Of a DNA stretch of 43,601 nucleotides, positions 1 to 43,601 are shown piece after piece (position 1 is the first letter of the stretch; every line of letters begins with the position of its first letter). Under the pieces are notes generated by a model that was not told the origin of the DNA, ran no database searches, and saw only the letters and a program-made list of their open reading frames with translations. Source of the stretch: Planctomycetota bacterium (GTDB lineage: Bacteria; Planctomycetota; Planctomycetia; Pirellulales; PLA5); assembly GCA_003576845.1 (NCBI GenBank), contig QEVJ01000034.1:1-43601 (forward strand), given 5' to 3'. The translations under genes were made by a program, and so were the position numbers.

Positions 1-605
1 AGTTCACGTTCGACGACACGGGCGAAGGCTGGCATCCCACGACCGACGGCGACGGCTATTCGCTCGTGATCCTCGACGCCCGCGGTCCGCTCGATTCGTG
101 GAATGACGGCGCGTCCTGGCGGCCGAGCCACGCTTGGGGCGGCTCCCCGGGCAAACCCGACCGGTTGCCCGGCGACGTCGACGGCAACGATCGGGTCAAC
201 CTCGCCGACCTTGCGATCGTCCAGGCCCATTTCGGCACGTCCGCCGGCGCTGCCCGCGCTCAAGGCGACCTCGACGGCGACGGCGACGTCGATCGCGCCG
301 ATGCGGCCGTGCTCGCCCGCAACTTCGGCCGCGCGTATCCGCCGAATTCCGCCTCGCCGGCGGCAGCGCCCGCGGCGGTGATCGCGCGAACGGATCGCCG
401 CGGCGGCGACGAGTTGGTCGAGCGCGCCGCCGACGGACGGCTCCTTGCGACCGCAGTCCGCCGCAATGCCGCGGTTCGGGCCGGCACGCTCGTCGCAACG
501 CACGTCGACCGCGCCGTAAGCGACTTCGCCGACGAAACTGCCGCGGTCGATCGAGTCGCGCTGCGTGCGCGGCGCTTAACACGATCGGCCGCCGGCATTC
601 GCTAA
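1..605 (+). CDS. C-terminal part of a lamin-tail/dockerin secreted protein (5' truncated by window)
   Basis: The reading frame is open from base 3 to the TAA at 603-605, so only the last 200 codons are present. It begins inside a lamin-tail-like beta segment (GYSLVILD, then SWRPS...GSPG) that matches the end of a lamin-tail domain in the giant protein at 3764-10927 (GYSLTVLDD...SWRPSQ...GSPG). A type I dockerin follows, with two calcium-loop repeats, DVDGNDRVNLADLA and DLDGDGDVDRADAA. An Ala/Arg-rich tail of about 85 residues ends the protein. Dockerin-like repeats in planctomycetes are common on secreted proteins and are thought to act in surface or complex attachment; that role is inferred. 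It is probably a paralogue of the 3764 gene and converges with the TonB receptor gene. Confidence 0.85.
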   Translation, partial: FTFDDTGEGWHPTTDGDGYSLVILDARGPLDSWNDGASWRPSHAWGGSPGKPDRLPGDVDGNDRVNLADLAIVQAHFGTSAGAARAQGDLDGDGDVDRADAAVLARNFGRAYPPNSASPAAAPAAVIARTDRRGGDELVERAADGRLLATAVRRNAAVRAGTLVATHVDRAVSDFADETAAVDRVALRARRLTRSAAGIR

Positions 606-634
606 CGCTCTGCCTACCTTCGCCATTGGGGTGC

Positions 635-657
635 CACTGCTGGCTCGTCCAGCAGTG
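635..657. repeat. Palindrome, 9-base arms with CTCGT loop
   Basis: CACTGCTGG, then CTCGT, then CCAGCAGTG form a perfect inverted repeat in the 179-base gap between two convergent genes. It has the same geometry and TGGCTYGTCCA core as the palindrome at 3633-3655. It may act as a bidirectional terminator or be a dispersed extragenic palindrome. No T-run follows, so simple intrinsic termination is not supported. Nothing else is evident in the gap 606-784. Confidence 0.7.
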
Positions 658-784
658 CGGAGGTGCGAACGAACTCGACCTCGTATAAGGCATTCGCGTC
701 AACGGCAAATTGACGACTCTCATTCCTGGACAAGCCAGCGGTGACGCCCGCGTCAGAATCACGATTTGGCAATACGTTAGCGTC

Positions 785-3310
785 CTACCATTGCACGCGC
801 ATCGTGGCCGCCAAATTGATCCCCGGCGCAGCGTACCGCGTCCGGTCGCGCTGGTTGACCTCGACCCCGCGGACGTTCAGCCACTGGTAGTATTCCTTGT
901 CGAGCAGATTGAAAGCGCCGGCGTTGAACTGCACGTTGTCGGAAACATTCCAATACGCGAGCAGATCGAGAATGCCGTAGCCCGGCGCGATGAACTGGTC
1001 GGGGTTCGCGCCGGAGTAGCGGTCTTTGCGATGGACGAGCGTCGAAACGAGCTCGACGCCCCAGCGGTTCTCGAGCGCCCGATACCGCAAACCGGCGATC
1101 CCGTAGAGCGGCGGTATCGAGTCCAGCGGCAAGTCCGCTTCCAAGTTGTCGCCGACCGAGTGCGTCAGGTTGCCGAACGCGCTCAAACCGTAGAACTCCT
1201 GCGGCGGCGGACTGGAATCGCCGTCGCGCGACGTCGGACCTCCCGCGGCCGCGCTGGGCGCATTGGCCAGGTCGCCGAGCAACCGCAGTTCGCCCGCAAG
1301 CTCGACGCCGTAGATTTGCGCGTCGAGGTTCCGCTGCTGGAATTCGAGCAAGCCGGTGCCCGCGTTGAGTCCGAGGTCGACCGTTTCGATAAAGCCGTCG
1401 TAATGGTTGTAATATCCGCCGGCGTAGCCCGCGAACCATTCGCCCTTGTAAGTAAACCCAAGGTCCAGCGAGTCGCTCGTTTCCTTGCCCAGATCGGGAT
1501 TGGGAATGATCACGTACCCGAACAGCGGATTGACGAACCCGACGCCCGCGTCCTCGACCGGCGGCGCGCGATAGCCGCGGGCATACCGCAAAACGCTTTC
1601 GAGCTTCTCGGTTAGCGGAATGCCGAACTCGACCAGCGGCTGCACGTTCCACTCGGTGATGTCCTGCGGTGTGCCGCTGGACGAATCGAACAAAGGATCG
1701 GGCAAAGCGAAGTCCGACGAGTAGTAGTTCGTCCGCACGCCGGGCGTAATCGCAATCGGAAAGTAGTCGCTTTCGATCCGGTCGCGAAAGAAAAATCCGA
1801 GCCGCGTCGTCGACACGTCGGGAAGCACTTTCTCCGGCGTCGGCTCGGAAATCTGATTCGACTTGACCGACGTGCCCGTGGCCTCATTGATGATGACGCC
1901 GTCGCGGAGCCGCGCCGTTTCCGTCCGCAGCGCGTCGACGCCGAACACGAGCGCGTGCCGCGCAAAACCGTTGTCGTGCTCGCCGCGAACGATCGCCCGC
2001 CCGCCGAAATGATCCTGCGCGAAAAAATTGTTGTTGAGGTCGTCGATGATGTGCCGGTTCGGCACGAACGGCGGCACGACCGCGGGCACAAGGAACCGCT
2101 GCAACCGGTTGTCGCCGATCTGCGACTCTTGATAGTAGATTTGCAGCCGCACCGCGCCGAACACGCCGCCGCAAGGGTTCTCGAAGTCGTCCGTCAAGCT
2201 GAACCGCGTGCGGCGGTTCTCGTCGTCCGAATCGGCCAAGAATCGCGACGCCGGCAGGGCGCTCGGAAACACTTCCGGCGTCGTCGCGAACGTATTGAAC
2301 GCTCCGGCGGGGCTCGCCAGTACGCTCCGCAAGTTCGTAAACACCGCCTGGTTCTGCCACTCGAACGAAAAGTCGAGCTCGTTGTCCGGCGACGTGTGAT
2401 AGACGAGCTTCGCTAGAACGTAGTCGCTTTGCAACTCCTGCGGGTCCGCGCCGAACGCGCCCTCGGTTTCGACCTCGCCCGCGTCGCGACGAGTGTAAGC
2501 GAACATCGTTTCAAGGTAGCCCGTGCGAAGCGCGATCACGGGTGTTTCGGCCCAGCCGGAATACGCGGAGTAGTATCCGCCCGTTATGCCGATGTAATTG
2601 TCGCGCCCGAACAGGCCGAGAAAGTCGTCGGGATCTTTCGTCTCGAACGCCACGACGCCGCCGATGCCCCCTTCGCCGTAAATCAGCGAGCCGGGACCGC
2701 GAACGATATCGACTTGCTTGAGCAGCGACGGCTCGATCGCCGCGCGGCCGAGCTGGATCGGCCCTTGTTGAAACGCATCCGGCGCGCGGACGCCGTCGAT
2801 GTTCATCAGCACGCGGTTGCCTTCGAGACCGCGGATGTTGATGCTCGTCTCGCCGAACCGGCCGATGCTGCTCTGAACCTGCACGCCCGGCTCGTAGCGG
2901 AACACGTCCGCGAGGCTCCGCGTGACGTTCTGCTCGATTCGCTCCGAGGTAATGACGCTTTCGTTGCCGGCCGTGTCGAGCGCTTGTTCGAATGCCCGGC
3001 CGCCCGGTGGAGCCGGTTCGGGCGCAGGCGGTTCGTCCGGAGAAGCCGGCGGGGCTTGGTCAACCTCGGCTTCGACCTCGGTCGGCGGCAGCGTCGATTC
3101 CGGCATATCGCTCTGCCGGCGCCGCGCCGCTTCGTCGTCGGTGTCTTGAACTTGGACGATGACCGAGGCAGCGCCTCGCAGCGTTTCTTTCTCGCCGGAT
3201 GCCTGTGCCCACGCCTGTGCCGGGACGAGGCTGCCGGCAACGAGCAACCGCCCGGCCAGCCGAGCGAGCCGGACGAGCGGGACCAGCCCGGTTCGCGGTT
3301 CGTGGGTCAT
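785..3310 (-). CDS. TonB-dependent outer-membrane receptor, heme/siderophore-receptor-like
   Basis: This 841-residue protein imports a ligand, most likely an iron compound, across the outer membrane using TonB energy. The start is the ATG at 3310, preceded by AAGGAACG at good spacing; the reading frame extends 25 codons further without a better site. A signal peptide ends near AQAWAQA (residues 31-37). A Pro/Glu-rich linker reaches residue about 105. The plug domain (about 115-230) contains INIRGLEGNRVLMNIDGVR and the VDIVRGPGSLIYGEGGIGG block. In the barrel near residues 575-610, YRAPP and NPDL resemble the FRAP and NPNL boxes of heme receptors. The protein ends in Trp, typical of outer-membrane barrels. 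The exact substrate is not determined; no tonB/exbBD or heme-handling gene lies nearby. Confidence 0.9.
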   Translation of the reverse strand: MTHEPRTGLVPLVRLARLAGRLLVAGSLVPAQAWAQASGEKETLRGAASVIVQVQDTDDEAARRRQSDMPESTLPPTEVEAEVDQAPPASPDEPPAPEPAPPGGRAFEQALDTAGNESVITSERIEQNVTRSLADVFRYEPGVQVQSSIGRFGETSINIRGLEGNRVLMNIDGVRAPDAFQQGPIQLGRAAIEPSLLKQVDIVRGPGSLIYGEGGIGGVVAFETKDPDDFLGLFGRDNYIGITGGYYSAYSGWAETPVIALRTGYLETMFAYTRRDAGEVETEGAFGADPQELQSDYVLAKLVYHTSPDNELDFSFEWQNQAVFTNLRSVLASPAGAFNTFATTPEVFPSALPASRFLADSDDENRRTRFSLTDDFENPCGGVFGAVRLQIYYQESQIGDNRLQRFLVPAVVPPFVPNRHIIDDLNNNFFAQDHFGGRAIVRGEHDNGFARHALVFGVDALRTETARLRDGVIINEATGTSVKSNQISEPTPEKVLPDVSTTRLGFFFRDRIESDYFPIAITPGVRTNYYSSDFALPDPLFDSSSGTPQDITEWNVQPLVEFGIPLTEKLESVLRYARGYRAPPVEDAGVGFVNPLFGYVIIPNPDLGKETSDSLDLGFTYKGEWFAGYAGGYYNHYDGFIETVDLGLNAGTGLLEFQQRNLDAQIYGVELAGELRLLGDLANAPSAAAGGPTSRDGDSSPPPQEFYGLSAFGNLTHSVGDNLEADLPLDSIPPLYGIAGLRYRALENRWGVELVSTLVHRKDRYSGANPDQFIAPGYGILDLLAYWNVSDNVQFNAGAFNLLDKEYYQWLNVRGVEVNQRDRTRYAAPGINLAATMRVQW

Positions 3311-3533
3311 GGCGGCGTTCCTTTGCATGGCGCGAAGGCCCTGGTCCACCTTCCCTAGCAAAGTCGCCGCGACAGGCCACCGCATCGGTACCGGCGCGGG
3401 CCGATGAAGAGACGTCCCTCGACGCGCCCGCTGTAATCTGCATCGGCGGCGTCGGCTGGCCGGCTTAATCCGATCGCACCGGTCGTAGCAATTGTGACGC
3501 CGCTCTCTGGCAAGGGGGGCAGTCTAGAAAGGT

Positions 3534-3562
3534 TTGAACGATTTTGCCGGCGTGTCTATAGT
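3534..3562 (+). promoter_or_regulatory. Sigma70-like promoter for the giant lamin-tail/CotH gene
   Basis: TTGAAC (3534-3539) and TATAGT (3557-3562) are separated by exactly 17 bases. This is the best housekeeping-type promoter seen in the window. Transcription would start near 3569 and leave a leader of about 195 bases containing the palindromes at 3633-3705. Confidence 0.55.
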
Positions 3563-3632
3563 ACGAGGATCGTGTGAACGTGAGGTTCGTGGTTCGAGTT
3601 TCGAGGTCGGGTAGGCTGACGAGCGCGGGTGG

Positions 3633-3705
3633 CACGGGTGGCTTGTCCACCCGTGAGAACCATCACGTGACGTCACATCCAGTCGCACGGGTGGACAAGC
3701 TACCC
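3633..3705. repeat. Palindrome plus inverted second copy in the leader of the lamin-tail gene
   Basis: Bases 3633-3655 are a perfect palindrome: CACGGGTGG, CTTGT, CCACCCGTG. Bases 3686-3705 (CACGGGTGGACAAGCTACCC) repeat 3636-3655 in inverted orientation with one mismatch, so the leader RNA could fold into alternative hairpins. The design matches the palindrome at 635-657, which suggests a dispersed repeat family; a regulatory role is only a possibility. Confidence 0.7.
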
Positions 3706-3763
3706 GAGCAACCCGACGCGGTGTCATCGCAAACAGGCAAAGTCCGGCGAAGGAAGTGATTTG

Positions 3764-6700
3764 ATGCGTACTCGGAAACGTTGGTTCGCCCGTGAACGGC
3801 TTGCGGCGCGAGGATTTCGGGGCGGACAACGCACACGTACCGCATCGGGCAGGCAACGCCCACGCGAGTTCCGCATCGAGCCCCTCGAAGCCCGGCAACT
3901 GCTGGCCGCCAATCCGATCATCACGGAGTTCATGGCCGACAACCAGAGCACGCTCGAAGACAATGCCAGCCCCCGGGCCCATTCCGACTGGATCGAGCTT
4001 CAGAACGCCGGCGACACCGCGATCGACCTCGCCGGCTGGCACCTGACCGACGACGCCGATGACCTGGGGAAATGGACGTTTCCGAGCCGCGTCCTGCCGC
4101 CCGGTGAGTTCCTGGTCGTATTTGCCTCCGGCAACGACGCGCCGGACGGGGCCGGCAATCTGCATACGAACTTCGCACTGGCTGCCGAAGGAGAGTACCT
4201 CGCCCTGGTCCGGCCCGACATGTCGATCGCCAGCGAGTTCGGCCCCGGCGGAACCGATTACCCCGCCCAGTACCCGGACATCTCCTTCGGCATCGGCGTG
4301 AGCGAAACCGTGACGCCGCTCGTGGCGAGCAACGCGGCAATCTCGTATTTGACGCCGACGGCGGCGAGCGAGTTGCCCGCGACGTGGAACCAACTCGGCG
4401 GGAGCACCACGGGCTTCGTCGCCGGCACGAACGGCGTCGGTTACAACCTCGAAACGCCGCCCCCCTCGACGCCCGGGTTTCTTGCCCGCGTGATCGACGT
4501 AACGAGCCAGATCAGCGCGACGACGACGGCCGACCAGGTGCTCGTCAACCCCGCCGCGTTCGGCGTCACGAGCGATGCCTCGGCCATCGTCGCCCAGGTC
4601 GACTTCGCCGGCGGCGCGGGCACGTTCGGCGTGAACAACCCGTATCCCAACGGCGTCGCCAACGAGACGATGGAAGATTTCCTCGTCCACGCGCAGGCGA
4701 ACGTCGTGATTCCCGCCGGCACGTGGCAAATCGCCGTCGGCAGCGACGACGGAGCGCGTCTGACCCTCGACGGCGCGAACTTCTTGAGCCGGTTCGGCGA
4801 AAACGGCGTCCAAAACTCGGCCGACGAGATTCGCTACGAAGCCCCGCGCGGACACGGTTGGACCGGCGGCACGTTCACCACGTCCGTACCCCTCGCCACC
4901 ACGCTCGACGCGATCATGTACGAGCGCGGCGGCGGCGATTCGTTCGAGATCGCCATTCGCAACGCGGCCGGCGGGTCGAGCACGTCCGTAAGCGCGGCCG
5001 GCGGTTGGGTCTTGCTCGGCGACACGACGCTCGGCTGGGCCGTGTCGACCGATGCGTCGCTCCCACCCACCACGGTCCTTCAACCGGGCGGCGCAGGCGC
5101 GATCGGCACGCAATCGATCGCCGGGAATCTCAATCTCGCCAGCGGCGGCGCGCTCGTCGCCGAAATCAACGGCGACACCAACGCCGCCGACAAGCTCACG
5201 GTCTCCGGCACGCTCACGCTCGGCGGTTCGAGCCGCCTTGAGGTCGCCGTCATCGCGGGAACCTTGCAAGCCGGCGACACCTTCGACATCCTCGACGCCG
5301 CGGCGACAAGCGGAACGTTCAACCAGATCGCCCTGCCGCTGCCGGCCGTCGGACTCAAGTGGGACACGTCGCTGTTGCACACGACCGGCGTGATCCGCGT
5401 CATCGTCGATCCGAATCCCGACGAGGACCCGCTGCCCGGCAATTCGACGCGGCAGCAGATCGAAGATTACACGAACCTGATCGCGACCGACGCCGAGGCA
5501 ACCATGTTCGGCGGCGCCGCCTCCGCGTTCGTGCGGATTCCGTTCGGCGTGGCCGATCTCGCGAATATCGAGTCGCTTCGGCTGCGCCTGAAGTTCGACG
5601 ACGGCTTCGTGGCCTATATCAACGGCCAGGAAGTCGCGCGAACCAATGCCCCGCAAACGCTGGCCTTCGATTCGGCGGCGACCGCCGAGCGGACCAAGGC
5701 TCAGGCGCTCGCCTTTGCCGAGATTCCGCTCTCGTTCGACGTCGGACTGCTCAACGTCGGCCCGGGTGAGCAGAACGTGCTGGCGATCCACGGCCTGAAC
5801 CTCGACCCGATCGACAACGACTTCCTGCTCCTCGCCGAACTGACCGGCGTAAAGGTCGAAACGAGCGCCCATCGCTATTTCGATCCGGCCACGCCAGGCA
5901 GCGTGAACAACTCGGGCGCCGCGGACGTTATCGTGCCGCTGTCGGTAAGTCACGAGCGCGGCTTCTACGCCGCGCCGTTCAACCTCGTGCTCTCGACCCC
6001 GACGCCGGACGTAACGATTCGCTACACGACCAACGGCTCGCCGCCGACCGCAACCACCGGCCAGGTCTATACTTCGCCGCTGCCGATCGCCGCAACGACC
6101 ACGCTGCGAGCGGCGGCGTTTCGCGACGGCTACCTCCCGACCCCCATCGAAACGCACACCTATTTGTTCGTCGACGATGTGGCGCAGCAAACGGCGTCCG
6201 GCGCGCTGGCAGCGGGCTTTCCGGCAACTTGGGGATCGACCGGCGCCGACTACGGACTCGACCCCGACGTCATCGGCCCCGGCGACCTCTTCGGCGGGCA
6301 GTACGCCGCCAGCATCCGCGACGATCTGCGGGCCGCCGGCACGCTCTCGATCGTCCTCCGCACCGACGATATGTTCGGCGCAAGCGGCATTTACTCCAAT
6401 CCCGACAGCCGCGGCAGCGCCTGGGAGCGGCCGACTTCCGTTGAGTATTTCCCTGCGGACGGCAGCGAAGGCTTTCAGATCGACGCCGGCATCCGCATTC
6501 AAGGCGGCGCGTTCCGTAGCCACGGGCTCACGCTCAAAAAATCGTTCCGCCTCGCGTTTCGCGACAGCTACGGCGCCGGCAAGCTCCGCTATCCGTTCTT
6601 CGGCGACGACGCAACTGATGAGTTCGACGCCCTCGTGCTGCGGGCCAACTCGAATGACGCCTGGAACTTCTGGGGCGGGTCGAACGTGCAATACCTCCGC

Positions 6701-9700
6701 GACCAGTGGGGACGTTCGACGCAGCTCGCGATGGGCCAACCCTCCGCCCACGGCAATTTCGTCCACTTGTACATCAACGGACAGTATTGGGGCCTCTACA
6801 ACCCGTCGGAACGCCCGAATCACGCCTTCGCCGCAACCTATTTCGGCGGCGACAAGGACAACTGGGACGCGATCAACTCGGGCAGCGCCGTGAATGGCAG
6901 CACGGCGGCGTGGAACACGATGATCTCGCTCGCCAGCGCCGTGAACACCACGAATGCAGCGGCCAGCGACGCGGCATATCAGCAACTCCAAGGCAACAAC
7001 GCCGACGGCACGGACAGCCCAACGCGCGAAGACTATCTCGACGTCGACAATTTGATCGACTACATGATTGTCAACTTGTACGGAGGCAACAGCGACTGGC
7101 CGCACAAGAACTATTGGGTCGGACGCGAGCGGGGACCGAACAGCACCGGCTTCAAGTTCTTCATGTGGGACAGCGAATGGTCCCTCGGCATTCAGTCCGA
7201 CGTGAATTCGAACCAGACCGGCGTCGCAAACGGGGTGGCCCAACCCTACGGCCTCCTGCGGGCAAACGCCGAGTTTCGCCTGCGGTTCGCCGATCGTTTG
7301 CACGAGCATTTCTTCAACGGCGGCGCGCTGTACGTCGATCCGAGTAATCCAAACTACGACCCAGCAAACCCGCAGCGTAACGTCCCTGCGGCGCGGTATG
7401 CGGAGCTTGCCGCCCAAATCGAGCAGGCCATCGTCGGCGAGTCGGCCCGCTGGGGCGATATGGGCTCGGCGACGCCGCGCACCTGGGCGACCTGGGACGC
7501 GCAGCGCGACTTCTTGATGAACAGCTATTTCCCCTTGCGGTCGCAGAACGTGCTCAATCAGTTCCGCGCGGGGAACTTGTATCCGGCGACCGCCGCGCCG
7601 GAGTTCCTTGTCAACGGCGTCCGGCAACACGGCGGCTCGTTCCCTGTCGGAGCGCTGCTTTCCGTCGAGAATCCGAACACCGGCGGCGCGGGAACCGTGT
7701 TCGTCACCTTCGACGGCAGCGACCCGCGCGACTACGACTGGACGACGCACGTCGCGTCCCCCGCAGCGTCGGCCGTGACGCTCGCGCCTAGCGGCACGGT
7801 CGGGCTGACCGACACGGTGACGGTCAAGGCCCGCATTCGCCGCGACTTGGGCGGCGGGCAATTCGAGTGGAGCGCGCTGTCCGAAACCACGTTCGCTCCC
7901 GTGCTGTCCGATCTGCGAATCACCGAGGTGCATTACCATCCGGCGGACCCGACGCCGGAAGAACTGGCGGCGAACCCGCTCCTGTCGGCGAGCGACTTTG
8001 AGTTCATCGAGTTGCGAAACGTCGGCGCGGGCGCGATCAACCTGTCCGGAGCCATGCTCAGCGACGGCGTGGCCTTCGCTTTCGCCGGTTCGGCCGTCAC
8101 GTCGCTCGCACCGGGCCAGCGGGCCGTGGTCGTAAGCAACGAAGCTGCATTTGCCCTGCGATATTCCGACCAACTGAGCGGCATTCGCATCGCCGGCGCG
8201 TTCACCGGCAACCTGAACAACGCTGGCGAACGGGTCGTCCTTTCCGGAGCGTTCGGCGAAACGCTCGTCGAGTTCAGCTACGGCGACAACTGGTATCCGC
8301 ACACCGACGGCGAGGGCTATTCGCTGACCGTCCTCGACGACGCGAACCTGCTCGCCGACCTCAACGCCAGCATGAGCTGGCGGCCGAGCCAGCAGCTTCA
8401 CGGCTCGCCCGGTACCGGCGACAGCGCGCCCACGCCCGGCGCGGTCGTCATCAACGAAGTGCTGGCGAACACGAACGCCGCCGATCGGATCGAACTGTTC
8501 AACCGATCGGCTGCCCCGGTCGACGTTGGCCATTGGTTCGTCAGCAACGCGGCCGACGAGCGCCGCAAGTATCGGATCGCAGCAGGAACGATCATCCCGG
8601 CCGGCGGATATCTCGTGCTGACGGAAGGCGGCGACTTCGGCGCAGCGAGCGGCGATCCGGGAGCCCTCATCCCCTTTGAGCTAAGCGAGCACGGCGACGC
8701 CGTGTACCTCACGGCCAGCGACGCGACCGGCGACCTGTTCGGCTACCGCGAAGGGCAGGCGTTCGCGGCCTCGCTCGCCGGCGAGTCGATCGGTTTGTAC
8801 GCAAAGAGCGGCGGCGGGACCGACTTCGTGCGGCTCGCGTCGGCGACGTTCGGCGCGGCGAACTCGGCGCCGGTCGTCGGCCCGCTCGTCCTCAACGAGA
8901 TCATGTACAACCCGGCCGCCGGCGAACCGGAGTTCATCGAAATTCGCAACATCAACGCGAGCGCCGTCGCACTCGACGATGGCGTGGGCAATGCCTGGCG
9001 ACTGCGAGGAGCGATCGAGTTCGCGTTTCCACTCGGCGCAGCGATCCCGGCCGGCGGTTACGCCGTCGTGTTTCAAGGCACCGACGGCGGCGATGCCGCG
9101 GCCGAAGCGGCGGCGTTTCGCGCGGCTCGCGGCATCGCGGCGAGCGTGCCTGTGTTCGTCTACACGGCGGCCGAGCACGGCAGCTTGAACAACGCCGGCG
9201 AGAAGCTGTTTCTCGATATGCCCGGCGCGGCGGATTCGGGTTTGCCGGAGCAGCCGTATGTGCTCGTCGACGCGGTTCGGTACGATCCGATCGCGCCGTG
9301 GCCGACGGAAGCGGACGGCGGCGGCTCTTCGCTCTCGCGGATTGACTCGTCGGCCTACGGCAACGACGTGGCCAACTGGATCGCAGGTACCATCGGCGGC
9401 ACGCCGGGTAGCGAAAACGTCGGCATCGACACGACTCCGCCGACGGCTCCCGCGAACCTGCGAGCAGCGCTCGTCGCGGCGGACCGCGTGCATTTGGCCT
9501 GGGACCGCGCAAGCGACCCGCAAACCGGCGTTTCGCATTACAACGTGTATCGCAACGGCGTGCTCGTCGGTTCGACGCCGCTTCCCGTGATGACGGACTT
9601 GGGGGTTTCCGCCGGCGCTTCGCTCTCCTACCAGATCGCGGCGGTTAATCGCGACGGGCTCGAGAGCCCGCGAAGTGCACCCGCCGTTTTGGGACCGCAG

Positions 9701-10927
9701 ACCTTGCGCTATCAAGACGGCGTTAGCCCTGCCGCGAATTACGCGGGCACGCGCGACACGGAAATCCGCGCCGGACAGGCGACGCAGAACTTCGGCACGG
9801 ACACCAACCTGGAAATCGACGGCGACGACGGCGGCTTCGACCTCGCCGCGCTGTTCCGATGGCAGATCAGCCCGAGCGACCTCCCGCTCGGCAGCGCGAT
9901 CGTCGGGGCGTCGATCACGCTCGACGTGACGAACGCGACTGGCGGACCGTACGAGATTTCGCGCATGCTCCGCGACTGGGACGAAAGCCAGGCCACGTGG
10001 AGCGTGTTCCGCACCGGCCAGGCCTGGGCGACCGCCGGCGCCGGCGGCGCGGCGGATCGCGGCGCCGTGCTCGCAACGGTCGGCAACTCACCCGTCGGGC
10101 GGCAAACGTACTCCTTCAACGCGGCCGGCGTCGATCTCGTGCGGCAATGGTTCAGCGGCGCGGCCGCGAATTACGGAGTGATCGTTGCCAACACGTCGAC
10201 GACCGATGGGCTGGACGTCAGTTCGCGCGAAGTGCCCACCGCGGCGAATCGGCCTCTGTTGAGCATCAGCTACGTCCCCGCTTCGCTTCCAGGCTTGCCG
10301 GGAGATATCGACGCGAGCGGCGCGGTGAACGTCGCCGACATCGACCTGCTGTTCGACGCGATCGCTCTGGCGAGCGCCGATCCCGCGTTCGATCTCAACG
10401 GCGACTCGGTGGTCGATCGGGCCGACGCCGATCATATCGTGCGCACGATTCTCGGCACGGAGTACGGCGACGCGAATCTCGACGGCATGGTGAACCGCAG
10501 CGACGCCGCCACTCTTTCGCGCAACTTCGGCAAGGCCGCGACGTGGAGTACGGGCGATTTCGACGGCGACCGGCTCTCGACGCTGGCCGACCTGGCGCTG
10601 CTCCAGGCGGGCTTATCCGCGCCGCCCTCGCCAACGGCTAGCACCGCGGCAAGCGCGCTGCGCGTAATTCGCGATGGTTCGGGTACTTCGTCCGGCGCCG
10701 ATACGGGTCGCGCAGCGGTTGCGAATCGCCGGCCCTCCCGCGTACGCACGCCGGCCGAACCCGCGCCTGCATCCCTCGGCGGCAGCCGGTCTCGGTCGGT
10801 GGAACGCGATCCCCTGCACGTGGAGCCGCGGGCTTCCGATGTCGCAACCGCCGCCCGGGCGCGACGCTCGCTAGTTCGCGCGGGACGCGAATTATCCGCC
10901 CTGGACGAGGTCTTTGCCGACGAATGA
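3764..10927 (+). CDS. Giant secreted lamin-tail/CotH/FN3/DNRLRE/dockerin protein
   Basis: The product has 2387 residues. ATG 3764 is chosen over TTG 3761 because AGGAAG lies seven bases upstream of it. The N-terminus is Arg-rich and carries FRIEPLEARQLLA, a motif common at the start of giant planctomycete exported proteins. By position: lamin-tail domain about 50-160; chitobiase C-terminal-like segment about 725-800; CotH-like kinase region about 840-1265, with NSDWPHKNYW and MWDSEWS in the places of the CotH catalytic motifs; further lamin-tail domains near 1380, 1560 and 1706; FN3 about 1887-1975; DNRLRE-like domain about 1980-2170; dockerin repeats about 2175-2290; and a low-complexity tail ending LDEVFADE. 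It is likely extracellular or cell-surface. CotH domains elsewhere phosphorylate secreted proteins; whether this one is active is unknown. Confidence 0.9.
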   Translation: MRTRKRWFARERLAARGFRGGQRTRTASGRQRPREFRIEPLEARQLLAANPIITEFMADNQSTLEDNASPRAHSDWIELQNAGDTAIDLAGWHLTDDADDLGKWTFPSRVLPPGEFLVVFASGNDAPDGAGNLHTNFALAAEGEYLALVRPDMSIASEFGPGGTDYPAQYPDISFGIGVSETVTPLVASNAAISYLTPTAASELPATWNQLGGSTTGFVAGTNGVGYNLETPPPSTPGFLARVIDVTSQISATTTADQVLVNPAAFGVTSDASAIVAQVDFAGGAGTFGVNNPYPNGVANETMEDFLVHAQANVVIPAGTWQIAVGSDDGARLTLDGANFLSRFGENGVQNSADEIRYEAPRGHGWTGGTFTTSVPLATTLDAIMYERGGGDSFEIAIRNAAGGSSTSVSAAGGWVLLGDTTLGWAVSTDASLPPTTVLQPGGAGAIGTQSIAGNLNLASGGALVAEINGDTNAADKLTVSGTLTLGGSSRLEVAVIAGTLQAGDTFDILDAAATSGTFNQIALPLPAVGLKWDTSLLHTTGVIRVIVDPNPDEDPLPGNSTRQQIEDYTNLIATDAEATMFGGAASAFVRIPFGVADLANIESLRLRLKFDDGFVAYINGQEVARTNAPQTLAFDSAATAERTKAQALAFAEIPLSFDVGLLNVGPGEQNVLAIHGLNLDPIDNDFLLLAELTGVKVETSAHRYFDPATPGSVNNSGAADVIVPLSVSHERGFYAAPFNLVLSTPTPDVTIRYTTNGSPPTATTGQVYTSPLPIAATTTLRAAAFRDGYLPTPIETHTYLFVDDVAQQTASGALAAGFPATWGSTGADYGLDPDVIGPGDLFGGQYAASIRDDLRAAGTLSIVLRTDDMFGASGIYSNPDSRGSAWERPTSVEYFPADGSEGFQIDAGIRIQGGAFRSHGLTLKKSFRLAFRDSYGAGKLRYPFFGDDATDEFDALVLRANSNDAWNFWGGSNVQYLRDQWGRSTQLAMGQPSAHGNFVHLYINGQYWGLYNPSERPNHAFAATYFGGDKDNWDAINSGSAVNGSTAAWNTMISLASAVNTTNAAASDAAYQQLQGNNADGTDSPTREDYLDVDNLIDYMIVNLYGGNSDWPHKNYWVGRERGPNSTGFKFFMWDSEWSLGIQSDVNSNQTGVANGVAQPYGLLRANAEFRLRFADRLHEHFFNGGALYVDPSNPNYDPANPQRNVPAARYAELAAQIEQAIVGESARWGDMGSATPRTWATWDAQRDFLMNSYFPLRSQNVLNQFRAGNLYPATAAPEFLVNGVRQHGGSFPVGALLSVENPNTGGAGTVFVTFDGSDPRDYDWTTHVASPAASAVTLAPSGTVGLTDTVTVKARIRRDLGGGQFEWSALSETTFAPVLSDLRITEVHYHPADPTPEELAANPLLSASDFEFIELRNVGAGAINLSGAMLSDGVAFAFAGSAVTSLAPGQRAVVVSNEAAFALRYSDQLSGIRIAGAFTGNLNNAGERVVLSGAFGETLVEFSYGDNWYPHTDGEGYSLTVLDDANLLADLNASMSWRPSQQLHGSPGTGDSAPTPGAVVINEVLANTNAADRIELFNRSAAPVDVGHWFVSNAADERRKYRIAAGTIIPAGGYLVLTEGGDFGAASGDPGALIPFELSEHGDAVYLTASDATGDLFGYREGQAFAASLAGESIGLYAKSGGGTDFVRLASATFGAANSAPVVGPLVLNEIMYNPAAGEPEFIEIRNINASAVALDDGVGNAWRLRGAIEFAFPLGAAIPAGGYAVVFQGTDGGDAAAEAAAFRAARGIAASVPVFVYTAAEHGSLNNAGEKLFLDMPGAADSGLPEQPYVLVDAVRYDPIAPWPTEADGGGSSLSRIDSSAYGNDVANWIAGTIGGTPGSENVGIDTTPPTAPANLRAALVAADRVHLAWDRASDPQTGVSHYNVYRNGVLVGSTPLPVMTDLGVSAGASLSYQIAAVNRDGLESPRSAPAVLGPQTLRYQDGVSPAANYAGTRDTEIRAGQATQNFGTDTNLEIDGDDGGFDLAALFRWQISPSDLPLGSAIVGASITLDVTNATGGPYEISRMLRDWDESQATWSVFRTGQAWATAGAGGAADRGAVLATVGNSPVGRQTYSFNAAGVDLVRQWFSGAAANYGVIVANTSTTDGLDVSSREVPTAANRPLLSISYVPASLPGLPGDIDASGAVNVADIDLLFDAIALASADPAFDLNGDSVVDRADADHIVRTILGTEYGDANLDGMVNRSDAATLSRNFGKAATWSTGDFDGDRLSTLADLALLQAGLSAPPSPTASTAASALRVIRDGSGTSSGADTGRAAVANRRPSRVRTPAEPAPASLGGSRSRSVERDPLHVEPRASDVATAARARRSLVRAGRELSALDEVFADE

Positions 10928-11123
10928 GCGCGGCGAACTCAGAGCGCGAAATGCCCCGATTCGGCTTTGCGTAGCCGACGTTCGAGGCCGATGTATACTT
11001 GGGATATGGCCGGATTCCGAACCTCTCGGCGAGGCGAATCCGTGCAATCGGACACGCTCGCCGGCCGCCCAAAACTGCCTCATTTCCGCACAGCACGTCC
11101 GCGTTGTTGGGGTTCCACCGATC

Positions 11124-12155
11124 ATGGCGGCACGGCGACGCGGCGGACCACGGTGGGCACAGTATTCGACCGATGAACTGCTGAAACTCCGGTTTTGCGA
11201 TCTGGGCCTGCGGCTCGAAGACACTCCGCTCTGGGAGCGCGTCGAGCGGCTCTACGACGAGCTCGAACAGCGGGGCATCCACTTCCGGCCCCATTGCTGG
11301 CTCGCCGAAGAATGGTTTTCGCCCGACGGCGTGCCGGGCATCGCGATCCCGTTCTATCTCGCCCATCCGCGGCTCGCCCGCCTCGAAAAGCAGCAAATGC
11401 TCGAAGTCGAAGGCGGCACCGAAACCTGGTGCATGAAAATCCTGCGGCACGAAGCCGGCCACGCGCTCGACACGGCCTACCGCCTGCACCGCCGCAGACA
11501 ATATCGCCAGGTGTTCGGCAAAGCGTCCGATCCTTACCCGGAGTTCTACCAACCGAAGCCCTACAGCCGCAGCTTCGTGCTGCACCTCGATCTGTGGTAC
11601 GCACAGAGTCATCCGGCCGAGGACTTCGCCGAGACGTTTGCCGTCTGGTTGCGGCCGCGATCGCCGTGGCGGTCGCGCTATAACGATTGGCCCGCCATCG
11701 CCAAGCTCGAATACGTAAATGAATTGATGCAGGAGATTGCGGGCACGCCGCCGGCAGTGCGCTCGCTGCGGCACGTCGAGCCGATTCGCGACAACCGCCG
11801 CACGCTCGGCGAACACTACACCGAGAAGCGGCGCCGATATCGCGGCGACGCGCCGCCGATCTACGACCGCGAGTTGCGGCGCTTGTTTTCCGCAGCGCCC
11901 GAGAACGCGCATCGGCCTTCGGCCGCCGCCTTCTTGCGGCGCATTCGCGTGAAGCTCCGCCGCGTCGTCGCCCATTGGACGGGGCAGTATCAATACGTTA
12001 TCAACCAGGTGTTGTCGGAAATGATTGACCGCTGCCGCGAGTTGAACCTGCGGCTCGCCACGCCCGCCCGCCAGGCCGAACGCGATGCGCTGGTCATGGT
12101 CACGGTGCAAACGATGAACTATCTTCATGCGGGACACCATCGGGTGGCGTTATGA
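11124..12155 (+). CDS. Putative zinc-binding metallopeptidase
   Basis: The protein is 343 residues when started at ATG 11124; the frame continues upstream into the previous gene without family-like sequence. The zinc motif HEAGH is at residues 109-113 in ILRHEAGHALDTAYRL, and EDFAETFAVWL around residue 170 offers a downstream glutamate ligand, as in gluzincins. This resembles the putative zinc-binding metallopeptidase family (Peptidase_Mx type). No signal peptide is visible, so it should be cytoplasmic. Its TGA overlaps the ATG of the ATP-grasp gene (ATGA at 12152-12155), implying coupled translation and a joint function, for example making and trimming a peptide bond. The substrate is unknown. 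The 196-base gap upstream (10928-11123) contains only a weak TATACT at 10994. Confidence 0.8.
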   Translation: MAARRRGGPRWAQYSTDELLKLRFCDLGLRLEDTPLWERVERLYDELEQRGIHFRPHCWLAEEWFSPDGVPGIAIPFYLAHPRLARLEKQQMLEVEGGTETWCMKILRHEAGHALDTAYRLHRRRQYRQVFGKASDPYPEFYQPKPYSRSFVLHLDLWYAQSHPAEDFAETFAVWLRPRSPWRSRYNDWPAIAKLEYVNELMQEIAGTPPAVRSLRHVEPIRDNRRTLGEHYTEKRRRYRGDAPPIYDRELRRLFSAAPENAHRPSAAAFLRRIRVKLRRVVAHWTGQYQYVINQVLSEMIDRCRELNLRLATPARQAERDALVMVTVQTMNYLHAGHHRVAL

Positions 12156-13183
12156 AGAAGCTGCGCATTATCGTGCCGATGCACATCACGCTCGTCCCTC
12201 CGGACACGCTCGACGGCTACACCGACAAGGAGATCGCCGAGTGGAAGACGGAGTACGACGTCGTGCGCGCGCTGCGCGACTTGGGACACGAAGTCCGCCC
12301 CCTCGGCCTCATCGACGACCTCACCGAGCTGCGCAAAGCGATCAGCGACTGGAAGCCGCACGTCGCGTTCAACCTGCTCGAAGAGTTTCACAGCGTGCCG
12401 ACCTACGATCAGCACGTGGTGAGCTACCTGGAGTTGATGCGGCAGCCGTACACGGGCTGCAATCCCCGCGGCCTGCTCCTCGCGCACGACAAGGAACTAT
12501 GCAAGAAGCTGCTGACGTATCACCGCATCGCCACGCCGGGATTCGTCGTGTTTCCGCGGAACCGCGCCGTCAAGCGGCCCACGAAGCTCAAGTTTCCGCT
12601 GATCGTCAAATCGGCGACCGAGGACGCCTCGCTCGGCATTTCGCAGGCATCGATCGTCGCCAGCGACGACAAGCTCAAAGACCGCGTGGCCTTTGTCTTC
12701 GACCAGCTCAAGTCCGACGCGCTCGTCGAGGAATACATCGACGGCCGCGAGTTGTACGTCGGCATGATGGGCAACGAGCGGCTGCAAACGTTTCCGGTGT
12801 GGGAGATGTCGTTTGCGGGAATGCCCGAGGGCGCGCCGAAAATCGCCACCCGCCGGGTCAAATGGGACGAGGCGTATCAGAAAAAATACGGCATTGCGAC
12901 CGATGCCGCCGCCGACTTGTCGCCGGAAACCGAACGCCGCATCGCCGCGATCTGCAAGCGCGTGTACCGGGTGCTCAGCATCAGCGGCTATGCCCGCATG
13001 GACCTGCGGATGACCGAAGACGGGCGGCTCTACATCCTCGAAGCGAACCCCAATCCAAACTTGTCCTACGGCGAGGACTTTTCCGAGTCGGCCGAGAAGG
13101 CGGGGATTGCTTACGGGGATTTGTTGCAGAAGATCATCAACCTCGGCATGAACTATCGGGCGGCGTGGGCGATGCAAGGGTAA
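12152..13183 (+). CDS. ATP-grasp ligase, D-Ala-D-Ala ligase-like
   Basis: This 343-residue protein has the ATP-grasp layout: an N-terminal Rossmann-like part with HVAFNLLEEF near residues 70-79, a central ATP-binding part (LKFPLIVKSATEDASLGIS, then ALVEEYIDGRELYVGM), and the metal-binding end YILEANPNPNLS near residue 296. It would join a carboxylate to an amine using ATP. Homologues are often annotated as D-alanine-D-alanine ligase, but no mur or dcw gene is nearby and the partner is a metallopeptidase, so a role in peptide or small-molecule modification is at least as likely. It starts within the stop codon of the peptidase gene. The ECF sigma gene begins 56 bases downstream. Confidence 0.85.
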   Translation: MKKLRIIVPMHITLVPPDTLDGYTDKEIAEWKTEYDVVRALRDLGHEVRPLGLIDDLTELRKAISDWKPHVAFNLLEEFHSVPTYDQHVVSYLELMRQPYTGCNPRGLLLAHDKELCKKLLTYHRIATPGFVVFPRNRAVKRPTKLKFPLIVKSATEDASLGISQASIVASDDKLKDRVAFVFDQLKSDALVEEYIDGRELYVGMMGNERLQTFPVWEMSFAGMPEGAPKIATRRVKWDEAYQKKYGIATDAAADLSPETERRIAAICKRVYRVLSISGYARMDLRMTEDGRLYILEANPNPNLSYGEDFSESAEKAGIAYGDLLQKIINLGMNYRAAWAMQG

Positions 13184-13239
13184 TCCCGCTTCGGTTACGA
13201 ACGGATGACTCGCGCAACGCAATCGAGTATGCTCGGGGC

Positions 13240-13923
13240 ATGGCATCCAATAGCTCTCCTGCCGCTTCGCGTATGTGGCCCGCCTCCGACCAGACCCAGG
13301 AGTTACTCTCTGTCGCCCGCCGCGGCGACGCGGATGCGGTGAACCGCCTGCTCGAACGGCACCGCGAAGCCCTGCGGCGAATGATCGACATGCGGCTTGA
13401 CCGGCGGATTCGCCAGCGGGTCGACGCCAGCGACGTGGTGCAGGAGGTGCTCGTCGACGCCCATCGGCGGATGAACGATTATCTTTCCAATCCGGCGATG
13501 CCGTTTCACCTCTGGCTCCGGCAAATGGCCCAGGACCGGCTGATCGACGCCCATCGCCGGCACCGCGACGCGGCCCGGCGCAGCCTCGATCGCGAGCAGC
13601 CGCTGGCGATTGCCGGAACGGACGACCGCTCGACGATTGAGCTCGCCGCGCAGATCTGGGATCGCGAGCTAACGCCCGCGGCGGCGGCGACGGTCCGCGA
13701 ACTCCAGCAGCGATTCGCCGAGGCGGTCGAAAAGCTCGACGAACAAGACCGCGAAGTCGTGCTGATGCGGCACTTCGAGCAGCTCTCCAACGGCGAAGTG
13801 GCCGAAACGCTGGGACTAACCGCGCCGGCCGCGAGTATGCGCTATTTGCGCGCGATGCGGCGGCTGCGAGAGCTCCTCGATGCCGAAGGCGGCGATGCAA
13901 GCGGGCCGGGAGCATCGTCATGA
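13240..13923 (+). CDS. ECF RNA polymerase sigma factor (kinase-linked planctomycete type)
   Basis: The product has 227 residues from ATG 13240; ATG 13273 is an alternative, as neither has a strong ribosome site. Sigma region 2 spans roughly residues 20-105 (DASDVVQEVLVDAHRRM, LRQMAQDRLIDAHRRH). Region 4 spans about 165-215 (LDEQDREVVLMRHFEQLSNGEVAETLGL). Such factors redirect RNA polymerase. The stop overlaps the start of a Ser/Thr kinase gene (ATGA at 13920-13923). Planctomycetes are known for ECF groups encoded beside Ser/Thr kinases and without a classical anti-sigma factor, so phosphorylation control is the likely switch; this is inference from gene order. Confidence 0.9.
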   Translation: MASNSSPAASRMWPASDQTQELLSVARRGDADAVNRLLERHREALRRMIDMRLDRRIRQRVDASDVVQEVLVDAHRRMNDYLSNPAMPFHLWLRQMAQDRLIDAHRRHRDAARRSLDREQPLAIAGTDDRSTIELAAQIWDRELTPAAAATVRELQQRFAEAVEKLDEQDREVVLMRHFEQLSNGEVAETLGLTAPAASMRYLRAMRRLRELLDAEGGDASGPGASS

Positions 13924-15671
13924 GCGCCGCCGAGCGAAGCGTCGCCGACCGCGACGAACGGCTCGCGGCATTGTTCGAGACGCTGATCGCCCAATACCGC
14001 GACGGCCTGCGGCCGAACGTCGACGACGTCGCCGCGAACGACCCGGATTTGATCGAAGAGCTACGCGAGTTGGTGTCGGCGGCAATCGTGGCCGACCTAG
14101 TGGCGCTCAACACGCCGAGCGTGACGGCCGTCCACGGTGGCCCGGCGGCATTCGCGGCATCGGGCGGAGCGAATATCGCGGACGCATTGCCCCCGGTGTA
14201 TTCGCCGGGGGCTGAATTTGGGGATTTCGAGCTCGTCGACGAACTGGGCCGCGGGGGGATGGGCGTCGTCTATCGCGCGCGGCAACTCAGCTTGGGACGC
14301 GAGGTGGCGCTCAAGATGATTCTCGACGGTCGCCTAGCTTCGGCCGCCGACCGGAGCCGCTTTCAAGCCGAAGCCGAAGCCGCCGCGCGGCTCCAGCACC
14401 CGGCGATCGTGCCGATCTACGAGGTCGGCGAGCACGACGGCCGGCCCTATTTCAGCATGAAGCTCGTCGAGGGCCAGACTCTTGCCCAGCGTCTCGCGCA
14501 GGGACCGATGCCGCAGCGCGACGCTGCCCGGCTGGTCGCGGAAGTCGCCTGGGCGATTCACTATGCACATTCGCAGGGCGTGTTGCATCGCGATCTCAAG
14601 CCGTCGAATCTCGTCATCGACGCCGAGGGCCGGCCGCACGTGACCGACTTCGGCCTGGCCAAACGGATGGAGGGCGACGCCAGCTTGACCAAGAGCGGAG
14701 CGATTCTGGGCACGCCCGCCTACATGGCGCCGGAGCAAGCCGCCGGAAGCCGCGGGCAGGTGGGGCCGGCCGCCGACATCTACGCCCTCGGCACGATCCT
14801 CTATCAGATGCTCGTCGGCCGTCCGCCGTTTCAGTCGGCCTCGCCCGTCGACACGTTGATCGCGGTGCTCGAGCACGACCCAGTGCCGCCGCGGATGCTC
14901 GACGCCAACGTCGACGCCGATCTCGAGATGATCGCGCTCAAGTGCCTGCAAAAGCCGCCGGAACTGCGCTATCCCACCGCGGCGGCCCTGGCGAACGATC
15001 TCGATGCGTTCCTCGCCGACGAGCCGATCTCGGCGCGCTCGGGTCGGTTCAGCGAGATCGTCGCGCGGATGTTTCGGCCGTCGCACCATGCCACGGTGCT
15101 CGAAAACTGGGGCCTGTTGTGGATGTGGCACAGCGTCGCCCTGCTGGTGCTGTGCCTCGTGACCAATCTGTTCGAGCTGCTCAAGCCGCGCGATCCGTTC
15201 TTCGAGTCGCCGCTGCCCTACGTCATGCTTTGGGGCGGCGGACTGGCAATCTGGGCGCCGATCTTCTGGGCGATTCGCCGCCGCGCAGGGCCGGTCACGT
15301 TCGTCGAACGCCAGATCGCGCATCTCTGGGGCGGCAGCGTCATCTCCTGCGTGCTGCTGTTCGCCATCGAATACATCCTCGGCGAGCCGGTGCTCAAGTT
15401 GTCGCCGATGTTGGCCTTGATGAACGGCATTATCTTCGTCGCCAAGGCCGGCATCCTCAGTGGCGAGTTCTACGTGCATGCCGGCGCGATGTTCGTCACC
15501 GCCATCGCCATGGCCGCCATCGACGCCGCCGGATGGCACTTCGGCATCTCCCTGTTCGGCGTCGCCTCGGCCGCAACGTTCTTCGTTCCGGGCTGGAAGT
15601 ACTACCGCCAGAGCCGCCAGACGCGCCGCGAAGCCGAAGCCGCGGAAAAAGCGCGGACGATGGCAACGTGA
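13920..15671 (+). CDS. Membrane-bound Ser/Thr protein kinase (Hanks type)
   Basis: The 583-residue protein begins with about 100 residues of acidic/helical leader (RLAALFETLIAQYRDGL, LIEELRELV). The kinase domain follows at about 102-360: glycine loop GRGGMGVV (110-117), Lys132 in VALKMI, catalytic HRDLKPSN (223-230), DFG (243-245), and GTPAYMAPEQ in the activation segment. The C-terminal 190 residues carry several hydrophobic helices (VALLVLCLVTNLF, LPYVMLWGGGLAIWAPIFW, ISCVLLFAIEYIL, MFVTAIAMAAIDAA), so it is anchored in the inner membrane. All key catalytic residues are present. It is translationally coupled to the sigma factor gene and is its probable regulator. Confidence 0.93.
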   Translation: MSAAERSVADRDERLAALFETLIAQYRDGLRPNVDDVAANDPDLIEELRELVSAAIVADLVALNTPSVTAVHGGPAAFAASGGANIADALPPVYSPGAEFGDFELVDELGRGGMGVVYRARQLSLGREVALKMILDGRLASAADRSRFQAEAEAAARLQHPAIVPIYEVGEHDGRPYFSMKLVEGQTLAQRLAQGPMPQRDAARLVAEVAWAIHYAHSQGVLHRDLKPSNLVIDAEGRPHVTDFGLAKRMEGDASLTKSGAILGTPAYMAPEQAAGSRGQVGPAADIYALGTILYQMLVGRPPFQSASPVDTLIAVLEHDPVPPRMLDANVDADLEMIALKCLQKPPELRYPTAAALANDLDAFLADEPISARSGRFSEIVARMFRPSHHATVLENWGLLWMWHSVALLVLCLVTNLFELLKPRDPFFESPLPYVMLWGGGLAIWAPIFWAIRRRAGPVTFVERQIAHLWGGSVISCVLLFAIEYILGEPVLKLSPMLALMNGIIFVAKAGILSGEFYVHAGAMFVTAIAMAAIDAAGWHFGISLFGVASAATFFVPGWKYYRQSRQTRREAEAAEKARTMAT

Positions 15672-15674
15672 GAT

Positions 15675-15822
15675 TGAAACACGGAAACACCGAAACGCGA
15701 AGCCACAGAGAAAACTCAATGCAGAAAAAAATGCAAAATGAGAAATGCAACGGCATCTCGGCACACGTTGCATTCTTCATTCTGCATTTTGCATTCTCCG
15801 TGTCTCCGCGTCTCCGTGTTTT
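15675..15822. repeat. Long imperfect inverted repeat between convergent genes
   Basis: The gap between the kinase gene and the convergent cytochrome gene is an AT-rich imperfect palindrome in a GC-rich genome. The inner arms AATGCAACG (15744-15752) and CGTTGCATT (15766-15774) are perfect. Pairing continues outward with gaps through the ATGCAAAATG-like and CATTCTGCATTTTGC-like arms, and then through ACACGGAAACACCG against CTCCGCGTCTCCGTGTTT. It resembles dispersed planctomycete extragenic repeats built of CCGTGTCTCCGTG units; it may also terminate transcription in both directions. Confidence 0.65.
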
Positions 15823-15848
15823 AGAACCTATCCACCACCGCGCGGCAA

Positions 15849-18257
15849 TCAATTCCGCGTCGTCGCCTCTTGCAGGTTGAGCAACGTCCGCGCCACGCTC
15901 GTCCAGGCGGCGATTTCGGTGGGTTGGCGAATCGGCGGCGCGGGGTGTAGGCCTTCCGACAACAGCCGTTTGGCTTCGTCGGGATTGGCATCGAAATGGG
16001 CCGCGTGATCCCGGTAGAGTTGCCCGACGACATAGGTTTCGCCGTCGGTCGGCACGCGCGACAGAACGGTGCGCCACGCGAACCGAATGCGCTCGCCGCT
16101 CGTCGCGCCGCCTTCTTCGATCACCCGCACGGCCAGAACGCGCGCGGCTTCGACGAACGTCGGATCGTTCAAGAGCACGAGTGCGGACTTCGGCGTGTTC
16201 GACACAGGGCGTTCGGCGGTGCACTCCTCGCGCGAGGTCGCGTCGAGCGCCAGCATGCTCGGATGCAGAAACGTGCGTTGCCAGTGCGTGTACAGCCCGC
16301 GGCGATATTGATTCTCGCCGACGTCGGCTTTCCACACGCGCGGCGGAAAGTTGAGGTGCTTCCAATACCCGGCCGGTTGATAGGGCTTGACGCTCGGCCC
16401 GCCGATCTTGAGCGACAATAGCCCGGCGGCGAACAAGGCGTTGTCGCGGATCGCCTCCGCTTCGAGCCGCCACCGCCCCTGCCGCGCGAACAGCCGGTTC
16501 TGCGGATCGCGGGCTGCGGCTTCCGGCGACGGGACGGACGAGCGGCGATACGTCTGCGAGGTGACGAGCTTGCGAACCATCTGCTTGACGTCCCAGCCGC
16601 TTTCGAGCATCTCCGTGGCGAGGTAATCGAGCAGCTTGGGATGCGTCGGCCACTCGCCTTGGACGCCAAAGTCGTCGAGCCGCTTCGAAAGGCCGACGCC
16701 GAAATACGCCTTCCACAGCCGATTGACGAGCACGCGCGACGCGAGCGGGTTCTCCGGCGCGACGATCCAATTCGCCAGGTCGAGCCGCGAGAGCCGGCCC
16801 GACGTCATTTCCGGCAGCGACGCAAACGCAGGAAAGGCGTGCGGATAGGCCGACTCGACGACTGCCCCGCTCTTGTCCTGCCAGTTGCCGCGCGGAAGGA
16901 TCCGCATCTCGCGCGGCTTCGTCGACGCCGTCACCATCGTGCGCGTCAAACCCTTCTCAAACTTCGCGCGGGCGGCGACGAGCTTATCGCGCTGCTTCTT
17001 AAGATCGGCGGCGGCTTCGCCGTCGGAAGCGTCCTCGATCCGCGCGTCGAGGGCGGCGATCTCGGCATTCATCGCGTCGAGCCGGCGGCGTTCGATCGGC
17101 GTGGGCACGGGAATCTCCGGCTCGCGGCGGCCGTTGCCGTATACGCCCCGCTCTTGCACGTCCGCAAAGAACGCCGCGAAGCTGTAAAAGTCGCGCGTCG
17201 AAAGCGGATCGTACTTGTGATCGTGGCACTCCGCGCAGCCGAGCGTCAGACCCAGCCACACGCCCGCGGTCGTCCGCACGCGGTCGGCGGCATACTTCTC
17301 GATGTACTCGGCCGCCTGCGCGCCGCCCTCTTCCGTCGTCTTGTTGAGCCGGTTGTAGCCCGTCGCCACCCGCTGGGAAAGCGTCGCATCGGGCAGTAAG
17401 TCGCCGGCGAGCTGCTCGCGCGTGAACTGGTCGAACGGCATGTTCGCGTTGAACGCCGCGATCACGTAGTCGCGATACGGCGAAATCGGCTGATCGTTGT
17501 CGCTGTGGTAGCCGCACGAATCGCCGTAGCGGACCAGATCGAGCCACTGCACGGCCATGCGTTCGCCATACTGCGGCGCGGCCAGCAATCGATCGGCGAC
17601 GCGCTCGACGGCGTCGGGACTCTCATCCACAACGAAGGCGTCGACTTCCGCAGGCGTCGGCGGCAAGCCAACCAGATCGAACGACAGCCGCCGCAACAGC
17701 GTCACGCGATCGGCCGGCGGCACGGGCGCGAGATTCTCCCGCCGCAGCCGAGCGAGAACGAACGTATCGGCGGCGCCGCGCGGCTCATCGCCCGGCGCAA
17801 CCTCGGCGAGCGGCGGCCGCCGAACCGGTTCGTATGCCCAGTGCCCCTGCCACTTTGCCCCTGCGGCGATCCACCGACGCAAAAGTTCGATCTGCTTCGC
17901 CGAGAGCCGCTTCTTTGTCTCCGGGGGCGGCATGCGAACATCGTCGTCGTCGCTGGCCACCCGGGCCAAAAGCGCGCTTGCCTCCGCGTCGCCGGGAACG
18001 ATCGCCCGCTCGCCGCTTTCGAGTTCCGCCTTGGCCTCCGCTTCGACGTCGAACCGCAATCCCGCCTCCCGCGTGCCGGCGTCGGGACCGTGGCAGGCAA
18101 AGCAGTTTTCGGACAGGATCGTGCGGATGTCGCGGTTGAACGCAATCTCGGCATCGGCGTCGTCGCCAGCGTACGCGCCGGGCGCGACTACCGCGACCAC
18201 CAATACAACCGACGCGACGGCGCGGCCGAACGATTCGAACTGGCGCGCGTGCTTCAT
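15849..18257 (-). CDS. PSCyt1/DUF1549/DUF1553 cytochrome c-type planctomycete protein
   Basis: The 802-residue exported protein starts at ATG 18257, which has AAGGGG about nine bases upstream, and has a signal peptide ending near APGAYAG (residue 30). A planctomycete cytochrome domain carries the heme motif CFACH (52-56). A PSCyt2 (DUF1549) region at about 158-365 includes SFDLVGLPPTPAEVDAF, WLDLVRYGDSCGY and a second CXXCH motif, CAECH. A PSD1 (DUF1553) region at about 480-735 includes NPLASRVLVNRLWKAYFG and GWDVKQMVRKLVTSQTYRRS. Family members usually sit beside a DUF1501 protein and are suspected to act in periplasmic redox degradation of polysaccharides. No DUF1501 partner follows here; the neighbour is an AAA ATPase. 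Confidence 0.93.
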   Translation of the reverse strand: MKHARQFESFGRAVASVVLVVAVVAPGAYAGDDADAEIAFNRDIRTILSENCFACHGPDAGTREAGLRFDVEAEAKAELESGERAIVPGDAEASALLARVASDDDDVRMPPPETKKRLSAKQIELLRRWIAAGAKWQGHWAYEPVRRPPLAEVAPGDEPRGAADTFVLARLRRENLAPVPPADRVTLLRRLSFDLVGLPPTPAEVDAFVVDESPDAVERVADRLLAAPQYGERMAVQWLDLVRYGDSCGYHSDNDQPISPYRDYVIAAFNANMPFDQFTREQLAGDLLPDATLSQRVATGYNRLNKTTEEGGAQAAEYIEKYAADRVRTTAGVWLGLTLGCAECHDHKYDPLSTRDFYSFAAFFADVQERGVYGNGRREPEIPVPTPIERRRLDAMNAEIAALDARIEDASDGEAAADLKKQRDKLVAARAKFEKGLTRTMVTASTKPREMRILPRGNWQDKSGAVVESAYPHAFPAFASLPEMTSGRLSRLDLANWIVAPENPLASRVLVNRLWKAYFGVGLSKRLDDFGVQGEWPTHPKLLDYLATEMLESGWDVKQMVRKLVTSQTYRRSSVPSPEAAARDPQNRLFARQGRWRLEAEAIRDNALFAAGLLSLKIGGPSVKPYQPAGYWKHLNFPPRVWKADVGENQYRRGLYTHWQRTFLHPSMLALDATSREECTAERPVSNTPKSALVLLNDPTFVEAARVLAVRVIEEGGATSGERIRFAWRTVLSRVPTDGETYVVGQLYRDHAAHFDANPDEAKRLLSEGLHPAPPIRQPTEIAAWTSVARTLLNLQEATTRN

Positions 18258-18345
18258 CGTGAATCGCCCCTTGTTGCTCGGGAGCGGTTCATTATCGCTA
18301 CCCCCGCAGGCGGATTCCAGAGGGACGCACAATTCGGGCGGCGTC

Positions 18346-18361
18346 CCACGGAAAACCGTGG
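18346..18361. repeat. Short hairpin CCACGG-AAAA-CCGTGG
   Basis: A perfect 6-base-arm inverted repeat with an AAAA loop lies in the 130-base gap between the AAA ATPase stop and the cytochrome gene start, both on the minus strand. It may help end the ATPase transcript, but no U-run follows on that strand. Confidence 0.35.
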
Positions 18362-18387
18362 CCGAGGAGCGATGCTTCGCGCAACGT

Positions 18388-19560
18388 TCAGTCGAGCTGT
18401 GCCGCCGGGCCTTCCTGCCGCGCCGCCGCAACGTCGCGCGCGACGTGCGCCGCAAAGCCGATCGGCTGCCGCGGGCGCACGTCGCGGTTTCGTGCGCGGA
18501 TCGCGTCGATCGCCGCCGACCAGTCCCAGACGCCGCCCTCGACGAACCGCATCACGAGCAGCTTGCGGACTTCTTCGAGTTCGGCGAACGACAGGCCGTC
18601 GGTTTCGCTCGCCGCGCGGTCGATGTCGATGGCCGCGCGAATGTCGGCATGCCAGCGTTCGGCGATCAGGCGGCGGCGAAGGTCGACGTCGGGCCGCGGA
18701 AAGGTCAGCACCACGTCGATGCGCCCCGGGCGGCGAAGGGCGAGGTCGACCCGCTCGACGTGCAGGTTCGACGTGAAAACGTAGACGACATCGTGCCGCG
18801 CGCGAACGCCGTCGAGCTGGCCCAGCAGGGTCGTCTGGTTCGAGCCGAGACCGTCCGACGAGCGCAGCGTGAGCAGGGCGTCGAAGTCGTCGAACAGGAC
18901 GATGCCCGGCCGCTTGGGCTGGAAAAGCTTGTCGATGTCCCCTTCGCGGCATGCCCGCTCGAACTGGCCGACGGTGACGGTGCGGAACGACAGACCGCGG
19001 CGAAGGCACTGTGCGCGGAGATGGCGGCAAGCCATCGTCTTGCCGTTGCCCGGTTCGCCCAACAGGAGCACGCCCCGCTTCGCGGCGACGTCGTAGCGGC
19101 GGAGCAACTCGCGGCCGCGCCGCAGAAAGCCGATCGTGTTGTCGTAGAGCCGCTGGCGCAGCGATTCGGCGAGCACGGGCGGAGGCTCCGCGCGGCCGCC
19201 GCGGACCATCCGGCGAACGAAGCGATACACGGCGCGGGCGTCGCACGCGCGCACCGCCCAGAAGTCGCAGATCGTCACGGCGCCGGGAACGGAGACGAAC
19301 GCCAGGGGTATCGGGTCGTCCCCGCGAGACATACGAAAGATCTCGATACCCGAGAAGAGCGAATGTCCGCGGTCCCCGTCGTCGACGCTCATCAGCGGGC
19401 CGCTATCGGAGAACCCGCGGCGACCGACGAACTTGAGCTTCTTGCGGAGTTGCTGCGACATGTCCCAGTCGAGATAAACCGCGTGAGCGGGCGCACCGAG
19501 AGCGCTGGCCGCCTCGGTGAGGCAGAAGTCGATGTCGCGCTGGTAGGCGGCGAGTTTCAT
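18388..19560 (-). CDS. AAA+ ATPase with N-terminal unknown domain
   Basis: The 390-residue protein has about 145 residues of unrecognised N-terminal sequence, followed by a single AAA+ module. Walker A is GEPGNGKT (168-175), Walker B is IVLFDDFD (220-227), sensor 1 lies in VYVFTSNL, and RRPGRID precedes the helical lid. This order is of the FtsH/BCS1/proteasomal-ATPase kind, which remodels proteins, but there is no protease domain. The N-terminal part presumably selects the target. It is soluble, with no signal peptide or membrane segment. It is divergent from the HD-domain gene with 110 bases between. Role unknown. Confidence 0.85.
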   Translation of the reverse strand: MKLAAYQRDIDFCLTEAASALGAPAHAVYLDWDMSQQLRKKLKFVGRRGFSDSGPLMSVDDGDRGHSLFSGIEIFRMSRGDDPIPLAFVSVPGAVTICDFWAVRACDARAVYRFVRRMVRGGRAEPPPVLAESLRQRLYDNTIGFLRRGRELLRRYDVAAKRGVLLLGEPGNGKTMACRHLRAQCLRRGLSFRTVTVGQFERACREGDIDKLFQPKRPGIVLFDDFDALLTLRSSDGLGSNQTTLLGQLDGVRARHDVVYVFTSNLHVERVDLALRRPGRIDVVLTFPRPDVDLRRRLIAERWHADIRAAIDIDRAASETDGLSFAELEEVRKLLVMRFVEGGVWDWSAAIDAIRARNRDVRPRQPIGFAAHVARDVAAARQEGPAAQLD

Positions 19561-19588
19561 GGTAGAGCAGAGGACAGCACGGGGCCGA

Positions 19589-19618
19589 TTGAGGTTCGCG
19601 GCGTCTTGCGCGTAGAAT
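19589..19618 (+). promoter_or_regulatory. Candidate sigma70-like promoter for the HD-domain gene
   Basis: TTGAGG (19589-19594) and TAGAAT (19613-19618) are spaced by 18 bases, about 50 bases upstream of the ATG at 19671, in the divergent gap. Spacing and position fit; the match is moderate. Confidence 0.4.
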
Positions 19619-19670
19619 GGCCGCGCGGGTCGGGTGGACAGACTCGCTCAAACGCGGAGTGAGCCAATCG

Positions 19671-20363
19671 ATGAGTACCGCCGAAAATGCTTCCTTGACG
19701 CACCGAGACATAATCGCCCGCACGGCGGCCCACGTTCGCTCGGTCCTTTCCGGCGACGGCACGGGACACGATTGGCATCACGTCGAGCGCGTTCGCCGCG
19801 TGGCGCTGCGACTGGCCGCGGCGGAAGGGGCCGATCCATTCGTCGTCGAGTTGGCGGCGCTCCTGCACGACGTGGCCGATTGGAAATTCCACGGCGGCGA
19901 CGACACGGCCGGACCGCGGGCGGCGCGAACGTGGCTCGCGTCGCTCGCCGTCGACGAAACCACCGTCGAGCACGTGGCGTCGATCGTAGCAGGGTTGTCG
20001 TTCAAAGGCGCCGGTGTCGCGACCGAGATGCCGACGGTCGAGGGCCGCGTGGTGCAGGACGCCGATCGGCTCGACGCGCTCGGCGCGATCGGCGTCGCCC
20101 GCACGTTTGCCTACGGCGGGCACCGCGGACAGCCGCTCTACGATCCCGACATCGCGCGGACGCCGCACGCCGATTTCGCCGCCTACAAAAAACCGGGCGG
20201 AACGTCGCTCAACCATTTCTACGAGAAGCTGCTGCTGCTCAAGAACCGGATGCAGACAGAAACCGGCCGGCGCTGGGCGGAAGCACGCCACGCCTACATC
20301 GAGCAGTTCATAGCGCGGTTCTTGAGCGAGTGGAACGGCGATGATGGGCCGGTGAAAGTATAG
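19671..20363 (+). CDS. HD-domain phosphohydrolase, YedJ-like
   Basis: The 230-residue protein starts at ATG 19671, with GGAG eleven bases upstream; in-frame sequence further upstream lies in the promoter region. It shows the HD superfamily metal ligands: HDWHHVERV (from residue 33), LLHDVADWKF (His66, Asp67) and DADRLDALGAIG (from 130). KPGGTSLNHFYEKLLLLK near the C-terminus is characteristic of the YedJ-type family. It probably hydrolyses a phosphate ester or nucleotide in the cytoplasm; the substrate is unknown. It stands alone between an AAA ATPase (divergent) and a small hypothetical gene (convergent). Confidence 0.88.
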   Translation: MSTAENASLTHRDIIARTAAHVRSVLSGDGTGHDWHHVERVRRVALRLAAAEGADPFVVELAALLHDVADWKFHGGDDTAGPRAARTWLASLAVDETTVEHVASIVAGLSFKGAGVATEMPTVEGRVVQDADRLDALGAIGVARTFAYGGHRGQPLYDPDIARTPHADFAAYKKPGGTSLNHFYEKLLLLKNRMQTETGRRWAEARHAYIEQFIARFLSEWNGDDGPVKV

Positions 20364-20409
20364 CGAATAGGATTCAGCGTTCCTGGATCTCTCGGACACT
20401 TGAAACAAA

Positions 20410-20476
20410 GAACCTATTCCAGAACCCGTTGTTGTCGCCGCTCTCCCGCCCGAGCCACGGGTTCTGGGATAGGTTC
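20410..20476. repeat. 20-base inverted repeat between convergent genes
   Basis: The left arm (20410-20429) and right arm (20457-20476) pair over 20 bases with a single mismatch, around a 27-base loop. The arms read GAACCTATTCCAGAACCCGT and, on the other strand, GAACCTATCCCAGAACCCGT. It lies between the HD gene and the convergent small gene and also marks the edge of the lower-GC patch. It may be a terminator or a dispersed palindrome. Confidence 0.7.
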
Positions 20477-20497
20477 TACGTGTGGTATGGCGAATAC

Positions 20498-20929
20498 TCA
20501 ACTTGAATTGGCGAGTCCATGCGTAGCGATTCGGACGAATCGTCCTGTTTCCGATAGCTCACGCGCGACGAACTCCAGTAGATTTCGACGACCTTCCCGG
20601 CCAGGTTCCATATTCAATTCCCTCAGCAAGTCCAGTAGTTCCTGCGGCTCCACTTCGTTGGCTTCAAAGTAGCGGATTAGCTCTTCCCGCTGCATCTTGA
20701 GCAAGTCCTGAACGGGCCTATCAATTCGCTTTGTCGCAACACGTACTATCTCGTCGACCAAGTCTTGACGTTTTGGCTTTGCGGTAACGGGAATGTCCAA
20801 CGACAGAGCGACTTCCCTGAGCAAATCCACACTGCACTTTTTGCTCTTCTCCAGCGCGGCTCTCAGTCCTTCCGCGCCAAGCCAGTGTGCGAGCAGCCGA
20901 GCGTCCAATGGCTTTTCTATTGAGGACAT
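20498..20929 (-). CDS. Small protein with two SAP/Rho-N-like segments, ParA partner
   Basis: The 143-residue protein starts at ATG 20929, preceded by AGGAG. Its start lies 13 bases inside the end of the ParA-like gene, so the two are coupled. No family is recognised with confidence. Residues about 33-72 (LLREVALSLDIPVTAKPKRQ, then DLVDEIV) and about 95-130 (LLDLLRELNMEP, then RRNLLEFVARELSETG) each look like a helix-loop-helix of SAP or Rho N-terminal type, folds that bind nucleic acid. It would then be the DNA-binding adaptor of the ATPase, as ParB or small centromere-binding proteins are for other ParA proteins. Composition is less GC-rich than in neighbouring genes. Confidence 0.65.
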   Translation of the reverse strand: MSSIEKPLDARLLAHWLGAEGLRAALEKSKKCSVDLLREVALSLDIPVTAKPKRQDLVDEIVRVATKRIDRPVQDLLKMQREELIRYFEANEVEPQELLDLLRELNMEPGREGRRNLLEFVARELSETGRFVRIATHGLANSS

Positions 20930-21807
20930 CGTTCGATAAACTCCTGCGTAACTCTTCGGTAATGATGGGCCTGCTTTTCGGCATTGGCACCAGCTATGTC
21001 ATAAACAGGACAGCGTTGAACTGCGGCTTGTCGCAAGCCATCCCCCTCAGTGACGTATTCACGGAATATGCCGCACGATTGCTGAAGCCGTCGGTATTCG
21101 GTGCGCTGAGTGCCTATCAACATGCCTCCCCATTCCCGCGCCATTACGGCAATCGCCCCCGAGAAAGCAGTTGGTACAAATCCGTGTCTTGATCCGGTCG
21201 CGTTCGCAATCATCTCCATATCACTGTTTACTTCGTTTATCGCCTGTATGGCCGACGGCACACCAATTGTAGATTGAAGGTCAAGCTTAACAGGCGATAC
21301 GCAATAGTTGCATGCGTAAACTACGGTTCGCAATAGATCGGAAAGCTCAGGATGTGAATCTACAAGTATGAAGTCGTATTCACTCCTAATCGGTTGCAAT
21401 ACGGCATCCAGTACGGCGAGGTGTTGCCAAAGGAGTCGGTTGTTCTCACGTATGTTGTTTGATGCCGGCATCCTTTCGACAGTTACTTGCGAAAGTCTAG
21501 GGTCTGCCGGAAGGAGCGCGATGTGGCTGGGAGTATCGAGAATCGTAACGGTCGGACTTTGGTGAGCACCACTGTACAAGTGCTGGAAGCGGTCGTAGAG
21601 CGTAAACTCGGCGGAAGGGTGCCCATCGCGAAAGTTCTCAATAAGCGCCGGCAGAAACCGGCACGTGAGACCGCCCCGTTGGTAGTCCGTATCAACGCAG
21701 AGGACTCTCTTCTGGTGATAGCGCTGCAAACCGACTGCGATGTGGTAACACGTCGTGGTCTTTCCTACACCACCCTTCTCGCTTATGAATCCTACCACGA
21801 TTCCCAT
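20917..21807 (-). CDS. ParA/Soj-like ATPase
   Basis: The protein is 296 residues from ATG 21807; the frame runs on upstream but into the insertion sequence and is not part of the gene. MGIVVGFISEKGGVGKTTT gives the deviant Walker A of ParA/MinD ATPases at the very N-terminus. VDTDYQRGG follows as the switch I region, TILDTPSH is Walker B-like, and a second acidic strand is YDFILVDSHPELSD. Such ATPases position DNA or cargo with a small partner, here the downstream SAP-like gene. One counted 60-base row (21241-21300) is 52% GC against 73% for row 39661-39720, suggesting foreign origin. An IS3 element ends 67 bases upstream, so the original promoter may be lost. Confidence 0.85.
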   Translation of the reverse strand: MGIVVGFISEKGGVGKTTTCYHIAVGLQRYHQKRVLCVDTDYQRGGLTCRFLPALIENFRDGHPSAEFTLYDRFQHLYSGAHQSPTVTILDTPSHIALLPADPRLSQVTVERMPASNNIRENNRLLWQHLAVLDAVLQPIRSEYDFILVDSHPELSDLLRTVVYACNYCVSPVKLDLQSTIGVPSAIQAINEVNSDMEMIANATGSRHGFVPTAFSGAIAVMAREWGGMLIGTQRTEYRRLQQSCGIFREYVTEGDGLRQAAVQRCPVYDIAGANAEKQAHHYRRVTQEFIERCPQ

Positions 21808-21930
21808 TGCGTGCGCCCTCGAAGTTCGTCGAAAACCAACACGTCTGTATCGTTTCGCGTTCGGTGAGGTGCCTGGGGTTTTCTGGACAGTCCAACTCCT
21901 TATTCTTGAAGGAAAAGGAAGGACGATCCG

Positions 21931-22230
21931 ATGGTCCAGACGAAAGGAAAGCGTGCCGCTCGTGGGCGGCGGCGGTTTACTGAGGAGTTCAAGCGGGAGG
22001 CCGTGCAGATGCTGCTCGATGGGCATTCGGCCGGGTCGGTGGCCACGCGGCTTGGTCTGTCGGGACCGAACTTGTTGTATCGCTGGAAGCAACTGGCCGT
22101 CGATCGCGCGGGACCGGCGGCGCGGACGCTCGGCGATCGTGTCGCACAACTCGAAGAAGAGCTCCGTCGCGTCGAGCGCGAACGCGACATCTTAAAAAAA
22201 GCGTTAGCCATCTTAAGCCGCCACACGTAG
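21931..22230 (+). CDS. IS3-family transposase OrfA
   Basis: The 99-residue protein begins with a helix-turn-helix (RRFTEEFKREAVQMLLDGHS, VATRLGLSGPNLLYRWK), which binds the element ends. A leucine-zipper-like helix (LGDRVAQLEEELRRVERERD) follows, and the protein ends ILSRHT. GGAAGGA lies shortly upstream of the ATG. Near its end, codons TTA AAA AAA (22192-22200) form a slippery A-run where a -1 shift enters the OrfB frame. Confidence 0.92.
   Translation: MVQTKGKRAARGRRRFTEEFKREAVQMLLDGHSAGSVATRLGLSGPNLLYRWKQLAVDRAGPAARTLGDRVAQLEEELRRVERERDILKKALAILSRHT
22194..22201 (+). promoter_or_regulatory. Programmed -1 frameshift site of the IS3 element
   Basis: Seven A residues followed by G (22194-22201) are read in OrfA as A-AAA-AAA. 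After a -1 slip the frame continues AGC GTT AGC CAT without stop into OrfB. This arrangement is standard for IS3 elements, which make the active OrfAB fusion this way. Confidence 0.7.
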
Positions 22231-22280
22231 CCGACGTTTACGCCCTGATCGAACAACTCACCTTTCCAGGAACCTTCGCC

Positions 22281-23105
22281 GTGACCGCCGTGTGCGATAC
22301 GCTCGATGTCAGCCGTGCGGGCTACTATGCCTGGCTCGATGAAGTCGAGACCGCGCGCGAGCATCGCGATCGCGAACTGATGCCGCTCGTGCGGAGCATC
22401 TTCTGGCGGCACAAGCGGCGCTACGGCGCGCGGCGGATCGCGCTGGAACTTGCGGCGCTGGGCGAGCCGTGCGGCGTCGATCGCGTGGCAAAACTGCTGA
22501 AAATCCAGGGTTTGAAGGCGATTCAGCCCAAATCCTTCAAGCCGCGGACCACCGACAGCGACCACGCGCTCGGATACAGCCCGAACTTGCTGATGCGAAG
22601 CCCGCCGCCCGTCGACGTGAACCGCGTGTGGGTCGCCGACATCACTTACATTCCCTTGAAGGAAAAAACCTTTGCGTACCTGGCACTCGCGCTCGATCTC
22701 TGCTCGCGGCGCGTGATCGGCTGGAACTTGGCCGAGCACATGACCGAGACGCTCGTCGTCGACGTGCTGCAACAAGCGATTCGTGCGCGGCAGCCGCCGC
22801 CGGCGCTCATCCATCACAGCGATCGCGGCGGACAATACGCCGGCGCCAAGTTTCGCGGCGTGCTGCGACGCGCCGCGATGCGGCAAAGCATGAGCCGCGC
22901 GGCAAACTGCTACGACAACGCCTTCATGGAATCTTGCTTCGGCACGATCAAGACCGAACTCGAAATGACCGAATACCCTGACAGCCAGACGGCCCGCCGC
23001 GACATCGCCAGCTACCTCAGCTACTACAACCACGACCGCCGCCACTCCTCGTTAAATTACCTCTCCCCAGCAGATTTCGAGGCCCAACTCAGCCGGTCCA
23101 CTTAA
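22281..23105 (+). CDS. IS3-family transposase OrfB (DDE integrase domain)
   Basis: The 274 residues from GTG 22281 carry the integrase core. Asp120 (VWVADITYI), Asp181 (HHSDRGGQY) and Glu217 (NAFMESCFGTIKTE) form a DDX35E triad. The HTH_21-like segment RRYGARRIALELAALG precedes it. The frame is open back to 22200, so the natural product is an OrfAB fusion made by frameshifting rather than a protein starting at the GTG. The sequence looks intact and potentially active. Confidence 0.92.
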   Translation: MTAVCDTLDVSRAGYYAWLDEVETAREHRDRELMPLVRSIFWRHKRRYGARRIALELAALGEPCGVDRVAKLLKIQGLKAIQPKSFKPRTTDSDHALGYSPNLLMRSPPPVDVNRVWVADITYIPLKEKTFAYLALALDLCSRRVIGWNLAEHMTETLVVDVLQQAIRARQPPPALIHHSDRGGQYAGAKFRGVLRRAAMRQSMSRAANCYDNAFMESCFGTIKTELEMTEYPDSQTARRDIASYLSYYNHDRRHSSLNYLSPADFEAQLSRST

Positions 23106-23254
23106 GCACTTCTACTGTCCGAAATTTGCCAAGCATCTCACGGTTACTGTGGTGCTTCGGATAGGCCAACACCGATAGATCACCACATTCGCCCCACTCT
23201 GCGCATTCTAGCCACAGCGAATTCCATTGCAAGTGACTCTGCGCGAAGCGAAGT

Positions 23255-26200
23255 CTACATCGCCCTTAGCTTTTCGAGCGTCGCGACCACCGACTCGCGC
23301 TGCTTTTCAAGCTGCGCAAGCGACTCGCGTTCTTGCTCGACCACCGCGGGCGGGGCGCGCTCGACAAAGCTAGCGTTGCCGAGCTTCGACTGCTTACCGA
23401 CGATAAGCTTCGCGAGGTTGTCGCGTTCTTTCTCGTGCCGCGCGATTTCGGCCTTCACATCGATGAACCCGCGCAAGTCGACGAAGACCTCCATGCCGGG
23501 AAGCGTTGCGCTAGCGCTCATTTCTGGCGCCGTCGCCGCCGGTCCCCAGGCCGTCGCGTGGGCCTTGGCCATCGTCGCAAAATACGGCGCCATCGGCTCG
23601 AGCAGCGCCGCCGTCGCCTCGTCGCAGCGGGCCGAGAACTCGATCGTTTCCTTCGGCGCGATGTTGTTCCGCGCACGCACGTCGCGAAGCGCGACCAGCA
23701 CCGCTTGAAACCGGGCGAAGCTCGTCTCGATCTCCGGCATGATCCGGGCCGCATCGCACGCCGGCCAAGGCGCGATCATCACGCTATCGGCCGCCGCCGT
23801 GCCGCCGTCCAAGCCCCGCTTGGGCGCGATGCCGCCGAGAAGCTGCCAGACCTCCTCCGTAATGAACGGCATGATCGGCTGCAACAGCCGCAACAGCGTG
23901 TCGAGCGTATGGGCGAGCACGCGTTGGGCCGTGGGGCGCAACGTCGCATCGCCGAGCCGCGGCTTGAGCATCTCGACGTAAAAACTGCAAAACTCGTCCC
24001 ACGCAAAATCGTAAAGCGCGCGGGCGGCCTCCGAGTAGTGGAACGTTTCGAGCGCCTCGGTCACTTGCCGCGTCACCGTGTTGAGCCGGCTCAACACCCA
24101 GCGGTCTTCGAGCGTGAGCTCGCTCTCCGCCACCGCGCCGGGCGTGTATCCTTCGAGGTTCATTAGCGAGAACCGCGAAGCGTTCCACAGTTTGTTGGCG
24201 AAGTTTCGGGCGACCTCGAACCGCTCGCTGACCACGGCCCCGCGCGGCAGGGCTTTGTCCTCCTCCTTCGTCGCCCATTGCGTCGAGAACTCGCCCCCGC
24301 ACTTCTTGCAGGCGATCCGCGGCAACTCGCGGTTCTTTTTCGTTTGCTCGACGAGCACGTGGCAATGTGGACACTCGAAATCGACGGGCATCCGCACGTC
24401 TTGCGTTTCGGTCGTGAGATACGCCAGACCGAACCGCAGCGCGTCCGCGCCGAATTTTTCGATCACGTCCAAGGGGTCCACGCCGTTCCCCTTGCTCTTC
24501 GACATCGTCTCGCCGTCGCGGTCCAGTATCTTCGGGTGAATGAACACCTCGCGAAACGGCGCGTCGCCCACGTTGTACAAACCCGTGAGCACCATCCGCG
24601 CCACCCACAGCGTGATAATGTCGCGGCTCGTGATGAGCACGCTCGTCGGATAGTAATAGCCAAGCTCGGGCGTTTTCTCGGGCCAGCCGAGCGTGGAATG
24701 CGGCCACAGCGCGGAGCTGAACCACGTGTCGAGCACGTCTTCGCTCTGAACGAAGCCCAAGTCCTCCAAAATCTTGGCCACCGCGGGATCGTCTTCGCGC
24801 AAGCACACGTGGACGTGGCAATCCGGCCCGGCCACGATCGCCGAATAGCCCGTCGAGTCGGCGGCGCGTTCGACGTGCGGGCCGCGCTCCTCAGCTTGAA
24901 CCGTGTAAGCCACGCCGTCGCGGCCGCCGAGCTTGTCGCGAGCTCGTTTTTCGAGCGCCCGCGCGCCGTCGAGATCGCGGACCGGCTTGCTCGTCCAGAC
25001 CGGAATGCGGTGGCCCCACCAAAGTTGCCGGCTTACGGGCCAGTCGCGCTTCTCGCCGAGCCAGTCGAGATAACCCTTCGCGTACCGCCCCGGCACGATC
25101 TTCACGCGGCCGTCGCTCACCGCGTCCATCGCCGACTGCGCGAGCTCGTCCATCCGCACGAACCACTGGTCGGCCAGATACGGCTCGATCGGCGTCTTCG
25201 AGCGGTCGGAATGCGCCAGGTCAATTTCGCGGTCCTCCGTTTTTTCCAACAGGCCCAGTTCTTCCATTTCGGCCACCACACGCTTGCGCGCGACCGGAAT
25301 CGTGAATCCGGCATGGCGGCCCGCGTTGGCGTTCAGCGTGCCGTCGGGGTTCAAAATGTTGATCATCGGCAGTTCTTGCCGCAGGCCGACTTCATAGTCG
25401 TTCGGATCGTGGGCCGGCGTGATTTTGACACAGCCGGTGCCGAGTTCGGGCTTGGCCCATTCGTCGGCCACGAGCGGAATCGCCCGCTTCATGATCGGCA
25501 ACATCACCATCCGGCCGTCGCGGGCCATGTCGCGAAGCTGGATAAGTTGCGGCAGCAAGGTCCGGCGGCGCTCGGTAAGATCTTCGAGTTGCTTGCGAAT
25601 GCCGTCGCGCTCCTTCTCCGGCGCGGACGCGAGCTTTTCGCGCAGTTCCGCTTCCACCTTGTCGAGCGCCGCCGCCGGGTCGGGGTGCACCGCGACCGCC
25701 GTATCGCCGAGCATCGTCTCGGGCCGCGTGGTGGCGATCGTCACGTGCGTCGGCTCCCCCGGCTTGGGCCCGATCACTTCATAGCGGAAGTGCCAGAACG
25801 CGCCTTTCACCGTTTCGTGAAACACCTCGTCGTCGCTCACCGCCGTTTGCAGGAACGTGTCCCAGTTCACGAGCCGCTTGCCGCGATAGATCAGCTTGTC
25901 CTGAAACATCCGGAAGAACGTGTTCCGCACGGCGCGGGCGCACGTTTCGTCGAGCGTGAACCGCGTCCGCCGCCAGTCGCACGAACAACCCATCTGCTTG
26001 AGCTGATCGAGGATGCGGCGTTCGTAGGCGTCTTTCCAGGTCCAGATCCGCTCGACGAGCTTTTCGCGGCCAAGGTCGTGGCGGCTCAGCTTTTCTTCGG
26101 CCAACAGCCGGCGCTCGACCACCGCTTGCGTGGCGATGCCGGCGTGGTCGGTTCCCGGCATCCAAAGCGCGTTATAGCCCTGCATCCGCTTGAAGCGCAC

Positions 26201-26395
26201 GAGGATGTCTTGCAGCGAGTTGTTGAGGGCGTGGCCGAGATGCAGCGCGCCGGTGACGTTCGGCGGGGGGATGACGATCGTAAACGGCTTCCGCTTGGGA
26301 TCGGGGTCGCTGTTGAAATAGCCGCGCCCTTCCCAGACCGGATACCAGCGGTCCTGGGCGGCGGCGTGTTCGTATTGCTTGGGAAGTTCGTCCAT
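23255..26395 (-). CDS. valS: Valyl-tRNA synthetase
   Basis: The 1046-residue enzyme charges tRNA-Val in the cytoplasm. The start at ATG 26395 (MDELPKQYEH) fits the family; a GTG three codons upstream is possible. The class I signature is HLGH (52-55) in PPPNVTGALHLGHALN, and the KMSKS loop reads TMSKSKGNG near residue 630. The editing domain lies between them (ATTRPETMLGDTAVAVHP), and a C-terminal coiled coil (EIARHEKERDNLAKLI, ESLAQLEKQRESVV) ends the protein. At about 670-705 a zinc-ribbon-like insertion, CPHC and CKKC, sits between the KMSKS loop and the anticodon-binding domain. The length is above the roughly 880-950 common in bacteria, partly because of this and an insertion near residues 285-335 in the editing region. 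Confidence 0.97.
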   Translation of the reverse strand: MDELPKQYEHAAAQDRWYPVWEGRGYFNSDPDPKRKPFTIVIPPPNVTGALHLGHALNNSLQDILVRFKRMQGYNALWMPGTDHAGIATQAVVERRLLAEEKLSRHDLGREKLVERIWTWKDAYERRILDQLKQMGCSCDWRRTRFTLDETCARAVRNTFFRMFQDKLIYRGKRLVNWDTFLQTAVSDDEVFHETVKGAFWHFRYEVIGPKPGEPTHVTIATTRPETMLGDTAVAVHPDPAAALDKVEAELREKLASAPEKERDGIRKQLEDLTERRRTLLPQLIQLRDMARDGRMVMLPIMKRAIPLVADEWAKPELGTGCVKITPAHDPNDYEVGLRQELPMINILNPDGTLNANAGRHAGFTIPVARKRVVAEMEELGLLEKTEDREIDLAHSDRSKTPIEPYLADQWFVRMDELAQSAMDAVSDGRVKIVPGRYAKGYLDWLGEKRDWPVSRQLWWGHRIPVWTSKPVRDLDGARALEKRARDKLGGRDGVAYTVQAEERGPHVERAADSTGYSAIVAGPDCHVHVCLREDDPAVAKILEDLGFVQSEDVLDTWFSSALWPHSTLGWPEKTPELGYYYPTSVLITSRDIITLWVARMVLTGLYNVGDAPFREVFIHPKILDRDGETMSKSKGNGVDPLDVIEKFGADALRFGLAYLTTETQDVRMPVDFECPHCHVLVEQTKKNRELPRIACKKCGGEFSTQWATKEEDKALPRGAVVSERFEVARNFANKLWNASRFSLMNLEGYTPGAVAESELTLEDRWVLSRLNTVTRQVTEALETFHYSEAARALYDFAWDEFCSFYVEMLKPRLGDATLRPTAQRVLAHTLDTLLRLLQPIMPFITEEVWQLLGGIAPKRGLDGGTAAADSVMIAPWPACDAARIMPEIETSFARFQAVLVALRDVRARNNIAPKETIEFSARCDEATAALLEPMAPYFATMAKAHATAWGPAATAPEMSASATLPGMEVFVDLRGFIDVKAEIARHEKERDNLAKLIVGKQSKLGNASFVERAPPAVVEQERESLAQLEKQRESVVATLEKLRAM

Positions 26396-26454
26396 CGAGG
26401 TCACTTGCGCCTGTCGTTGCTGCGTTGTGCTGCTCACGCAAACCAAACGTTTTA

Positions 26455-26517
26455 GGAGGCGAATCCCTTCGCCGCAAAGGTCGACCGGCGGGTCCGTCGG
26501 CAAAGGGATTCGCCTCC
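26455..26517. repeat. 20-base inverted repeat in the valS/VIT divergent region
   Basis: The arms 26455-26474 (GGAGGCGAATCCCTTCGCCG) and 26498-26517 (complement GGAGGCGAATCCCTTTGCCG) pair over 20 bases with one mismatch, around a 23-base loop. It lies in the 280-base gap upstream of both genes, about 60 bases from the valS start. The leader of valS would contain it if transcription starts beyond it, but no T-box features were seen. It may be a dispersed palindrome. Confidence 0.7.
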
Positions 26518-26591
26518 CACAGCCCGGCATCGTAACGATTTTTGTCCCGGAAGGTTAGACACGACTGGCCGGGGGCGAGTTCGTACAGGGC

Positions 26592-26618
26592 TGTCGGACG
26601 GCCGACAAGGGGTAGAAT
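26592..26618 (+). promoter_or_regulatory. Possible -10 element with adjacent inverted repeat upstream of the VIT-type gene
   Basis: TGTCGG-ACGG-CCGACA (26592-26607) is a perfect inverted repeat lying directly upstream of TAGAAT (26613-26618), a fair -10 box about 58 bases before the ATG at 26676. No good -35 accompanies it. An operator overlapping the promoter is possible but unproven. Confidence 0.3.
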
Positions 26619-26675
26619 TGTTCGACTCTTACCGCGTTTCGCCTTGTATCGCCTCCCAGGAAAAGCCCGGAAATC

Positions 26676-27452
26676 ATGGCCCTCGACAAGCACTCGGAAA
26701 TCCACGAAACCCTGGCAGCCGAGCATACCTCGCCGGCAATTGCCAGCCGCTTGGCGGCGGCGTCGAACCACAGCCACTTGCGCGATTTCGTCCTGGGGGC
26801 GATCGACGGCGTGGTGACCACGTTTGCCGTCGTGGCGGGCGTGGCGGGGGCCGATTATCCGGCCAGCGTCGCCGTCGTCTTGGGCATGGCAAACCTCGCC
26901 GCCGACGGGTTCAGCATGGCCGTCGGCAACTACGTCGGCACGAAAAGCGAGCGGCAAGCATTGGAAGAAGTCCGCCGGGCGGAGCACCACCATATCCGCG
27001 CCATTCCCGACGGCGAACGCGAGGAAATCCGCCAAATCTATGCCGCCAAGGGTTTCGAGGGCGCCCTGCTCGAACAAGTGGTCGACGTGATTACGGCCGA
27101 CGAACGGCGGTGGGTCGACACGATGGTCACCGAAGAATTCGGCCTGCAACTCGAAATGCCCTCGCCGGCCCGGGCGGCGCTCTCCACGTTTTTCGCGTTC
27201 GTGTTTGCTGGCTTCGTGCCCATCTTGCCCTATTGTTTGCCGCTGGGCATGACGAGCCAAACCCTGTTCGCGGTAAGCTCCGTGGCCACGGCGATCACGT
27301 TTTTCCTCATCGGCGCGGCGAAAGGACACGTCGTGCAGCGCTCGAAATGGCTCTCCGGCGTCGAAACGCTGCTCATCGGCGGCGCCGCGGCCATGCTCGC
27401 CTACGGCGTCGGCGTCCTTCTTCACGCCATGGTGCCCGAGGCCCGGTTTTAG
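26676..27452 (+). CDS. VIT1/CCC1-type iron/manganese transporter
   Basis: The 258-residue membrane protein has the VIT1/CCC1 pattern. A hydrophobic helix containing FVLGAIDGVVTTFAVVAGVAG (about 38-58) is followed by ANLAADGFSMAVGNYVGTKSE. A soluble Glu-rich middle (EEVRRAEHHHIRAIPDGERE, YAAKGFEGALLEQVVDVIT) is a likely metal-binding domain, and three hydrophobic helices close the protein. Family members move Fe(II) or Mn(II) out of the cytoplasm. GGAAA stands just before the ATG. It is divergent from valS and followed by a Bax inhibitor-like gene after 207 bases. Confidence 0.9.
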   Translation: MALDKHSEIHETLAAEHTSPAIASRLAAASNHSHLRDFVLGAIDGVVTTFAVVAGVAGADYPASVAVVLGMANLAADGFSMAVGNYVGTKSERQALEEVRRAEHHHIRAIPDGEREEIRQIYAAKGFEGALLEQVVDVITADERRWVDTMVTEEFGLQLEMPSPARAALSTFFAFVFAGFVPILPYCLPLGMTSQTLFAVSSVATAITFFLIGAAKGHVVQRSKWLSGVETLLIGGAAAMLAYGVGVLLHAMVPEARF

Positions 27453-27659
27453 GACGGTAATTCCGCGGGATTCATTGCCCCGGACCCCGGATTCCGGGAA
27501 TTCTCGGATGGCGGGTGACGCGGCACGCCCCGTTGGAATCCAAACTCGGCACGGCCCTCGACTTTGGGGTATACTTTCGCAACCCCGACCCCAACCGGAT
27601 CGTCAAAGACGGCCAAGTCGGCCGAATCGAACGTCTCGTACACGACAGGAGTAATCCGT

Positions 27660-28415
27660 ATGCGCACCGGCAATCCCGTTTTGACGCAAGACGTCTTTCG
27701 GATCGAACAGCCCACCGCCGCGGCCGCCACGACGATGACGATCAACGGCACGGTGGCCAAGACGGGCATCTTGCTCGCGATCACCGTCGCCGCGGCGGCC
27801 GTGTCGTGGGTGCAGATTCTCAAGTCGCCCGAATTCATCATGACGTTCGTCTGGGGTGGCCTCATCGGTGGCGGGATCGCCGGCGTAGCAATCTTCTTCA
27901 AGCCGAGTTGGTCCCCGGCCGTGGCGCCGATCTACGCCTTGTGCGAAGGGCTGTTTCTCGGGGCAATTTCGTTGTTCGCCGATGCCTATGCCCGAGAAAT
28001 CTCGGGGGCGTCGATCGTGCCGCAGGCGATGATTCTTACCTTTGGCACGCTCGCCTCGATGTTGGTCGCTTATCGCGCCGGCCTGGTGCGGGCGACCGAG
28101 AAGTTCAGATTCGTCATTGTCGCGGCGATCGGCGGCATTTGTCTCGTGTATCTGGCGACCATCGTGCTTCGAATGTTCGGTTCCGACATCCCGTTCATTC
28201 ACGGCGGCGGCCCGATTGGGATCGGGTTCTCGGTCGTCGTGCTGATCGTCGCCGCGCTGAGCCTGGTGCTCGATTTCGATTTGATCGAACGCGGCGCAAA
28301 CGAGGGCGCGGCCAAATACATGGAGTGGTACGGAGCCTACGCACTGCTCGTGACGCTGGTCTGGTTGTATATCGAATTCCTCAAGCTGCTCATGAAGTTG
28401 CAGCGGCGCGACTAG
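27660..28415 (+). CDS. Bax inhibitor-1/YccA family membrane protein
   Basis: The 251-residue protein starts at ATG 27660, with AGGAG eight bases upstream; MRTGNPVL is the typical beginning of this bacterial subfamily. Seven hydrophobic helices follow, including AKTGILLAITVAAAAVSWV, FVWGGLIGGGIAGVAIFF, PIYALCEGLFLGAISLFA and YALLVTLVWLYIEFLKLL. LDFDLIERGANEGAAKYMEWYGAY carries the conserved acidic pair between the last helices. Family members are implicated in calcium leak or interaction with FtsH; the role here is unknown. A TATACT at 27570-27575 could be a -10 box. Confidence 0.9.
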   Translation: MRTGNPVLTQDVFRIEQPTAAAATTMTINGTVAKTGILLAITVAAAAVSWVQILKSPEFIMTFVWGGLIGGGIAGVAIFFKPSWSPAVAPIYALCEGLFLGAISLFADAYAREISGASIVPQAMILTFGTLASMLVAYRAGLVRATEKFRFVIVAAIGGICLVYLATIVLRMFGSDIPFIHGGGPIGIGFSVVVLIVAALSLVLDFDLIERGANEGAAKYMEWYGAYALLVTLVWLYIEFLKLLMKLQRRD

Positions 28416-28835
28416 CGGTCCTGCTACGCGGAATTGCGCGATGCCAGCGTGGCTTGTAGGACGGACTTCAAGTCCGGGCTGCGTTTGTGTGTCGGCACGG
28501 CGACGTGCCCAATGCCGCGACAGCCACTGCTTGCTTGACTAGCAGCTTTCAGCAAGGCGATTCCGGCCAAAAGATTCTTGCCGCGATCTCGTTCGCTGCA
28601 AGCCTTTGCTGGGCTTGATCTTATCGCTTTTCCATGCGCGGCGACGCGAAGTTCCTCGCGTCGTGGCACCGCGATTGCACAAAGGGCATTCCGTTCGCGT
28701 CAAGGCAAGCGAAGCAACGAGCGGAGCAAGCCAAGGCAACGGGAAACCTACTGGCAGACATGAGCTGCCGCGATCGTATCCCAGCGAACCCAAACCTTCG
28801 GTCTCTTTCTCGGCCTTTGCCTGGGGCCGGGTCTT

Positions 28836-28894
28836 AGTCCCGCAACGGCTCGCGTCAGGTCTTCCGCCGGACTTGGCGCGAGCCGGGACTTTTT
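28836..28894 (+). terminator. Terminator-like hairpin followed by T-run
   Basis: The left arm AGTCCC-GCAA-CGGCTCGCG (28836-28854) pairs with CGCGAGCCGGGACT (28877-28890), leaving GCAA as a bulge, and TTTTT follows (28890-28894). It lies 420 bases past the Bax inhibitor-like gene, so it may simply be a repeat copy that also works as a terminator. Confidence 0.45.
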
Positions 28895-28908
28895 CTACGC
28901 GGTGGTTC

Positions 28909-29010
28909 TTAACCGCAATGACGCAAAGCCGTAAAGGATACTCCAGGAAGCAAGAAGGTTATCCTGCCATCGACGGGAGAATCTTTGCTTCTTTGCGGCT
29001 TCGCGGTGAA
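28909..29010. repeat. Imperfect inverted repeat of CCGCAAAG-type units
   Basis: Bases 28909-28931 and the complement of 28988-29010 agree at 17 of 23 positions and share ACCGC and CGCAAAG. The repeat ends 17 bases before the stop codon of the phosphoesterase gene. It is probably a dispersed extragenic repeat. Confidence 0.5.
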
Positions 29011-29027
29011 CGACGCGACTCGATCGG

Positions 29028-30956
29028 CTACCGGACGAAGTGACCGAAGTTCGTGTTGCGTTCCGCGGCCTGGTTCGAGCCACGCCATAGGACGCGGGCC
29101 GGCTTCTTGCCCGCTTCGTCGACGTCGTCGACGATCGCCGTGAGTTGAATGCTCTGCCACACTGGCTGATTCGCTGTGACGAATTCCAGCGGTAGAGCCA
29201 CTTCCACGTCGTATCCGCCCGCGCGGCGCGTGGCCGCGTGCTCTGTGCCGCGATAGATGCGGGTGCGGCCGAATCCAGTGACTTTGACCGTGCTCTTCCC
29301 GTCCGCGTCCGGCGCGGAGACCAGCGCTCGATAGGTGCCGCCCCGAAGCCGCGTGTCATCAGTGCGGGCAACGAGCGGTCGGGCGTCCAGGTTCCATTCG
29401 ACGCCGTCGCCCTCCAGAAGTTGCTCGTCCTCGACGCGGGCGCCGAGATACACGAACTTGTCGTCGTAAGCCGCCTGAATCGCGACGCCACCGTCGGTCG
29501 GGCCTTTCCAGTCGTCGGCCGCGCCCAGAACGACGGGGTTCGCCGGCATCGGCAACCAAGCATCCGGCCAATCGTCGAGCTTGCCGTCCACGACCAGCGG
29601 CGCATCGCGGCGCGGCAGCGAATGCTTGCGGTCGATGACCATCGGCAACCGCCGCTCGGCCGAAAGCGGGCGCTCCTTCTCCACGGTCCGCAGCGACGCC
29701 GTCATCAGCGTTTGTGCCAAATGTGCGAAAGCGATCTTGTCGGCGAACTTGACGGTCACGGCGAGCGTTTCCGTCTTACCGGGTTCGGCCGAAAGCTTGA
29801 GCGCTTCCGGTTCGACCGTCAGCCCGCGCAGCGGAAGCCCGTCGATCGTGGCACTGACCTCGACCGGCGTGTCGAAGCGATTGGCAAGCCGCAAATCGAT
29901 CCGCCCCTGCGAGAACCCGGCCGCGTCGTCGACGAGGATCGGCGCGACTTCGAGCTGCGTCTTGGCCAAAAACTCGCGAAATCGGCCGATGCTCTTTTCG
30001 CTCACGACGTCGCCCGGCTGGATGCCGTCCAGCAGGAGGTTCGCCACGTGCGGGCCGTCCTTTTCCATCGTCAGCCAAGCGATGTGGTCGAACTCGCCGT
30101 AGGGCAAACCGCGGAGCGGCGAACTCCCGCCCGTCGTGGCGAGGTGATAATACTTCATGCCGTTGCGATCGTATTGCGAATAGTAATGCACGTGGCCGGA
30201 GAACACGGTATGCGGACGGTCGCCCAAGAGTTGCTCGGCTTTCTTCCAGTTCGTGTTGTCGCCATTGCCAGCGGCGATCGCCCGTTCGGCGTCGTTCCAG
30301 AGCGGCTTGTGCATGAACACGAGCGTCCACCGCGCGGCCTTGCTCTTTTCAAGGTCGGCGGCGAGCCATTCGAGTTGTTTGTCGCCGATCTTGCTCGTCG
30401 GGTCTTCGGTGTTAAGGCAAACGAAATGCACGCCCTTGTAGTCGAACGAATAGTACACCGGCCCGAAGTGCTCGCGCCAGATTTGGTGCATCAGCGGGTT
30501 GGTCACATCGTGGTTTCCGGCGACGAAGAAGAACTTCATCTGCATCTTGTCCATGAAACCGAGGAACTCCTTCCACTCGGCCTCGACTTCGGCCCGGTCG
30601 GTCGAATAGCCCTCGATCAGGTCGCCGACGGACATCACGAACGTCGGCCGCATGAGATTGACCTTCTCCACCGCCTTCATCCACACGCCCGGTCGGTGCC
30701 CGCCGGTGTTGTCGGTCATGACCGCGATTTGGAACCGGTCGAGATCGTCGAACAGCGGCTTTTCGGTCCAAGGTGCAGGGCCGTCCGTCGCGGGAAGGAT
30801 TAGCCCCTTGGGAAGCGACGCGCCGGCGGGGACCATCGGCTTGGCGGCGGAGTCTTCGTGATCGGGATGGTGGGCGTAGGTGGTGCCCGTCGAAACGGTG
30901 ACGGCGAGCGCGAGCGTGGCCCGCATGATGAATGTGAAAACGCTACGGTTCGGCAT
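29028..30956 (-). CDS. Secreted calcineurin-like phosphoesterase with C-terminal CBM9-like domain
   Basis: The 642-residue protein starts at ATG 30956, with AGGAAAC at good spacing, and has a signal peptide (FIMRATLALAVTVSTGTTYA). Metallophosphoesterase motifs follow in order: VMTDNTGGH (in place of the usual DXH), VGDLIEGY, VAGNHDV, FMHKPLW and SGHVHYYSQY, all before residue about 260. A middle beta region of about 100 residues leads to VVDGKLDDWPDAW and DDKFVYLGARVEDEQL, the signature of the family 9 carbohydrate-binding-like (DOMON-type) domain. It likely cleaves a phosphate or phosphodiester outside the inner membrane while bound to a sugar or heme-like ligand; substrate unknown. It stands as a single gene. 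Confidence 0.88.
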   Translation of the reverse strand: MPNRSVFTFIMRATLALAVTVSTGTTYAHHPDHEDSAAKPMVPAGASLPKGLILPATDGPAPWTEKPLFDDLDRFQIAVMTDNTGGHRPGVWMKAVEKVNLMRPTFVMSVGDLIEGYSTDRAEVEAEWKEFLGFMDKMQMKFFFVAGNHDVTNPLMHQIWREHFGPVYYSFDYKGVHFVCLNTEDPTSKIGDKQLEWLAADLEKSKAARWTLVFMHKPLWNDAERAIAAGNGDNTNWKKAEQLLGDRPHTVFSGHVHYYSQYDRNGMKYYHLATTGGSSPLRGLPYGEFDHIAWLTMEKDGPHVANLLLDGIQPGDVVSEKSIGRFREFLAKTQLEVAPILVDDAAGFSQGRIDLRLANRFDTPVEVSATIDGLPLRGLTVEPEALKLSAEPGKTETLAVTVKFADKIAFAHLAQTLMTASLRTVEKERPLSAERRLPMVIDRKHSLPRRDAPLVVDGKLDDWPDAWLPMPANPVVLGAADDWKGPTDGGVAIQAAYDDKFVYLGARVEDEQLLEGDGVEWNLDARPLVARTDDTRLRGGTYRALVSAPDADGKSTVKVTGFGRTRIYRGTEHAATRRAGGYDVEVALPLEFVTANQPVWQSIQLTAIVDDVDEAGKKPARVLWRGSNQAAERNTNFGHFVR

Positions 30957-31068
30957 CGAGAAGTTTCCTGATAAGTGAACTGCAATCACCGGGTACGAAG
31001 TTGCGGCAATCCGACGTCGCGGCGCCGACGCGGCTTGGGAAGTCCTCAAGAGCACGTCGAATGCGCCA

Positions 31069-31461
31069 TCAAATGTCGTAAATGTACGCGGCGTCGACGT
31101 GCATTCCCGGAATCGTGACGTTATCCAGCGGAACGTGCATCGGAGGCGGCGTCTGACTCGCGTCGATCAACTTCCGCAATGCGACCGGTATCCGATGGTT
31201 CGGAGAAACGACCACGACTCGCACGAGCGGAAGCTGATCGAGAAGGCCCGCCTTTTTCAAGATGCTCTGAAGTCGCGAATAGGCGGCGCGGGGACCGCGC
31301 CGATCGTATCCTCGGGCAACGACCAGGTAACGCCATTCCGACGCATCCGGATCAAACCACCATAAGGCACCCTGAACGCCGAGCATACCATCATGTCTGA
31401 TCGCGTCGTAGACGCTTTCGCCGAGCTTTACGTTGGCTTCTACCAGCGTTGTCGTAACCAT
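31069..31461 (-). CDS. Unrecognised 130-residue partner of the HEPN protein
   Basis: ATG 31461 has GGAG seven bases upstream; an earlier ATG at 31512 would overlap the HEPN gene and lacks such a site. The family is not recognised. Visible features are LGESVYDAIRHDGMLGVQGALWWFD, an alternating beta strand WRYLVVARGYD, a basic helix (RAAYSRLQSILKKAGLLDQL), the strand VRVVVVSPNHRIP and an ending in AAYIYDI. It has no signal peptide or nucleotidyltransferase motif. It lies 22 bases after the HEPN gene on the same strand, so the two form an operon. It could be an antitoxin-like or substrate-recognition partner; this is inferred from gene order alone. Confidence 0.6.
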   Translation of the reverse strand: MVTTTLVEANVKLGESVYDAIRHDGMLGVQGALWWFDPDASEWRYLVVARGYDRRGPRAAYSRLQSILKKAGLLDQLPLVRVVVVSPNHRIPVALRKLIDASQTPPPMHVPLDNVTIPGMHVDAAYIYDI

Positions 31462-31483
31462 GGGAGCACTCCGTGTGACTTCG

Positions 31484-31852
31484 TCACGATCGCGCGATAC
31501 AAGCTTCGGCATCCGGCCGCGCCCTATTATCGTAGCGGCTGTCGATCTTCCAGTCCTTGACGATCGTCCAATTCTTGGCGAACGAAACGTGTAACCTCGC
31601 GTCGCGGAGAATGTCCGCATAGATTCCGGCAAGCTTCGCAAGCTTGACGGGGTCGTGGTCGAATGCGTCGTTCGCCCGGGCCTTATCGGGAAACTCGTGC
31701 TTCTTGGTTTGCTTTGCAACACAGGCCTTGATCGCGCACTCGACTGCCAGGCCAGCCAAATAATATGCGCCCGCATACTCGCCCGACCGCAACAACGTGC
31801 GGGCTTCGCGGATTCGTATTCGGGCGAGTTCCTGAAGGTCCTTTCGCTGCAT
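31484..31852 (-). CDS. HEPN-domain protein
   Basis: The 122-residue protein starts at ATG 31852; a GTG seven codons upstream is less likely. The sequence LARIRIREARTLLRSGEYAG, then AYYLAGLAVECAIKACVAKQ is a clear HEPN helical core. KNWTIVKDWKIDSRYDN near the C-terminus matches a widespread small HEPN family. RDARLH (residues 83-88) fits the R-[ND]-X3-H pattern of RNase-type HEPN proteins, although its place in this family is not verified. HEPN proteins are often toxins or accessory proteins of nucleotidyltransferases. The downstream gene at 31069 is its likely partner. Confidence 0.82.
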   Translation of the reverse strand: MQRKDLQELARIRIREARTLLRSGEYAGAYYLAGLAVECAIKACVAKQTKKHEFPDKARANDAFDHDPVKLAKLAGIYADILRDARLHVSFAKNWTIVKDWKIDSRYDNRARPDAEACIARS

Positions 31853-32003
31853 GGGCTTGTTCGGCGACCCCACCTGAGGTTGAAATTGCCCGCGGCAGTA
31901 TCGTGCGAGGCTCAGCTACCGTTCTATGATAGCCCGCGCAACAAGGCACGTCACCCGCAAAGCGCGGGGACGCACGGCCGGTGCCGGCCGGTAGGAAACC
32001 CGC

Positions 32004-32552
32004 TCAGCGGCGATAGACGCTCGCCGGCGCCGCGGCTGTCGATTCCCTGCGCTCGCCCAGCGCTTCGATTTGGGAAAGTACCTGCGCGATGGCGTTGGTC
32101 GCGACGGGATCGGCCGCCTCGAACGGGCGCTCGACGCCTGCCACGCGGCAGTGGAACGAGAAGTTGGCCGCCGAATGCGGGGCGCTTTCGAGGCGGTAGT
32201 ACGTCGCGCCGAGTTCCTGCAATCGCGCGAGTTGGCGCGTCATCAAGTCCGGCGCCGCGGTGATGGCGGGAGTTGCTGCGAGCGGTTCAGCCGCCGTCAC
32301 GTTCCGGATAGTCGCCGTCGGCGGGTTCGGAGCAGAATTCACGACGCTGGGATTCTTGGCCACCGCGTGAGTGCCTCTCGATGGGCGATCGCGCTCGGAC
32401 GCTTGTCGCGGACCCCTTGCCGTCGGCGTCGCCGCTTCGCGCACGGCGGAGGGCCGTTCGCCGGAGACGCCCACGAGCGCGACCGCCGGCACGCCCACGA
32501 GGCAAGCAAGCGTTACGACGCCCCGCAGCAACAGAATCGACTCGTTTGACAT
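32004..32552 (-). CDS. Hypothetical secreted or membrane-anchored planctomycete protein
   Basis: The 182-residue product starts at ATG 32552, followed by a hydrophobic stretch (GVVTLACLVGVPAVALVGV) that is a signal or anchor helix. A low-complexity Ala/Pro/Thr/Arg linker spans about 35-105. The C-terminal part, MTRQLARLQELGATYYRLES, then FHCRVAGVERPFEAADPVA and AIAQVLSQIEAL, resembles short uncharacterised planctomycete proteins. Function unknown. It has no strong ribosome site, and the gap of 154 bases to the upstream DUF1844 gene is unremarkable. Confidence 0.65.
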   Translation of the reverse strand: MSNESILLLRGVVTLACLVGVPAVALVGVSGERPSAVREAATPTARGPRQASERDRPSRGTHAVAKNPSVVNSAPNPPTATIRNVTAAEPLAATPAITAAPDLMTRQLARLQELGATYYRLESAPHSAANFSFHCRVAGVERPFEAADPVATNAIAQVLSQIEALGERRESTAAAPASVYRR

Positions 32553-32706
32553 GACGGCAACGCTAGCAGCGCAGGCTACCCAATACGCAGGGCGCAATAG
32601 CGGCGCTTCGTTCGCCGCCAGCCGAATAATAGTGCGACGGAGCGAATTCGGGCAAGGCGAGAATGGACCTGCCCGAGTACCCGAGCACCCCTTTTCGCCC
32701 TCCTGC

Positions 32707-33123
32707 CTACGCTGGCCGATTGATCGAAACGAAAGCCATGCGAAGCTGATACAGCGCATCGTCGAACATGGCCGTTTCTTCCGCGGTGCGATTGCCGGCG
32801 GTCTTGGCTTCCAGCATGGCGATCGTGTCGATCAGGTACTTCGCATACGCGGGTTCGGCGGGCAGCGGCTGGCCGTCGGGTCCCGCCAACAGGCCCATCG
32901 CCCCCATCGCCTGCGTCGCGAGGCTGATGACGAGCGAAGCCAGCGACGGCGGCGGCATTTCGCCCCCGTGGGCAGATTCACCGGCCGCGGCTTCACCCGT
33001 CGGCGCCGCCGTCTCCGCGGGCTTCGGCGTTGCCGCTTGCTTGGCGGCTTCCTTCTCCGCCTGAACTTGCGACTTCCAGTCTTCGTCGATGAAGAGCTTA
33101 GATTTGCTGGGTTCGTCGGGCAT
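32707..33123 (-). CDS. DUF1844 family protein
   Basis: The 138-residue cytoplasmic protein begins MPDEPSKSKLFIDEDWKSQV at ATG 33123. An Ala/Lys/Glu-rich helix (VQAEKEAAKQAATPKP) and a linker precede the domain. The DUF1844 core follows: PPPSLASLVISLATQAMGAM, then AKYLIDTIAMLEAKTAGN and ETAMFDDALYQLRMAFVSI. Family function is unknown. The in-frame upstream extension to 33201 is Arg-rich and not family-like. Confidence 0.85.
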   Translation of the reverse strand: MPDEPSKSKLFIDEDWKSQVQAEKEAAKQAATPKPAETAAPTGEAAAGESAHGGEMPPPSLASLVISLATQAMGAMGLLAGPDGQPLPAEPAYAKYLIDTIAMLEAKTAGNRTAEETAMFDDALYQLRMAFVSINRPA

Positions 33124-33267
33124 GGCAGTCTTTCGCGAAACGAAGCGGGAGCGAAACGCTGGTAGACGTCCACGATACAGCGCTGCCGGCAGGGCTTGCA
33201 ATCCGAACGATCGTCTACACAGACCACATCGCCGGCTCTACCGCGGGGAGATACCGCTTTGCCGAAG

Positions 33268-34812
33268 TCAAGACGTGCGCGGCTCGGCGCCGAGAATCTC
33301 GAAATCGTACAGCCACGCAATCTCATCGACGTTCCGCTCGCCGAGCCGGTCGAGCCGCTGCCACAAGCCGTCCGCATCGCGGACGCCAAGCGACGCCAAC
33401 CGGCGAAACTTGTGCGAAAGCAATCCGCCGAGGTCGTGGCGCGTGTCCCGCGAATGACCCGCAGGGTACATGACCAGCCCGCTTGACAGCCGGCCCAGTG
33501 TCGCGTGCTCGACGTCAAGGCTCGTCGGGATTCCGTCGGGGTACTTGGCATCGTATTCCGCCCCGCCGTGCCGAAAGTCGATCTTGGCCATCAACTCGCG
33601 CGTCAGCGGATCGGCAAGCGCCGCGTCGTCGTAGTCTTCCGGCATCAACATCAACTCGCCCCAACCGACTTGTTTCGTCCGCAGCGCTTTGGCCAGCAGC
33701 CGGCCGACGATGTACACCATCGAATGGTCGGCGCTCTGCCGCGTTCGCGGATCGCGCTTGGCAGGGTCGCCGATGATACTGAAAGCCGGCTCGTAGATAG
33801 CAATGACGATCCGCGTAATGGCAGCCGGATCGTCGAGCAGCCGCGGATTGGCCGCGAGCAAGTCGATAAGTCCCGCGATCGCCCCGGCGGACTGATGCTC
33901 GTAGAGTCCGAGCTTGAAGTGCATGCCCATCACGGCAAAATCGTCGCCCTCGGTCGCCAGGACCAGGTCGAAAGGGCTTTCATTGGGACGCGCCGGCTTC
34001 TCGTTGAGGCAGAACACAGCCTCGGGATTGCGAAACACGTCGGCCGGACCGACGAAGCCCCGCATCGCCCGCTGCGCGCTGAGGACGGCGACCTCGGCGG
34101 AGAGCGCGGCCGACGCACCCTTCGAGTCGGAAAGCTGGTGGCCCGCGCGGATCGCGCGATAGGGAATGTAGTGAGCGACGACCGTGCCGACGGCCGATTC
34201 GATCTGCTCCGCCGTCGCGCCGAGCATCGCCGCATAGACGACGGCCGACGCGATCGCGCCGTGAACGACGTGATCGATCTTGTACTTCCGCAAGGCGAAC
34301 ACTTCCGCCAGGCGGCCGCGGATTTCGTCCAGCAGAATCATCGCCCGGATCGTTTGCCGGCCGTCGCAACCGGCAAGCTGCGCCGCCGCGACGACGACGG
34401 GATAATAGTCGTTGTGGCCGAACTCGCCCGCCACGTGCCCGAGCGCCGGGTTGTAGCCGAAGTTCGTGCCGTTGGCGTCCCATTCGCGGACCGCGGCACA
34501 GTTGGCGACGACGGCCTTTTCCGGCCGGACCGACACCGTCGAGCCGAAGCACGTCGCCCTATGCCGCGGCGCAATCGACACGGGATCGACGACGTATTCC
34601 AACGCTTCCCGCCGCAACAGGGTGGGGGCATTGGTTCCCGCGGCAATCGCCGATACGCCGCACGCCACCGCGTCGGCGTGAAACAACTCGGTCCGGCGAA
34701 ACACCGCGTCGCTCGGCTCGCCGAGCCGACCCGCCAGGAAGTCGATCGCGAACCGGCCAAGGCCGAGAGCTTGATTCTCGTTGCGGGCGAGCGTCACAAA
34801 ACGGTTGGGCAT
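33268..34812 (-). CDS. MmgE/PrpD family protein (2-methylcitrate dehydratase-like)
   Basis: The 514-residue protein starts at ATG 34812; a TTG eight codons upstream is possible. The MmgE/PrpD pattern is seen in GRFAIDFLAGRLGEPSDAVF, the conserved NGTNFGYNPALGHVAGEFGH segment with NDYYPVVVAAAQLAG, and IDHVVHGAIASAVVYAAMLG. The C-terminal domain has PEAVFCLNEKPARPN, then MHFKLGLYEHQSAGAIAGLIDLL and GDPAKRDPRTRQSADHSMVY. Relatives dehydrate 2-methylcitrate or decarboxylate cis-aconitate. No methylcitrate synthase or lyase is nearby, so the substrate is open. It is divergent from the transglycosylase operon. Confidence 0.88.
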   Translation of the reverse strand: MPNRFVTLARNENQALGLGRFAIDFLAGRLGEPSDAVFRRTELFHADAVACGVSAIAAGTNAPTLLRREALEYVVDPVSIAPRHRATCFGSTVSVRPEKAVVANCAAVREWDANGTNFGYNPALGHVAGEFGHNDYYPVVVAAAQLAGCDGRQTIRAMILLDEIRGRLAEVFALRKYKIDHVVHGAIASAVVYAAMLGATAEQIESAVGTVVAHYIPYRAIRAGHQLSDSKGASAALSAEVAVLSAQRAMRGFVGPADVFRNPEAVFCLNEKPARPNESPFDLVLATEGDDFAVMGMHFKLGLYEHQSAGAIAGLIDLLAANPRLLDDPAAITRIVIAIYEPAFSIIGDPAKRDPRTRQSADHSMVYIVGRLLAKALRTKQVGWGELMLMPEDYDDAALADPLTRELMAKIDFRHGGAEYDAKYPDGIPTSLDVEHATLGRLSSGLVMYPAGHSRDTRHDLGGLLSHKFRRLASLGVRDADGLWQRLDRLGERNVDEIAWLYDFEILGAEPRTS

Positions 34813-34925
34813 GGTCGGGCGGCGGTTCGTGGCCAAGGGCGAAAAGCTGCCGAAAGATTATCGGAATCTCGCCGAAACGCCACAAGGGAACCGGTTTGGG
34901 TCCGCGCACGAACGCCGCGCGGCAA

Positions 34926-34954
34926 TTGTGGCGCGCCGCGATCGTTGGTAGTGT
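34926..34954 (+). promoter_or_regulatory. Candidate promoter for the transglycosylase-methyltransferase operon
   Basis: TTGTGG (34926-34931) and TAGTGT (34949-34954) are spaced by 17 bases. Transcription would begin near 34961, which favours the ATG at 34991 as start over the GTG at 34961. The match to consensus is moderate. Confidence 0.35.
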
Positions 34955-34990
34955 GAACGGGTGCGATACGGGTCATTTACGCGAAGGCGC

Positions 34991-36082
34991 ATGCCATTGG
35001 AAACCGGGGAATTCTCGCCGTCGACGTCCGCCGACGAAGGGTCGCAGCGCTGCGGACGGTTCATCGCCACGCCCCGCGGCCGCCGGCATCCGCTGCCGCT
35101 GTTTTTGCCGGTTTGCCAGCTCAACGCACCGTTCGTGCCCATGGACGTGCTGCGGGACGTGCACCGCGTCGACGGCGGGATTCTCAACGCGTACTTCCTC
35201 TACAAGCAGCGAGCGCTACGCGACCAGTTCGACGCCGGGCTGACGCTTCGCGAATACGCCGGGCTGGGCGACGGCCTGCTCGTTACCGACTCCGGGGCGT
35301 TTCAAGGCTTCGTCCGCAAGCTGTTCCTCGACAACCAAACGATCGTCGCCTTTCAGGAGCGAATCGGCACCGACGTTTCGTCGCCGCTCGACCTGGTCAC
35401 GCCGCCCGGCGACAAACGGTCCGTGGCCGAAGATAAGCTCGTCGCGACGAACAAACGCATCCGCGAGGCGTTGCCGCTCGTCGAAAACTCGCTGCTCGCC
35501 GGCGTGCAACAAGGCGGGCGGTTTCTCGACCTCCGCCGGCGCAGCACTGAAGAGCTGGCCGCGATGGGCGTCAAGTACCTCGCCATCGGCAGCCTCGTTC
35601 CCTTCTTCAATCGCAATCACGACCTGGCGTTCGTCGGCGAAGTCCTCCGCGACGCGCGCGCGATCGTCGGTCCCGACGTCCCGATGCACGTCTACGGGGC
35701 GGGCGATCCCGTCGAAATCCCGTTCTTCGTCGCCCTGGGCGCGGATATCTTCGACTCGTCGTCCTTCGGCCATTACGCGCGCAAACGGGCCTACATGACG
35801 CCCTATGGCGCCATCGACCGCGCCGCTGTGCTCGCGGCCGGCGAGTTTCGCTGTACCTGTCGTATATGCGAGAAGGTCAACGATTGGGACGCACTTTTCG
35901 GCGACGAACCGCGGCTTGCTGAGCATAACCTGTGGACGATTTGCGAAACGATTCGTAGCGTGCGCGCGGCACTCGCAGAGGACCGACTCGATGCGATGCT
36001 GGCCGAAATCGTCGAGCGGCACACGGCCTGGTTCCCGGACAGCGCGCTCGGCACGACGTGGGAGTCGCTCCATGACGGCTGA
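34991..36082 (+). CDS. Archaeosine-type tRNA-guanine transglycosylase homologue
   Basis: The 363-residue protein belongs to the TGT family, which replaces a guanine in RNA (or, in DpdA, in DNA) by a 7-deazaguanine base. Seen motifs: LLVTDSGAFQ with Asp100, IGTDVSSPLDLVTPP, GVQQGG (171-176), YLAIGSLVPF, and DIFDSSSFGHYARKRAYMT with the likely nucleophile Asp252. The zinc site is CTCRIC with Cys288, Cys290, Cys293 and His312, the last in EHNLWTICETIRSVRAAL. The FDSSSF...YARKRAYMT and EHNLW segments are closer to archaeal ArcTGT than to bacterial queuine TGT. It lacks the extra PUA-type domains of archaeal enzymes. It overlaps the next gene, an rRNA methyltransferase homologue, by 11 bases. Target and base are unknown. 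Confidence 0.82.
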   Translation: MPLETGEFSPSTSADEGSQRCGRFIATPRGRRHPLPLFLPVCQLNAPFVPMDVLRDVHRVDGGILNAYFLYKQRALRDQFDAGLTLREYAGLGDGLLVTDSGAFQGFVRKLFLDNQTIVAFQERIGTDVSSPLDLVTPPGDKRSVAEDKLVATNKRIREALPLVENSLLAGVQQGGRFLDLRRRSTEELAAMGVKYLAIGSLVPFFNRNHDLAFVGEVLRDARAIVGPDVPMHVYGAGDPVEIPFFVALGADIFDSSSFGHYARKRAYMTPYGAIDRAAVLAAGEFRCTCRICEKVNDWDALFGDEPRLAEHNLWTICETIRSVRAALAEDRLDAMLAEIVERHTAWFPDSALGTTWESLHDG

Positions 36083-37019
36083 GGTCCGGCAGGATGCAAC
36101 CAGCAGCGGGCGCGAGTGGTTGTGCGACCCGCGGTTCGCGCCGCTCTTCGACGAGCTGGTCGCCGCGGTCGTGAAACAGTATCGCGCGGATGTACCCGCG
36201 GCCCGCCGCTTGCTGGCCGAAGCGCTTGCCAACGCGCGGCTGGCGAAGCTGGTCGGCGAATCCGCATCGCCGGACGACATCCGGCGCACTCGCGTATACA
36301 AGGACGCAGCGGCGGCGGCGAAGCGGCACGTCTACCATGCCCTGCGGCGGTATCGCCCGAGCGAGGAAACCGATCAAGACGCCCTCATTGCTCGCCTGCG
36401 CAACGGCGGAACGAGCCTAGCACCGACAGAGTTGGCAGAAATCGTCGATCAGCTCGTCAATGCCCACGCCAGCACGCGCGAACGCAGATCGGATGCAGCC
36501 GCGTTCTACAAGTTCCTCGCGAATGCGCTCGACACGGCCACCAGCGTCCTCGATATCGGCTGCGGCGTGCAGCCGTTGCGGTTTCCGTTTGCGTCGCTCC
36601 CGTCGCTGCGACGTTACGTTGCCGCCGACTCGAACGGACCGTCGATCGACGCCGTGCAAGCGTTTGCCGCAGCCACGAACAACCGCGCCCTGCTTGCGAT
36701 TCGCGACGACCTCTGCAACGGGTGGCAGCCAATTATTTCGTGCCTCGAAAGCGAGGAGGACGAAACCTGCCCGTTCGACGCGGCGCTGATGCTTAAGTTA
36801 ATACCCGTCATCGCCCGGCAGTCGCGCGCTCTGCTTTCCACGCTCGCCGAAACGCCCGCCCGGCGATGGATCGTCACCGGCAGCACGACGAGCCTGGCGA
36901 AACGCACGTCGATTATTCGCCGCGAGCAAGGCGTGTTGCGGCGGTTCATCGCCGACGCGGGCCGGCAAATCCGCGCCGAGTTCCAATCTGGCGAGGAATT
37001 CGGATACATCGTCGAATAG
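36072..37019 (+). CDS. Rmt/FmrO-like 16S rRNA (guanine-N7)-methyltransferase homologue
   Basis: The 315-residue protein starts at ATG 36072 inside the end of the transglycosylase gene. The N-terminal 130 residues are helical (LLAEALANARLAKLVGES, VYKDAAAAAKRHVYHALRRY), as in the ribosome-recognition domain of Rmt enzymes. The SAM-binding motif is SVLDIGCGVQPLRFP (Asp161-Gly165). The motif FDAALMLKLIPVIARQS (about 235-251) corresponds to the conserved LLLKTLP block of the aminoglycoside-resistance family. RRWIVTGSTTSLAKRTS and EFQSGEEFGYIVE match the C-terminal strands. True Rmt enzymes methylate N7 of 16S G1405 and give high-level aminoglycoside resistance; this divergent member could instead have a housekeeping or new RNA target. 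The family call is by eye. Confidence 0.75.
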   Translation: MTAEVRQDATSSGREWLCDPRFAPLFDELVAAVVKQYRADVPAARRLLAEALANARLAKLVGESASPDDIRRTRVYKDAAAAAKRHVYHALRRYRPSEETDQDALIARLRNGGTSLAPTELAEIVDQLVNAHASTRERRSDAAAFYKFLANALDTATSVLDIGCGVQPLRFPFASLPSLRRYVAADSNGPSIDAVQAFAAATNNRALLAIRDDLCNGWQPIISCLESEEDETCPFDAALMLKLIPVIARQSRALLSTLAETPARRWIVTGSTTSLAKRTSIIRREQGVLRRFIADAGRQIRAEFQSGEEFGYIVE

Positions 37020-37050
37020 CGCCGCCGCAAGCCGCCCGGCGCGCGGGGGT

Positions 37051-37079
37051 TTGTATTTGCCCCGCCGAGTGCGTATCGT
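37051..37079 (+). promoter_or_regulatory. Candidate promoter for the PVC heme-binding protein gene
   Basis: TTGTAT (37051-37056) and TATCGT (37074-37079) are spaced by 17 bases, about 45 bases before the ATG at 37124 in a 104-base gap. The match is fair. Confidence 0.4.
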
Positions 37080-37123
37080 AGACGAGGCTCCCGGTCTATC
37101 GGGTTACGAACCCCTTCATACGA

Positions 37124-43601
<6,478 letters not shown>

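Follow-up and report, generated by a model that had tools for sequence, protein, structure and literature searches.

ParA-type ATPases are usually labelled "partition" by default, and the question raised by this locus is what such an ATPase is for when its conserved partner is not a ParB. The window, a stretch of 43,601 nucleotides from a Planctomycetota bacterium (contig QEVJ01000034.1), contains two overlapping genes that, on a sequence-only reading, could be either the relic of a partition module or a mobile system of another kind:

20917-21807, minus strand: ParA-type ATPase gene (P0002), 296 amino acids, with matches to Pfam AAA_31 and PHROG 164 and a Soj-like fold in the AlphaFold (AF2) model
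20498-20929, minus strand: partner gene (P0001), 143 amino acids, with a homologue directly 3' of parA in all 22 genome loci

Both open reading frames were confirmed, together with the 13-bp overlap between them (20917-20929), and the pair does have a lower GC content than its surroundings. The 1310 bp from 20498 to 21807 have a GC content of 0.527, compared to a mean of 0.651 (SD, 0.022; minimum, 0.594) in 381 overlapping 1310-bp segments of the contig outside 20363-23255. GC at third codon positions is 0.54 and 0.57 in the two genes, 0.81 in the neighbouring HD-domain gene and 0.65 in valS. The word "relic" does not fit what we found, since both frames are whole and the residues that are invariant in the family are present; parA and its partner are an intact two-gene module.

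The two genes form an obligate pair. When 84,980 species genomes were scanned with just residues 36-296 of ParA, 83 pattern matches came up, among them 22 relatives, and in all 22 of these loci, found through ParA alone, the partner lies directly downstream. The overlap is 1 to 16 nt in 20 of the 22, the remaining two having a 16-nt gap (L095) and an assembly gap (L096). Among 72,556 plasmid records, the partner matched 36 at an E value of ≤1, of which 34 reached ≤1e-6 and two were chance matches; ParA matched 907, with 34 at 47.6-54.5% identity before a drop to 28.4% for the next. These two sets of 34 accessions, compared by eye, are identical, and on plasmids each gene is therefore found only with the other. 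The conserved link of the small protein to ParA, whose absence was to refute the earlier reading, is thus borne out by genomes and plasmids. Pairwise identities of ParA and partner, taken as distance matrices over the 22 loci, correlate with an r of 0.905 that none of 2000 permutations reached, as expected of a pair inherited together. Exactly one copy of the pair is present in each of 20 genomes (20/20), and the source genome (7.05 Mb in 289 contigs) has one copy of the partner.

The pair is also rare and patchily distributed. Its hosts include Planctomycetota, Acidobacteriota, Desulfobacterota (Thermodesulfobacteriota), Chloroflexota and alpha-, beta- and gammaproteobacterial Pseudomonadota, and among 369 genomes of the proteobacterial class around Hydrogenophaga it occurs in one, which is the centre itself. 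Among 392 Planctomycetota genomes, P0001 found no further convincing member besides the window itself; 35 of these genomes had only matches with E values of 0.006-0.1 that we treated as chance. P0002 found no member of this ParA subfamily in 50,697 phage records. Near scans with single window proteins were fruitless, and alignments were needed to find the relatives. Of 48 viral matches, the 47 other than L027 were ParAs at lower scores and were set aside. A search of the literature found no study of this ParA-partner pair; an excerpt of PMC5864857 lists "parA, plasmid partitioning protein" in a table, with other genes borne on ColE1, and an excerpt of PMC12137116 does not mention ParA.

The ATPase half of the pair matches Pfam AAA_31 with an E value of 7.6e-24 and PHROG 164, named "ParA-like partition protein," with an E value of 1.3e-31. 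Its AF2 model (pLDDT, 90.4) is closest to Soj, ParA and McdA chains, with Z scores of 25-28 over 231-263 residues: 28.3 over 250 residues at 2.5 Å for the Soj chain 9a6n_A, 26.8 for Thermus Soj (1wcv) and 25.8 for McdA. The nucleotide-binding motif lies at the start of the protein:

21754-21780, minus strand: deviant Walker A motif of ParA, residues 10-18 (EKGGVGKTT), from the alignment of 22 ParAs

In the 22 aligned ParAs, E10, K11, G12, G13, G15, K16, T17 and T18 are invariant and residue 14 is V or T; the signature lysine K11 and the P-loop lysine K16 are joined in their invariance by D39/D41 and D150. This alignment (A5) leaves out L085 and L094, which are present as L021 and L023, and also L086, L091, L093 and L096, whose ParAs are extended, truncated or gapped; alignment A4 leaves out L085 and L094. 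The ParAs of L091 and L093, two of the 22 loci and neither of them aligned, are without an in-frame Walker A part. The family shares with Soj/ParA ATPases the fold, the KGGxGKTT signature, the DxD after strand 2 and the Walker B aspartate, but this ParA is only 17-28% identical to the Soj, ParA and McdA matches, the family's Walker B position reads DSHP, compared to DAPP in the Thermus Soj alignment, and there is an invariant DYQRGG. Given the conserved motifs and the Soj fold, the protein is apparently a competent ParA ATPase, which, by likeness to studied ParA systems, would dimerise with ATP and bind DNA or membranes non-specifically.

The partner is harder to place. It is not a ParB, in agreement with the sequence-only reading, as no ParB match was found in Pfam, NCBIfam or PHROGs. 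Its AF2 model (pLDDT, 88.7) has helices at residues 10-28, 34-43, 54-65, 73-76, 81-90, 95-104, 111-115 and 117-141 and no beta-strand, and 9 invariant positions are common to 26 members of the family. One part of it resembles a nucleic acid-binding unit:

20732-20830, minus strand: Rho_N/SAP-like helix-loop-helix unit, partner residues 34-66, with a sub-threshold Pfam Rho_N match and helices at residues 34-43 and 54-65

Two SAP/Rho-N-like segments had been proposed, and only the first has stood up to some extent. Residues 37-67 match Rho_N with an E value of 0.0064 and 16.9 bits, below the curated cut-off of 24.9, and Rho_N is matched by 11 of the 26 family members, with a best E value of 2.5e-4 that is also below the curated cut-off. 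The second unit is very weak, with hhalign P values of 0.004-0.011 and a probability of 2-3% in an internal-repeat test. As for a SAP fold, the model is all-helical and VIA-align gave a partial match to nucleosome-bound DEK (Z score of 4.7 over 57 residues), but an unrelated Cas13d segment reached an equal Z score, and this is too weak to prove the fold. There is a partial likeness to a phage Rho_N protein (1.2 Å over 42 alignment columns; E value, 1.8), Foldseek found no match at an E value of ≤0.001 in the PDB or among viral models, and the best E value of the partner profile against solved structures, 0.23, is not meaningful. The matches to SAP, Rho_N and HeH-LEM units are thus sub-threshold and partial, none being significant, and the searches run gave no clear structural relative for the rest of the protein. 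Since the structural and profile matches are weak, nucleic acid binding by the partner is plausible at most.

A more regular feature of the partner family is the charge of its two ends, for which the relevant segment is as follows:

20516-20545, minus strand: basic C-terminal tail motif, partner residues 129-138, with G129 and R133 invariant

All 26 members have a net positive charge in the 12 residues that begin with the invariant G129 (mean, +2.8). The N-terminal tail has a mean of 5 residues and a net charge of -0.8, and it is net positive in 1 of 26. Having a ParA ATPase with an unrelated small partner is common to McdAB and other ParA/MinD cargo-positioning systems, and an excerpt of PMC10241942 describes a disordered N-terminus with a positive charge as the part of the known partners that contacts the ATPase. 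Compared to the partners described there, the polarity is reversed here, the N-terminus being short and uncharged to acidic and the C-terminal tail basic. We propose that the C-terminal tail may take over the role of the basic N-terminus in contacting the ATPase.

The carriers show that the pair is a horizontally moving module on plasmids, in prophage and at variable chromosomal sites, which fits the suggestion of a mobile system of another kind. Of 5426 complete Escherichia coli genomes, 21 have the pair, and each of its 25 locations in them is on a plasmid. Among the carriers that we opened, those of E. coli, Enterobacter and Salmonella are plasmids of 4.5-9 kb with ColRNAI or rep_cluster_2335 replicons and a MOBP relaxase, the Salmonella carrier having mcr-5 according to its record; two others are plasmids of Yersinia ruckeri (17 kb) and Acidovorax (49 kb). 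As judged by eye, two related copies, L027 and L092, belong to P2-like prophage and have genes for phage tail, lysis and Dam next to them, and in Alcaligenes (L089) the pair lies 262 bp after a tRNA-Met gene; an apparent integrase C-terminal fragment was seen by eye downstream in L089. Several chromosomal copies stand beside housekeeping genes. Some carriers are contigs of metagenome-assembled genomes, so single placements could be binning errors. In the ParA tree, the window groups with Desulfobacteraceae and Bryobacteraceae sequences, with support (84/75) that is not strong, inside a group that is split from the proteobacterial branch with 99/100 support. The nearest ParAs are on an acidobacterial and a desulfobacterial contig and also in planctomycetes; in the partner tree, the window is nearest a planctomycete. 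A stretch like pYRKMM821_1 with both ParA pairs, as in L023, lies inside a 3.67-Mb scaffold of Y. ruckeri ATCC 29473 (scaffold1, L094), and this is either an integrated plasmid or a scaffolding error.

At its own site, the pair is placed between an HD-domain gene and valS, with three further features around it:

20409-20477, no strand: inverted repeat of 21 nt (loop, 27 nt), where the HD-domain gene and the partner gene converge
21865-23140, plus strand: IS3-family insertion sequence, with orfA at 21931-22230 and orfB at 22281-23105
20364-23254, no strand: variable segment from the HD-domain gene to valS, with different DNA in one same-genus genome

The same-genus genome (G392), in which valS is 84% identical, has about 550 bp of unrelated DNA between the 3' end of the HD-domain gene and valS, compared to 2.9 kb here. 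This comparison marks the segment as variable and the pair as probably acquired, and the low GC content likewise speaks for mobility. This different DNA is in the last 600 bases of L102 (from G392), and the gap between the two genes may thus be a recurrent insertion site. The inverted repeat reported on one side of the pair is present, with arms of 21 nt (20 had been counted) at 20409-20429 and 20457-20477 that are 95% complementary. A search of the whole genome that allowed two mismatches found these two arms and, elsewhere, just one single arm with two mismatches. With its match at a single locus, the hairpin is probably a shared bidirectional terminator and not a repeated site, and we reject it as a repeated centromere or a mobile-element end. 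On the other side, the IS3 element is complete, with imperfect terminal repeats (24/36 positions), and it is flanked by a 3-bp direct repeat, CGG. Its near end is 57 bp upstream of the start of ParA, and it is therefore an independent insertion; it is there, as had been reported, but does not bound the module, and its own ends, 3-bp duplication and position rule it out as the vehicle.

What the pair does for its carriers can be explained in several ways, of which partition is the obvious one. The ATPase would then segregate a plasmid or other mobile element, the partner would be a new centromere-binding protein acting at an unrecognised site, and chromosomal copies would be remnants of integrated elements. 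The order of ATPase and then partner with a short overlap is that of partition operons, the nearest solved folds are Soj and ParA, many carriers are plasmids, and the PHROG name itself points this way. The pair shares with ParABS type Ib a short ParA without an N-terminal helix-turn-helix followed by an overlapping small partner gene, but here the partner is all-helical, with neither a ParB nor a ribbon-helix-helix match in Pfam, NCBIfam or PHROGs and no beta-strand in the model. Nor did we find, close to the pair, the centromere-like sites that a partition system would suggest: in the 250 bp flanking 26 pairs on either side (L026, L086 and L096 left out), direct and inverted repeats were not consistently above 20 shuffles, and no shared palindrome or operator was seen upstream, the palindromes of L021 and L022 looking like terminators; a unique or more distant site is conceivable. 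Moreover, the pair coexists with another ParA-plus-partner pair on the larger plasmids. The Acidovorax plasmid also has a canonical ParA and ParB beside RepA, and the Y. ruckeri plasmid that was opened, out of two records, has an unrelated short ParA with a 95-amino-acid partner (L023:1-911; 4-bp overlap) 1.3 kb upstream of the pair, so that on two plasmid types the pair is not the sole partition system of its carrier. Most of the other plasmid carriers are only 4.5-9 kb, of the ColRNAI or rep_cluster_2335 type where opened, and ColE-type plasmids are a class kept at high copy number. Chromosomal copies are, besides, frequent. The second pairs (Acidovorax and two Y. ruckeri plasmids), the small ColE-type carriers and the chromosomal copies weaken the earlier label of a partition module. 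With a second pair present and no repeats or palindromes found, carrier partition is unlikely to be the job of the pair on the larger plasmids, and for the family as a whole we consider partition improbable, if still the strongest competitor to the explanation that we prefer.

Two further explanations rank lower. The ATPase could position a host protein or RNA cargo, as McdAB and other ParA/MinD systems do, and be carried horizontally by chance. This is attractive in that McdA is among the structural matches and that, according to an excerpt of PMC10241942, a wide range of cargos is positioned by ParA/MinD ATPases whose partners are unrelated. However, no third gene that could be the cargo is conserved across the loci by eye, the partner is without the basic disordered N-terminus, and the distribution is very patchy, which leaves such a role rather improbable. 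A VirC1-like helper, which would raise mobilisation by delivering the relaxosome or plasmid to the conjugation apparatus, is the least probable of all and has only a slim chance of being correct: 31 of the 36 matching plasmid records listed are typed as mobilizable and the Acidovorax copy is near type IV secretion genes, but the Y. ruckeri carrier is typed as non-mobilizable, and no mob genes were recognised by eye near the chromosomal and prophage copies in the stretches read.

We rank above these, tentatively and with less than even confidence, a horizontally moving accessory module in which a ParA and its dedicated adaptor use the ATP cycle in mobile-element conflict rather than in partition of the carrier. 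The pair is likely to act as a ParA switch that is driven by ATP and has an adaptor of its own. If it resembles the ParA systems that have been studied, dimers of ParA with bound ATP would cover the nucleoid DNA, and the Rho_N/SAP-like helices of the partner would attach it to nucleic acid or to a complex on DNA. The partner would then trigger ATP hydrolysis and release of ParA, possibly through the conserved basic C-terminal tail, and the cycle could serve to handle, displace or exclude incoming DNA. We favour conflict because the pair is cargo on ColE-type plasmids, P2-like prophage and variable chromosomal sites and because it sometimes neighbours genes for restriction or abortive infection or stands in line with an operon that includes a 5mC methyltransferase.

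These neighbours are as follows. L086 has an AbiJ-domain gene on one side of the pair and SspE-like and DndD/PbeC-like genes on the other, and a toxin-antitoxin-like pair precedes the ParA pair in L095, as judged by eye. In three betaproteobacterial loci (L087:343-3219, L096:2989-5896 and L097:2989-5865), genes for GmrSD_N (DUF262), HEPN_MAE_28990 and a 5mC methyltransferase stand in line directly upstream; this row may itself be a restriction-like system. Library matches were run on the proteins of L086, L096 and L097, and L087 was assigned by sequence likeness and by GmrSD_N and PF00145 searches. The 20 genomes contain 27 GmrSD_N genes, and in 4 genomes such a gene is no more than 6 kb from the pair, compared to 0.106 expected (Poisson P = 5e-6); these four represent about two independent lineages, for which the probability of two or more is 0.005. 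The control covers one family, GmrSD_N, that was chosen after the neighbours had been seen (PF00145 was searched and is not in the expectation), and the excess is therefore suggestive only. In the other 16 of the 20 genomes, no GmrSD_N gene is near the pair, and L079, L081 and L083, among others, have no such genes in the stretches read. PADLOC models gave no match to the partner and, for ParA, an unconvincing match to PDC-M28B (18 bits; 47 residues, the Walker A motif among them).

The fuller proposal, an undescribed two-gene, ParA-based anti-mobile-element family in at least 5 phyla and on ColE-type E. coli plasmids, with a Rho_N/SAP-like adaptor whose basic C-terminal tail would drive the ATPase cycle and with occasional coupling to a GmrSD-HEPN-5mC-methyltransferase operon, is more doubtful than the conflict role as such, and we put it forward as a possibility. 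In E. coli and Salmonella, small ColE-type plasmids, the mcr-5 plasmid among them, carry the pair as their main cargo. Should the conflict role be true, a ParA switch would be added to defence biology; should it be partition, the partner would be a new centromere-binding protein with a reversed tail polarity.

On enterobacterial plasmids, an open reading frame of 61-76 amino acids follows the pair (L085:2308-2490, with equivalents in L021, L022, L023 and L094), the L085 copy matching DUF2158; no equivalent was seen in the window. Elsewhere in the window, an open frame of 1669 amino acids (3524-8533, minus strand) lies antisense to a gene of 2388 amino acids (3761-10927, plus strand) and is probably a shadow frame of that high-GC gene.
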